Shown here: positions 1-64,000 of the stretch, one piece after another
How positions within the stretch are numbered: the stretch's first letter is position 1
Layout: every line of letters starts with the position of its first letter
From: Owenia fusiformis
Lineage: Eukaryota > Annelida > Polychaeta > Sabellida > Oweniidae
DNA: 64,000 bases
Direction of reading: 5' to 3'
Assembly: GCA_903813345.2 (NCBI GenBank)
Contig: CAIIXF020000004.1
Coordinates: forward strand, 14,639,196-14,703,195
The notes under the pieces: generated by a model
Databases searched by the model: none
Told to the model about the DNA's origin: nothing
The model's input: only the letters and a program-made list of their open reading frames with translations
Position numbers and translations under genes: made by a program

Positions 1-740
1 GCTGCAAAAATAAGATTGGTGAAACTAAAAAAAATAAAGAAAATATGCTTTTTATTTCGATAAATTATATTTTCTCCCAAACCAATCAACATATCTCTCT
101 ATAATTTCAGGATACACTTATCCACTGTACTGGTGACATATTATGTAGAAATCAGTTCTATGGCAAATATTTAATTGATTTTATAGAATGATAATCTAAT
201 ACCCTCCTTGAATATTATTCTAGGGGGTAAAAAGGCTCAGAATCCTTGGTCCACAAACTAATACCACCCAGACATATGTGAATTGATGCTGAATAAAGTT
301 ATCTTTCAGAAAAATTATGTCTAACAAGTGGCCCCCTGACTTCCCAAAATGCTTGCTGTAGACTGGCCTAATTGTTCCGGAAGTGTTGATTTAATGACTT
401 GATTTGCACAGTATTTTTTAGAGAGAGAATATTTACAGGTAGATATGTATATTGCAAGTCATGAGTTAAACAAAAAATAACTGATAAGGGATATTTAACT
501 CCATTTAAATACATGAATACTACCAAATGTGCCACGCCCCCTTTCAGAAATATTACATAATTTTAAAAAAGACAATAAAAAACGCCCAACCTACTACCAC
601 TGTATATTTGTGGCTTTTTGACCAGGATATGTCTAACTATCAAAAATGCAATAAAACATTGTATATCTCCAAAACAAGGTTCAGTGATAAGTCCATTGTT
701 TTCATCTAGACTACTACACTTGTTTAATAGAAGAGGATTT
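1..740. other. Intergenic, nothing recognised
   Basis: AT-rich sequence without a supportable gene. Only short open frames occur, with no domain or splice context. No inverted or tandem repeat was seen here by eye. Confidence 0.5.
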
Positions 741-744
741 ATGA

Positions 745-945
745 CATATATAATATTTATAAGTTGCTAAAAATGGTATAAAAAATATCAAATATGACGT
801 CACAAAGAATATGCAAATGAGCTTATTTGCATAAATTGTAATTTACCTGATTGGGTAAAGCTTATTTGCATAAATTGTAATTTACCTGATTGGGCCTCCA
901 ATATGCTTTCATTTGGTACCAAGATTATTTAATATGGATAAGAAA
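745..945 (+). repeat. Octamer-containing repeat, left copy
   Basis: This stretch resembles 5036-5190 in the same orientation: both carry TGACGTCA- or TGATGTCA-like bases, then ATATGCAAATGAGC and TTATTTGCATAAATT, and then a CATTTGGTA block. The left copy has an internal tandem duplication of about 37 bp (near 825-895). The two copies flank the element at 1233-4891, but they are not its target-site duplication (that is GTACT). They are probably two members of an older dispersed repeat. Confidence 0.6.
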
Positions 946-2251
946 TGGAAGAGTTATACAGGTTATTTGTGAATTAAATAATGTTTATAGCAGGTATTTT
1001 AATTAGTGTCTGTTTCCATGGCAACGCGACCATTTTCAGAACAATTCATTATGTAGAAGATGTAGCCGAGATGCTTAGCTGTCAAAAGATACCATCGGGG
1101 TCTGGGGTCTACCTGCTAATATCAGTGTTTTCCATATCAAGCCAACATATTTTATTTAAGGCTGGCTCATATTTTGTAAAATACCATAACATATAGGTCT
1201 ACATTTTGCTGTATATTTTCCAGCTATGTACTCACGGGATGTCATCGCCTGATTTGGTCAATGTTAGGGAGCAGGTCGTTTTTACAATAAATTTCAATAT
1301 TTTCACACAAAATATTTTTTTACTGAAAAACTGCTCATTCGCAGAGAAAATGTACTAGCACATGCAATGAAAATGTCAATCACGCTTCTGTACGAAATTC
1401 GGCGGAAGTCTTTTATAATCTAATACGAAGTTACTAAAAAAGGCGCGAACGCCCTACACTCAAAATGATCGTTTTTCCATTATAACTTTTTAACGTAATT
1501 TAACGAAGGCTTCTAATTATTATCCAAGATAGTCTAAATACCGATTAAAATATTTCTTACTTCAAACAGATACGCCGTCTTCTATTCAATTTTTTAAAAA
1601 ATAATTAAAAAATAACTCTTGTCAATGTTAGGGAGCAGTCAATGTTAGGGAGCAAAATGATTTTATCAGAATATTAAAAATGTAGCAAATGGCCATTTAA
1701 AATATGTATGGCATTTATAAACTGAACAATTTTGTTTGTATGATTATTTGATACCCTTTGGGGAGGAAAGCGTTAAAATTGTAAGAAAATCATTGAAAAG
1801 GTTATTTTGCATTTTTTATTTTCAGCTAAATCCTGTTTACGTTCGTTTTAGAAATATTTAGATGCGAACCATTCCTTCTTTATTCGTTGACCTCTAACTG
1901 TAAATGAATGGATGTATCGTTATATACACTTTTTGATGATGTCATCAGTTCATAATCCTAAATTGTGGATGATAAATTATCTGAACTGATATATAGGCTT
2001 GAGAAATCTCCGACATCCTTCAGTTCTATGATTTGATATTTTCCTAGTATTAAAGTAAGAGAGTTAGTCTCGCACTTATCTTTACGACCGGGTATCACCT
2101 GATAGCTGGCACAAACGCTATGAAGGGCTCATTGCGCAGTTACATGTATGATAGTAGATTTTTACACGTATACTTCAATTTGTCAATACTCAGACAATGC
2201 AGTATATAACCGATCTCTGTTATATGTGTACCACTTGCTAATGATACTCTA

Positions 2252-2762
2252 AAGCCCGGTATACACCAATGGGACAAGTTGGGACCTCCATAGACTTAAC
2301 ATGGCGTGGGACCTAGTGGGACCTTTTGGGATTTTGCCCCATGAAGTCCGTGGGAATCAATGGGACTCCGTCGGATTTTGCCCCAACTTGCATATAATCT
2401 TGGCCCATCGAGTCCCATGAGGTCCCACGTTGGACTCGATGGGATTCGATGGGGCAGGATGGGGCAAAATCCCACGGAGTCCCATCTTGCCCCATCGAGA
2501 ATGAACATGTTCATTCTTTCCATGGGGCATCGTGGGATTTCCGATCAGGTCACATGTTATGTGAAGCCCAACATACACCAATGGGGCAAGGTGGGATTTG
2601 ATGGGACTCCATGGGGCTCGATGGGGCACGTTGGGACTTGATGGGGCAAAGTCATCAACCATGGGACTCCGTTGGACTCATTGGGGCAAGTTCGGATTCG
2701 ATAGGGCAAGATCGGACTCGATGGGCAAGTGGGATTTTGCCCCATTGGTGTATACTGGGCTT
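2252..2762. mobile_element. Nested MITE made of GGGAC/GGGGCA repeats
   Basis: The ends are inverted: AAGCCCGGTATACACCAATG at the left and CATTGGTGTATACTGGGCTT at the right. Flanks are T-A-A rich, so a TA or TTAA duplication is possible but not clean. The interior is almost wholly short words such as GATGGGGCAAAATCCCAC and their complements, so it is highly palindromic. Six open frames on both strands here are by-products of this repetition. It lies inside element 1. Confidence 0.6.
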
Positions 2763-3088
2763 AAGGCTACTTTATTTAAGTTTTGAATGAATTTAATTGT
2801 CAAAAAGCGGCTCACTTGCAGACTTGGGGACACCCTATATATTAACCTGGGATTACACATACAGTACGTGGCTGGACTGCGTCATCCATATCCACCGTGC
2901 AAGCTACTTATTTCACTTTCCAATGTACTACAGTAATTATATGAATGAATTATCATGGAATTATTGAGAATATTTTTGAAATTTACAGTTCAGGGGAGAC
3001 ATAATTTTTAAAATAACAAAACATTACATTTCATGCTACTAGATCATGAGCTAGCTAGCAACTGCAGCTGCGCATTTATTACGCTATC

Positions 3089-3244
3089 TTACATGTTTGA
3101 AGAATGATTCGTTTTAATATGCCGTTGTAAGGTTGCTCGGTATTTAAACTCCTTACAACAATGTGGACATTTGAATAACGTGTTTCCATGAACAAGCTTC
3201 TTGTGAACGTTTAAGTAATGTTTTGTTTTGAATTGAAGGTCATT
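3089..3244 (-). pseudogene. C2H2 zinc-finger fragment inside element 1
   Basis: On the minus strand an open stretch of about 51 codons ends in TAA at 3091-3089. It encodes one complete C2H2 finger, FKCPHCCKEFKYRATLQR followed by HIKTNH (C-x2-C-x12-H-x4-H). Before it lies the second half of another finger (L-x2-H-x4-H, ending HKKLVH). The upstream finger lacks its cysteine pair in this frame because a stop precedes it, and no clear acceptor site was seen. It may be a captured host fragment or the relic of a DNA-binding protein of the transposon. A single finger of this quality is unlikely by chance. Confidence 0.55.
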
Positions 3245-3639
3245 TCACATCAAAACTAAAGCAAGAAAGGGGGTCTATAGAGAGCCGGTCTTAGATGCCA
3301 GGAGTTCCAGCACGTCCAGAAGGCCAAAAGAACGCTTGAAATTTGATATTATTCAACCAAGGTATGATCTTTAAATAGAACTTTAATTGATTATACATAC
3401 AAGTGGTATTTGAGAAGGATATTCTCAGCTCATCTCTTGTGCCTTGCCTATACTAATTATGTTGCAGGGACCATTTTTTTGACACGGAAGAAAGAAGAAG
3501 GGGATACAAAGAACAAACCTTCAAAATGCCTCAACCAAGAGGAGTAGCCCCTGGACAAAGACCGATTCGTACACACTATAAAACTGATTTCTCGAAAATA
3601 AAGGATTCAGTGAAAATTGGACTTGACATTTCAGATTAA
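3237..3639 (+). CDS. Small two-exon reading frame inside element 1, function unknown
   Basis: An open frame from 3237 (possible acceptor CTAAAG at 3260) runs to a donor AAG/GTATGA at 3361. It continues in frame after an acceptor TTGCAG at 3467, and ends with TAA at 3637-3639. The joined product is very basic, with a Ser/Arg-rich stretch (DARSSSTSRRPKERLK) and an end reading DSVKIGLDISD. I recognise no family. The shared frame across a well-formed intron argues for a real terminal exon pair, either of the transposon's own gene or of a captured host gene. No start codon is visible in the first exon, so anything upstream is missing or unseen. Confidence 0.35.
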
Positions 3640-4029
3640 TTTGCAAATTAGTAATTGGTGAAAAAATAACACTTTGGAAAGAATTTTTAGTTGTTCAAGA
3701 GAAGTGACGGTATTTTTTTTCTAATATTCAATTTCTGTGCTGCTTGCTGAGCTATACTTGAAAGACAATCAGCTCAATTTATGTCTATATTTGGGTTGAA
3801 AATGTGTGAAGTCCCAAAATGTTTTATTATTCTAACATTTCTAAAATATGATTGGACAAAGTTTTAGACTTTCTTTAAGTGTTACCGGTCTATTTCAAAA
3901 CAATAATTTATATACAAAGATGAGCTCATTTATCTAAATACAATATCATGAATAAAAGGGAGATGTCATGTAATTATTGTATCTGGTTAAATTGTGTATA
4001 TTGTGCTGAGCAATACTGTATGCTTGTAA

Positions 4030-4345
4030 GGTTTATACCAAGGGGTATAAAACAATCATACAATCTTGTCTAGTTTATAAATGACATACATGTTTGTAAA
4101 GGCCAATTACTCTGATATTCTGATAAAACCATTTCGCCCCACTGCATTGTTTGCTCCGCCACATTGATCATACTTATTTTTTATTATTTAAAAACAATTA
4201 AAGAAAGGTGTACCTGTTTGAAGTAAGAAATATTTCAATATGTACTGAGATTATCCATGATAATAATTAACTTTCCTTCGTCAAAAATCTTTGAGAGTCC
4301 ATTTTCTGAAGATAACAAAAATGCAAAACAATTTTTTTATCGATT
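4030..4345. repeat. Diverged duplicate of the inner right arm of element 1
   Basis: Order and wording match 4358-4640: a GGGGTATAAAA-like block, then AGTTTATAAATG, ATTCTGATAAAA, GAAGTAAGAAATATTT and the GATAATAATTA block, with many substitutions. Left and right arms therefore differ in copy number of this segment. Confidence 0.6.
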
Positions 4346-5035
4346 TTGTTAAATTTTGTTAAGGCAAGGGGTTTAAAATAATCATTCAAACAATATTGTT
4401 TAGTTTATAAATGCCATACATATTTTAAATGGCCATTTGCTACATTTTTAATATTCTGATAAAATCATTTTGCTCCCTAACATTGACTGCTCCCTAACAT
4501 TGACAAGAGTTATTTTTTATTATTTTTTAAAAAATTGAATAAAAGACGGCGTATCTGTTTGAAGTAAGAAATATTTTAATCGGTATTTAGACTATCTTGG
4601 ATAATAATTAGAAGCCTTCGTTAAATTACGTTAAAAAGTTATAATGGAAAAACGATCATTTTGAGTGTAGGGCGTTCGCGCCTTTTTTAGTAACTTCGTA
4701 TTAGATTATAAAAGACTTCCGCCGAATTTCGTACAGAAGCGTGATTGACATTGTCATTGCATGTGCTAGTACATTTTCTCTGCGAATGAGCAGTTTTTCA
4801 GTAAAAAAATATTTTGTGTGAAAATATTGAAATTTATTGTAAAAACGACCTGCTCCCTAACATTGACCAAATCAGGCGATGACATCCCGTGGTACTTATT
4901 AAAAAAAGATGTAGGCCATATCATCTAGACTGTTTGAGTTATGTTCTGTCTATCAAAATAAAGCCTGTCTGTCCCATATGTATCTTCTATGAAAATATTA
5001 CACGTTTACTGCGCTTATTTATTTCAAGTCGATAT

Positions 5036-5190
5036 TTATAATATTATATTTTAATAACTTGCTCAAAATATTAGAAAAAATGGCAATTATGATGTCACAA
5101 AAGATATGCAAATGAGCTTATTTGCATAAATTATACTTTACCTGGCATTCAACATGCATTCATTTGGTATCAATATTATTTAAAATGGTC
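5036..5190 (+). repeat. Octamer-containing repeat, right copy
   Basis: Partner of 745-945: it shares GATATGCAAATGAGCTTATT and the CATTTGGTAT block downstream. It lies just outside the right end of element 1. Confidence 0.6.
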
Positions 5191-5215
5191 TCTGTCAACA
5201 GTAGTTTCTCAGTTT

Positions 5216-5911
5216 ACAGTCTCGGTATACAATTTTGCCGGTTGACCTTGTTACGCGGTAAACACGATACAAAAATATGCCATATTCCGCAACGAATATG
5301 GCATATTCACTTGCGGTGTATGACAGATTCACCTGCGGTATATGGCATACACACTAACCAATGAGAACGTGATACGGAAGTACACAATTGTCAATTGCAT
5401 CGATTGAACGAATAAGTAAAACGTTATAAATTATTATAATGATTACTGAATCAACAGTACTGTGTATCGAATATATTAACTTAGCAGAAGTATCAGTCAC
5501 CAATCTCGCGTAATAAACTTACTCAATCAATCCAGGATTGATATATTAGTACTCGACGCACTAACTATATTGGTAATCCAGCGTAGTTTTACATTTAGAG
5601 TCGATTCTCGCAACCAATCAAACCAAGTCTTTCTGTATCATGTTTTCACTTGCGGTATATGTCATATTCACCTGCGGTATATGGCATATTCCGCAAGTGA
5701 GTATGACATATTCCGCAGGTGAGTATCGGGTATTCACTGAAATCAATGTATCGCATATTCACTGCGGAATATCGCATACTCACCTGTGGAATATGCCATA
5801 TACCGCAGGTGAGTATGGCATATTCACCCGTATCACAAATACCGCGCAACCATGAATGTATGCCATATACCGCGTAACAGACCTCTGGAGAGGTCAACAA
5901 TTGTATACTGT
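5216..5911. mobile_element. Inverted-repeat element built of CATATTCCGC words
   Basis: The left end (GTATACAATTTTGCC, then GGTTGACC, then TGTTACGCGGTA) is the imperfect reverse complement of the right end (ACCGCGTAACA, then AGGTCAAC, then AATTGTATAC). Inside, both halves consist of short direct and inverted repeats such as GCGGTATATGGCATATTCAC and CATATTCCGCAGGTGAGTAT. No clear target duplication was found, so the class is open; it behaves like a large palindromic MITE. The open frames in it are repeat by-products. Confidence 0.55.
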
Positions 5912-6010
5912 GATTGTAATGTTCTATTGATTGATTTTAGATAAATAAACCTTGTAAATATTGTTATATTTTATATTGCTTGTTGTGTTGCATGTTATAT
6001 TTGATATCAT

Positions 6011-6084
6011 AAGCTCTGTTCATCATGATAAATCATGACATCTCATTTCTTCTCAGCCGTGAGATGCCATGATATAATGAGCTT
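6011..6084. repeat. Imperfect hairpin
   Basis: AAGCTC, CATCATGATA and CATGACATCTCA at the left are mirrored by TGAGATG, CCATGATAT and GAGCTT at the right around a short spacer. It could be a small MITE or a cruciform-forming site; nothing else identifies it. Confidence 0.4.
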
Positions 6085-6310
6085 GATTTGGCGATCCAGG
6101 AGAGCCCAAAATTGGGGATTTTTGAGATCTTTCATCCCAGATGGGCTCTGTTTAAAAGAAGTCCCATCCACTTCCCCATTCTGTCGACAGAAAGAACAAT
6201 GGTAGCATTTATGATAAACAAGTTATTTATCAACTCTCTAGTGAACATTACATCTCTGCAACAAGTAGCAAGTCTACTGGGGCCAACACCCCAGCTCAAA
6301 TGAGTGAGTA

Positions 6311-6502
6311 ACACCCCAGTCACATTTCCAACGGCGACCTTGCGGTCTATCATTTCTGCGGCCAGTAACATTTCTACGCTCGCCGTGGAATTTCTGCGCT
6401 CTCATACTTTTGCAGTCACATTTCCCACGGCAGCCGCACGGTGAATTTTAAATTTCTGTTGATAAATAATACTTTTTTCATTTTATTTACATCGGGACAA
6501 TT
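6311..6502 (-). repeat. 153-bp repeat core plus shared flank, copy 1 (core inverted)
   Basis: The core 6311-6463 (ACACCCCAGTCACATTTCC to TTTCTGTTGAT) matches 11164-11316 as its reverse complement over exactly 153 bp with few differences. The next 39 bp (AAATAATAC to GGGACAATT) match 11317-11354 in the same orientation, so the core is flipped relative to its flank between the two copies. Confidence 0.75.
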
Positions 6503-6670
6503 TATAAATGTTATTTATAGTGCTAGGATGTAATATCAAATGAAAAGTGATGTGAAACATTGACAAATAATGATTCAATCTTGATGAGCCAGTTGATTTC
6601 TACCACCCTACCAGTTTTCATAACCATCAGACTTATAGTCACAATTTTACAGCACTTTGAATAACATGCT

Positions 6671-6903
6671 TCAAGTTTGGCCATCATCGCGCTGTAGGCA
6701 AACCTGCACAGTTGTCAATGGGCCGAATGCATTCCTCAGCAGGTATGGCCTGAATGATACAGATGATCTCACTTTTGAGGTTTGTGATTGTCCTGAGGTC
6801 ATTCTCATACATTTTTTCCTTGCCGTATCTCCAAAGGTAGGGACATTTTGGACGATGAGTACAGGTGGCCCGACAGCGCAATAGTGGCCACTAGGGCATG
6901 TTC
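6671..6903 (-). pseudogene. Decayed exon resembling a GCC2/GCC3-type cysteine-rich module
   Basis: On the minus strand, just after an acceptor-like TTTACAG (6904-6910), the frame reads TCPSGHYCAVGPPVLI and then TFGDTARKK. This resembles the CPSGHYC...GTFG...C..C modules of extracellular multi-cysteine (GCC2/GCC3) proteins. After that the cysteine pattern is lost in this frame, while a neighbouring frame gives KCPYLWRYGKE, which suggests indels. The open frame continues to 6671 without further family features. I read it as an orphan, degraded exon of an extracellular protein; chance resemblance is not excluded. Confidence 0.35.
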
Positions 6904-8001
6904 TGTAAAGTGATGTAACATTGTGACTATCAATCTGATGGTCATGAAATAAAGTGAGCTGGTAGGAAATTGAATGGTGTACAAATGTGCAAAATATCAG
7001 GGAGTAATTTCTCAAAATGACAAATATATGAGGAAAATGGTGTAAGGGTTTCCATTTTTTGACCACCCTGTAAAAGTATATAAAATGAGCACAGCATAGA
7101 CAACAATAGAAACTTGTTTTAAACAAGAGATGAAGTGAACAGAATAAAGCACATATAAAGGACTAGAAAACAACATGATTAACTATTGGACATAATTCAG
7201 ATTTAAAAAAAATATGAAAATGACCATGTTCACGATGCCCATGTCAAGCAGCGTGCCTACTAGGCACGCAGTTTGAAACTCTGGCAAACTGCGCGCATAT
7301 TTCAAAATGTGAGACGGGGAGGACACGACTCCCAAAAAGAGCCAAAATACGAAAAATACAAGGTTAGTCTCGTTCTAAAGATAGTACCATTCTGTGAAGA
7401 TGAACTTAATTTACTCAAAGTACTCAATGTTTTTCCCGATGTAAACCTAGTTATCTCAATATAAGGGTCTTAAGTAACTTCTGTGTTCAAAATTTACAGT
7501 GTAAAGTTATATCTATGTCTTTTTATCGTCATTTGCCGTTTATTCAGCCATTGTGTCTGTGTATGCTAGAATATATAGGATCACTCCATCTGATTAAATC
7601 AGCAAGGTTTGTGTTCAAAACGATAATACGCCATAAACGTGATTTAAACATTTTTCTTGCGCGCCTATATTCACATGTATTTCCCAAACTGCGTGCCTAA
7701 TATTTCCAAACTGCTTGCCTATCCAAGCTTGTTTTGTATTATTAGAAAACATAAGCGCCATACAAGGCACATATGTGTCTAATAGTAGAACCCCATAATT
7801 GAAACACTATGAGAGTCCATCCACCAAGATGGTGATCTGAAAATAAAAGTTTTTTTCGTTCCCAACTTAATTGTCACTTCTATTATACATTTTGACTTTC
7901 AATATGAAAATCTCATAAAATGTGACGATAAAGCAAAATTTCCAAAGCTACATGAAAAACACCTACACGTGCCTCTGTAGAAATTCCAATGATATATTTT
8001 T

Positions 8002-9045
8002 GTTAGTTTGGTTGAACCACTTTTAATGTATGCCTCTGAGATATGGTATAGTAAGAAGCATGTAAAAGCTATAGAAGCAATACACTTATCATTCCTTAAA
8101 TGTTTGCTTGGTGTGAAAAAATCAACAGCTACACCGGCTGTTTATGGGGAGCTAGGACGTTATCCTTTAAAAATTCGTTTCAACATTAAGCTGATTAAAT
8201 ATTGGCTGCGTTTAATGAAATTACCTGAAGAAAATATGCTCAATAAATCATATTTGTATGACCTTGAAATGAATGGTTTAGGTTACTCTGGCACTTGGTC
8301 CAGTAAAGTTATTGACATATTAAAACAATGTGATTTATTCTCTCATTGGTTGACTCAAAATGTTGAAGATGATTATATATTTATTCAAATGATCACAAAG
8401 AAATTAAAAAGTAACTATGCACTTCAATGGAAACAGGATATTCTTACTTTTCCTGTTCTTAGAACTTATATAAAATTCAAAAATACTTTCACCAAAGAAT
8501 TATATTTAAACATTCAAAATAAAAAGTATAGACATGCATTAACTAGGCCCAGGATGAGTTCACATAAATTACAGATAGAAGTTGGGCGGTACTCAAAACC
8601 AAAGCCAAAACCCACAAGTGAAAGGTTGTGTAGTGAATGTGGGGTAATTGAGGATGAGCTTCACTTTATCACAAGCTGTACAAAGAACTTAAAACACAGA
8701 GAGCTTTTGTTTGAAACTTTAGAATCTGATCTGAAACAGTGCAAAGATCCAGATAAACTGTTTGAAACTATTATGTCTAGTAAAAGCTCTCATGTTAACT
8801 TATATTTAGCCAAATTTGTATATCACTCTTTTAAAAATTTGGAAAATGTTTAATATTATGTAAACTTTTTTTTTTAAACACATGTATTATGGATACACCA
8901 CACTGATATCATACCCTGACATGTGAAACTGATGTAAAGTAGTTTTGTAGTATGTAGTTGTAGTTTGTAGTTTTTTTGTACACTGTAGTGACTGATATGT
9001 CATTTACATGACATGGTTATTGAGTCAATAAAAGATATATATATA
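8002..9045 (+). mobile_element. 5'-truncated non-LTR retrotransposon (LINE)
   Basis: The open frame 8002-8853 is the C-terminal part of a LINE ORF2. It starts within the thumb region (LVEPLLMYASEIWYSKK), then gives GVKKSTATPAVYGELGRYPL, and ends with a zinc-knuckle-like CSECGVIEDELHFITSC (C-x2-C-x7-H-x4-C). After TAA at 8851-8853 comes a ~190-bp 3' UTR with AATAAA and an (AT)n tail near 9030-9045, a usual LINE 3' end. No start codon, endonuclease or catalytic palm is left. It sits in element 2, so it is younger than that element. The clade (CR1/L2/I-like) is not resolved by eye. Confidence 0.85.
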
Positions 9046-9794
9046 ATATGTAGTTTTAATAGTGTATGCGCACAGTTTGTAATTTCTGACTAAAATAGGC
9101 GCGCAGTTTGTGATTTATTTCTTTTTAATCTCCTGATTATCTGTTTTATCTCGAAATATTTTGAATTATACATGATAAATGTGTAAGGAATTAAATATAA
9201 AACGAGTCTAAAGTATTTGTCATTTATGTTTAAAGTGTCTCACATATTCGATCAAAATTTGCCATGCAAACATGTTAGTCTACTTTACTGGCCCCCCTTG
9301 CTGTAACAAGGAACCCAAAACACATTAAAACGTAAACATAAACCAATTAGTCACTTCACTATGAAAGTGGGGGTGTTAGCAAATGTATATTAGCAGAATA
9401 CGCTGTGTGCAAAGAGGAGGGAAAGCCCCAGAGTTTCAAGATAACAGACATAATTACCTCTCTTTCTTACCACCTTCGTTCGTTCGAATTTTCATCGGCT
9501 AGTTATCAAATACTACACTTCGATGGGATGTTATAATTGATATAGGCATATTCCGTACACCTTTCTTTATCTTGATGTGAAATGAGAAGCTATGATATTG
9601 GTTAACACGCCAGAAATGAACATAATATTATTCGAAGCGTATTTCGAAAATTTTGAAACCGCCATTGATGACGTCATTTGTTTGTCGACTTTTGACCAAT
9701 CAGCGACCGTGTCATCTCAATACAGATTAACATTATAAGCGTATGTCATCTTTGAACCCTGGTGTTTCTCCCCCTCTGCTGTGTGCATGAACTA

Positions 9795-10245
9795 GGCCAT
9801 AAGAAGTAGATTCTTTGTTTTGCGTCCCCTTGCAATTGCTTGCACGATTTTGAGTAAATCAGAAAAAACAAACACACCCAAATAGCAATCACAAGGGTCT
9901 AAAAGTACCACCGCATTTCGTTCAATCGGAATCAGACAAAATGGCGGATAATTTGATGTGCGTCAAAATTAACAGTGTTATTGATTACTTTGGCATATAT
10001 TGTGTATTTTCTTATTTTTTTACTATTGAATAATAGCTATGTTTAAACATATTGCATAAAATGTATAGATATGTGTTTGTAATCACCGCAAATTGGTATG
10101 TCATCGCTTTTTATGCCCCTAAACTGCATACATTTCTCAGCAAACAAGTTTGTGTTTTTTCTTGAGTTTGTGTTTGTTTTCCTTGTACCCTTGCATGATT
10201 TGGATTTTGCCAGGACGCAAAACAAAGAATCTACTTCTTATGGCC
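9795..10245. mobile_element. MITE nested in element 2
   Basis: Terminal inverted repeats of about 35 bp begin GGCCATAAGAAGTAGATTC. The 3-bp flank CTA is found on both sides (9792-9794 and 10246-10248). The size and 3-bp duplication would fit a PIF/Harbinger-like MITE, but the class is uncertain. Confidence 0.65.
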
Positions 10246-11163
10246 CTAACACAATATCAGTGGTCATTTACTGTGCCAACTTAGTAACCCTTGCATATCG
10301 TGCTCACTCAAGTATTGAATAATTTTTTTATGATCTAAATGTTTGTGGTTTATAAAAAATGTGATATATTTTAGTTAGAAATACATTAATTAATATATTC
10401 ATTCAAACAGCACTAGAATGCGGGAAGAAAGAGCAATGGTGACAAAATGCAGACAGAATTTTCTGTAAGGGTTTCAAACATTTCTGAACACAATCATACA
10501 TGTACTTCATTTGTACTGTTATTTTTAGTGCTGTATTTATAGATATAATTTCACGTATTAAAATCATATTTTCCAGCAATGACTTCAAATTCGGAACCAC
10601 ACCCATATCACATTTTCTTCAATAACTCCAAACATGTGTAAACATTGACCATGTGCATATAAATTCAGATTTCACGAGCTCTTTCCTATTCGAGTACCTC
10701 ATACACCCCTGCATGGATTTGAGTTGGATTCGCCTTTTATACATGAGCCGACACACTCGCAAACGCTGATTGGATAAAGATTGCGAGAATCTTTAAAGTG
10801 CAAGATCGATTTACGTATAAATTCCCGTTAAATCAGTGACGAAAATGCCATTAATCTGCTTATGTTTTAAAACTTAGATTCATTTGCACATAGTTTTTGC
10901 TAGTATTTGCAAGATTCGTATATTCGCCACAGAATGAACGCATTGAACAAGAAAACAGTGCAGGATAAATGTCTTTAAATTACGTTTCAAAATACAGACT
11001 CCAACTTAAATGATGCAATGTTCTTAGGCACGCAGTTTGTGATCGAAACAAACTGCGCGCCTAAGTACGCGCGCAGCTTTACATGGGCACCGTGATGTTA
11101 CATGCCACATAAACAGTTGTCCAAAGCTACTTGTTTTCTTGTGACAAATGTGACTGGGGTGTT

Positions 11164-11354
11164 ATCAACAGAAATTTAAAATTCACCGTGCGGCTGCCGT
11201 GGGAAATGTGACTGCAAAGGTATGAGAGCGCAGAAATTCCACGGCGAGCGTAGAAATGTTACTGGCCGCAGAAATGATAGACCGCAAGGTCGCCGTAGGA
11301 AATGTGACTGGGGTGTAAATAATACGTTTTCATTTTATTTACATCGGGACAATT
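11164..11354 (+). repeat. 153-bp repeat core plus shared flank, copy 2
   Basis: This is the partner of 6311-6502. Here the core is bounded on both sides by GTGACTGGGGTGT (near 11149-11163 and 11304-11316), which hints at a tandem origin of the unit. Confidence 0.75.
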
Positions 11355-11684
11355 GGGGGAAGTGTATATTATATTCAAAAGCTTCCTAATATTATCCTAG
11401 CACGATCAATCAGATTTAATATAAAATATTATTTTGCATTATCGGTTTCGAGGATCTGTTTGAATTGACATTTTATAAATTGCTAAATTGTGTTATTTGA
11501 GAGGATATTATAGATATTTATGAGGCAATCTGATTACATATACTGATAAGGACTTAATGAAGTTTAATGCCTTCTCATGTGGTTCTACAAAGGCTGTTCA
11601 CAGATCATTAATTCTAATATCTATAAATTAATTACACGGGCATAACACATTGCTAAATTTTAAACAAATACCTAGTCTCATTTT

Positions 11685-11690
11685 TATATA
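11685..11690 (+). promoter_or_regulatory. TATA-like box of the fibrinogen-related gene
   Basis: TATATA in a TTTTTATATATTA context lies about 41 bp before the ATG at 11731. Start sites 25-30 bp downstream would give a very short 5' UTR. The region is AT-rich, so this is only suggestive. Confidence 0.3.
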
Positions 11691-11730
11691 TTATTTCACA
11701 ACTTATCATACAACGGTACGTACCTAAAAC

Positions 11731-14700
11731 ATGCAGCGTGGACTCATATACGGGTTGGCAATTCTTTTCCTATGCTGTTTCTCAGATTCTCGAGCTGAGA
11801 AGGTGGAAGAAGCAATACAACTCTTGATTGAAAAACTAAAAATGGATCTGAAAGAAGATTCCTCTAACATTTATAAAGACGAAATATCCAATCTAAGGGA
11901 TGATGTCTCTAATCTTCGAGGTGATGTGTCGAATCTACGAGATGATATGTCGAATCTACGAGATGATATGTCGAATCTTCGAGATGGTGGTCAATCGGAT
12001 GTCAGAGACAATGTTTTTGAAGTGATGAAGCAGTTGAAGGAACGCACATATTTCAACAACACTAAAAATGATACCGACCCTAAGGATGATTTTCCAGTTT
12101 TCTCAGACGGTGAGGCAAAGCTACTTATTTATCTTTGGTCACGTGATTTATATTGATGCTTAAAGGGACTTGGTAAAATTACTACGTTGACCAACAATTA
12201 AAGTCTTTACATTTTCGTATTAGAAGGGTTTATTCGTTTTGAAGGGGTGTACGTATTGAACATTTCGTGCAATACAAAATAATTCCCGGTTTTCCTAAAT
12301 GCTTGCTACTAGACTAATCTTGATTGACCAGTTGGTCTGTTGGCAGAATTGTTGACTCTGAAGCGGCAGGTCGCAGGTTCGATTCCTGAAGGAATCATTC
12401 TGTTTTTACTTTTTGGTTGTAGGCTCGCTTATTAGAATACTATTAGTGGATAATCCTAGTATGTTACAATAACATGATGATCTACAAAATTAGAAGGTTT
12501 CTTTCCAAAATATTATTCAAAATTTGAATTTTTTAGAAATGTGTCTGTTTGATGTTTTAAAGTCAATATTAACTAATAGAAGTCTACAATATTAGAAATT
12601 TTCAAAGTGGACTTTTTGATAAAGGGACACTTTAGTGAAGCCATATTTACTGTGGTTTATATTGGCAGCCAATGGGGATTTTCCAAAATTCAAACGCTAA
12701 TATCTTTAGAACTGGGCAAAAGAAAAAAACAATTCTTCTTATTTTGAAGATCATCTTGTTATTATAACATACTAGGAATATGGGCTTTATTACTCTAGAA
12801 CTGTTATGCAGGGGGTCTTTTAAAGATTGATAATTAGATATCAAAAATAAAATTCTCTATATTTCCCAGATAATGCCCCTTGGACTTTGTTTGGACCCCT
12901 GTTTGGACTTTTGGACCGGCCCTTAAGAGGGGGGTTCGAGTGTCTCATATTTAAGAACATTTGTTGAAATCAATAATGCTGTTGACACCTCACCAAAACT
13001 GAAAAGGTGTGTACAAACAGTGGGCGGATAGATACCAGGGTGTATTAATGTAGTATTATTAATGCAGAAGGATATTATTTTGAGTATCTTTGTTGAGTTT
13101 TATCTCAAATAGGATTGCGCAGTTGGATTTAGTTTTTCAGATTTTCAATATGAGTTATGACGTCAATATGGGCTCAAATCCTGGACCAAGTGCAACTACC
13201 ATGGGGTAGGAAACGTGTGATTACAGAAAGTTCTACCAATTAATCATTCTGAAAATTCCCTGCTGTATAGCCATATATGAATTATGTAAACTGTGTAAAA
13301 ATTTCAAGTGATTTCCTCTTCTTAAGAAAAAGATACAGCATTTTTATCAGAACTTCTGATGCATTGTACATTTACATGTACCCAGTAAGTCGTGCATGTA
13401 ATCATGTACGTATCTTGGTGTCTAATCATCCACGACATGTTGATATGTATATGTATTGGTCTGATGAATCATGGCGCAGTATACGTTTTCAATATTTATC
13501 CAAAATATATACTCAAAACTACATCAATACATGAAAATATACCTTATGAGTAACATCTTGAATACGTATTTGCATTATAAATTATGTAACTTAGCTTTAG
13601 ACTAATGCCTGGGTCACATTTGCTCCGATTCATCGGCCGGCGCCCGGCTGATTGAGTATTCTCGTCAAAACTGTATACAATTTTGAATAAAATATTCAAT
13701 CGGGCGGGCGCCGGCCGATGAATCGGAGTAAATGTGACCCAGGCATAAGCAAACATATAGATTATTGTTTAGCATGTGTTTCGACCGTCTTCTCACACCT
13801 ATCTGAGCCAAACTTTGGTTGAGCCTATTTGTAGTCCCCGAGTACGGACATCCGTGCACTTTATATAGATTCGCAAACACTTAACCTGTTTTCTAAGATT
13901 CAAAGATGAATAACATTTATACGAATTTATTTGTATTTCCAGGTTGTAATAAGTCAGTAACAATGCTTCTAACGATTCAGGATCAATTAAAGACCTTGCG
14001 ACAAAATTATTCGAAAGATGGTAGTTCTCGATCTGAAAGTCATCCAATTGATTTTGGAGGTAAGATTGTTAGGAAGAATTTATATTTCTTATCATACATT
14101 TACAGGATTCGTTGACATTCTTACGATTTGCCGTTTTGCTACATACGAAATTTGTCGGATGTCAAAATGGTTTCCTTTGACGCATCTTCATGTAATTAAT
14201 GAAGTTTGAAACAATGGGCCAATTTACAATTATTGATATTTCAAAAATACAAAATTCGAAAATTAAGATATTTATATTGCAATGATTTTTTCTTGAATTA
14301 CGAAGGAAACACATTGTATTTTATGAATTAGTGAGCGGCATAATTGGAACTACATTGGCATTTAGCAATTTTCAAAGAAACGAAATATTAACATATTTTC
14401 GTTGATTGTTCAATAAGTCTGGAAAGATTTTCAAATAAGATATTATTTATCACGCTTGTGAGTGTCAAACAAACAATAAACATGTTTCCTCTAATAGAAG
14501 TATTGAAGTGTAAAAAATGAATATGTATATCGAGTCAACGCTATCGTTTGAAATTATAAGCCTCAAATTATTTTGAACTCGTACATACGAAATTTGTCGG
14601 ACGTCAAAATGGTTTCCTGTGACGCATCTTCATGTAATTAATGAAGTTTGAAGCAAATATACGGGCCAATTTACAATTATTGATATTTCAAAAGTGATAA

Positions 14701-17700
14701 CTTAAGAAAAGGGCAAGATACGTTCATACAACTTCACATGTACAGACCTTCCTCGATCCCTGTCACTATAGGACAGCGTTTGTGGCTTTATTTAATACGA
14801 TTTTTCCAGAAAAGGGTGTCTAATAATCAAGAATCCTTTGATACATCTGTATTGGAGGATACACTTATATTAGACTTTATTGATTATTCTAAGAGTACAC
14901 CTTTTACTATGACCTGGTAAATTTTATAACACCATACATTATAAATAATGTTTTAAAGCAAAATATTTATTCATTTTCATTCCTTGATATAATGATTTAA
15001 TATTGATTAAATACATTCTTTTGAACTTTGATATTATATAGATTATTAAGTTTTTATATTTGATCAGTTTTAAATTAAAGGAATATTCCTTGCCAAACCA
15101 TCTCTCTCCTCATATGGTAGCTGTAACCATATATATGCTTGCTATGTTTAGCAAAACAAGCAAAAATGTTTTGATATGGTCAAATTTGATCACTTAGAAA
15201 TGTGATGCTAAATTCCAGTAAGCTGCCATCTTTTAAAATTTCACACAGGAAGTGATGTCATCGACTCTCAACTTTGCATATAGCATTAGGTGAGGAGCTA
15301 TTAAGAATTACAAAACCAGCTAAATATTCTTTTTCAACTTTGTATCTTATTTAATCCTTCTGAAAATCTCTTCTTTTATTCTAAGTTGACAAGCCCTGAA
15401 AATATTTTTGCACAGAAAGTAATGATCACTTGTCTAGAAGTGATTTTGTGCTACTTTCCTATACTATTATGGGCAAGGTTATAGAAGTTGAGAGTTGATG
15501 ACATCACTTCCTGCAAGAAATCTTAAAAGATGGCAGCTCACTGGAAATAAGCACTAGATTTTTAAATGATCAATATTGACCATATTAAAACATTTTCCCA
15601 TGTTTTGCTAAATATGGAAACTATATATATGATTATAGCTACCATATCAAGAGAGAAATGGTCTGGCAAGGAATATTCCTTTAAGAATGGACCGTGCTCA
15701 CTAATGTCCATCTGACAAACTCTGAAATATTACGCTACACCTCGTGTTTGTGGCCAATCGTATTTGTTACTTATTCGCCTATCAGCATTTTTTGAATAAA
15801 TATAAACAATGAATTAGGATTGTCAAAAGTTATTATACTCCCTATTTTTATGACAATATTGTAGATAACAGTAACACCAAGGAATCATCAAAATGGACCT
15901 TTTTGAAAAATGGACAGCTATTAGTCAGAGTGTCATAACATATCAAATGGACAAATTCGCCCTACTAGTTTTCTAGTAAAAACGTTTTTACAATTGCCAC
16001 CTACTTGTCAACGTGTCATAAAACAGTATTCGCAAGTCAAATATGAACAAAATCGCTGGACTGCTTTTCCAGTTACAGCAAAAATTGTATAATAGTGTGT
16101 AACGGCGGCCGTTCTTTAAAAATGTATTGAATATTTTACAATCAAAATTACTTGGGATGGTGCTGTCGTTACCTTTGTCTGCTAAAAAGCAAAGGCAAAC
16201 TACACTGTATCTTACTACAAATTATGTGTTGTATTAAATATGCAATCTCCTATATTAGGCAGCAAAAAAATAGAAAAATAGACCAAACTTATGTGTCCTA
16301 TTGCTCCTTTATTAGGAAATTGTAGCAAGATATTTGGGACAGATAGTTTAAAGGAAGATATTGAAATTGTGAAGGAACAAATGAGGAAACTAGTAGACAC
16401 TTGCAAGGCAGGACCAGATGAGAAAATAACTGAAGGTACCTATTTCTTGTTCTTTCCATCAATAGGTTTATCTCAATGAACGATTTCGTACAACTATCAA
16501 TATACTCACTGGGGATCAACTGAAAACGAAGAACAGGGAGGATTTCTGCAACACCGCCTAGTCTGTGATTTTTCGAGGTAACAGTACTTGGCCTGCAGAT
16601 TTCTGCTTCCTGACGCTTGCTTACATTAAAAGAATTCTACATAAGTGCCATCAACATCAACAACATCACTGTTCCCCAACTGGATGACTCTAACTGCAGT
16701 TAGCTTCATTCAAGATGGTGGACAAAATTCGTTCGTTTTCGATAAATCTCCAATTACAGCCAAACCAAGCTGAATCTTGATCCCAAAAGTTTCGCCATGC
16801 AAACTAATAAAGATATAATTGTAAACAACCACAAATAAAGGCTCAAGCACCCGTAATATTAGAGAAATTGAAAGAAAACAGCTTCACTTAGAATGACTCT
16901 AACTGAAGTTAGTGATGACGTAGGAATGAAGGTAACTGAAACGGGTAATGAAGCTAACTCAATGGGATGAATATATGGACGGCCCTGTCAGTTGTTATAA
17001 GATATCTAAATGTTATTGACTGTTGTTATTGGTTGTAGCCATTTGTATTTTGACATGGAGTGATTTTCGATTCAATCCCATGGCCGGTGATAGTAGAAAT
17101 TGGACGGAGGGGGAGCAGACAAATTCTGGTAGAAATTTCAACAAATCTGGAAAATTTACTTTTTCAAGACAAAATTTAGTTTACGATTGAATGGCCAAAT
17201 GAATAGGCTTACGGTATGGTAAAATATTGTAAGTATTCTAGGATTAAAGTATATGATGTAAAAGGCGAAATGCCGCAAACGTCCGAAAGTCAATGTTTTG
17301 CTAGTCAAGCAAGAATGGTCTACACGACCTGTAATTAAAAAACTTGTAAGTGACATTATCGTCACAAAATTAATGTCATTGCTGAGTAATTAAGTTCCCA
17401 TACGTAATATGAAAAATAATTGAAGGGCGGAGGGGGGGGGCAATATTTCTATTATTCTTCTATTACTATTTTTATTTCTATTTAATTACAACTTCACGAA
17501 AATTCTTGTATTTCAAAAATGAACTCATAAAACGTACAATGTAATATGAAGCTGGATTTTACAGCTCTGAAGAATGAAAAATGGGGAATTTTAAGTTATA
17601 GGACTTCAAGTCTAGAAACATCTCTTATCATGTCTGATATACATAAATGCTCCCCGATGCTCAATAAATAAATGACTTATCCATCATAGATAATCGTCAC

Positions 17701-20700
17701 ATTTTTTCAAGTAGACTAAATGAAGTGGGAAAACCGACTGCGTTCGTATCGACTGTACGACAATATATACAGGATCATGTTCCCCCTGGGACTATTAGAC
17801 ATTAGTCAGTTACTGAACATGTCCCTCCATTAATTCACCCGTCCCCTTCTTGGCGGTACCAGGCTAGGCGTATACATGTACTGATAACATGCATACCAGC
17901 ATACAAATAATTCAACAAAAGGGGTAGGCTGCATGATACTTCAAGACTTGAGTGACTTCGTTAAGATAAAGTAGCAAATGTAGGCTAATGACGTACTCTT
18001 TATCGTTATTTACGGTAGTCTAGTGTAAAACCAAACTTTCCATTAATTGAACAAATATTGTGCTTTTGTGTTATTCTATCAACAAGCTAAATGATTTTAA
18101 TTTCTTGTCTCGGGCAATAATAACACATGTATTGAGCTGGAATTGATAAGTAATATACATTGACCAAAAAGGTTTTTACAACATTATATTCTGCATGACA
18201 ATACTCGTATGCGAAATCATGGGCTTTCAATAGACAAACTTTGACCGATGGTAACCAGGTAACATAATGTAAAACCTAGTTCCTCATTGAAATATCCATG
18301 GTGTATGGCTTATAGAAGAAAATCAAAACGAACCTGCCATTTCAGTTTAGTTCAGTTTACCGTCACTACTCATACTAATACCAACTGTAGTCTATGGCGG
18401 ATCCGGGGGGGGGGGCCCATGGGGCCCGCCCCTCCCCCTAAGGTTGGCCCAGAAAAAAAGTTGGGCCCAAAAAAAAGCCAAAGGCCCCAAAAAGTGGGCC
18501 TTTTGGTCATTATTAAGGCCTTATTTTTAAATTTTAGGCCAAATTTTTAAGAAAATGGGCCTCAAATTTTCAAAATTTTTTGTGTGATCCATTGCCAGTG
18601 TGATCTGTAGTATTCTTAACTACTGTACTATCCCTTGGAATGCACAGCCTGTGGGGGAACGAGTGCGGTTAATGTTTTCTTTAACCCTGACATGTACGCA
18701 CCAACTACTTAATATTTACACAGAACAATTAACCACCAGTATCATGGGAAGGCATCATCTGTGGTCACGTGGTTACATAACAAGACAAAGCCCAGTGCGT
18801 ATGACAAAACACAGTCTCTCACAAATAATCTAATTAATTAAGGAAATGTGTTCGAAGTTTAAAAAAGGGAGAATAAGAAGGTGAATTCTGTCATAGGCAA
18901 TAATTTAGTAAACCGTATACACTTATATTATTTTGATAATGCACTGAACAAATAAAAATGAACATTGCCTTTAACTGCATGTCTTCAATATTCAGGTTGT
19001 TACATCATTGTATACAATATTGTTGCTTCACGATAAAAGAAACCCTTTTTATCCATCATTCGCTTACAATTTAGAATGATAATATTCTCTGGTGCTATTC
19101 GAATCGGGGGGGGGGGGTGCTTTTTGATAGTTTTGTTTAGAAAATCGTGCGAAAAGTGCTCAGAGTGGTGAAAACCTGCGGGAATTTGAAATAATTTCTG
19201 GCCAGGAAGGGGGAAACTACCGAACCTCCAGCTTCCCCTGGTTACGGAACTGCTTATTGGTAATTTGTATTGCCCATTATAAATCTCCATTCAGTTAGAG
19301 TCATCAATGGTGAAATCTGTGTTGGAGTTAGCTTCTTATCAACCTCAGTTAGAGTCATTCTAAGTGAAGCCGTTTTCTTTCAATTTCTCTAATATCGCGG
19401 GTGCTTGAGCCTTTATTTGTGGTTGTTTACAATTATATCTTTATTAGTTTGCATGGCGAAACTTTTGGGATCAAGATTCAACTTGGTTTGGCTGTAATTG
19501 GAGATTTATCGAAAACGAACGAATTTTGTCCACCATCTTGAATGAAGCTAACTGCAGTTAGAGTCATCCAGTTGTGGAACAGTGAACATGTGCGGTGCTT
19601 TTCATTTCTAGTATAAGATCGTTTAAAGGGGCAACAAGGCCTTATAGAGAGAAAATTCGAAAAAATTAACTTTCTGAGCTATCAGAGCAACATTTGTCTT
19701 AACATCTTCTTTGAAATCTGTTTTTTCATAAAATGTATGAATAAACTATCAATTTCAGCATAAAGAAGTGCGAATTCAGTTCAAAGCTTCTGTAAAGGGA
19801 GTCCCACCAGATTTTTAAGATCCACCGCGTTTCAAGAGGAATATCAGCTGTTCATCCAGGGGGTTTCTTTGTAGATAATAAAAATATATATGCTAGTCTT
19901 GATGATTTTGACACCGGTCCACGATCATAGAATGGCCCATCTGCAATAATTGTTGCACCTTTAAATGTATCGAAAAGGGTAGGCGCCCAGAGGTAGGGTA
20001 ATTTTAAACTATTTTCCAGAACCATGTAACAATGCCACTTTGCCTAAATCAGAAGACTGCATTGGAAAATCTGATGATGTTCATATCATTATCACCAAAA
20101 GCGGAAACCCATTCCTTGCAAGATGCGAAGCTGGGTGGCTTATCATTGCACATCGTTACAATGGAAGTGTAGATTTCAATCTAGATTGGGACGACTACAA
20201 ACATGGCTTTGGCAACATCCGAAAAGAACACTTAATTGGAATGGAAAACATTTTCTCTGTGCTGCAAAACAAGAAATACAAAGCCAGGTTTGACCTCATC
20301 TCATGGGAGGATGAGAAAAGATACGCAGAATATCAGACCTTTGACATTAATGATGAGCAAGACAAATACAGATTGAACATCGGTGGCTACAGCGGTACAG
20401 CAGGTGATTCTATGAAATCTTCAAACCATATGCGATTTACCACCGGAGATTCTGACAATGACAATAATAATAGTGGTAACTGTGCCTTGTCTTACGGTGG
20501 ACCTTTTTGGTATGACAATTGTAACGGTGTTCAGGGGTCTATCTTTGGCGTGTACTCGAGAAGTCCAAGATGTTCGAAGCCATGGGGTTGTTTAACTTGG
20601 GATGCTTGGCCTGAAAAACGTCCTGGAGTTGATCACAATTACCTTTACTCTTTCAAAGAGGTTATGATCAAAATTCGACCTATTGAAATAGAACCTTTAA

Positions 20701-20705
20701 AATGA
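11731..20705 (+). CDS. Secreted fibrinogen-related protein (coiled coil + fibrinogen C-terminal domain), 4 exons
   Basis: Exons 11731-12109, 13943-14059, 16316-16435 and 20020-20705 join in frame (379+117+120+686 nt, 433 aa plus stop). All three introns are phase 1 with GT/AG borders. Residues 1-22 are a signal peptide (MQRGLIYGLAILFLCCFSDS). Residues 52-85 are five near-perfect heptads (SNLRDDV/M) of a coiled coil, and NNT and NDT sequons follow. Exons 2 and 3 are alike: each starts G-x-C and adds about 39 residues of amphipathic helix. The last exon is a fibrinogen domain. Such proteins (ficolin, angiopoietin and tenascin kin) are extracellular multimers that bind sugars or acetylated ligands; an immune lectin role is inference. 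The signal peptide and ATG context decide the start. Introns carry a SINE, two MITEs and element 3. Confidence 0.9.
12326..12397 (+). repeat. tRNA-derived SINE or tRNA pseudogene
   Basis: It has an A-box-like TGGTCTGTTGG (12333-12343) and a perfect B box GGTTCGATTCC (12376-12386) at tRNA-like spacing. The acceptor stem does not pair, so it is not a working tRNA. It lies in intron 1 of the fibrinogen-related gene. Confidence 0.55.
13606..13745. mobile_element. 140-bp palindromic MITE, copy 1
   Basis: Terminal inverted repeats of about 45 bp begin TGCCTGGGTCACATTTGCTC and end in a GGCCGGCGCCCG core. TAA flanks both ends (13603-13605, 13746-13748). The TWA duplication fits PIF/Harbinger-like elements. 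A second copy is at 61623-61762. Confidence 0.8.
13943..14059 (+). CDS. Exon 2 of the fibrinogen-related gene (coiled-coil linker)
   Basis: Acceptor TATTTCCAG and donor GAG/GTAAGA bound 117 nt (39 codons), phase 1 at both ends. It encodes GCNKSVTMLLTIQDQLKTLR and a Ser-rich tail ending HPIDFG. The same G-x-C start and length as exon 3 suggest exon duplication. Skipping it would keep the frame. Confidence 0.8.
14141..14247 (+). repeat. Direct repeat pair in intron 2, copy 1
   Basis: ACATACGAAATTTGTCGGAT and the following ~100 bp recur at 14583-14693 with about 10 differences, 440 bp downstream in the same orientation. This is a local duplication of unknown origin. Confidence 0.7.
14583..14693 (+). 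repeat. Direct repeat pair in intron 2, copy 2
   Basis: Partner of 14141-14247; it contains the same CATCTTCATGTAATTAATGA word and ends GATATTTCAAAA. Confidence 0.7.
15079..15680. mobile_element. 602-bp MITE with TTAA target site
   Basis: Terminal inverted repeats of about 200 bp or more begin AGGAATATTCCTTGCCA. TTAA lies directly outside both ends (15075-15078, 15681-15684). The TTAA duplication fits piggyBac or Kolobok-type elements. It lies in intron 2 of the fibrinogen-related gene. Confidence 0.85.
16316..16435 (+). CDS. Exon 3 of the fibrinogen-related gene (coiled-coil linker)
   Basis: Acceptor TTTATTAG and donor AAG/GTACCT bound 120 nt (40 codons), phase 1 at both ends. It encodes GNCSKIFGTDSLKEDIEIVK, then a helix ending in a cysteine (VDTCKAGPDEKITE). 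Its cysteines may link subunits. It lies just upstream of transposon element 3. Confidence 0.8.
16667..19584. mobile_element. Transib/RAG-type DNA transposon, non-autonomous (element 3)
   Basis: The ends CACTGTTCCCCAACTGG and (reverse complement) CACTGTTCCACAACTGG start terminal inverted repeats of about 255 bp. The two arms are close to identical over ATGACTCTAACTGCAGTTAG and beyond. The target duplication AACAT is exact (16662-16666, 19585-19589). The word CTAACTGCAGTTAG is palindromic and a variant recurs at the inner end of each arm. The interior holds poly-G/poly-C tracts (18404-18440, 19106-19118) but no protein I recognise. It is inserted in intron 3 of the fibrinogen-related gene. Confidence 0.72.
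20020..20705 (+). CDS. Exon 4: fibrinogen C-terminal domain
   Basis: Acceptor ATTTTCCAG precedes 686 nt ending in TGA at 20703-20705. Family motifs appear in order: EDC, ARCEAGWLIIAHRYNGSVDF (the GGWTVIQRR-DGSVDF core), DWDDYKHGFGN, YRLNIGGYSGTAGDSM, the calcium-loop-like TTGDSDND, NCALSYGGPFWYDNC, WDAW and the end YSFKEVMIKIRP. The N-terminal part is shorter than usual between EDC and the core, with no obvious G-x-Y-x-I strand. The two C-terminal cysteines of NCA..WYDNC match the conserved disulphide. Two extra cysteines (RCSKPWGC) lie beyond it. Confidence 0.93.
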
Positions 20706-20834
20706 CATTTTGACATGATCTTATTTAAAATATTGATTTAGGAATGGTAGATAAAACTTAAATACTCTAATTGGCAAGAACATTTTAGGACATTCTGACT
20801 TTACTTGTCTGATTTCAGAATTTTGTAATGATGA

Positions 20835-20840
20835 AATAAA
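20835..20840 (+). terminator. Polyadenylation signal of the fibrinogen-related gene
   Basis: AATAAA lies 130 bp after the stop codon, within GAAATAAAATAAAT; a second overlapping copy follows at 20840-20845. Confidence 0.6.
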
Positions 20841-21143
20841 ATAAATTGAATGGATAAATCATGTTACATAATGTTTATTTATTACAAAATCTTTATTTGA
20901 AACAACAAAACGAGTCTGATGTACAATTGTTTTCACATATTATTGGGTTGCGACTTCAAAGAGAATATATTAACATATACGCCCACCCCTACCCCCATGT
21001 TGCTATAGCAACCAGATTAAGACTTAATATTAATGTTTGATTCTGAAACTTCAGGATATAATAGATAAAACTTCAATTATTATATACACAAAATTTCAGC
21101 TGAATTGAAGAATATTAAAGAAAGTTAGAGCATATAGTGCATT

Positions 21144-21164
21144 ACTTCTGGGACAACCCTCGTA
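21144..21164 (-). mobile_element. Orphan mariner-type terminal repeat
   Basis: ACTTCTGGGACAACCCTCGTA is nearly the right end of the mariner-like element at 60653-60831 (ACTTATGGGACAACCCTCG). No matching left end was seen within the preceding few hundred bases. Confidence 0.5.
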
Positions 21165-21692
21165 GCCATTGAATTAAACTACATATTACTGTTTTTCCTC
21201 ATGAATACTTAGAGTGAAGTAAGAAACAATTGACAAAAAAAGTTTTTCGATTGAAAATTATAACTCTTTTCCCTTTAGAAAAGGTTATTGTTTCAACTTT
21301 GATGCAAATCTCCGAATAGAGAATCCCATCTTTACAAATGTGTATTGGAAATTTTGGACAAGAGTGCCATTCTTTTGACCCCAGTTTGCTCTATGTTACA
21401 AACAAATTCCTTTCAACCATTATGTAATATTTCAATAATAACTTGATTTATTAAGCTTTATCTGTATTTAAAATAATATAATACTCAAGGGGCGAGGAGG
21501 AAAATTCTCAATAAATGGTGTATAGTTGGTTTGGCAGCATTTTCAGTTAGGGGAGAGTCTTGGATGAAACTTCCACCTAGGTGATAGCTTCATAGAGTGG
21601 TAAGAAGTTCTTTTTTTGAGGAGTTAGCCCCCGTCCCCCAAAAACACCCCACCCGGGGAAAAAAATTGTTCACAGTTAATAACCTTACCCTA

Positions 21693-22491
21693 CTATCACA
21701 CCAAACTAGTTCTCACTACGTTCTCGAAAACGGGCTTCAACTGTGTACGAACGGACTGGACCTACTAAGAACCGTTTGGGATCTATTTACAAACGTCATC
21801 AAACGTCCTCGAACGGGTAGGCTCTCTGGAACTTAGACAATGCTCAAAATGTTCTCGTGGTCGTGCACGTTTTACAATTAGAACGAGTGACAACGTACTA
21901 ACGACGAGCTGGACGTACTACGAACGGAACCGTCGTACTTCAATCCTACTAGGGATGTTTTAACAACGAGTTGAACTGTCTGAGGACGTGTTGAGAACGA
22001 GGTAGAACTAATTGCAAACGGGTTTAAACTGATTAAGAACGTATTTAACACTGCTTATGAACGAGTTAGCAAAAATATAGCTATCACACCAAACAAGTTG
22101 CCACTGCGTTCTTCAAAACTGGTTTTAAACTGTGTGCGAACGGGATGAACGTAGCTGCAACTTTCTAAGGTCTATTTACGAACTTTATGAACGTTCTCAG
22201 ACGGGAATGTGATTTTAGAATTTTGAATCGATTCAAAATTCGATGGCGACCATACCGTTCTGTAATCAGGTCATGTTGACCTTCTAGACTGAGGGACGCG
22301 TTCTACTACGTTGCACACCGACGTGGTGCGACCTGAACGAACTGCGAACGAGATTGACGTATTGAAGACTGTTTAAGAACGAAGAAGCTAATTATTTCAG
22401 ACATATTTCCCGACCACAGCCAGATTGAGCCCGTTTTACGACGTTTTCGTAGGACTGGCAAGAACGGGTAAGAACTAGTTTGGTGTGATAG
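21693..22491. mobile_element. MITE rich in GAACG words, with internal copy of its own end
   Basis: The outer ends are inverted: CTATCACACCAAACTAGTTC and GAACTAGTTTGGTGTGATAG. A third copy of the left end (CTATCACACCAAACAAGTTG) lies inside at about 22080, followed by sequence resembling that after the first, so the left half is duplicated. Many GAACG/CGTTC words occur throughout. No clear target duplication. Confidence 0.65.
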
Positions 22492-22789
22492 GGGGTTAGA
22501 TATTTTGATGTTTGTAAGTGACATACATAGATATTATATATATGAATCATTTGCAGTATAATTGATGCTGATTGTTCTTAAGAAAATTGAATATTAGTAC
22601 AAAGTGTGTACCCCAGGGGGCAAATTCGTGACTCATTTTCTTACTATTTTGATCCTAACTTTTCAATTAGACACTGTAAGAAGTTGAAAAAATTCATGGG
22701 AAGTGCCCAATAGCAGGGTAAGTAAACCTGAAAGATGCAAAGCCATTGAAAAGGTAGGAGCTGAGAAAAAATTGTTGATTTTTCGAAAA

Positions 22790-23535
22790 ATTTGACATTT
22801 TTGACAGTTGGATTTTGTGTATGACTATAGCTGACCCCTATAGTTTCTAGATCCATCCCTCTATAATGATATTTATGGTTTAATAGTGTGGAACTAAGAT
22901 GTAAAACATAATTTAGATGGGTTTTAAGGAAGTTAAAGGTTTTAAACAAGTCCAAAATTTGAAAAATTGTAAATATAAGGTTTCAAATTTACAAATTCCA
23001 GGTATAGCCATGGCTGACCCCTATAGGTTCTAGATCCATCCCTCAATGTTGATATTTATGGTTTTATAGTGTGGAACTAAGATGTAAAACATAGTTTAGA
23101 TGGGTTTTAAGGAAGTTAAAGGTTTTAAACAAGTCCAAAATTTGAAAAATTGTAAATATAAGGTTTCAAATTTACGAATTCCAGGTATAGCCATGGCCGA
23201 CCCCTATAGTTTCTAAATCCACTCCTCTTTGGTGATATTTATGGTTTTGTAGTATGGAACTAAAGATGTAGAACATAATTTAGATGGGTTTTAAGGAAGT
23301 TAAAGATATTTAACAAGTCCAAAATTTGAAAAATTGTAAATATAAGGTTTCAAATTTACGAATGTTAGGTATAGCCATGGATGAACCTTATGACTTTTTC
23401 ATCCATACCTCTATGATGAAACATATATTTTTAGAGTGTGCAACTAAGAAGTAAAACATACCGAAGATGAATTTTAAGGAAGTTTAAGAATTTTAACAAG
23501 TCCAATGTTTGAAAAATTGAGAAATATCTGGTCTC
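22790..23535 (+). repeat. 183-bp satellite, four copies
   Basis: The landmark GACCCCTATAG recurs at 22833, 23016 and 23199, with a diverged version near 23382, giving periods of 183-184 bp. Copies 1-3 are very similar (for example GATGTAAAACATA and AAGTCCAAAATTTG); copy 4 is more diverged. A fifth, older copy resumes at about 24195 after an inserted MITE. Confidence 0.85.
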
Positions 23536-24194
23536 AAAGGAGCACGGAAAGTATTGCAACATATTTCAGACAGTCATATGTTAGATTTTGTCTATTTCCT
23601 GAGGATTTAAGCAGGTGCATATGATAGGCCATTGCATTACCTACAGGAAAAGAACTCTTAGAGATGATAAAATAGTTTGGACTTTGAGACAGCGAAGGTG
23701 CAAACAATCAACCCACATGTTTTTTCGGAAATGTTGTCCTGATGTTCAAGCCCTTTCACCCCCGCTTTTTCAATTTTTGTTGCATCAATATGTTGCGTTT
23801 TTAGACATAGTTAACCCATAAAAAGGAATAATAAATTTCTTTTAGATAAAGCAGAAAACAATATTTTCCTGTTATTTTCCCATAGGGAAAACTCATGTGC
23901 TCCATTACTTTCAGCTTAATTTTGGTCACCCATATTTGATATATTTTAAACCCCTGATGGAATGCATTATTTCTTTAAAGGGCTTAACTGTGTGTCAAAA
24001 CACAACATATTGATGCATGTGGGTGGGTTGTTTGCACCCTGTCTCAAATAGAAATTATTTTATCATCTCTATGAGTGCTTTTCCTGGAGGAAATGCATTG
24101 GCCTAACATATGCACCTCCTCAAATCCTCAGAAAATAGCAAAAATCCAACATGTGACTGTCCTAAATCTGTTGCGATACTTTCAGTCCTCCTTT
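23536..24194. mobile_element. 659-bp palindromic MITE inserted in the satellite
   Basis: The left arm (AAAGGAGCACGGAAAGTATT) and right arm (AATACTT/GCGATACTTTCAGTCC) are inverted over about 220 bp, with shared words such as GAGATGATAAAATA and GCAAACAATCAACCCAC. The satellite unit breaks off at 23535 and resumes at 24195 in register, so the element is younger than the array. Confidence 0.75.
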
Positions 24195-24330
24195 ACGATT
24201 TCAGGTATTGCCTTGGATGTCTCTCTTTTTGAATGTATGACTTTTTAGCTTAGAAATTAGATGTTGAAAATGTTGTGGTGAGGTTTGATCCATGTTACAA
24301 GTATTGTTAAAAGAAAAATCATTAGAGTTG
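24195..24330 (+). repeat. Diverged fifth satellite unit
   Basis: TACGATTTCAGGTATTGCCT and the following GATG...ATGACTTTTTAG and AGATGTTGAAAATG continue the 183-bp satellite beyond the inserted MITE. A run of 14 Cs lies at about 24378-24391. Confidence 0.5.
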
Positions 24331-24730
24331 AGGACCTTACCCTAGAGTTCCTAAGGGGGTGAGAGGTTAATAAATCCCCCCCCCCCCCCTAAAGTGTAAC
24401 TGCTCTTAGGGATATCAGATACAGTGTAGTAATTGATTGATTAAATGGATTATAACTAATTAATTATTATTTGATGATATTTATTATGTGATATGGCATT
24501 TTTACTTTTTACATCAACATGTTTGATGTAATGTTCTACATTGTCAAAATACATCAAGACATGGTTAATTAAAAGAAACATGATTTCTCTATATTTTGTT
24601 ATGCCCATACTGTAATTAAGCAATGATCATCTCCTAATACAAAATATTATTATAAATTATCAAATTATAATCACTACACTCCCAATAAAACAACTTGTCA
24701 TCAGGCAACAGCAATTATTTGGGAAATAAG

Positions 24731-26770
24731 GATTTTTTTTTGTAGTATTTATTTTATTTCAGTTTAAAACTTCTTACATTTTACATTTTAAAGCAACCTC
24801 CAAACATTCTTCCTTTCACACCATACATTCCTACCCATCCATACCCTCTCATCTTTCATACATCCCAGTCAGACACATGCATACTGTAAATGTCACATAA
24901 ATATAGAGGAAAAATCATGCCATAAAATAAAGCATAGAACGCTATTTAAAGTTAGAAATCATAATTATCTAATGTGGAGCCCTCGGAAAGATACGCCCTA
25001 TACCCCAAGTATGATATAGGCTCTCTTCTAAAAATCTTCGTATGCACATAGTACTTGTAAATTAAAATAGCAAAATTGAATTCTTTGAAAAGTAAGTTCC
25101 CAAAATATCCCACTATTACGTGCTGTTCCTTTAATTCTATACCCTTTGGCTCCCAATGCATTTTCATGTTTTTAATGAGAGGTTGTACATTTTTGCAAAT
25201 CCAGAACCGGTGCTGAACAGTTTCTTCCTCCCCACAAAAGTCACACGAGCCATTTTTCCTTATCTTTACTCTTTTCAGATACAGGTTTGTCGCGTAAATA
25301 TTATTAATGATTTTATACTGCAGCTCGCGAAAAAAATTGTTCTTTGTTACTCTGTAAGCCATCGAACATATGTCATTTACTGAGACATTGAATTGCGAGG
25401 CGCTTTGTTGCACACTTTTGGATAAAGTAAAATTATTTTCATTTATACATGACTGAATAAGCTTTGTGGTCAGCTGTGAAATATCGAAAATCTTACCTGC
25501 AATATGGATAGATTCCAATCTGGGCTCATAGTTTGATACACTTATCATTGTGCGGTCGCTTTTTAATAAGGAGATCCACTTCGATGGAATGGCTGATATA
25601 ATTCCCATATAGTCTAGAAAGTTAATATTTATCGTGAATTTCAGATTGAAATCCCGATGGCTTAAGAATTTGCCCTCTTCGTCTAAAAGATCTCGTATTT
25701 GGACTATTTGTTTTTCAAATAGATCCTTCCTGAAAATTTGCTTACCCTCCCTTAAAAAATGTCTCTCACAACTGCCGGCGGACCCGTACGCCCGATTTCA
25801 AACTTTTAAAAACTTTACTTTTTCGCGCCATTCGTATTGTCCAATTAGATTGCCCGATTTATTCAGTGCCTAACATGACTTCCTGTTGACCTAGAATGGC
25901 GATATTTCGAAAAATAATTCTCAATTCAACAATTTAAACAGTGTTTTAGTCGTTTTTAGTGAACGAATCGTACAAAATGGTGGACAAATACGATCACAAC
26001 GAAAATGTGGAGGAAATGAATTACGATTTCGAGCTCTTTAGGCTCTTGGAAGCCGATAACGGTCATCGAAAATAGAAACTAGAATATTTTCTGAATTGAA
26101 AAATTGAACATTCGATCGCTGCAAATTCAGATTTGGATTCTGACCAGACGAAGAGGCGGAGCGGCGGATTCCGGAGGAGTATTCATGGTATATTTATGCC
26201 CAGTCGTGTTAATGTACGAAAAAATTCATGAGAACATTTTTTTCATGAGCCAGGCCACTGTATCTTCCCTTTGTGAAAATTTTATCCAGATTCATTCAGT
26301 AGTTATTGAGATATTAATTATTATATCATTTTTTGCACTCTTTGAAAAATAAGCCAGTTGCGTGGGATATATTTGCTGAAATAAGGCAGCATGGTAAAGG
26401 TATATTCTTGTTATTCCACAAAAATTCGTTCTTAACTTCAGCACTATTCCGTGGGTCATCACATTCATTGACTGAAGAATAATACCGAAGCATGTCCTTA
26501 TAAAACTCCGGAATGGGATATTTGAAATACCGGACATCATAGCGACATTGCAAGATAAAATTTAAGCCTCCGAACTGTGCAAAGTAAATTGCAGGGATAA
26601 CCTTCCAATGACTTTTGGATATGTCAAAGAAGCGTTTTATCCACATAATTTTTAAAGCTTTTTCCATTGAAGTCAAATTTAACATTCGAATTCCGCCGTC
26701 TTTAAAATCACCAGATATGGTATTACGTTTAATCTTTTCACTGGCTCCTTTCCTTTTCTTTGGAAAGGAT
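24731..26770 (-). mobile_element. Tx1/L1-like LINE fragment, interrupted
   Basis: On the minus strand 26770-26400 reads KRNTISGDFKDGGIRM and later ALKIMWIKRFF, NFILQCRYDV and EFLWNNKNI. These are the block after the reverse transcriptase palm of Tx1-type L1 elements. The same reading resumes at about 25769 with LREGKQIFRKDLFEKQIVQI, then NFLDYMGIISAIPSKW and a zinc-knuckle CDFCGEEETVQHRFWIC (C-x2-C-x7-H-x4-C), and stops at 24952. A short 3' UTR and an A-tract (T9 on the plus strand, ~24731) follow. About 630 bp of unrelated DNA (25770-26399) separates the halves. The catalytic part and ORF1 are missing. Confidence 0.8.
25977..26187 (+). CDS. Possible first exons of a small unknown gene inside the LINE interruption
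   Basis: ATG at 25977 opens MVDKYDHNENVEEMNYDFEL then FRLLEADN. A weak donor G/GTCATC at 26061 can join an acceptor AAATTCAG (26130) in frame to DLDSDQTKRRSGGFRRSIH, ending at a donor CATG/GTATAT (26187). Without splicing the frame stops at 26073. A CCAAT word (25841) lies upstream. The acidic start followed by a basic Arg-rich patch resembles the N-termini of some DNA-transposon proteins, but I recognise no family, and no later exon was found. Low confidence. Confidence 0.22.
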
Positions 26771-26899
26771 TATAAGGATCATACCCCGCTGGGCCTAGAA
26801 ACTCCCGTTCGTGCAATGAGATTAGGAACTCCAGGGTAAAAGGGTCTTGTCACACTAAAATCTTCATGTAGATCAAAAAAGTATATATGGTGATATATA

Positions 26900-27710
26900 T
26901 GATCAATATGTTTCAAACAAACAGACATTGTAGAAAATTCACATGTGGTAATGGTTGGGTGAGAAATCCTTCCATTTGCACAGTGGGTCAAAATCGGCTC
27001 TGGGCCAAGTTTTAGATAATGCAAAAATCAGTGCAAGGGCTAAGTGCCAATGGAAGTTCCCCTGGCTTGAATTGTTGTGACCTTTTCTTTCGGAGCTCAG
27101 GAGCATCTGTGCTCACCATTCTTTCACCAGATATTGCAAAACCTCGAGAAAGAATTGCCAGAGGGCTGCATTTCTCTGCTTTAACCCACAGATGACTCAG
27201 GGCTGAACCATGCATGATGACGTGGACAGATGAGTGCATCTTTATGTGCAAGGAAGTGGTGGCAATTTGGAGGGGTATAGGATGTATTTTTGCAAGAGTA
27301 TGAGTATGAACACTTTACTGTCTATGCCACACCTGTCACACCTTCTTCCATTTGCCCCTATGCCCCTTGTACTGACTTTTGCAATGTTTGAAACTTGAGT
27401 CCGAGCTGAATTTTGCCCCACTTTTTTTGCCAGCCATGACTCCCTGTGAATGAATGATATTCCATTACAAAGAGGAGTAATTTGGCTTTTTGGTACATTG
27501 AATGAAAAGGATGCAGTCAGCATTGGTTTTATGTTTTCTTCCAATATTGCATCGTGCTCCGTACACTGACTTTTGCTATGTTTATAACTTGGTCCAAAGC
27601 TATTTTGGCCGACTTTGCAAATGGAATGATTACTCACCCAACCATCACCAAATATCAATGAATGATATATCATTGTAAGGAAGAGACGCATGGCTTTATG
27701 GTGCATTGAA
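26900..27710. repeat. Block of three related coding-like repeats, two orientations
   Basis: One block (26950-27050) reads on the plus strand ATGGTTGGGTGAG...CATTTGCACAGTGGGTCAAAAT; two relatives (27360-27440 and 27540-27650) lie inverted. The minus frame 27706-27242 stays open for 154 codons with two internal repeats, KVGQNSFGPSYKHSKSQCTE and KKVGQNSARTQVSNIAKVST. The conserved phase in protein space suggests derivation from a coding sequence with ~60-residue repeats. I do not recognise the protein. Confidence 0.45.
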
Positions 27711-27904
27711 TGAAATCAATGCTGTTATCACTGGTTTTGTGCTTTTCCGAGATAACAATCTGTTGGTTTTTTTTATACGCACTGTATAACGAGTAAGAAC
27801 GATGCAGTGGAGTACATATGACATAGCAAGTATGCTGTCACACTAGTACGAAAAAATTGCAACTGAATGTCCTACATTACAATTTGTGAATAGTAGGTTG
27901 GATA

Positions 27905-29290
27905 TTAGTCCATGGTATGAAATCTCTAGGACGTCTAATAAAGGAGCTGGTAGCACACTATAGCGCAGCGATATTTGACCTAATTTAGCATACCTACATA
28001 TGTCCCCTAATAATTTTTATTATAACCGTTTAATATACTTCCGGCTTTAAGGCTGAATTATGCCTGCCATTAACAGAGGTCAAAAAATTTCCAAAAAATA
28101 AACTTCCAAACTTTCACAATTTGGAGTACACAATGCAATAGCAAATAATAAAATATGATTTTATGTATATGATTTAGGTTTCTAAGCTAAAAGTTTGAGG
28201 TTATTTTTCTTATCAATACCAAAAGATTATGTCATCAGTGTATCGACATTTTGTATTGTTTCACGGGTATTAATAAGATAAATGCTACAAATGAATCACT
28301 TTTATATTAGGATGACAAATGCTTAAATTATGCTAGGTTTTCACAAAATGGGTCTCAATACGTTTTAAGATATGAACTTTTATTCAGCGGTGAACATTAT
28401 CATTAAAGGTGGGCCTATTGCTCTTCCTTGACTAATTGCGACTACAGCTAAAATTTTATTTCTCGTAGTTAGATATAGCTCAGTTGCTTATGAAACAACC
28501 ATCAAGACTTGGTCGAATTCATGAACAATTGAGAAAAATCGTCATCATTATCTTCCTAAAATTTGATTATATCCTTCGGTAAGGTCAAAGAAGAAACAAC
28601 CATCAGAAAACTTGATGATAGCCACAACTAACGTCGAGGAAGAATTTTAAGGCGTTCGACTGCATATGACTCTAATTGATTATTAGACATGCCCTTGGAA
28701 TATATGAACATGCAAATAACTCTGTAACATCGAATTAGATATGAATCTTACCTATTTGTTATTGTATTATGTTTTATAAAACATCGACAATAATTTGTTG
28801 TTAGACCCTTTACGATTATATGGAAAAATTCTGGTAATAAAATGTTTTAACTGGTAAGAAAACTAATACGTTCCCAAACAAAAAAAAATTACCTAAATAT
28901 TCCATACAATTTTGTTGAATCGGCTTAGCTCATATTTGAAAAATCAAACAAAATCTGAAAAACACACTTGTGTAATTACACTAATTAAACACCGACATCT
29001 ACAGTAAAATCATAGTAATTTTGACATTATGATATTCAATTTTTTGTTCGTATGCTTAGAATAACAGTCTGTGTCTTATAAAATGTATAAAAGTTCGAAT
29101 CAAAATATTTACGTTTTTGAACCATTGTGATGAAATACGTTTTTCGACCCGAAAGCCGGAAGTTTTTTCAGCAAATCGTATTTTAAAAGAATCAAGACAT
29201 ATACACCTTCATAAATATTGCTTCAAATGTTGCTGCGCTATAGTGTGCTACGGATCCTTCATATTCGGAAGTCATACCATGGACTATATG
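27905..29290. mobile_element. Inverted-repeat DNA element, ~1.4 kb
   Basis: The inverted blocks are TAGTCCATGGTATGA (27907 and 29275) and TAGCACACTATAGCGCAGC (27951 and 29250), with a further match at ACTTCCGGCTTT. The outer ends and target duplication are not clear. The interior is AT-rich without a gene. Confidence 0.55.
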
Positions 29291-29334
29291 TTACATTTAC
29301 AATGAGACACCTATTATTACCTGCCTAGTTCAAC

Positions 29335-29400
29335 GTCGTTAAACTCAATAACGGCGTTCTTTATTATTAGGAATTTCCTTGGGGCCATTATTGAGTTTAA
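29335..29400. repeat. Hairpin
   Basis: TTAAACTCAATAA (about 29339) and TTATTGAGTTTAA (about 29388) face each other across roughly 35 bases. A small palindrome of unknown role. Confidence 0.5.
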
Positions 29401-29722
29401 CCTCCTTACTATTCTTTCCTTTGATGCAAGTTCTGAATCCATCGAAACCATTTTTCCGCGATAACGTGCAACTGATACTTGACAATAATATAAAAACACA
29501 TAACATCAAGCGATTTAACACAATATTATTGTGTTAAATGTTCATTTATACGAGTAAAATGAGGCTACAGTGACATTTCCGCATGTCCGTCATTGTGTCT
29601 GTTCGTCTGAGTGTCCCGGATCGTAAAATTAAACTACCAGCGAAACGAAATTGTTGTCAAATAGATTGATAATTATTATCGCGATTACTCGGGATAAAAA
29701 GATCAATTTTGAGGATAACAGG

Positions 29723-30302
29723 TAGTGGTGTCAATTAACCGCTTGAGCATTAACCGGTTAACCGGGGGTTTTTACCGGTTAAAGTCAGTTAACCGGCGGG
29801 AAATTTATAATTTCAAATGAAATCTTCATCTTCGATCTTGAAAGTTGAAAAAAATTGGAAAAATGATATATCGGCGTTTATTTTTTACGTTCGTCAAGCT
29901 TTACTCTATTCTATGTAAGTAAGCGCGGGAAAGCAATGTGGCAGAGATTAAAGTTGCTGATTGGATGTTTGTAAGGAATTATCGGACCTATCACATGTAT
30001 GAGTAGCTCACATGAAACTGACGCTTGAAAAACAAACAGATTAAAATGCAAAGTAAGCGCGGGAAAGCAATGTGGCAGGGATTAAAGTTGCTGATTGGAT
30101 GTTTGTAAGGAGTTATGGGACTTATGACATGTATGAGTAGCTTACGTGAAACTGACACCATAAAACCAAACGGATTAGCATGCAAAATAAGCGCGGGAAA
30201 TAACAGAATTATACACGGTCAACTAACCGCCCATAAAAACTCAGACCGGTCAAGGCATTATCGGCGGTTAACCGGTTAACCGGTTAATACTTGACACCTC
30301 TA
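29723..30302. mobile_element. hAT-type MITE, 580 bp
   Basis: Ends TAGTGGTGTCAA and TTGACACCTCTA are inverted, followed by AACCGGTTAACCGG words on both sides. The 8-bp target duplication ATAACAGG is exact (29715-29722, 30303-30310), the hallmark of hAT elements. Inside, a ~134-bp unit starting AAGTAAGCGCGGGAAAGCAA is tandemly duplicated (about 29917-30050 and 30051-30184), and a third partial start follows. Confidence 0.88.
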
Positions 30303-30675
30303 ATAACAGGTATCTTTGATTAATTTATATAGCGCGTATATACACGCAAAATAGTTATTAATTGCAAACCAACTGTTCGTTAATGCAGTGCCGTGATGAC
30401 GGTTAATTCCTGAAACGATTTGCAATTTCGATGTTACCGAAACTGACCGACATTTTCGTCATATTCCAAACCTGTCTCCAATATTTTCGTAATTATGCAC
30501 CAATAGGGTCTAAGGGGGATACGGGACGGGGTGTATGTGTTTATAAGGTATGTATGCATGCTTGAATCACATTCTTTGTGTAATATTGCCATGTTTTCAG
30601 GGTTCAATTAGTTCCGCTTGTCCAAACCTGCTGAACGATTAAATTAACGCATCAAAGGCAAAATGGTCATGGAGG

Positions 30676-30735
30676 TTAGACCTAGCCGGGCCATAACACA
30701 TGTCAGATAAGAAACGAGGCCCGGGCTAGGTCTAA
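30676..30735. repeat. Strong GC-rich hairpin
   Basis: TTAGACCTAGCCGGGCC (30676-30692) pairs with GGCCCGGGCTAGGTCTAA (30718-30735), with one bulge and a 25-base loop. It stands out in AT-rich surroundings; it could be part of the retroposon tail that ends at about 30960. Confidence 0.6.
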
Positions 30736-30838
30736 TGTTGTTGTACTCTTACCTACCCTGCCTTTCATGACAATTTGCTCATTTTGTAAGGGAGTGCTTT
30801 GTCAAAAGACGTAACCATATGTATGACACAGATTGATA

Positions 30839-30844
30839 TTTATT
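30839..30844 (-). terminator. Possible polyadenylation signal of the dehydrogenase gene
   Basis: AATAAA on the minus strand lies 268 bp beyond the stop codon. It is the nearest canonical one I found, but it lies near a retroposon tail, so it is uncertain. Confidence 0.3.
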
Positions 30845-30962
30845 TCACTAATTGTATAATTTAAAATGTTTAAACTTGTTAAGTGGTTGATAAGCCCAGG
30901 TGGGCTGGGTTGATTTGTGTAACCTACCACTATAAAGAACAATAAACTTATCTTATCTTACA
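30840..30962 (+). mobile_element. 3' tail of a non-LTR retroposon
   Basis: AATAAACTTATCTTATCTTA near 30942-30961 has the polyadenylation word followed by a short (TTATC)n tail typical of LINE 3' ends. The 5' extent is not defined. Confidence 0.35.
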
Positions 30963-31111
30963 TCGACGTGTGTTATCAAGAAACTAGATGGCGGAAATTC
31001 GGACAAACGAATGTGGTAGACAAGAGAGGTAATTATGGGGTCATCTCTGAGCTTCGGGGCCTTCCCTTCTTTTATAGAGTCGTACGGAAATATGCACTGC
31101 CACTGTGCCAT

Positions 31112-32158
31112 CTATAATGTTAGCATTGCTTTTGAGATGACGCCATCTTCCAAGTCTTTCAGGGCTGTTTTGTAATCCTCTAGAGGATACAATTTCACGC
31201 CTAACCTTTTCAAATCAAGTTTCCCATCAATCGCCATGTTCTTGACCAACGATAAAGCATCCATGTGTTTATTGCACTCTCCAGATGAACTCAAAATCTT
31301 CACCTCTTTATTGAAAAAGTCACACGGGGATATCGAGGATTTTGTTCCCGGAGGAAAAAGTCCAAACATCAAATAGGTGGCGCTTTTACGCAAGAGTGGG
31401 AAGTAGTCCTCAAATGCTTCAGGTGATCCAGTGCAGTCGAAGATCAGATCATAACCGACGAGTGACGTTTCGAGGCCTTTGAACTTTTCAATTACTTCGC
31501 TTGGTTTCATAACTTGGAGCCCACTAAGCTGGAGATTTTTAGCGATTTCTCGTCGACATTCTATAGGCTCACATATTGTGATGTCACGAAATCCCTTATA
31601 GTGTAACATAGACGCTTTTAATAGCCCGATGATACCGCTGCCAGCAATCAAAATGGACGCAGAATCGGCGAGAGGGCTGTAGTTGGAGAAGCTGTGAACG
31701 ACACACGACAATGGTTCTGTCAAAATAGATGTTTCAAAGTCGATCTCATCGGATAACTTGAACAATTGAGAGCTTTGTACAAGGCAATAATCTGCCCAAG
31801 CGCCATCTCTATGGAAACCGTTGTAATAAGAAACACCGCCTTTGACACATAAATTTGCCTTTCCTAGATGACAGAATCGACAATGATGACAATGGCACGA
31901 CGCAGCTGCCGAGACGCGGTCTCCGACTTTAACATTCGTCACATCAGATCCAATCTCTACGACAGTTCCAGAAAACTCATGACCGAGGACAACATTATCT
32001 TTAATGATAAATGTATTTTTGATGAAGTGTATATCAGAGCCACAGATTCCGGCGCACGGTATCTTCAAGAGAACATCATTTGGTTTGACTATTCTCGGGA
32101 TTTCTATGCGAACGAGCTCAATTTTCTTCTGTGACTGTGTCAGTTTGATCGCTCTCAT
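31112..32158 (-). CDS. Zinc-dependent medium-chain dehydrogenase (sorbitol/threonine dehydrogenase-like)
   Basis: One exon encodes 348 aa, the usual family length. I start at the ATG at 32158 (MRAIKLTQSQ), because an acceptor-like polypyrimidine-TTTTAG at 32169-32180 lies just before it, implying a 5' UTR intron; frame upstream of it is not coding. Catalytic zinc ligands are Cys39 (AGICGSDIH), His60-Glu61 (GHEFSG) and Glu149 (TEPLS). The structural zinc cysteines are 90, 93, 96 and 104 (CHHCRFCHLGKANLC). The nucleotide fold has GSGIIG at 173-178, and an acidic residue (ICEP) about 20 residues later suggests NAD(H). Such enzymes oxidise polyols, amino-alcohols or similar; the substrate is unknown. 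A coding region without introns is notable in an animal gene of this family. Confidence 0.92.
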   Translation of the reverse strand: MRAIKLTQSQKKIELVRIEIPRIVKPNDVLLKIPCAGICGSDIHFIKNTFIIKDNVVLGHEFSGTVVEIGSDVTNVKVGDRVSAAASCHCHHCRFCHLGKANLCVKGGVSYYNGFHRDGAWADYCLVQSSQLFKLSDEIDFETSILTEPLSCVVHSFSNYSPLADSASILIAGSGIIGLLKASMLHYKGFRDITICEPIECRREIAKNLQLSGLQVMKPSEVIEKFKGLETSLVGYDLIFDCTGSPEAFEDYFPLLRKSATYLMFGLFPPGTKSSISPCDFFNKEVKILSSSGECNKHMDALSLVKNMAIDGKLDLKRLGVKLYPLEDYKTALKDLEDGVISKAMLTL

Positions 32159-32168
32159 AAGGTTAGAC

Positions 32169-32185
32169 CTAAAATTGAAAAAGAA
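32169..32185 (-). promoter_or_regulatory. Probable splice acceptor before the dehydrogenase start
   Basis: Read on the minus strand, CTTTTTCAATTTTAG precedes GTCTAACCTT and then ATG. It decides the start codon and predicts a non-coding first exon at higher coordinates. Confidence 0.6.
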
Positions 32186-32216
32186 TGACCATAAGTATTT
32201 TAGAAATATGCCCAAC

Positions 32217-32652
32217 CAGGGGCGTCAGAAGGATTTGCCAAGGGAGGGGGCGACTTTTGGATATGGGGGGCATGCCCCCAGAAAAATTTTCAAATTTAGA
32301 CCTTCTCTTGTGCATTCTGAACATATCTCAGCACAACGTTCCCAAAAACAAAAACAAGAAAAAGTGTTTTTAGGAAACTAGCTTGACTTTGACTCTAAAA
32401 AACTTTGAATTTCACTAAAATATACATTTTGCACTTATTCTTCAAAGTATTTACATGGGTTTCTGAGAAACTATGGTATAGAATTAAGTATAATATGAGA
32501 AATGAGATCTTCTATGCTTGATGTAAACTAGATTACGACAAAGTATCATTTTGACTTTAATTAGCTTTAAAGAGCTTTCAATTCGAGGCTCGGTTTCTGG
32601 GAAAGGGGGGGGGGCGGTCGCCCCCAACGCCCTCCCCCTTCTGACGCCAATG
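32217..32652. mobile_element. MITE with GGCGTCAGAAGG ends and 5-bp duplication
   Basis: The left end CAGGGGCGTCAGAAGG and right end CCTTCTGACGCCAATG are inverted, each next to a G-rich or C-rich tract. The 5-bp flank CCAAC is on both sides (32212-32216, 32653-32657). It is related in style to 58816-59004 and 48704-48857 (GGCGTAG/CAGGATT ends). It lies directly upstream of the dehydrogenase, over its presumed 5' UTR intron. Confidence 0.65.
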
Positions 32653-33214
32653 CCAACCCCCGAAACGGGACAATACAGTTTAATCATACATAGTAGCTTG
32701 ACCCACGAATATTGTATTTAGTGTATGATTATTAAGTGTATTCTTAAAGAATATAATCGCATATTTCACATTTTCCAGTTTAGTAGGGAGGTTAAGTTAG
32801 CCCTGTTTTGAAGAACATGTACGCGAAACTTGTAAAATGATGGTGCCCTTTGGACGTATTTTCATCTCTCACTGGCCTTCATTCATTGCCCGATGGAGTA
32901 AAGGTGTGGGGACAGCATCTTTTCCATTCAATCGAGGTTGGGCCATTCAATCGAGGTTGGGCCATGCAGCCGAAAGTAAGCCATACAACCGAATTTTGCC
33001 GATTCAATCTGACGGAGAATGGCGAGCCTCTCTTTTTTGATCCAATTAGAGACTTCCTTTTCACATTCATGGTACCCTCGGCCAACTTCGTTTGCAAAGA
33101 AAATCTTCGACAGTATCCGGCTTTTCCTGAGGTATCTTCGGTCGCAAGCCAAAGGTCGACACCCAAAGGTGTGAGGGAAACAGTTGTAATTGGTTCCCCT
33201 TTAAACCAACTGAG

Positions 33215-34575
33215 AGGCGACTCCTGGGGTCAAAATATAACACGTTTACGTTCAAGTTCACCCAAATGCAAATAACTTACCTTTCTATCATATCCAGTAA
33301 CAATTCCTATCAACAATTCCTGGGGGTCATAATATAACACGTTTACGTTCAAGTTCACCCAAATGCATTTAACTTACCTTTCTACTATATCCAGTAACAA
33401 TTCCTAACAACAATTCCCGGGGGTCAGAATATAACACATTTACGTTCAAGTTCACCAAAATGCATTTACTTACCTTTCTATTATATCCAGTAGCAATTCC
33501 TAACAACAATTCCTGGGGGTCATAATATAACACGTTTACGTTCAAGTTCACCCAAATGCAAATAACTTACCTTTCTATCATTCTGTTTTAGTTGTCTTTA
33601 TTCAACAAATTCATATACAATAATACAAAAATATGCTGCCAAGCGCCAATTGCATTACTGGCTAGCATTTATTAATTTCATCTTTAGTAAAATATCATAA
33701 AATAAAATATAGATGTGTGTGCTTAATTGCATAATTTATCCTGGAGTTTGCCACATTCTACCCAAGACAGAAGCACTTTAAGTTTCTTGATGCATTATAA
33801 AATTGATGAATTTTTTCTTTAAAATACAATCTTTTTCTAATGACAGGTTGTTTTCAAACACTAATGCCTTAATTCTATCCTCTTGTCTCCGGGGTAACAG
33901 GTTCTCAAGGTTATGCTGCTCAAGGGACTCAATAAACTCATGTCGTCTTGTAGAAAGGCGCTGCCAGTTAAAGATGAAATGCTTTCTATCATATCCAGTA
34001 ACAATTCCTAACAACAATTCCTGGGGGTCATAATATAACACCTTTACGTTCAAGTTCACCCAAATGCAAATAACTTACCTTTCTACTATATCCAGTAACA
34101 ATTCCTAACAACAATTCCTGGCGGTCATAATATTACACATTAACGTTCGAGTTCACCCAAATGCAAATAACTTACCTTTCTACTGTATCCAGTAACAATT
34201 CCTAACAACAATTCCCGGGGGTCAGAATATAACACATTTACGTTCAAGTTCACCAAAATGCAAATAACTTACATTTCTATTATATCCAGTAACAATTCCT
34301 AACAACAATTCCTGGGGGTCATAATATAACACGTTTACGTTCAAGTTCACCCAAATGCAAATAACTTACCTTTCTACTATATCCAGTAACAATTCCTAAC
34401 AACAATTCCTGGCGGTCATAATATTACACATTAACGTTCGAGTTCACCCAAATGCAAATAACTTACCTTTCTACTATATCCAGTAAGAATTCCTAACAAC
34501 AATTCCCGGGGGTCAGAATATTACACATTTACGTTCAAGTTCACCCAAATGCGTATAACTTAACCTTTCTTTTAT
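33215..34575 (+). repeat. 97-bp tandem array, ten units, with higher-order trimers
   Basis: The landmark CAC before the ACGTTCAAGTTCACC block lies at 33241, 33338, 33435, 33531, then 34039, 34136, 34233, 34330, 34427 and 34524, a period of 96-97 bp. Variants A (GGGGGTCATAATATAACAC), B (GGCGGTCATAATATTACAC) and C (GGGGGTCAGAAT) follow ABCABC over the last six units, so trimers of 291 bp were duplicated. A 401-bp retroposon interrupts the array after unit 4. Open frames in it are by-products. Confidence 0.92.
33581..33981 (-). mobile_element. Retroposon fragment inserted in the 97-bp array
   Basis: It is bounded by an exact 10-bp target duplication, CTTTCTATCA (33571-33580, 33982-33991); removing 411 bp restores the array in register. 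The minus strand carries the end of a reading frame, FNWQRLSTRRHEFIESLEQ, then LLPRRQEDRIKALVFENNLS, stopping near 33778, then a ~200-bp AT-rich 3' part with AATAAAG. This looks like a 5'-truncated non-LTR element; the family is not resolved. Confidence 0.7.
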
Positions 34576-35480
34576 ATCAAATAAACCTATGCAATATCGA
34601 TAAGTATGCTGCAGAAATTACACATAATATTGCTCCATATTGCAATTTTACGAATTGATATCCGGTTATTTTGAGATTAAAGTAATTTTCTGTTTAATGC
34701 TCTTAACAATTAAATAGTATTGCTTTATCTCATTTGTGTGGTGTCTGAAAATCTGATCTAGTCGATTACTTATACTTACATGTTGCTAATTCATCTGACA
34801 TATGCACTGTTTCTCGGTTCGATTCGGTGTAATGCTCACATTCGTTAAATATGTTAAACTGTTTTAGAAAATACGACGCATACCCCAATAACGATGCAGC
34901 ATAAATGATAACTATTCTGTTTTGAAATTTTTATTGCTTAAAAAGATGTAGTGATCATGATACACGGTGTATACCCCGAGCAAAATCTGTTTTTATTGCA
35001 GAGTGATATGCTTTTCAATACGTGACGTTTCGCAAAGTGTAGACATCACGTGACCATTGTTAATGAATGCTACATGAACAGGTTAGCTAGGTTTAATTCC
35101 ACAGACAAATGCTCTAATTAATACAATGGGGAAATATTGAAATTCCTCTACCTTACCCAATATACCACGATATGGCTCCGTATGTCCCTTTTAAAACTGA
35201 AAATGTTTTTCTATCCGAATTTTGAACGATTCTCAATAGATTGAAACGCTTTCCGCTTTTCACTGGTGCTTGCACTGATAAATCTTGATTTCAATCAACT
35301 ATCAACTCAGTTTTAAATTTATATTTTTGTCCTTTTCACTAACATCTTCTCTGTGGAGGAATCCCTTGCATGTTTTGCTTGTTGAAACGCTTTCCGCTTA
35401 TTTGCTAAAAAAAATTCCTTGAGTATCACTCGTTTTCGCTATCTTAGAAAATGGTGCTCAGTTGTGCAAATGATAATGCG
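34576..35480. other. No gene or repeat recognised
   Basis: AT-rich sequence. The word GAAACGCTTTCCGCTT occurs twice (about 35243 and 35384), the only structure noticed. Confidence 0.4.
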
Positions 35481-35489
35481 CGCGAAATG

Positions 35490-36870
35490 AGTTATCAGGG
35501 CCGTCAGATGGGGGGGGTGCGATGGGTGCGACCGCATCCCCCCTTGACACCCCCCCCCCAAAAAAAAATTGAAAAAATATGTTGACAAATATTTTTTTTG
35601 TAATTTTTTTTCATTGTCTCATACACTTTAGAGTGCCCAGAAAGCACCAAATAGCATCTTGAAATTGTAAAATTTTATAGAGGGAGTGGGCCACCCCTCA
35701 CATCCCCTCAATACAATGGAAAAGTTCTGAATTTATTTTATGTATTGTCACAGTCACTTTAAAAGTGCCCAAGTGCCCAGACATCATCACATAGCTCCTT
35801 GATATAGTCATTGTTTCTGGGGCACTAACAGTTGCTCCCCTTCAGGATCCCCACCCCACCTCCCCCTTTGGCATCCCCCCCCCTTGACTCCCCTCCAAAA
35901 AATTCAAAAAATTGTGATTTTCTCAATCTTTTAATTGACTTAGAAGTGCCCAGACAGCACCAAATAGCGTTTTAAGATTGTAAAATTTTCTAGGGGGAGT
36001 GGGCCACTCCTCACACCCAAAACAAAACAATTGAAAAGTTCTGAAATTATGTATCGTCTCAGACACATGTAAAGTGCCCAGACATCATCAAATAGCTCCT
36101 AGATATAGTCAATGATTCTGGGAGACTAACACTTACTCGCCCTCTTGCATCCCCCTCTGGCACCCCCTCCCCCTTTGGCAACCCTTTCCCCTTTGACATC
36201 CCACAAAATATTGTGATTTTTTCAAATTTTTTATTGAGTCATACACTTAGAAAGTGCCCAGAAAGCACCAAATCGCATCTTAAAATTGTAAAATTTTTCT
36301 AGTACTGCACCCTCTCGTTCTCTTTGACACCCCCAAAAAGGATTTGAAAAAAATCACATTTTTTATTGACTCATTCACTTTAAAAGTGCTCAGAAAGCAT
36401 GCAAATAGCATCTCAAAAGTGTAGAATTTTCTAGGGGAGTGGGTCACTCCTACATACAAGTTTGGAAGTTGCATTTGTTAATTTTAAATACTTTGAAAGT
36501 GCCTAGAAGTCACCAGTGGCACTCCGCCCCACAAACTAAAGCATTAATTTACTCAAACACATTATAAGTGCTCAGAATCAACCAGACAGCATCTTGAATT
36601 AGTAAAACATTCCTTGCTGCCCCCTCGCTCCCCTTAGAAGAAAATGATTGAAAAAAATCTGAATTTCTTATAAATTGATTCTATTTCAATTAAAACACCT
36701 TGAAAAGGTCCAGAAATCACTGAATGTGATCTTGAACTGGTAAAAGTTCTCGGGAATACAATATTTACAATACGAAAACAATAAAATACTTCAAAATAGG
36801 CTGAGGGGCCCCGATATAGGGAGTAACCGACCCCCCCCCCCCCCCTTGACTTACGCAATTTGATTTACTT
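35490..36870 (+). repeat. Diverged ~310-bp tandem array with two-part units, bounded by G/C tracts
   Basis: The words AAGTGCCCAGAAAGCACCAA (35630, 36251) and AAGTGCCCAGACAGCACC (35942) recur every ~310 bp. Related AGTGCCCAGACATCATC words (about 35768, 36069) lie halfway, so the unit is a dimer of ~150-bp parts. Decayed versions continue to about 36710. The array starts after a CAGGGCCGTCAGATGGGG word and ends at a run of about 17 Cs (36830-36846). Confidence 0.7.
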
Positions 36871-37005
36871 TTATTTTCTCTTTAGTTAAAACCGCACCCT
36901 CTTGGAAAAAGGAGGGTTATACTTGGATATACTTTATGTTCTTATCAAGTGAATTTTATTTTTGACACACAACACTCTTGTCACTGCTCGAAATGATGAT
37001 AACAC

Positions 37006-37360
37006 TTGGTAGCTAGCCGGATATTGGATCTACAAATTCTAAAAGAGGATTGCACAGAAGTATTATGCTTATGGAGGGTGTTTCCTCATCAACTTCCTGA
37101 TATGCTCGGATTGTGCTGCAATTGCATATTGTGTCCTAACAAATATCACACTGGTTATCCGGTGGTTGTATTCTGTTATTCTAGATTCTTTGAACGGCAT
37201 CTGGAACTGAACCCCAGACAGCTCATCCCCTCATCCCCAGTGATTGTGTTTATCTGGGTTATGCTTGGAATATGATGGTTGTACAGAATTGCGTAGTGTG
37301 TACCACATCAACACATCCAGCCTATGCTATATATATCCAAATATTACGTGGGATCAGTCT
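37006..37360. other. No gene supported
   Basis: Two overlapping open frames of ~90 codons occur, but they show no domain, signal peptide or splice context. Confidence 0.35.
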
Positions 37361-37365
37361 CCAGA

Positions 37366-37575
37366 GTCCAAGATGGTAGAGCCTTCAGATCATTTGATTG
37401 CTATAGCATTCAGAGCCCAGGATGAATACAGCCTCCATGAGTCTAAAATGTACATCTTCCGACCCTTAGATGGTACAGCCTCTCGATATAACATGGGATC
37501 AGTTTCCAGAGTCTAAGATGGTACAGCCTTCCTTCAGAGCCTACGATGGTTCAGCCTCCAAAGGTGAAAATGGTA
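37366..37575 (+). repeat. AGATGGTACAGCCTC minisatellite, block 1
   Basis: Loose repeats of AGAGTCTAAGATGGTACAGC with spacing of 25-45 bp. The same motif fills much of 39880-40920. Confidence 0.65.
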
Positions 37576-37636
37576 GAGTCTACGATTAATATTTACAATT
37601 AGAGTCTTATATGGCCGGTGTTCAATGGGTACATAT

Positions 37637-39742
37637 TGTCGCGCCGGGACGTTTCCAAGGAGTACCCTGTATGCAAACTTCAGGAAAGGCCAGGGACGAT
37701 ATAAGGGATCTTGGAGGTGTTATACACGGGTGCCGACCTGATTTGGTGGTACGGCAGTTACCTTTCAAAGATGGCAAGATAACAATGGTATACAGGGATT
37801 TTATAATCTATTCCAATGTAAAATAATAGTACAAATAAATTCAGTGTCTATATATAGCTTCAATGTCTCTGTAATTGTTCACTTCAGCTTCTTCCAGTCT
37901 TCTCTCTCTTCTAATAACACCTTGAATAATTGTAAGAGGATGAGGATCTGCTCCTATGAACTATCTTCACCCTCTAGGAGGTCCTTCTGCTCCAACTGGT
38001 AAAATGGCCTGAGGAGGATCTGCTCCTCTGAAGCTTTCTTCACACTAAACTGGAATCTAACCTCGGGGAGTTCCTTCTGCTCTAGGTATCGTCTCGTCTA
38101 TATCACTGTTTCATGTGATATCTATGGAGGAGGAACAACTCAGGAATGTCAATCAAAACTGAGATTAGACCCAAGCTATAAATGCTCCAAATAATCTTCA
38201 CTGCGCTGTCCCTCAGAGTCGTCTCACCTCGGAGGAATCAGGGCTCCAGGAGTTTTGGTTCCGGAAGTGTAACCTCGTCTCTGGGAGTTCACTTATCTCT
38301 ATTAAACTGTCTCGTGGAAGGGGTCCAGGCTCCGGGAGTATCTTCTGCTCGGGGAGTCGCCACTTCACAGGAGAAACCTCTTCTTTTGTACGAGACCCTA
38401 GCTATTGGAGTGCCTTCCACTCCAGGAGTTGTCTCGTCTCAGGGGAAACCTCTGCTCCTGAACGCAACCCTGGCTATTGGGAGTACCTTCCGCACCGGGA
38501 GTCTTCTCGTCTCTATAGTAACTTCTGCTCAGCCTCTCTCACACTGTCTCTTGGAAAGCGTCCAGACTCCGGAAGTATCATCTACTCAGGGAGTCGCCAC
38601 TTCACAGGAGAAACCTCTTCACCCTCTATAGAGAAATAACACCTCTGGAATGTCCATCAGATGGTGAGATTTAATCATTAGACCAGAGCTGCTACTTCTC
38701 GATCGTGGAGTACCTTAGTTCCGGTGGAGTAACCTTGGCTCCAATGAGAGTAAACCTTGCAACACAGAAATACTTTGGTTCCGGTAGTGTAACCTCAGTA
38801 TCTAACTTCTGGAGGAGTCAAATCACCTCGGAGGATACGTCAAGTTCAGCAACTTGTATCAATTTCGGATCATCAATAACTCAGAGGAGGAGAAGGAGCA
38901 ACTCACGAATATCGATCATTAAACTGAGATTAGACGGAGCTGTATCCTCAACCCTCAGAGCAGATTCCACTCTAGAATAGATGGAGGAGTAAGCACTCTG
39001 AGCTAACAATCCTCGGAGCAGATATGGCTCTCGAATATCAATCACAGCTGAGATTAGACAAGAGCTATAACTACTTGGAGCTAGCTATCCTCGGGCAGAT
39101 GGAGCTCTTAACTAGATGGAGGAGCAATCACTCGGAGCAGTGAGTCCTCGGAGCAGATATGGCTCTCGAATATCAATCAAACTGAGATTAGACAAGAGCC
39201 TTAATTACTCGGAGGAGGAATTACTTCTTAAAATGACGTCACTTCCGTCAAAACAAAGATGGCCGACCGCTAGGAATTCTGGGCAGAAGAAATCAAAATG
39301 GCGGACAGCAATATGGCGTCCAACTCAATAATCAAATTGCCAACTCACCCAAAACTGGCTGTTATCTTCTTGTATCTCGCACAGTCACAAAGGACGCAAA
39401 AACTGCAGCAAATAATGTCAGCAAATAATCCAAATATCATGCAATCTAGTTCGCAATTCACATCGAACACGCTACCACATAAAATGATACAAATTAACGA
39501 GGTCCTTCCTCTGCAAAGTCTTGGTTTACTCTGATTCACGTGGTTACTCACAACAATAAAATCCAGACACCTCAAGTTGCATCATGGGAAAACTACAACT
39601 TATGTTGGAGGGAAATTCAAATAAAAGAATCTGATTGGCTGATCACTGGTTGCTGGGTGCCTAATTATTCTAATTTATTCCACTACAGTCTGCTGATCAA
39701 GTAAACATCCAAGTGCCTACGTGAGATTCTGCATGTACACAC
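37637..39742 (+). repeat. ~2.1-kb repeat, copy A (direct pair with 42049-43857)
   Basis: Both copies begin TGTCGCG, then share AAGGGAT...GGAGGTGTT, TTTTATAATCTATTC-like and TCTATATATA words. A long variable part follows, made of CTCTGCTC / TTGGAAGGGGTCCAGGCTCC / GAGATTAGACA repeats. The end is well conserved, running through AGATGGCCGACCG to CTGCATGTACACA. Direct orientation and a TG start allow the reading that these are the long terminal repeats of a non-coding LTR-type element. Against this, minisatellite precedes copy A as well as lying between the copies, so a duplicated composite repeat is as likely. No coding remains were seen. Confidence 0.5.
39232..39310 (+). promoter_or_regulatory. 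Promoter-like motif cluster in repeat copy A
   Basis: TGACGTCACTTCCG combines a CRE (TGACGTCA) with an ETS/GABP word (CTTCCG). It is followed within 70 bp by AAGATGGCCGACCG, AAAATGGCGGACAG and AATATGGCG, all of YY1 type. An inverted CCAAT (GATTGGCTGATCA) lies at about 39634. Such combinations typify TATA-less housekeeping promoters; activity here is inference. Confidence 0.5.
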
Positions 39743-39879
39743 TTTACTAAACAATTCGTTAATTACAGTGGACAGAACATGAAATAAAGATGAAATAACA
39801 CAAAATCCTGTAAAATAAACGTTTCACAGGCCCTAATACTACTCAGGGGGAATTAAAAATTCCCACAATATACTTCTAT

Positions 39880-40920
39880 GATGGCTACAACCTTCAATTC
39901 CAAAAGTCTAAGATTACCCAGCCTCTAAAATTGATACAGCCTACAGAGTCTTATATGGTACAACCTCCTGAGTAAAATATGAATTCAGCCTCTAGAGACT
40001 AATATGGTATAGCTTCAGAGTATAATTTGGATTCAGCCTCTAGAGCCAAAGATAATACAAAGATAGTACAGCCACAATAGTCTATGATTTCTAAGAAAGT
40101 CAGGAGTCAAAGATAGGTACAGCCTCCAAGAATCTACGATAGTACAGCCTATAAGAGTCTGAGTTGGTATAGCCGCCATAGTCTACAATGGATATAGCCT
40201 CCAGAGTTAACATTGGGTATAGCCTCCAGAGTCAAATATGGTATAGCCTCCACAGCCTTTGATGAGTTCTGGGAACAGCCTTCAAAAGAAGATGGTACAC
40301 CTTCCAGATGCAGGGTTTACAATGGGTACAGCCTCCAACAGTCTACAATGGGTATAGCCTCCACAGCATGTGATGAGTTCTGGGAACAGCCTTCGAGAGA
40401 AGATTGTACACGTTCCAGATGCAGGGTCGGGTCTATGATGGGTACAGCCTCGAAGAGTCTAAGATGGTACGGCCTTTAGAGTTTTTGGGAGTTAAGCCTC
40501 TAGTGTTTAATGGGAACATCCTCCAGAGTCTACAATGGGTACAACATCCATAATCTAAGATTGATACAGCCTACCTAGTCTAAGTTGATACATCTTCTAG
40601 TCTAAGATGTCAAGAATCACCATTTTGTCAAATATAACACAAATCTGTGATTAGTAAATGGGTCAGGAAATGCTGAGTCTATGATGGGTGTAGTCTCTAA
40701 GGGCCTAAGATGGTACAGCCTTTAGAGTTTTTGGGAGTTAAGCCTCTAGTGTTTAATGGGAAATTCCTCCAGAGTCTACAATGGGTACAACATCCATAAT
40801 CTAAGATTGATACAGCCTACCTAGTCTAAGTTGATACATCTTCTAGTCTAAGATGTCAAGAATCACCATTTTGTCAAATATAACACAAATCTGTGATTAG
40901 TAAATGGGTCAGGAAATGCT
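39880..40920 (+). repeat. AGATGGTACAGCCTC minisatellite, block 2, with a 246-bp recent duplication
   Basis: Irregular repeats of the kind GGTACAGCCTCCAGAGTCTA. At the end, 40459-40674 and 40705-40920 are 216-bp copies offset by 246 bp, differing at only a handful of bases. Confidence 0.75.
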
Positions 40921-42048
40921 TAGACAGATGGGCGGACAGACGGCAAAAAGAGCAGTATTTCAACAAACAGCATTATCAGTTGTGTTACCATACCAAACCC
41001 ATATCAATATTATCCAAACTTGTATTTGTTAAAAAAGATCATACACTAAAACAGTTCTTATGGATGAATGTAAACAATTTGTTAAGGAATAAGGATTGCC
41101 TGAAATGACCTCTACCCACGATTTACATACATTATGTTGTGTTACTATGGCAACAAATTGACAAAAGATGTTTAGACTCACCATACCAGATAATAACATA
41201 TGTATTCATGACCCTTGTAAATATGATTCTGTCAACATTAAATTATTTGAAATTGTAATAAAAAGTGCCACGCCCATTTTGTGGTAAATTGAGCAGTAGT
41301 TATCATACATGAGTATGTCATCCTATTCATCTATTTATCATGGTATCTCCTTCAATATGTATTAAGCTCAACTTTGTGTTCATTTTGAAAAAATCAAAAA
41401 TGACAACCTACCATCTGTTTGTAGGGAAACAGTAGATTCATCCTTAATATTTACAATATTTTGCAATTAAATTATGTTGCCATGGTAACCAATTGATCAA
41501 TCAAGATCAAACTTTTCATGACAACTAACTATATATGGATGCATAATCCCTAAAATTTTGAATGTGATTGGAGGCACCCAACAGAAAATATAAATGCTTA
41601 TCATAGTACCCCCTCATAAAATAAGACCAGGGGTGCATATATTGATTTTTACATGTTTTCCGCTACTTAGATTTTTCTAGATTTTCAATATGTCTTTAAA
41701 CTCATCAATATTCATTTGTTGCACTAGGTTTGACTAACATAGAACGTTTTTTCTTGGCAAAAAATATTCACTATACAAACATGACAAAGGTTTCACTGCT
41801 TACCTTGTTGTTGTACTCATGACCAGCTAGCAACAATACTTTTAGGGCTTTTTAGCAAGTCAAGAAGTCTATTATCCTCCTTCCAATATCTTTAATTCGC
41901 CAATCATTTTTACAAACAATACCACATGCGAGAAGAATAACTTCGTGATACATTTAGTTCAATTCATCAACTAAAACTACAATGGGCAATTCACACATAG
42001 CTACTGTAGGCAAGGTGTGTCCGATTCCAGCCAATCCGAACAGAGTAT
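40921..42048. other. Repeat-derived spacer, no gene
   Basis: It starts with a GACAGATGGGCGGACAGACGG stretch, typical of dispersed repeats. AT-rich sequence with CCATGGTAACCAATTGATCA-like words follows. No frame with a domain was found. Confidence 0.4.
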
Positions 42049-43857
42049 TGTCGCGCGCCAGACTCCCGCCGAGTACCCGTACTCCCTCGGAGAAGGTCTG
42101 GTGGCGATGATAAGGGATTCGGAGGTGTTTATCACGGGCGCCGAGCTGGTTTGGTGCTTCAGCTGTCACTGAGCTAGGAGATGGAAAACACAATGTAAAA
42201 AACAATCAATTACGGGATTTTAACAATCTATTCAACACTATAATTACTATAACAATCAATTTCAAAATGTCCTCAAATGCCTTTATGGCCAGTAATACAA
42301 TAATGTCTCTATATATAAGCATGAGTCGAAAAACACTCTGGCTCTGAGTTCGTCTGTCTCTACTCTACTCTGCCATACTCTGCTCTCTGCTCTGCTTGTC
42401 TGCTCTGCTCTCTGATATACTCGACTCTGCCCTCTGCTATGCTCTGCTCTCTGCAATACTCTGCTTGTCTACTCTGCTCTGCTCTGCTTGAAAAGAGCTC
42501 TCCCTCTTGAGCTATCTCGTCTTTGGGAAGGAGCCCTGGCTCCGGAAGTAACCTCTGCTTCGGGAGTCGCCTTGTCACGGGAGTAACCACCCTTAAACTC
42601 TCCTCAAAAGAGTGCTTTCACTCTTTGAGCTACACTGTCTCTTGGAAGGGGTTCAGGCTCCGAGAGTAACCTCTGCTCTTGGAGTCACCACTTCTCAGGA
42701 TATACCTCTCTACAGCCTCTGCTCAATTCACTCTTGAGCTACACTGTCTCTTGGAAGGGGTCCAGGCTCCTGGAGTATCCTCTGCTCTCCAACGAGATCC
42801 ACACACTGGGAGTACCTCAGCCCCGGGAATCGCCTCGTCTCAGGAGTAACCTCTGCTCTTGAACGAGATCCACACACTGCTAGTACCTCAGCCCCGGGAA
42901 TCGCCTCGTCTCAGGAGTAACTTCTACTCAAAGAGTGCTCTCACTCAATGAGCTACACTGTCTCCAAAGAGTAACCTCTGCTCTCGGTGTCACCGCAGGA
43001 GCAACCTCACTACAACCTCTGTAGAGAATAACAACTCTAGAATGTCGATCAAAGGATGAGATTAGACAGAGCTGTTATCTCTCGCCTTGGAGCACCTCAG
43101 TTCCGGTAATGTAACTCTGGCTCCGATGAGAGTAAACCTTCCTCAACATACAACCCTGGGTGAGAGTCAGATCGCCTCGACAAAGTAGGAGCATTTATAG
43201 CTTGGAGGGGTAATGACTAGGAGCCACCAATACTCAGAGCAGAATGACTCACGAATATCGATCAAAGAAATGAGATTAGACAGAGCCAAATCTACTCAGA
43301 GAATCTGGAGCTCAAAACTTATCAAAATGACGTCACTTCCTTCAAAATCAAAGATGGCCGACCGCCGGGAATTGTGGGAACAAGAAAGCAAGATGGCGGA
43401 CAGCTAATTACCCATTTTATGCCAACCTCAATCAAGAAAATGGCTAACTCACCAAAAACACTGGCTGTGGTCTTGTATTTTCTTCAATAGTCGCACCAAA
43501 TACAATCTGCATCTAACGATTACTGCAACTAATCCAATATATCCAAAATAATGCTCCAATAAGTCCACAGATTAAATAAAACACACTTGCACATAAATAA
43601 ATCCAAACTGACGAGGTCTTGTATCTTCAAGATCTTAGTTTACTCTCTGATTCACGTGGTTAATTGCAAACAATAAAATACAGACACCTCAAGTTGCATC
43701 ATGGGAAAACTACAACTTAAGTTGGAGGGAAATTCAAATAAAAGAATCTGATTGGCTGATCACCGGTTGCTGGGTACTTAATTATTCTAATTTATTCCAC
43801 TACAGTCTGCTGATCAGTAAACATCCCAGTGCCTACGTGACATTCTGCATGTACACA
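42049..43857 (+). repeat. ~1.8-kb repeat, copy B (direct pair with 37637-39742)
   Basis: It matches copy A from TGTCGCGCG to CTGCATGTACACA. The variable middle is shorter in places and begins with a (CTCTGCTCTG)n minisatellite (42360-42490). Conserved parts include CCTCAAGTTGCATCATGGGA and AGAATCTGATTGGCTGATCA. If this is the 3' repeat of an LTR-type element, its sister is copy A and the whole is an old, non-coding fossil. Confidence 0.5.
43325..43408 (+). promoter_or_regulatory. Promoter-like motif cluster in repeat copy B
   Basis: Same order as in copy A: TGACGTCACTTCC (CRE plus ETS), AAGATGGCCGACCG and AAGATGGCGGACAG (YY1 type), with the inverted CCAAT GATTGGCTGATCA at about 43750. That the cluster is kept while neighbouring parts vary is the reason for listing it. 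Confidence 0.5.
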
Positions 43858-43899
43858 TTTGAGCAATTAAACTCTCTGAAAGAGTCGACTGACTCCACA

Positions 43900-44960
43900 T
43901 ATAAAAGTTAAAAATAAACAAAAATGAAACTCACAATTTTGTCACAGTATTTACATAATGAACAGGGTGTGAAATCAAACACATGCAAGGTCACTATTTA
44001 AACAGTTGTCATGGTGATGAATGGATTTTTCACCTTGGATTTGATGACTTGCCAACTTGACCCTTGTAAAAAAAATCATTGGAAATGTGTTCTTGTGGTG
44101 ATTTTCTTCCTTTTAGATGATTTTATAGAAAAATTGCAATGTGTGAAAAGAATTTAAGCCTAAGACTAAATGCATTGTAGCCGCTTCATTCCACTCAGGC
44201 GTTGTTTCCTAAACTTTGCATTCCTGCTGCGCAGCCATGTAAAGGTTTGGAAACAACACCTTCATGGTATGAAAAGTTCAGCAATCAATGCATTGAGTCT
44301 TGGGCTTAAATCCTTTATTAGTTTAAGTTTAATGATAGTTTATTTCTGTGTCACAGGTTAACTAAAATATTACAAGTAAAATACATGTGTTAAAAAACCA
44401 ACAGCCGACATCGACTTTTACGAGACACCATATAAATATACAAAGTTAATCAATAGAAAAATAAAGCATCGGTATGTCGAATAATATCACAGAGGATGTA
44501 AAGTAAGTTTGCAGAGTGTGAACAATTCACAGACAATATGACTAGAGTTAAATAACATACAATATAAACATGAGATTTCAAAATGCAATAAATGAGAATA
44601 CAGTAATTATGACTTTGGTTGATAATATTGCACATATTTCATTTCACAAACGTTCCAGGTTAAATAAACGTTTTGAGAACATTTTGTAAAGAGTAGCAGC
44701 AAGGCAGCTTTGAATGTTCTTTGCATGTAGTAATGTGATCATAATTAAGGTTGGATTGGCACTTGAAGTATTTAAGTATTTATTCATCGACTCATCTTGG
44801 ATGAAGGTATGACGTTTTCATACCTTTGTGATTGAAAATCAAACCGTGGAACGCAAGTGTACATCGACTAAGTAACATCGTTTATGTATGCCACCAACAA
44901 GGGGCTTTGGTAAAATGGGTGACTATTTATTCATGTATTGACCATCTGGTCTCCTTACAC
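43900..44960. other. No gene recognised
   Basis: AT-rich intergenic DNA upstream of the FABP gene. No domain, repeat or splice-bounded frame was seen. Confidence 0.4.
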
Positions 44961-44966
44961 TCCTTA

Positions 44967-45172
44967 CACTCCCCTCCAAAACTTTGGGAATCCTGACCTG
45001 ACATGTATTAGATATATAGCCAAACTCTGCTTATTTTTGAAATGTAATTATTGTATTGATTACCAGCTGTTGTGTTTATAAGATGATCGTGATTTCTTAA
45101 TCGCCTGATAACACAAATAGGTTTTTAAACACGTGGTCCTATAGTGTTTTTTCAAACTTTTGGAGGGGAGTG
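44967..45172. mobile_element. 206-bp MITE with TA duplication
   Basis: The ends CACTCCCCTCCAAAACTTTG and (reverse complement) CACTCCCCTCCAAAAGTTTG are inverted with one mismatch. TA lies at 44965-44966 and 45173-45174. This fits a Tc1/mariner-like MITE, about 370 bp before the FABP start codon. Confidence 0.75.
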
Positions 45173-45443
45173 TACGTATATAAACTTAACATTAATGTAA
45201 GTGGTTATGTTTATATAGGGAATCAATGGCGTGTCGTTTGAGCTCCTTTAATTACAAATTCTATGTGTGCTAACGTGTATGTTAACACTGAGAAAGGTCG
45301 GAAAGTAGGCTGGTAGTTGAATCAATAGAATCGTCAAGACATTGTTTTGTACAAACTACATCGGCATACAGTAACAGAGATCACTAGCTATTGATTGTGC
45401 CTGGGAGTCCTGTGCAAGTCAGTCTACATATTCAGCACATTCA

Positions 45444-45449
45444 TATATA
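45444..45449 (+). promoter_or_regulatory. TATA-like box of the FABP gene
   Basis: TATATA in TTCATATATAGAACTGAG lies 98 bp before the ATG. A start site near 45475 would give a ~70-nt leader. Confidence 0.4.
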
Positions 45450-45546
45450 GAACTGAGCGAGTCGGATCACACCATATACTTGTAGAGCTGCAGATACGAG
45501 GGAATCGCTGCAAAGTTGATAGGAAACGTGAGATTTGATTGATAAG

Positions 45547-48500
45547 ATGGCTGCACCGATTGATCTCAGTGGAAAATGGAAAGTTGGCAAAAGCGAAAAT
45601 CTCGACGCATTCTTAACCGCTCTCGGTAAGTCATAAAATTGTCGATGACCTGGTTTTGAAGAACCGGGCTATAATTGTATGTGTGTTCACTATAAACATG
45701 GACCGCTGTGTTATAAACTGTAAAGTTCAGAACAAGGCCAAGGCTATTTTGTTTTTCTACTGAAATAAGTAATCAACTGATCGCGGTACTAGTGCAGTTA
45801 ATGTAATTACTAATAATTCATTCAGAGACAAGAATTATCATCGTGGTAAGCCACGCCCTCTCCATCTTTATCCTTCTGGAGAGCGTCTGCGATGCAACAG
45901 AGAGAGATGCTATGAGTATCAGAATGAATAATTATGGTTTTCTGTAAAGTCCATTTCACTTTTCCCTCCGTCTGTCAAATCAATAAATAGGCAATCAAAG
46001 ATAAAACAGCTTTAATGATGATTTTCTTAGACAAAAATCAAAGTTTGCTACTATAAACTCGGAGAACATAAAAAATAATGCATCATGTACTTCAATAATT
46101 TCAACCTTGTTAATAGAATATGTTTGCAACAAGCTCTTAAAAGGGGGATTGCTTGATATTTCATTGCTAATGAAACAGAATACGTTTTACTCCATTTGAT
46201 ATGTATCATCCAACACCCTGGTGAAATTAACGTTGTTGATATGTTGTTGATGCATAATTTGTTGAAAGATTCGCCAGAAAGTGCCCTTGCGGTTATCTTT
46301 AAATGACAGACGACGAACACATCAGACAAATGTACTATGCTTGATATTTCATTGCTCATGAAACAGAATACGTTTTACTCCATATGATTTGTATCCTCCA
46401 ACACAGTGGTTGAATTAACGTTGTTGATATGTTGTTGATGCATAATTTGTTGAAAGATTCGCCAGAAAGTGCCCTTAGGGGTTATCTTTTAAATGACAGA
46501 CGACGAACACATCAGACAAATGTACTATGCTTGATATTTCATTGCTCATGAAACAGAATACGTTTGACTCCATTTGATATGTATCCTCCAACACCCTGAT
46601 GAAATTAACGTTGTTGATATGTTGTTGATGCATGATTTGTCGAAAGATTCGCCAGAAAGTGCCCTTGGGGTTATCTTTTAAATGACAGACGACGAAAACA
46701 TCAGATGAAATATTGTTATGTTTGTGATGAATTTAGGTTTTGCTGTACAATATTTTGTATCCTCCAAACATTAAGATTTCAGCCATGTACCAATACGATT
46801 TCAAATAATTACTTTGAGAAATGAAACTAATCAAATCTAGTATTTAAAATAAATGATTGTTATATAAATTCTCAATTATATCTAGTTTCTTATAGTAAAT
46901 TGAATATGTTAAGCATGTGTGGGGGCTACTAATCATATGAACATAATAAAAAGTATTCCTTTTTTATGAGTAAGAACTATCAAACAATCCTCTTTTGAGA
47001 GCAGAATACCAGCATCAAAGCTATTTTCAAGAATTAATAAGCAATATTTTCAGTATAGATCGCATGGTCATGATAGCCACCAGTTATGTTGATATTAAAA
47101 TAGCACCCATTAAATGTCGCTGATATTGACATACACTGTACATGACGCAGGCTTTAGGGGAATAATAGAATTTGAATATTTTTGAAAATATCAATTATCG
47201 TAAATTTGCCGAGACTCCTTTTTGCATGAATAACGTATAACACCACTAATAGGGGATAGAAGCATAGATTGTTGGTCTACACGGCCAACAGTACTGTACG
47301 TTACGGTTTTGGAAATGGTACTGTATTGTACCGTGAAATATGGTACCATACGGTACCGTAGACTAAAACGGTACCGTACCTGAACACTGTGCGGTACTAT
47401 GCTCCAACGGTACCTTACGATACCATACTCTTAATGTACCGTACGGTACCGTGATTTTAGAGTGTGGATTGGGGGTGTAACTCGGTATTTATAGACAAGT
47501 TTCCAATTAATTCTGACCCTTTTTATTGGTGCACCAATTAAACTAGCGTACATCGTCTAGTTTTATAATGTCATATATTGCAATCTTTGTAAATAAACAT
47601 AAGGAGGCTTTTTATAAATTGTGAATATCAACAATGAATAAACACAAGGAGCACACGCGTCTCGAACTCTCAACCTCGTGGTTACGGCTCCCAATCGCCC
47701 AGCTCGAACGTGCCGGCGCTCAAGCCCTCTTGGCTGTCATGGCTGTAACTGTACTATGATATCGTAATTCATCGGTGGCAGAATTTACTTGATCATATTT
47801 CCAGAATATTTACTAACCCTCAATCGATAATATAGATATGTTTGTGCACTCTTTGTCCAAAACTGAAAATTGTAGACCAGGAATGGAATGCCTTTCTTAT
47901 TTTCCTGCAAATAACATAGTACTTCAATTAAGAAGCCATTGGCATTTCTCAACATACAGAGTTACCTTAATACCAATGCTTAATATCAATAGGCAACACT
48001 TAATATTCCAGGGGTAAATGTGGCAATGAGAAAGATCGCAACAAATGCTAGTATCACCCAGGAGATCACACAGGATGGAAACGACATGACAGTCGTCATG
48101 AAACTCCCTCTAAAGTAATCAATCCTTCAGTATCCAAATACTTCGTTCAGTGTGTTTATTCTTCCCCTCTGCACTCGTAATATATGTTCCGGGTTTTCAA
48201 AACATTATTAAATGATGGTACTTCTATCTCAGTGACGTTGTCTTTAAAAATTCATATTTGAGTTAATCACTTACTATTTGACAAGATTTTTAGTGATATG
48301 AAGCGATGAAAGTTGAAACATAGGTAATTTCCCCGGGATCTTCATTTATCTGCAGATGTAACGGTAGGCCAAACAATTAAACTGAACGAAGTGGACACTT
48401 TTAACATCATGTACTTTATGTTACCCGCTTTCTTCAACAGGGTGGTTCTTGGTGGTCTTTACTAATAATTCAAAAGATTTCAAATGTGAGAAGTAACGTT

Positions 48501-50793
48501 GTCGAGACAGTGGATTATATTATGTTGCCGATCAAAACCACCCTTGTATGTCTGTGACATAAAGATACTACAGTTTTTTTGTCACGGATCATGTCAGTAT
48601 CTTTATTTTATAGAGTTCGAGACATATAAATTACATAAACTGTATCAATTTATATCTCTCTGCTTTCTCTTGGATCTAGACTATATTTACTGTAAAATGC
48701 AGTGCTGGGGGCGTAGTCAGGATTGCAAATAAGGCGGCGTTAACTAAAATTTTGAGACACAAGAATATAGTGCACTAACATTTCAGTCGAAAGAGGTCTA
48801 AATGAAATATTTTTCTAGAAATTATTTTCCTCGCCTTGTACATACCTAGCTACGCCAATGATAAAAAATATAGTCTATAATCACATAAATGGATCTTAGT
48901 CTTTATGTATATAGTGCATGCTCTGCAGTGTATATAGCCTGCTAGGCCCTTTGGGCTACTGTATTTCTCTAGTTCTTCATTCTAGTCGTGTTTCATATTT
49001 TGTAATACTAGATATGGCTCCTTAAATACATGTTGTTATTGTCTCCATATCTTCAGGCTTCGGATTTGCTAAAAGAAAAATAGCAAGTGCCGCTCCGTTA
49101 ACAGTCGTTATCACACAAGATGGCGACAATGTAACAGTCTCGAACCAGTCACCGATAAAGTAGGTATGCAGTTATCAGATTATACCATTCTCCAAACGCA
49201 ATGGGGTTCACTTTTTGATACCTTTGCGGACGACGAATTGATTTCTCCTTTGATTCTACATTGTCTCCTTTAAAAACGTTTTAATGTTTTCAAATACCAT
49301 TCGTACATACTTTTAACATCCTGTGTAGGCCTATTCTATGTGTGTTTTATATTGTGGTGTTAAACTTTGCAATTATGTAGTATTTATAGACGTGCTTCTG
49401 TAACTTTGAGTGAATTCTGAGTTTGTCCTTTTATTTGGACACCAACTTTTGCTACACATGGCCCTTTTAACACCACACTAATTTTCACATCGAGTCAACA
49501 CATCGGCAACGCATGCCCATGTGCTTCAAATATTTATCAATATACGATTTCTGGACAAGTCTGATGAAGTCTTATTTTAAAAACCCAAGTCAAAATGTAT
49601 TAGCCAAACAAATCGTTTTCGATTATGTCACGAGAGAAACACGTTCTTCAAAATTTGTATTTATATTTATATGCAGCCACTTTCATTGGAAAAACTGCCA
49701 TCGGATCTGTTTGATTTCCTGACTGCTCGTCTCTTCCCCTTCTTCCAAAATACTAAATTCATGTTCATTTTTTAGGACCAAGACTACTAAATTCACAGTT
49801 GGTTCCGGTGAGTTTGAGGACGAAACTCCAGACGGTAGAAAGATAATGGTACGTACATGTACATGTATCTCATTTTAGCATCGTGTAGACCCGAGTATTT
49901 GTTACGAATGCGAATGAGTCGGAGAGATCCCTCTCGTCCTACCAATGAGATTATTTTTACCATTTTGAGCTAAATGATTCAGTTTTCAAAAAGCTAACAA
50001 AGTTAAGATGATTCTTAATTTGAAAAGAATTCTGAAGATCCAAGTTGTCTGCATTGACATAATTCTGGACTGCCATTTTCAGGCTAATGCGTATTGGGAA
50101 GGTTCTAGTTTGGTCGTAGACGCCAAGCCTAAAGACGCCAAGGAGAAGGGCCTTAAGGTAGTGCGAACAATAGAAGGCGATGAGATGCACCAGGTACGAG
50201 AACACTGCCCTTTCCAAAAGTTTGGCATCCTAAGTCCCCACTGAATAACATGTTTATATTTGAAAGTATATTTAGTCCCTATTGCATAAGGGCGGATTTT
50301 GACATCTGGTCAAAAGAGGAAGGGAGTATTGCCAAACCTTTAGATTGGTGTGTATGTTAGATACTATATTTTAGATATGAATAATACAGTTAATAATACA
50401 GATCTTCGACTTGAAAAGTCTGCCTTATGATTTGTGAAATGTCTAAAATAACCCTTGGAATGAATAAGATTGTATATCAGGTCACCTTTCTAGTCTACCC
50501 AAGCAAAATGATATAACATCTATTATTTGACATTGTGGAAGTGAGAAGAGCATTAATCGTCTGATGGGAGATCAATATAATTTTTTTAAGGAAATCCATA
50601 TTTTGAAGAATCCCGATCCAATCCACCTTTTACATGAATCCAATCCACTCGATCCAATCCACCTTTTAATCTTTACCTTATAAGCAGTACTAATAGATAA
50701 ATCTATTATGCAATGTAAATTAATGTAATATCTTACTTTCAGGCAATGACATGCGACGGTGTGACCGCTATACGTCACTTCAGCAGATGTTAA
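45547..50793 (+). CDS. Intracellular fatty acid-binding protein (FABP/CRABP family), 5 exons with duplicated exon 2
   Basis: Exons 45547-45625, then either 48012-48114 (2a) or 49057-49159 (2b), 49776-49848, 50083-50193 and 50743-50793 give 417 nt, 138 aa plus stop, the usual family length. It starts MAAPIDLSGKWKVGKSENLD (canonical G-x-W-K-x3-SEN-x-D, with Leu for the usual Phe). It ends GVTAIRHFSRC, keeping the ligand Arg of the R-x-Y pair but with Phe for Tyr. The protein is a cytosolic beta-barrel carrier of fatty acids or retinoids. Exons 2 and 3 together (176 nt) correspond to the single ~173-nt exon 2 of vertebrate FABPs, so an extra intron splits it and its first half is duplicated. All borders are GT/AG. 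Intron 1 holds a tandem array. Confidence 0.92.
46152..46735 (+). repeat. 188-190-bp tandem repeat, three units, in FABP intron 1
   Basis: CTTGATATTTCATTGCT recurs at 46152, 46340 and 46530. Units share CGTTGTTGATATGTTGTTGA and AGATTCGCCAGAAAGTGCCC with few changes. The open frame on the minus strand here is a by-product. Confidence 0.88.
47280..47465. repeat. GGTACCGT palindromic repeat cluster
   Basis: At least eight variants of GGTACCGTA/ACGGTACC occur in about 185 bp, on both strands by symmetry. It may be the core of a MITE; ends were not defined. Confidence 0.6.
47640..47755 (-). repeat. tRNA-derived SINE fragment
   Basis: On the minus strand TGGGCGATTGG (A-box-like) is followed by GAGAGTTCGAGAC (B-box-like) at tRNA spacing. 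It is GC-rich against its surroundings. It lies in FABP intron 1. Confidence 0.45.
48012..48114 (+). CDS. FABP alternative exon 2a
   Basis: Acceptor AATATTCCAG and donor AA/GTAATC bound 103 nt, entered in phase 1 and left in phase 2. It encodes GVNVAMRKIATNASITQEIT then QDGNDMTVVMKLPLK. This covers the end of the helical lid and strands B-C of the barrel. It is 103 nt like exon 2b and splices to the same partners. Confidence 0.85.
48704..48857. mobile_element. Short MITE between the two alternative FABP exons
   Basis: GGGGGCGTAGTCAGGATTG at the left and CCTAGCTACGCC at the right are imperfectly inverted. The GGCGTAG-x-CAGGATT end relates it to 58816-59004. Confidence 0.45.
49057..49159 (+). 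CDS. FABP alternative exon 2b
   Basis: Acceptor TATCTTCAG and donor AA/GTAGGT bound 103 nt with the same phases as exon 2a. It encodes GFGFAKRKIASAAPLTVVIT then QDGDNVTVSNQSPIK, closer to the family consensus (G-x-G-F-A-x-R-K). Joining 2a to 2b shifts the frame to a stop within a few codons (reading LRIC then TAA), so one transcript can use only one of them. Confidence 0.87.
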
Positions 50794-51122
50794 AACAAGA
50801 TTTAGCAGATGTTAGATGATACAATCCGATGTTAGAATTGTTTAGATGCCCCGATAGCAACATTTCAGAGTGTAGGCCAAAACGAATGGGATTTGACATT
50901 ATTTTGTTCCACATCCTTTTAAAGAAACATATTCATTTATAATTCATTGATCTCTCAGTAACTTTTCATTAATACCTAGAACATTCACGTGCTTGTATTT
51001 TACTGTTTACGCGCTGCTTACATGTTTCTATCAACGAACAGTTTTGTGGCTCATTTGTGAAGTGTAAATTCCACGGAAATCAGGGTGACGTTTTATGTTT
51101 GTATACTGTATGATCTGATAAA

Positions 51123-51128
51123 AATAAA
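51123..51128 (+). terminator. Polyadenylation signal of the FABP gene
   Basis: AATAAA lies 330 bp after the TAA at 50791-50793, and a GT-rich stretch is absent nearby. It is the first canonical signal downstream. Confidence 0.5.
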
Positions 51129-51179
51129 AATGATTACTTTTATTCTCTAAAGGTTATTTGATTTTCTTGAATATCTTCA

Positions 51180-52350
51180 GGTTCGCATGGGATGAAAACA
51201 TTGGGTAGAGTATTTTCGTTGAATACAATAGGAAATACACTACGAAACCTGCCATCTTATTCAAAAATAGTTCAGTCTCGTTTTGTGAACATTTTTTAGA
51301 CTTCCTTACTGTCCAATACGCTAATCCTTTTCCGAGTACATCGGGGAAACATTAAACGGTTACAAATCGACACCTCAAACTCCAGTTTCACAATAATATG
51401 AGTAAATCATGGATTTTCTTCAAAATCAAAATATTTCTTTGGTCAAACCGGAGTGAAAAAAATTATGGTCCCCCAGGGATTATGGTCCCCCTTCTTAACA
51501 GCCCTTACTGGCCCTGATTGTGTATAAAATAATAAGGGAAAGAGGTCATCATATAAATCAATGGAGAGTAGGACCATAATTTGATAGGACCTCCTACCCT
51601 TTTACACCGGCATTGTTGAAGAACTAGATGGATGGCTGTCAATTTATGACAACCGGATGCTCCCCCTCGGTGTGCTTGGAAAATGATGAGCGTATTACCG
51701 TGTAAGAAAACAATATAACGTTCACTACTATACCTACCTGTTTTTCGAACGAAAATACTCCACGCGTTTCGACCCTGTGTTTTTGCATCATACAATTCTC
51801 AATTTCGAAAATACATGGTCATTGTATATTCGGACAATGTCAATGTGAATTGCGATAAAGAATCTTGTATCATTCTTGATTGGATTTAAAAGCATTCGTG
51901 TATCAACCCATACTTCACTACCAGTACATTTTGAGACTAACATCACTAAGATGTCAGTTTCGTGTTATGTACAAATCAGCAGCATCCTGGGCGTGAAATA
52001 AGAGTAAACGTTCTTCTTTGATTAGCTTGTTGAGGCGTCTGTCATTTCAGTTATTTTTTAAAATTGATTTACTGACAGTAACAGTAATGGTATAACGCAA
52101 CAAGCACTCTGATTGAGTGCTTATATTGATTCGTAAATACATGTGCTTGATCCGAGTAAGGATTATACAGGGTTTGCATATTGACAGCACATGGCAAATG
52201 TACATTTATTTATTTTTGAAGGTTTTTGACCGTTTTCCAAATGCTGAGGCATTTTCCCTTCCTCCATTCCCGGTATAAAGCCTTACATTTGAAGCTCTGG
52301 CCAGAGGTCCCAAAGTAATAAAAAAAGCGACTAAAAACCTTGTTGCCTAC
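51180..52350. other. Intergenic, nothing recognised
   Basis: No domain-bearing frame or clear repeat was seen between the FABP 3' end and element 4. The 96-codon minus frame at 51505-51795 shows no family features. Confidence 0.4.
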
Positions 52351-52435
52351 ACATATCCACGGTGTATAACCCAAACGCTCCTACATGCACGACGGAGCGT
52401 TTCATTAACGCGGAAACGCTCCGGGGCGAAATAAA

Positions 52436-53295
52436 ATGGCGGCTAATGAAGATTCCACTATGACCGTAAGTATTGTTTCTCTCGTTTCTCTTACATAACA
52501 TATGTTATGGTGAAATATTATGTACCATTCGATGAACAATACCGTGAGCAAAGATCTTATTTATTCAACTTCTGGTGGTAAACTGTTATTTGCTTGATCA
52601 AAGATCCGTAGTGTAGATCGGACGAATCTGAAGATGACGATTTGACCACAAATTACGAATTAAACTAGTATTTCTATGAAAACGTTTAATCTTTCTGTTA
52701 AAGTAGTAGATCACAAACTCGTATATTCTCATTTCCTAAAATCCCAGTCCAAACGCCATTATATATATCTTTTATCGACTCTTTAGATGTCATATCATGA
52801 CATATTAGTCACTTAGGTAGAGCAGTTCTTCCCATTGTCGAGTTGAAGAACTGGTATCTTTATCCTGGCTAGAACCATAGACAATTCTAGCCAGCGCCAG
52901 CCTTTTATCGAGTTAGCAGCACTCTAGTAATCGCCGGTATAGGTCAGCAGTCATAGGTCAAAGACAAATCACAAGAAGTGCTGTGACCTGGGTTTGTCCC
53001 CAAGACCTCTACTTTTCAGCTTGAAGCCAGACTTCCTGCTTTTCAGACCAATGCCTTAACCACTAGGCCAACCCGGCGACCACATTACTTGTTCTCGAAA
53101 AATCGCTTGTTTTCCTCAAAACGCTCCGTCGATTTAGAACACAATTTTAGAAACGCTCTTACCATTTTGTTTTGATATCATTTTCAGATTATTAGAGAAG
53201 AGTTCCGAATTGATTCTATCTCTCAAAAACGTGTTGTACTTGTTAGGCAAATTGAAACATCTGAACCTGGTGGTCCTAAACGTGCAACTAGCTGA
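52436..53295 (+). CDS. Two-exon 45-codon reading frame inside element 4
   Basis: ATG at 52436 in AAAATGGCGGC context opens MAANEDSTMT, ending at a donor ACC/GTAAGT (52465). An acceptor ATTTTCAG (53187) continues in phase 0 to IIREEFRIDSISQKRVVLVR, then QIETSEPGGPKRATS and TGA at 53293-53295. The strong splice sites and retained frame suggest the ends of a transposon gene whose middle exons were lost by internal deletion. Alternatively it is a genuine micropeptide. I recognise no family. Confidence 0.35.
52945..53085 (-). repeat. tRNA-derived SINE nested in element 4
   Basis: On the minus strand TTGGCCTAGTGGTTAAGGCA is a textbook tRNA A-box region (53054-53073). A Leu/Ser-like long arm and a degenerate B region follow. 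No sound acceptor stem, so not a working tRNA. Confidence 0.55.
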
Positions 53296-53983
53296 TTTAA
53301 GCCTACATTAGATGATGTCATGCCTACATGTGTGCTAAATCATAAAACTATAGAAAAAAACTAAGATTTATATGTGAATTAATCTTTCTTCTTTTGATGC
53401 CAAGGGGTATAATGGATCTTTTCTTTCTCTTCCTGAAAAGGAAAGGCAAGCTATATATTTCCTAAACTGATCTAGACTACCGGAGCGTTTCCAGTTCACT
53501 GTGTTAACCAGATCGGAGCGTTTCTTGAATATGAGAATGTCATCATTTTTCAGACTGGATTTTCGGTCATCAAATCACTATTACGATGATGTATGGTGCG
53601 TTGAAGCATTGGAATTTGACTAAAATATACGTTGGTTCTCTAATCTTGGCTCAACTAATCACATGTATCGACAAAAGGGGTTTTGACCGGTAGAATGACA
53701 AATACGTTTTTGAATTTTGATAACTATACTGCTTCGTACAGCTCTTCCTAATTGCTTCAAACGTCAACAGCCAGCCAAGTACAACATGAATATCACACCC
53801 ATCGAATGGTATACTCGAAATATGGAACTCACACCTCTTATTCCCATTATTGGGGAAATCTTCAGACGGCTCATCATTCCCGCCAGCCAGTTTTCCTACT
53901 CCGGAGCGTTTCTTTGTTTAATTTCAGTAATGAAACGCTCCGTCGTGCATGTAGGAGCGTTTGGCTTATACACCGTGATATCC

Positions 53984-54045
53984 ACCATTGCAGTATTAAA
54001 CTTGCCTAGATCCACCTTTGCAGTATTAAACTTGCCTAAACTCCC
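53984..54045 (+). repeat. Two-copy 30-bp repeat
   Basis: TTGCAGTATTAAACTTGCCT occurs twice, 30 bp apart, directly outside the right end of element 4. Confidence 0.6.
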
Positions 54046-56830
54046 CTTAACTACGAGGATTTGCATGAAAAGACAAATGTTTATAATCTGAGGACAGAGC
54101 ATTATCTCGATACAATGCGACATCTATTAACCTTATCTATTTGTCAGACTTTCTCGACCATTTACTTGTGCAGTAAGCTTTGGGTGACATCTATTTTTCA
54201 ATCGTTTTATGATGAAGGCAGCATCTTTAGCATAATTTGGCTATGTTGCGAAATCAGCTCTACTTTTGCATCGAGCCTCTGAACCCCCTTCCCAGTTCCC
54301 ACCTCCCCTTCCAATCATATTCATCTTTAGTGGTGCAGGTGAGATGTATAAAGACACGAAAAGCGGATGAGTCAAGGGCTAAGAGCAAGACTAATTCATT
54401 TCTAACATTTGGGGATCCACAGTGTCTAGTCCCCCTTTGAATTTCTCAGCTTTAGATAAGACTCTGAGAATCAAAATGCTAAGGTGTTCTTAATGGTCAT
54501 AAATATATTTCTACACAGTAGAGTTAAGGAAATGAGATGAGAGAGTAGCTTCGACTTCCCAGGTGGTTGAATCAACAGGAACCTTGTGAATCAAGATTAC
54601 GAGAGAGGGGAAACGCTGAATAGTTTCTTATATATTCGTGTAACAGGCTGAATAGTTGCTAACGATGTTTTTCACAACGTAACCGTGAACGCAAAGTACA
54701 AAAATTAACAAAGGAATGTATCGAGCGCTCATAGTTTTATGCGCGCTTAGTCTACTTCAGATACTCTTACAGCTTCAGAGTTTCGGGTTTAGAACGGGAG
54801 ATTTTGAAATTTGACGTTGGGTCAACGGGAACCATTTTACTCGTGTCTATTGAACACTATGCTGTCAATTTTGATTTCGATGCACAGTTGAATTCTTGCT
54901 GAACACGATGATGTATGTCATGCATGATTTAGGGCCAAAAATCTTACGAAACGAGCTCGTTTAAAATATGTATTAGAAAACCAGCTATAAAACCGCATCA
55001 ATGACATACTATAGAATCATTACACGCTATGGTGTAGTCTAAACAAACACTGGATTTGAACGGCTATTTATATGAGAAGGCTACATGAATTTGTATATGG
55101 TCGAGTGATACGTACAGGTTCAGTTTCGATTATATATGCAAAGCTTAACCTCTCAAATAAGCTAGTAAGGCTACAAGACCTTGCACACACTTCTGTGTGA
55201 GAAAGTGTTTAGTCAAGAAGGGGGGGGGGGGGTCACTCACAGAGGCGTGTAGCTAGATTAGTAACAAGCGTATCTTTGATATTTGATGAAGTTAATGAGT
55301 TACATGTATATATTCAATCAGAATTTCCCACTGACACCATAAAATAACAATCAATTTTTCGTTTGTTTGCTTTTGATTATTTATTCTGCACTTTTAGGCA
55401 GATTCGTATCACATTTTAACAATAACACAACATAAACATACGTTAATATTATAAGTATAAATAAGTTGGTCCGTTACCTTGTCAATTTACAGATTGTGCG
55501 TTTATTCGCCAGACACATGTCATTACGTGTATAATTATAATGTCCGAGCAGTTCGTGCAGTGCAATCGTGCATTTTTGCCATGTAACGAACGCACTGCAT
55601 GTAGTGCATCAGAAAATCATGTTTTGATGAAGTTGAAAACAAATAAAATGAAATATTGATTCTAAATAAAGATTACCGTATGACTGAAATTACCCTTTGA
55701 GGGTGTCACATTAGGTGGCTATTAGGTTCTATGTCCACTCATAAGCCTGTTGAGAGCCTTCCAAATCTCCCATATGAATTATACATAGCAAGACTAACTA
55801 TGGCAAACGTTGCAATAATAAGCATCCGCTAATATACATATCTGGCTCATTGACAACCAAATATAGTCTTGCACCAACCCTCTACTTCGCCTCTGGAGTT
55901 AGGGGAGGGTGGCAGAGGATTGGCATGCAAGACTAATTATATACATACACGATTGTCTCAAATAAGTTGTTAACTATCATAGACTGTGAGATTACATTGA
56001 ACAAAAAGTAGGCAAATATGTCACTATGTACAACAATTATGACAAAGTTCTATAATTATTTGGGAAATGCAACCAATAAAGAAATCTTGGAAAATTGTTG
56101 TACATTAACAAGTTACGGTCATAGATTACCAATTTTAGAGTTCTACTTTTACATATTGTCGATAGTTATCATCGATAAACAAATTAAATGTATTGTTATT
56201 AGAGCAATTTGAGTTAGTTACAAAACAATGATGGATCTATGCAAATAAAAAGTTTCTTTTTGACCTATTCCCTCAGGTGGATTTCCTGATTGGCGCTGGT
56301 CCGCATTCGGTGATTGTAAGGCGTTTCTTCTGCTGATACATCATTGTATCATCCCATCACGATCGAATGTTTTCATCAGTTCAACATAGCAGTTACAGAC
56401 GGCATTCTAATTGCATCCGATCTATACGATAAATGAAAATAGTTCTACAGCAGCCAATCAGATGCGAGTACTTGATCAGGAGATTTATACAGTACATATG
56501 CACCCACCAAGTACAATATGAGGAAAGCATGCTGTATACTGGTTATTAGGGATGACCTGACCATGACTGCAGCTCGTGTACCCTTCAATCCTTGCAACAA
56601 AATAGCATGGTTTCTTTAAATGATCAGAAAGTTGAATAATTACAATCGTATCCAGATGACCATGAATGTTAGACATGAAACATGCCGGTATGTCATGATA
56701 ATCATCCAGGAGATGAATTATTAATCAGGCGATGTATCATTGTGTGATTACTCATATGATAAAGATTAGAATCTTTGTACAGCGTAAATAGTGAATATCC
56801 CTATTTGCTCACTTGACTCTTATTGGGTAT
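54046..56830. other. Intergenic, no gene supported
   Basis: AT-rich sequence with a G13 run near 55221. Short frames only; none has a domain or splice support. It includes the 3' flank of the MID1IP1-like gene, in which no AATAAA was found close to the stop. Confidence 0.4.
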
Positions 56831-56836
56831 TATGAA

Positions 56837-57331
56837 CTATAGGGAAAACTGAGCCACTTTGTTTGTTTGCCCACCCTGGATAGCAATGTCAGATGTCTCC
56901 TTTTGGTAGGTTTGTGTAAGCACATTGGCAGCGTCTGTTAGGTTCTTTAGCACTGAAAATAGTCCTTGAATGTGATATCTGAAAGCGGCGGCTGATTTCT
57001 TGGATTGTTCATCGACATGCACGGTTGAATTGTCCTCTGATTCTACACTGTCTGGTCCCATGATAAGTTCAGATTTTACCCCATTTAACATAGTATAGAA
57101 GCCATACATATCTGCGTTTTGGACGGGAATTAAGGCCTTATCAGTCTGTGTGTTGTTGGTCAGTGGCAGATGCATGTCTTTCAGTTTGCATGGCACCATG
57201 ACCGTGTCGTCCATTACATTCACTGCTTCCACAAAATCGTTCATAACAGCTTGGAGCGATTGTTTTGATGTTTCATCGCGTTCCAATCGTTTGTTTAGTG
57301 TATCATCCATGATTTCATCCAATAACTTCAT
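56837..57331 (-). CDS. MID1IP1/THRSP (Spot14) family lipogenic regulator
   Basis: One exon, 164 aa from the ATG at 57331 (MKLLDEIMDDTLNK); the frame upstream has only a GTG. Family blocks appear in order: SLQAVMNDFVEAVNVMDDTV-MVP (the [21 protein letters not shown] block), NADMYGFYTMLNGVKSEL (the [20 protein letters not shown] block) and FRYHIQGLFSVLKNLTDAAN-VLTQTYQKE (the HYHLRGLHTVLSKLT block). The middle linker is acidic and variable, as in the family. Vertebrate members bind acetyl-CoA carboxylase, promote its polymerisation and so raise fatty acid synthesis; MID1IP1 also contacts the MID1 ubiquitin ligase. That this protein does the same is inference. A single coding exon matches the vertebrate genes. 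A possible acceptor (ACTCTAG) just before the ATG would fit a 5' UTR intron. Confidence 0.9.
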   Translation of the reverse strand: MKLLDEIMDDTLNKRLERDETSKQSLQAVMNDFVEAVNVMDDTVMVPCKLKDMHLPLTNNTQTDKALIPVQNADMYGFYTMLNGVKSELIMGPDSVESEDNSTVHVDEQSKKSAAAFRYHIQGLFSVLKNLTDAANVLTQTYQKETSDIAIQGGQTNKVAQFSL

Positions 57332-57474
57332 TCTAGAGTATGTATGCACCTAAATGTCTGTTATTGCCTGTGTTTTGTATACTGTTAGTATAGTACTTAG
57401 AACTGCTGTGGCACCTATATCCAATATCACTATAGAAAATCAATTGATGTAAGTTGGGTTTGTATGGGATTTCG

Positions 57475-57505
57475 ATTGGTTCATTTAAAAATAAATAGGG
57501 GTGAT
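57475..57505 (-). promoter_or_regulatory. SREBP-like site plus CCAAT box upstream of the MID1IP1-like gene
   Basis: On the minus strand ATCACCCC (57505-57498) and CCAAT (57479-57475) are separated by 18 nt. They lie about 145-175 bp before the start codon. The LDL-receptor SRE is ATCACCCCAC, and SREBP sites work with NF-Y (CCAAT) about 16-20 bp away. A second ATCACCCC lies at 57662-57669 on the plus strand, another inverted CCAAT at 57746-57750 and an E-box CACGTG at 57770-57775. Confidence 0.45.
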
Positions 57506-57829
57506 AGGCTAAATATTGATTTTTTATATATTAGTTTATACTCTCAATTTCCGATATTTTAGTCACGCCGATCGTAGAAAAGGAATACAAACATAGGTTT
57601 TTCTTGAAAGAAAACATGAATGATTATCATATTTACCTATTTATCTCGTTTATACAGCCCTATCACCCCTGCAAAAATGGAATATTCATCAGGGAAACCC
57701 CTCATTTTAATAACACCCGGATCACGCTATTTGACAAGCACTCTGATTGGTTTATGTTGAAAGGTAATACACGTGCTTGGTGATTCAAATACTAAGTATA
57801 AGTATAGTAAACAAAATTAAAACGAGAAC

Positions 57830-58810
57830 GCTGCCTGTTTCATCGAAAATGAATACTGAGAATTTCTTTCACATCATCCGAACGTCTGAACCCCTTCATT
57901 CGGAAGATGATTTCTACATGTTTTGATACCGGGTTTTGATGTATTGTTGTTTTGAGATCAGGGTTTGATTTGGAGAACTTATTGCAAGGAAAGAATCTAC
58001 AGTTGGCAGGTTGGCGCAAACAAGTCAAGCCGTTCTTCATATTTTTAATAAATCGAATAAAGATATTCTTCGCCATAGAGATTAACATTTAACGTCATTA
58101 GACATACAATTTTATAGACATGAAAAATGGATACAAGACGTGATTTTTCATTTGAATTTTTTCAAGTCATCACACTTCATTCCTGGGTCTAAATATTTAG
58201 TACAAGAAATGCAAATGCCAACCAGCCTACCTGCAAAAGTTAATCAGATTATTAAATACTTATAATTTCAAGGACTTATTTTCTTCATGTTGAAATCCCA
58301 TGTTTTCTTACAAGTCATACACGTGAGTGAAGCATGGTCACAAGTTCTTTAAAAAGAGAGAAAATTAATCATCTGTACAGAGAGTCGTATAAAACAGTAT
58401 TGAACTATCACCGTCTTTCTTTGAAATACCTTGGATATCAGACCTGGCGTATATTCGATATGTGAGATAATATTTCAATCGTGTGTAATTTTTACTGAGA
58501 AATCTGATCATCGAATGGATCACTTCCATGTTGGCATTGCTATCAGGCCTGAAGCCACCTTTTGCCAAGGAGTGGGGGGGGGGGCAGTTTTTAATTGCAA
58601 GACATCACAATATATTAGCATTTTATCTCCATTGAAATGATTCATAGTCATTAATGTTTGATGTGAAAATTGTGATGCTGGACGGGAAACTAATGATGAA
58701 TCATGATATGAAATATTCTCATATTTTGACGAAATGTTTTCAGGTCACAGTTCAGTGCCATTCTGATTACACTTTTTATGTCACGACCACAAGAGATGAC
58801 ATATTGTTAT
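57830..58810. other. Intergenic, no gene supported
   Basis: A minus frame (58088-57840) encodes a basic, cysteine-containing 82-codon stretch without recognisable features; it is probably chance or a decayed repeat. A G10 run lies near 58575. Confidence 0.35.
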
Positions 58811-58815
58811 AGTAT

Positions 58816-59004
58816 CAGGCACATAGCCAGGATTTGCCAAGGGGGGGTTCTCTTTTTGGAAAATTCCAGAGGGGTTCACTTTTGACAATCGTGGTCCAAA
58901 AATGGCCAAAATCACTTATAATGTGCTCAGAATGGTGAAAAACTGCATGTATTTTGAAAGAATTTTTGTAGACTGGGGGGGGGGGTTCCCTGGCTACTGG
59001 CCTG
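58816..59004. mobile_element. 189-bp MITE with AGTAT duplication
   Basis: The left end CAGGCACATAGCCAGGATTT and right end CCTGGCTACTGGCCTG are inverted, and each is next to a G-rich tract. AGTAT is duplicated (58811-58815, 59005-59009). Confidence 0.7.
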
Positions 59005-59009
59005 AGTAT

Positions 59010-59575
59010 CCAACCTTTTTTTGTGGACAGCGTTCAGTAGTTTGCGTTCAACGGTTGGTGTTCAGAGTTCAATGTCTTCAACAAATGGCAGGTGGTGACA
59101 TTTTGCTCGTTTATGCCAATCGTTTTATTTGTGCTAGGAATCAACACTGGTTTTACTTGTGATGTAAATCTAATGATATTATACATTTTAATCTTAGCTT
59201 TCTGATTACATAACAAAAGGCTTTGACTGAGGTATATGAATAGCATATATTTCAATTAATACAAATACAGTGTATACTGATATACATTTTGAAATAATAC
59301 ACCAACAATAAATATAAATGTGTCCACTCTATACTATTACTTACTACCTACAGACCAATATGATAACATATGCCTTCTTCCTTATGCTTTACATCAAGTA
59401 TTCGACCCCCCCTTCATGTAGATAATACATTTAGATCTCTTGAAGGCCCATGTTGAGAAGAACCTGGGACTTGATGTGAAGGACTCACAACTTATTATTT
59501 ACCAGCTAAACATTAGTAAATATGTAAGAATGAATGAAACAATAAACAATTTACATTTGGGTTACATTCTTCATG
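59010..59575. other. No gene recognised
   Basis: AT-rich spacer between a MITE and a minisatellite; nothing distinctive. Confidence 0.35.
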
Positions 59576-59579
59576 CGGA

Positions 59580-60290
59580 CTTTAATAACACACAGATGTG
59601 AAGTCATGTTGACTTAAATAACTCATCTGTGAAGTAATATTGACTTTAATAACACATCTGTGAAGTAATATTGATTTTATTAATCACACATCTGTGAAGT
59701 CATATTGACTTTAATAACACATCTGTGAAGTAATATCAATTTTATTAACCACACATCTGTGAAGTCATGTTGACCTTAATAACACACAACTGGGAAGTCA
59801 TGTTGACTTCAATAACTCATCTGTGAAGTAATATTGACTTTAATAACACATCTGTGAAGTAATATTGATTTTATTAACCACACATCTGTGAAGTCATGTT
59901 GACTTCAATAACTCATCTGTGAAGCAATATTAACTTTAATAACACATCTGTGAAGTAATATTGACTTCAATGGCACATCTGTGAAGCAATATTAACTTTA
60001 ATAATAACACATCTGTGAAGTAATATTGACTTTATTAATAACACATCTGTAAGTTCATGTTGACCTTTATAACACATCTGTGAAGTTACATTGACTTAAT
60101 TAACACATGTAATAAAAAGTAGTATTGACTTCAATAACACATGTAAGAAGTAATATTGAATGTTATACCACACATCTGTGAAGTCATTCTGACTTTAATA
60201 ACACATCTGTGAAGTCTTGTTGTCTTTAATTACACACATCTGTGAATTCATGTTGAGTTTATTAACACACATCTGTGAAAGCTAAGGCAC
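59580..60290 (+). repeat. ~31-33-bp minisatellite (ACATCTGTGAAGT)
   Basis: About twenty copies of AATAACACATCTGTGAAGTA followed by ATATTGACTTT, with variants TCATGTTGACTT that alternate to form longer units. It is moderately diverged and ends where the TTAA MITE begins. Confidence 0.9.
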
Positions 60291-60297
60291 TACTTAA

Positions 60298-60590
60298 CCT
60301 CTTGAATCCCAGGCTCTAAAATTGGCATGAAACCAGAGAATTTTTCATTTTTTGCCACCTTTTGACATTTTATTACATACCTATACAACTTTAGATGCTC
60401 AGCTTAGTAAAATTGGACGGCAGAGATCATCTCTACATGTTTTAAAACAATTTTTGTGTAAATTGGATGAAAATTGTTCAAATGAGAGCAATTTTTGTGA
60501 AAAATTTTGTGACGGATTTTCTCGTCCCTCTGGGCACCAGTCTTATTTCATTTGTGACGGATATATCCGTCACTCTGGGTATTCAAGAGG
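60298..60590. mobile_element. piggyBac-type MITE, 293 bp
   Basis: Ends CCTCTTGAATCCCAG and (reverse complement) CCTCTTGAATACCCAG are inverted. TTAA lies on both sides (60294-60297, 60591-60594). A subterminal word, TGACGGAT...CGTC.CTCTGGG, is repeated twice near the right end. Confidence 0.82.
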
Positions 60591-60652
60591 TTAATAATCA
60601 GAATCTTACAAATAAAATAAATATACTCATATATCTCTGTTACAATGACACA

Positions 60653-60831
60653 TGAGGGTTGTCCCATAAGTTCTGAACTTATAGATTTTCTTATTAAGGG
60701 CAATTCAATTAGTATAATCTTGAAACTATTTCCATTTAAGATAAAGAATATCAAAAAAAGAGATTTTGCTATTTCCTTTCCAATGAATATTAAAACCGTG
60801 TCCAAAATGTTTACTTATGGGACAACCCTCG
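60653..60831. mobile_element. mariner-type MITE, 179 bp
   Basis: The left end TGAGGGTTGTCCCATAAGT and right end (reverse complement) CGAGGGTTGTCCCATAAGT are inverted. TA follows the right end; the left target base is changed (CA). The ends are typical of mariner elements. Related fragment at 21144-21164. Confidence 0.75.
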
Positions 60832-60834
60832 TAT

Positions 60835-61615
60835 AATAAAGGCTATGAAGGGGGTCTATAAGGATTAAATAAATGACACTCTAATGCCAGATACTATAAC
60901 CTCATAGACTTCCACCATGTTAATTATAATTCTTCATGCATAATTTTACAACTAAATATATTTTTTATATTGCAAACTGTATAATATTCCTAGAATTGAT
61001 TTTGAAGCGTCACTCAGGATTTTGATGAGAATGTCAATGCTTAATAAAGTGATGACTGCTTACATGAGCTGTAAAAGGTTGTAATGGACACAAATTTTGA
61101 CACATTATGAAGCAAATGGATGCTCTAGGGTGAAAATAGGACACCAATTTGATCAATGCAAATTTGTTGACACACTGAATTGTGACACATTGAACACTTA
61201 AAGGACCCATATGAAGTTTAAACCATTTCAGACTATATTTATTTTCAAAATGTACATGGGACCTTTAAGGTTGTGAGAAGATGAACATTCAAGTGGCAAT
61301 GGTTCAACCCTTCTGCCACAGTATAAAGTTGACACTCGTCACAATTCTAAATCCATAATGTATTTTTTCAACTCTAAAATCCTGATTTGTTCTGCATTGA
61401 ATATATCTATACTACAGTGTTATATAATACATAGTATATAATGTTCCCTACTCCATTTAAATATCAGCTCTTTTGCACAAATATTGCCAGGGAAGTAGCA
61501 TGGAATTTGTTCATTATACATGGTTTGATGCACGGCTGAAAAATCTGTGTAGAAAGACTAATTTTTTTTACACTTCATACTTCAGAAGCTTCATGTTGAA
61601 TTTCAAAAATGGATT
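60835..61615. other. No gene recognised
   Basis: AT-rich intergenic sequence without clear structure. Confidence 0.35.
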
Positions 61616-61622
61616 GTGCTAA

Positions 61623-61762
61623 TGCCTTGGTCACATTTGCTCCAATTTTCACTACGGCACCCCGCCGATTGAGTATTTTGTTCCAAATTGAATACAATAT
61701 TGAGGAAAACACTCAATCGGCCGGGCGCCGGCTGATGGATCGGAGCAAATGTGACCCAGGCA
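61623..61762. mobile_element. 140-bp palindromic MITE, copy 2
   Basis: Same family and exactly the same length as 13606-13745, flanked by TAA (61620-61622) and TTA (61763-61765). The left arm is more diverged than the right. Confidence 0.8.
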
Positions 61763-61769
61763 TTATGGA

Positions 61770-62550
61770 AATCACTTTGTGTATTATATTGACTTTGTAT
61801 GTTCTGATTTATGCACATTTTTCTTTTTAGGAGTCGGGCCCCTAGGGTTTAAAACTCAGCCTGACTGGCAATGGCAATCACTTTTCACTCTTGGCAATGA
61901 ACTTGAAAAATGAGTTGCCTATTGGGCAATGGGTTCAATGCAAATGTAGTTAATTATAGCAATCATGGTTTTAACCTTAGTCATGAACCAGGATAAGGCC
62001 ATTGTGAGTTTCCCTTATTTCATTGTTCACCTACTGTGACATTCATTACATTGAAACCTTGATAGATCAAGAAGATTTTGGAAAACACGTGTAACACGAG
62101 TAAGTCATGTGTGTATCAAAAATTGGCAATGCCATCACCAAAAGTTTTTGCAAATTAAGGAATCCTTTAGTCTTTTGTTCTCATTCTATGATGTCAGGAT
62201 CTGCATGGTTATAACTGAATTAGGAATTTTAAGTTTATAAATTCTTCTTGCTGGTTGTGTAACCCTATCAAGTATTTTACTTCGGATCAAGTCCCTTTTA
62301 ACAAAACTGGTATAACTTCATGATTTTTTCAGTATATGTAGTTTCATTATATGACGTTTCATGACATGATTTTCCTCTCCTTGCTACATCCTGGCACTAC
62401 ATGTTCCTACGCTTTCTTGGTTGGTGATTGGTCGTATGCTTTTTTCAGCCTCCTTTTCAACTCAGCAGGGAACTTCTCATGGCAAAGTTTGCAAACTGGT
62501 TTCAGATCAAACTCAAAGAATTTAGTCCTGAAAGCACAATATAGAAATTA
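61770..62550. other. No gene recognised
   Basis: Short frames only (longest 78 codons from 62351), with no domain or splice context. Confidence 0.35.
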
Positions 62551-62554
62551 TCAT

Positions 62555-62890
62555 GAAAGTATGACAAATCTTATCATGAATGTATGAGAAAAATGTTATC
62601 ATGAATGTATGAGGAATATCATCATTAAATTATAACAAATATTATCATGAAAGTATGAGAAATATAATCATGAAAATATGAGAAATGTTATCATAAATAT
62701 ATGAGAAATATTTGAGAAATATTATCATGAAAATATGAGAAATATTATCATGAAAATATGAAAAATATTATCATGAAAATATAATTCATGTCATGAAAAA
62801 CAATTATAAAATCGTGAAGGACCATTAATACAGTACTATCATGAGATCTATAAATATTATCATGAAAATACACAATCATGAAACCGAGAT
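62555..62890 (+). repeat. ~22-25-bp minisatellite (ATTATCATGAAA)
   Basis: About a dozen copies of AAATATTATCATGAAAATATGA-type units, decaying toward the right. Confidence 0.8.
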
Positions 62891-64000
62891 AAATAATGTC
62901 ATGTAAAAATGTATGATGAAAAACCCATAAAAGAACTTAAAAATGTGCTTTTTCAGCATAAGGTATGCCATATTTTACAGTTCTAGTATCTCTTGAAGAG
63001 GTAAGAGATAAATAAAGATATAATCTTAGAAAGCAAAATGGGTATTCCAAGGTTACAAAAACGAACATGGTTTACAGGAAACTATGATCTATAGAGATAA
63101 TATAACACATGTTGCTAAACATAATGTATGACTATTTAAAGACAGACAATTATATAATTGATTTTAACTGCTAAATAACTAGGATGAAGAAAATATCCTA
63201 GATCAATAATCATTTTCATATAACGAGCGTCTGAATTTGTTAAAATCAATTTTCATTCTTTTAATTCATGGTTTTTATTTCACTGATAATATGCACTGAA
63301 AATAAGAGCATAAAAGATATATAGGCAAAAAGTGAGTGTATTTATGTAAGAACCATAGTGTATTGTTGGCAGTATGCACACTCTCCAGGCCTACAGGTTT
63401 ATCATGATTTCACCTCATGTAACCTTTAAATTCTGAAGAACTTGAATGAAAGAGTTCTGACAACCAAAATTGTACACTCTCAAGACCTTGATTGAAAGAG
63501 TGTAGAAAAATACCCCACCCACCCCACCCAATCCTACATGTTCACTATGTCTCCATTTTAACCTCTTATAGCCTAGTAGAACTGTTTGTATACTGTATAC
63601 CTGGGATCCAAAGGGTACCATTAGCATTAAAACGTTACCCTCTAAAGTCCTTGAGTGAAACAGTGTATACAAAGCTGTTCTTTGTGATGCAAAGTCGAAT
63701 GCTTTACAAAGGGTAATAATAAATAATATAATTGATATTGGATTATATTAGTCAATATTCAAAACAAGTCTTAAGTCTATAGCCTAGACTTGAACCCTGG
63801 TACATGTTTACAGCATGCACAACTAACATGCCCTTAATTCAAACTGACACCACCTATGCAAATGGATTTTAAATGGTTCCAAAGTCATAACATGATCGGG
63901 ATTTACATACAAAATTGAAAAAGAAATACCAGAGAATTCCTGAAAATCTCAGAAATGTATCCTTCATGTAAATGTTTCAGTGTTGCAGCGTATTAATTAT
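62891..64000. other. No gene recognised
   Basis: AT-rich. The only pattern noticed is a recurring CTTGA.TGAAAGAGT word (about 63441, 63488, 63650) without regular spacing. Confidence 0.35.

Follow-up and report, generated by a model that had tools for sequence, protein, structure and literature searches.

Canonical FABP genes have four exons, of which exon 2 measures 173 bp in almost all genes and 176 in FABP11, and exon 3 measures 102 in most genes and 90 to 108 in others (PMC7193176); five-exon FABP genes are given for placozoans, molluscs, platyhelminths, and nematodes (PMC3796463, PMC7193176). Alternative processing has been described in FABP genes of a trematode, a nematode, and four arthropods as exon skipping, intron retention, or SL trans-splicing (PMC3796463), and splice variants are annotated for 33 of 142 FABP genes in 18 organisms (PMC7193176). 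The closest described system is CgiLBP5 of the Pacific oyster; based on reconstructed transcripts, its authors describe typical mutually exclusive splicing of the third exon, which they regard as either locally duplicated or a vestige of gene duplication (PMC5399370). In other genes, tandem duplicated exon substitution events are mostly old (PMC9741552; U2AF1, PMC5224494), and the terms "fatty acid" and "lipid-binding" are absent from the main text of PMC9741552. Within the available sections of the open-licence literature that we searched, we found no duplicated FABP exon 2 and no duplication of its portal-coding half.

Like CgiLBP5, the gene analyzed here encodes an intracellular lipid-binding protein and has an internal exon in duplicate (PMC5399370). 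In CgiLBP5, however, the third exon is affected, and the substitutions named are at surface residues 99, 114, and 121, whereas here canonical exon 2 is affected, in its first half, a portal-side segment (residues 27-61) bounded by an extra intron; moreover, the present case is known from genomic sequence and CgiLBP5 from transcripts. Like the other spliced FABP genes, this gene would yield several mRNAs from one locus; however, the available sections on those genes report skipping, retention, or SL trans-splicing without a duplicated exon, whereas here an exon is duplicated (PMC3796463, PMC7193176). Mutually exclusive exons in the FABP family thus have a precedent in CgiLBP5, from which the present case differs in having the portal-coding half of exon 2 twice, and the original prediction was too narrow in naming whole-gene duplication as the route by which animal FABPs diversify, given CgiLBP5 and the other spliced genes (PMC5399370, PMC3796463, PMC7193176). 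If both exons are used, exon swapping would be an alternative to tandem gene families as a source of diversity in lipid carriers; together with the oyster case, which involves another exon, this would suggest that such diversity was gained more than once.

Gene structure and reading frame

Within the window (the whole 64-kb stretch of DNA analyzed), a single intracellular lipid-binding protein gene of the FABP/CRBP family occupies positions 45547-50793 (+), with five exons per mRNA and exon 2 in two copies (Table 1). An in-frame stop lies 5' of the exon 1 ATG, at 45529. The coordinates originally predicted for the exon 1 donor, both copies of exon 2, and the exon 3 acceptor are correct, and GT-AG is found at every junction of the gene. 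The predicted duplication of a 103-nt exon also stands; however, an additional intron divides canonical FABP exon 2 in this gene, and the duplicated unit corresponds to its first half alone. Exons 2a and 2b terminate alike in codon 61, at the extra phase-2 splice site, and the combined length of this half and exon 3 (103 + 73 = 176) is consistent with a split canonical exon 2. Exon 4 is longer than the canonical exon 3 lengths given in the available sections of PMC7193176.

Table 1. Features of the lipid-binding protein gene, in window coordinates
Feature	Position	Strand	Description
Exon 1, coding part	45547..45625	+	79 nt; starts with ATG; covers residues 1-26 plus the first base of codon 27; donor gtaagt
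Exon 2a	48012..48114	+	103 nt; residues 27-61; weak donor and weak pyrimidine tract
Exon 2b	49057..49159	+	103 nt; residues 27-61; donor and pyrimidine tract stronger than those of 2a
Exon 3	49776..49848	+	73 nt; second half of canonical FABP exon 2; phase 0 at end
Exon 4	50083..50193	+	111 nt; counterpart of canonical FABP exon 3; carries Arg113
Exon 5	50743..50793	+	51 nt including stop; counterpart of canonical FABP exon 4; Arg133-x-Phe135
AATAAA	51123..51128	+	possible poly(A) signal

Pfam searches identified PF14651 in both isoform A (with exon 2a; 36.6 bits) and isoform B (with exon 2b; 30.1 bits), above the cut-off of 25.4, and this was the sole Pfam family among the matches listed at E ≤ 0.001. 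PF00061, which we take to be the main lipocalin/FABP model, was not reached by either isoform at that threshold. Distinct solved (PDB) sequences matched at E ≤ 0.001 numbered 242 for isoform A and 238 for isoform B, and the FABPs and CRBPs among them, together with PF14651, bear out the predicted family identity. Members of this family fold into a lipid-binding, ten-stranded barrel with two helices. Residues typical of the family are present (Arg113, Pro79-Asp80, and Arg133-x-Phe135, with Phe in place of Tyr). Lipid binding by the encoded protein is not certain, because the conserved gatekeeper Phe is replaced in both isoforms (Leu, Ile) and the Tyr of the P2 motif is Phe. With isoform A as the query, bacterial/archaeal and viral collections yielded no relatives in a search sensitive to close relatives only; Rfam at gathering scores and a tRNA scan of the window found nothing.

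Exons 2a and 2b each enter in phase 1 and exit in phase 2. Their products at residues 27-61, in which the first and last codons are shared with the adjoining exons, are GVNVAMRKIATNASITQEITQDGNDMTVVMKLPLK for 2a and GFGFAKRKIASAAPLTVVITQDGDNVTVSNQSPIK for 2b. Inclusion of either exon by itself leaves the frame open over 138 aa, whereas inclusion of both leads to a stop at the fifth codon past the junction codon, within 2b, and inclusion of neither leads to a stop within exon 3, as the original prediction had argued from a length not divisible by 3. The locus has the sequence features expected of mutually exclusive tandem exons: two homologous internal exons whose lengths and phases match, and a frame that is broken by double inclusion as well as by double skipping. 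From the sequence, the gene probably makes two lipid carriers that differ in the entrance region through the choice of one exon or the other, and we infer that both exons are used in mRNA. We consider it likely that the first half of canonical exon 2 was duplicated in tandem, that the copies have long diverged under purifying selection, and that they are spliced singly, giving two 138-residue carriers.

Origin and constraint of the two exons

We built a profile from four solved FABPs/CRBPs and scored the window with it in all six frames, over 127,792 stretches (mean -39.0, sd 10.5); exon 2b ranked first (55.25) and exon 2a second (53.25), and the third-best stretch scored 16.75. Among 100,000 residue shuffles, none reached the profile score of 2a or 2b, and likewise none of 100,000 reached their mutual similarity. 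Between exon 1 and exon 3, 5 of 13 AG-103 nt-GT stretches of the right phase are open, including 2a and 2b; we rejected a chance AG-ORF-GT stretch because, although open ones occur, the family match is confined to these two. An assembly duplicate or haplotype copy was also rejected, as 2a and 2b are identical at just 55 of 103 nt.

The two products share 17 of 35 residues. Over 35 codons, the exons agree at 21 first, 25 second, and 11 third positions; the last value is near chance (about 8.9 expected), and positions 1 and 2 differ from position 3 (Fisher p = 0.0016). Synonymous divergence is near saturation (pS 0.74), with pN at 0.37. The retained residues, alongside third positions near chance, argue that both exons have been under selection since an old duplication. 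We also simulated neutral evolution (5000 runs per setting), counting an exon as retained when its frame stayed open, AG/GT was intact, and its score was 50 or higher; at 0.1 and 0.2 substitutions per site, retention was 0.033 and 0.0022 for 2a and 0.059 and 0.0044 for 2b.

The low identity of the paralogous exons would also fit a different origin, in which the second exon is left over from a complete FABP gene in tandem or was inserted or converted from another FABP locus, with splicing alike. The compared flanks share plus-strand matches of ≤16 nt only (best E 0.14), in keeping with such an origin, and the available sections on CgiLBP5 show its authors leaving the same choice undecided (PMC5399370). 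However, neither tblastn nor the profile scan revealed a second FABP gene or a third exon copy in the 64 kb; among the matches listed, up to 25 per isoform, the best tblastn E outside the gene was 0.46 for isoform A and 6.2 for isoform B. In addition, both copies share the extra phase-2 site in codon 61, and their BLOSUM62 sum is 77, compared with 40 to 63 against the four solved homologues, although these homologues are of distant animal origin, and CRBP1 and CRBP4 are as similar to each other in identities (18/35). We regard an origin from another gene as unlikely, and favor local duplication of the half exon.

Splice sites and probable exclusion mechanism

The donor of 2a is the weakest in the gene, with U1 pairing of -3.2 kcal/mol compared with -6.3 to -9.3 kcal/mol across the four other donors, including -7.2 kcal/mol for 2b. 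Its acceptor has the poorest pyrimidine tract, with 9 pyrimidines in 17 positions compared with 11 to 13 of 17 across the four other acceptors, including 13 in 17 for 2b. For reference, of the 299 GT in the gene, 23% have U1 pairing as good as that of the 2a donor or better, and of the 253 AG, 52% have a tract as rich as that of 2a or richer. The asymmetry between weak 2a and strong 2b is not complete: yUnAy branch-point-like motifs lie 28 and 41 nt upstream of 2a, and no such motif was found within 60 to 15 nt upstream of 2b.

These weak sites would be expected if 2a were a relic, that is, an old duplicate with weakened splice sites, hardly or never spliced now, leaving a gene that effectively makes isoform B only. 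We consider this very unlikely, as a regulated exon would likewise have weak sites, and 2a retains its branch-point-like motifs, an open frame, intact AG/GT, and a profile score similar to that of 2b. Moreover, once drift exceeded about 0.1-0.2 substitutions per site in the neutral simulation, frame, AG/GT, and score were usually not all retained, and PF14651 fits isoform A better than isoform B. In human U2AF1, according to the available sections, it is the duplicated exon with less favorable sites that is used more (PMC5224494), which also counts against a relic.

Steric exclusion is unlikely given the 942 nt between 2a and 2b, judged against the usual minimum length of an intron. Long-range RNA pairing of the docking-selector type gave no signal in the 10 region pairs tested (lowest z -0.89, none beyond 40 Markov-resampled controls per pair), in a test of whole-region duplexes, covering the outermost 500 nt of intron 1 on either side, that could miss a short element. 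With no pairing signal, the likeliest mechanism combines the reading frame and mRNA decay with a weak regulated exon and a strong default exon. Beyond the observed anatomy, phases, homology, and constraint, we infer that exclusivity would be enforced mainly via the frame: in mRNAs with both exons or neither, a premature stop precedes later junctions, so that these mRNAs are expected to be degraded. Exon 2b, with its strong sites, would be the default exon, and 2a would be included upon a tissue- or stage-specific activator or upon repression of 2b.

The same decay candidates, together with a spacing that imposes no steric block and the lack of a pairing signal, would also fit splicing that is not strictly exclusive, in which transcripts with both or neither exon are abundant and such unproductive splicing lowers gene output. 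These transcripts are also compatible with single-exon splicing as its side product, however, and nothing specific favors a regulatory role; we therefore view abundant unproductive splicing as quite unlikely.

Portal region and ligand

Isoforms A and B are identical except within residues 28-60, which presumably correspond to helix II, strands B and C, and the gatekeeper turn. The swapped segment lies on the portal side, as predicted, including helix II, where M32 in A is replaced by K32 in B, and the gatekeeper position. At the residue aligned with CRBP1 Phe57, which we take to be equivalent to Phe57 of myelin P2, isoform A has L60 and isoform B has I60. Phe57 of myelin P2 has a gatekeeper role, and mutants, F57A of that protein among them, have served to probe the function of the FABP portal (PMC6020228). 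The exon swap may tune ligand entry, the cavity, and membrane contact; the presumed carboxylate-binding arginines lie in shared exons and would be the same in A and B. If both exons are used, the gene would represent a natural swap experiment maintained by selection, in which helix II, strands B-C, and the gatekeeper turn are exchanged and the rest is identical.

The best solved match changes by isoform: among the best 60 of 242 matches for A, CRBP1 (72.8 bits) precedes Sm14 FABP (65.3), and among the best 60 of 238 for B, Sm14 (70.9 bits) precedes CRBP1 (65.5). This change is in line with a switch of ligand class, in which A would resemble a cellular retinol-binding protein and B a fatty acid carrier whose lid is more basic and collides with membranes. 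Such a switch is highly improbable, however, as the match of B to CRBP IV, another retinol-binding protein, is almost as good (68.2 bits), and both A and B have ReP1-NCXSQ among their top four matches.

Gene structure and family identity

Judged by its sequence, the interval from 45547 to 50793 holds what looks like an entire gene of five exons whose product would be an intracellular lipid-binding protein. The junctions are GT-AG, an in-frame stop lies 18 nt 5' of the ATG, and an AATAAA occurs 330 nt past the end of the stop codon. Spliced translation with either exon 2a (isoform A) or exon 2b (isoform B) alone yields a protein of 138 aa, in agreement with the original prediction of two exons of exactly 103 nt within one gene.

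Exons of the predicted lipid-binding protein gene
Feature	Position	Strand	Length	Remark
Exon 1	45547-45625	+	79 nt	
Exon 2a	48012-48114	+	103 nt	alternative to 2b
Exon 2b	49057-49159	+	103 nt	alternative to 2a
Exon 3	49776-49848	+	73 nt	
Exon 4	50083-50193	+	111 nt	
Exon 5	50743-50793	+	51 nt	includes stop

The predicted identity as a fatty acid-binding protein (FABP) gene was borne out: Pfam family PF14651 (lipocalin / cytosolic fatty-acid binding protein family) matched isoform A at 36.6 bits and isoform B at 30.1 bits (cut-off 25.4), with no other Pfam family at E ≤ 0.001 for either, and 242 and 238 distinct solved sequences, respectively, were matched at E ≤ 0.001. The best 60 of these 242 and 238 matches are cellular retinol- and retinoic acid-binding proteins, FABPs, ReP1-NCXSQ and mite Der f 13. 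The P2 motif is Arg...Arg-x-Tyr (PMC3796463); Arg113 and Arg133-x-Phe135 occupy the expected places, with Phe replacing Tyr, and Pro79-Asp80 is also present. FABPs are regarded as an animal family (PMC3796463), and the source of this gene is probably an invertebrate. A search with isoform A, suited to close relatives, found none in the bacterial/archaeal or viral collections.

Among surveyed FABP genes, the second exon is 173 bp in almost all and 176 in FABP11, and the third is 90 to 108 (PMC7193176). Exons 2 and 3 here sum to 176 nt and so look like a canonical FABP exon 2 split by an extra intron; this single intron would interrupt codon 61 in phase 2, and what is duplicated looks like the first half of the canonical exon. 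Exon 4 exceeds the surveyed third-exon lengths. Other FABP genes with five exons have been listed, from placozoans, molluscs, platyhelminths and nematodes (PMC3796463).

Similarity and constraint of the two exon copies

We built a profile from four solved homologues, without any sequence from the window, and slid it along the window's six frames. Exons 2b (55.25) and 2a (53.25) scored highest, and the third-best of 127,792 stretches reached 16.75 (mean -39.0, sd 10.5); the homologues had been picked by a search with the full isoforms, which makes the comparison mildly circular. Residue shuffles never reached the exon's own profile score (0/100,000 for 2a, 0/100,000 for 2b). Equal length and an open frame are not decisive, because the sequence from exon 1 to exon 3 contains 13 AG-103-GT stretches, 5 of which, including 2a and 2b, have an open frame in the required phase.

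The copies are identical at 55 of 103 nt and at 17 of 35 residues. Shuffled residues reached the similarity between the two exons in 0/100,000 trials, which upholds their predicted paralogy. They agree at 21/35, 25/35 and 11/35 of first, second and third codon positions (8.9 expected by composition at the third; positions 1 and 2 versus 3, Fisher p = 0.0016). Divergence at synonymous sites is close to saturation (pS 0.74; pN 0.37), and shared matches in the flanks are all ≤16 nt (best E 0.14, plus strand). When neutral drift was simulated to 0.2 substitutions per site, 0.2% of 5000 runs for 2a and 0.4% of 5000 for 2b kept the frame, the splice dinucleotides and a profile score ≥50. Both copies have therefore been under constraint until recently, which argues, on the grounds of sequence, that both are translated.

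Predicted consequences of the swap at the portal

By alignment to CRBP1, the swapped exon covers what we take to be helix II, strands B and C and the Phe57 turn; with these boundaries, the isoforms would differ on the portal side, as predicted. The segments differ at 18 of 35 residues. CRBP1 Lys40 aligns with Gln43 in A and Val43 in B, and CRBP1 Thr53 with Met56 and Asn56; both CRBP1 residues are cavity-lining. The portal consists of helix II with the CD and EF loops (PMC5399370), and Phe57 of myelin P2 acts as gatekeeper (PMC6020228); the position aligned with CRBP1 Phe57 holds Leu60 in A or Ile60 in B, and a helix II position holds Met32 or Lys32. Positive portal charge is believed to steer the collisional complex with membranes (PMC3610644); the segment carries +2 in B and +1 in A. 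The presumed carboxylate-binding arginines lie in the shared exons, outside the swap. Among solved proteins, isoform A best matches CRBP1 (7.5 bits above the FABP Sm14) and isoform B best matches Sm14 (5.4 bits above CRBP1), but B also matches CRBP IV at 68.2 bits; this shift is suggestive at most.

For the Pacific oyster lipid-binding protein gene CgiLBP5, typical mutually exclusive splicing has been described at the third exon, and the substitutions that are named affect residues 99, 114 and 121 (PMC5399370). The mutually exclusive exons predicted here from genomic sequence are thus of a kind already known in lipid-binding protein genes; this gene departs from the oyster case in which exon is duplicated, in the location of that exon at the portal and in the extra intron. 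Extracts of the open-licence literature yielded no report of a duplicated FABP exon 2.

Probable exclusive splicing and neighbouring features

Inclusion of both exons introduces a stop at the fifth codon past the junction codon, and skipping both leads to a stop in exon 3, matching the predicted frame disruptions. Since exon junctions follow both of these stops, the mRNAs would be expected to decay. Steric exclusion is unlikely, as the 942-nt intron between 2a and 2b is probably too long. RNA pairing among five intron regions, which took in 500 nt at each end of intron 1, was no stronger than in resampled controls (10 pairs with 40 controls per pair; z = -0.89 to 0.66). With these devices unsupported, frame and decay are the only exclusion device that we can identify, and exclusivity would arise mainly through the reading frame and decay of faulty mRNAs.

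Exon 2b is probably the default exon and 2a the regulated one. U1 pairing is -3.2 kcal/mol at the 2a donor and -7.2 at 2b (exon 1, -9.3; exon 3, -6.3; exon 4, -7.1), and of the 17 tract positions 9 are pyrimidines at 2a, compared with 13 at 2b and 11 to 12 at exons 3 to 5. However, yUnAy motifs 28 and 41 nt before 2a count against a weaker 2a; the stretch from 60 to 15 nt before 2b has none. Unequal sites are no proof of a 2b default, since the less-used exon of human U2AF1 has the better splice sites (PMC5224494).

The first intron also contains a tandem array at 46150-46705 (190-nt unit, 2.9 copies, 93% matches) and, at 47291-47452, the partly palindromic 17-nt GTACCATACGGTACCGT in five copies at least 74% alike, ~560 nt 5' of 2a.

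Elsewhere in the window, the long frames at 7993-8853 (+) and 24952-25797 (-), with no Pfam match at E ≤ 0.001, resemble retrotransposon protein tails by eye. An intronless 370-aa open frame at 31112-32224 (-) is zinc-dependent alcohol dehydrogenase-like (PF08240 whole, PF00107 nearly whole) and could be an animal gene that lacks introns, a retrocopy or of foreign origin. An open frame at 19983-20705 (+) encodes a fibrinogen C-terminal domain (PF00147, E 2e-44), and a frame at 11728-12156 with repeated LRDD units may, judged by eye, be part of a secreted protein of similar type. A single frame at 56837-57349 (-), ~6 kb from the FABP gene, encodes a member of the Spot 14 family (PF07084, E 2.3e-25), which is associated with lipid synthesis.
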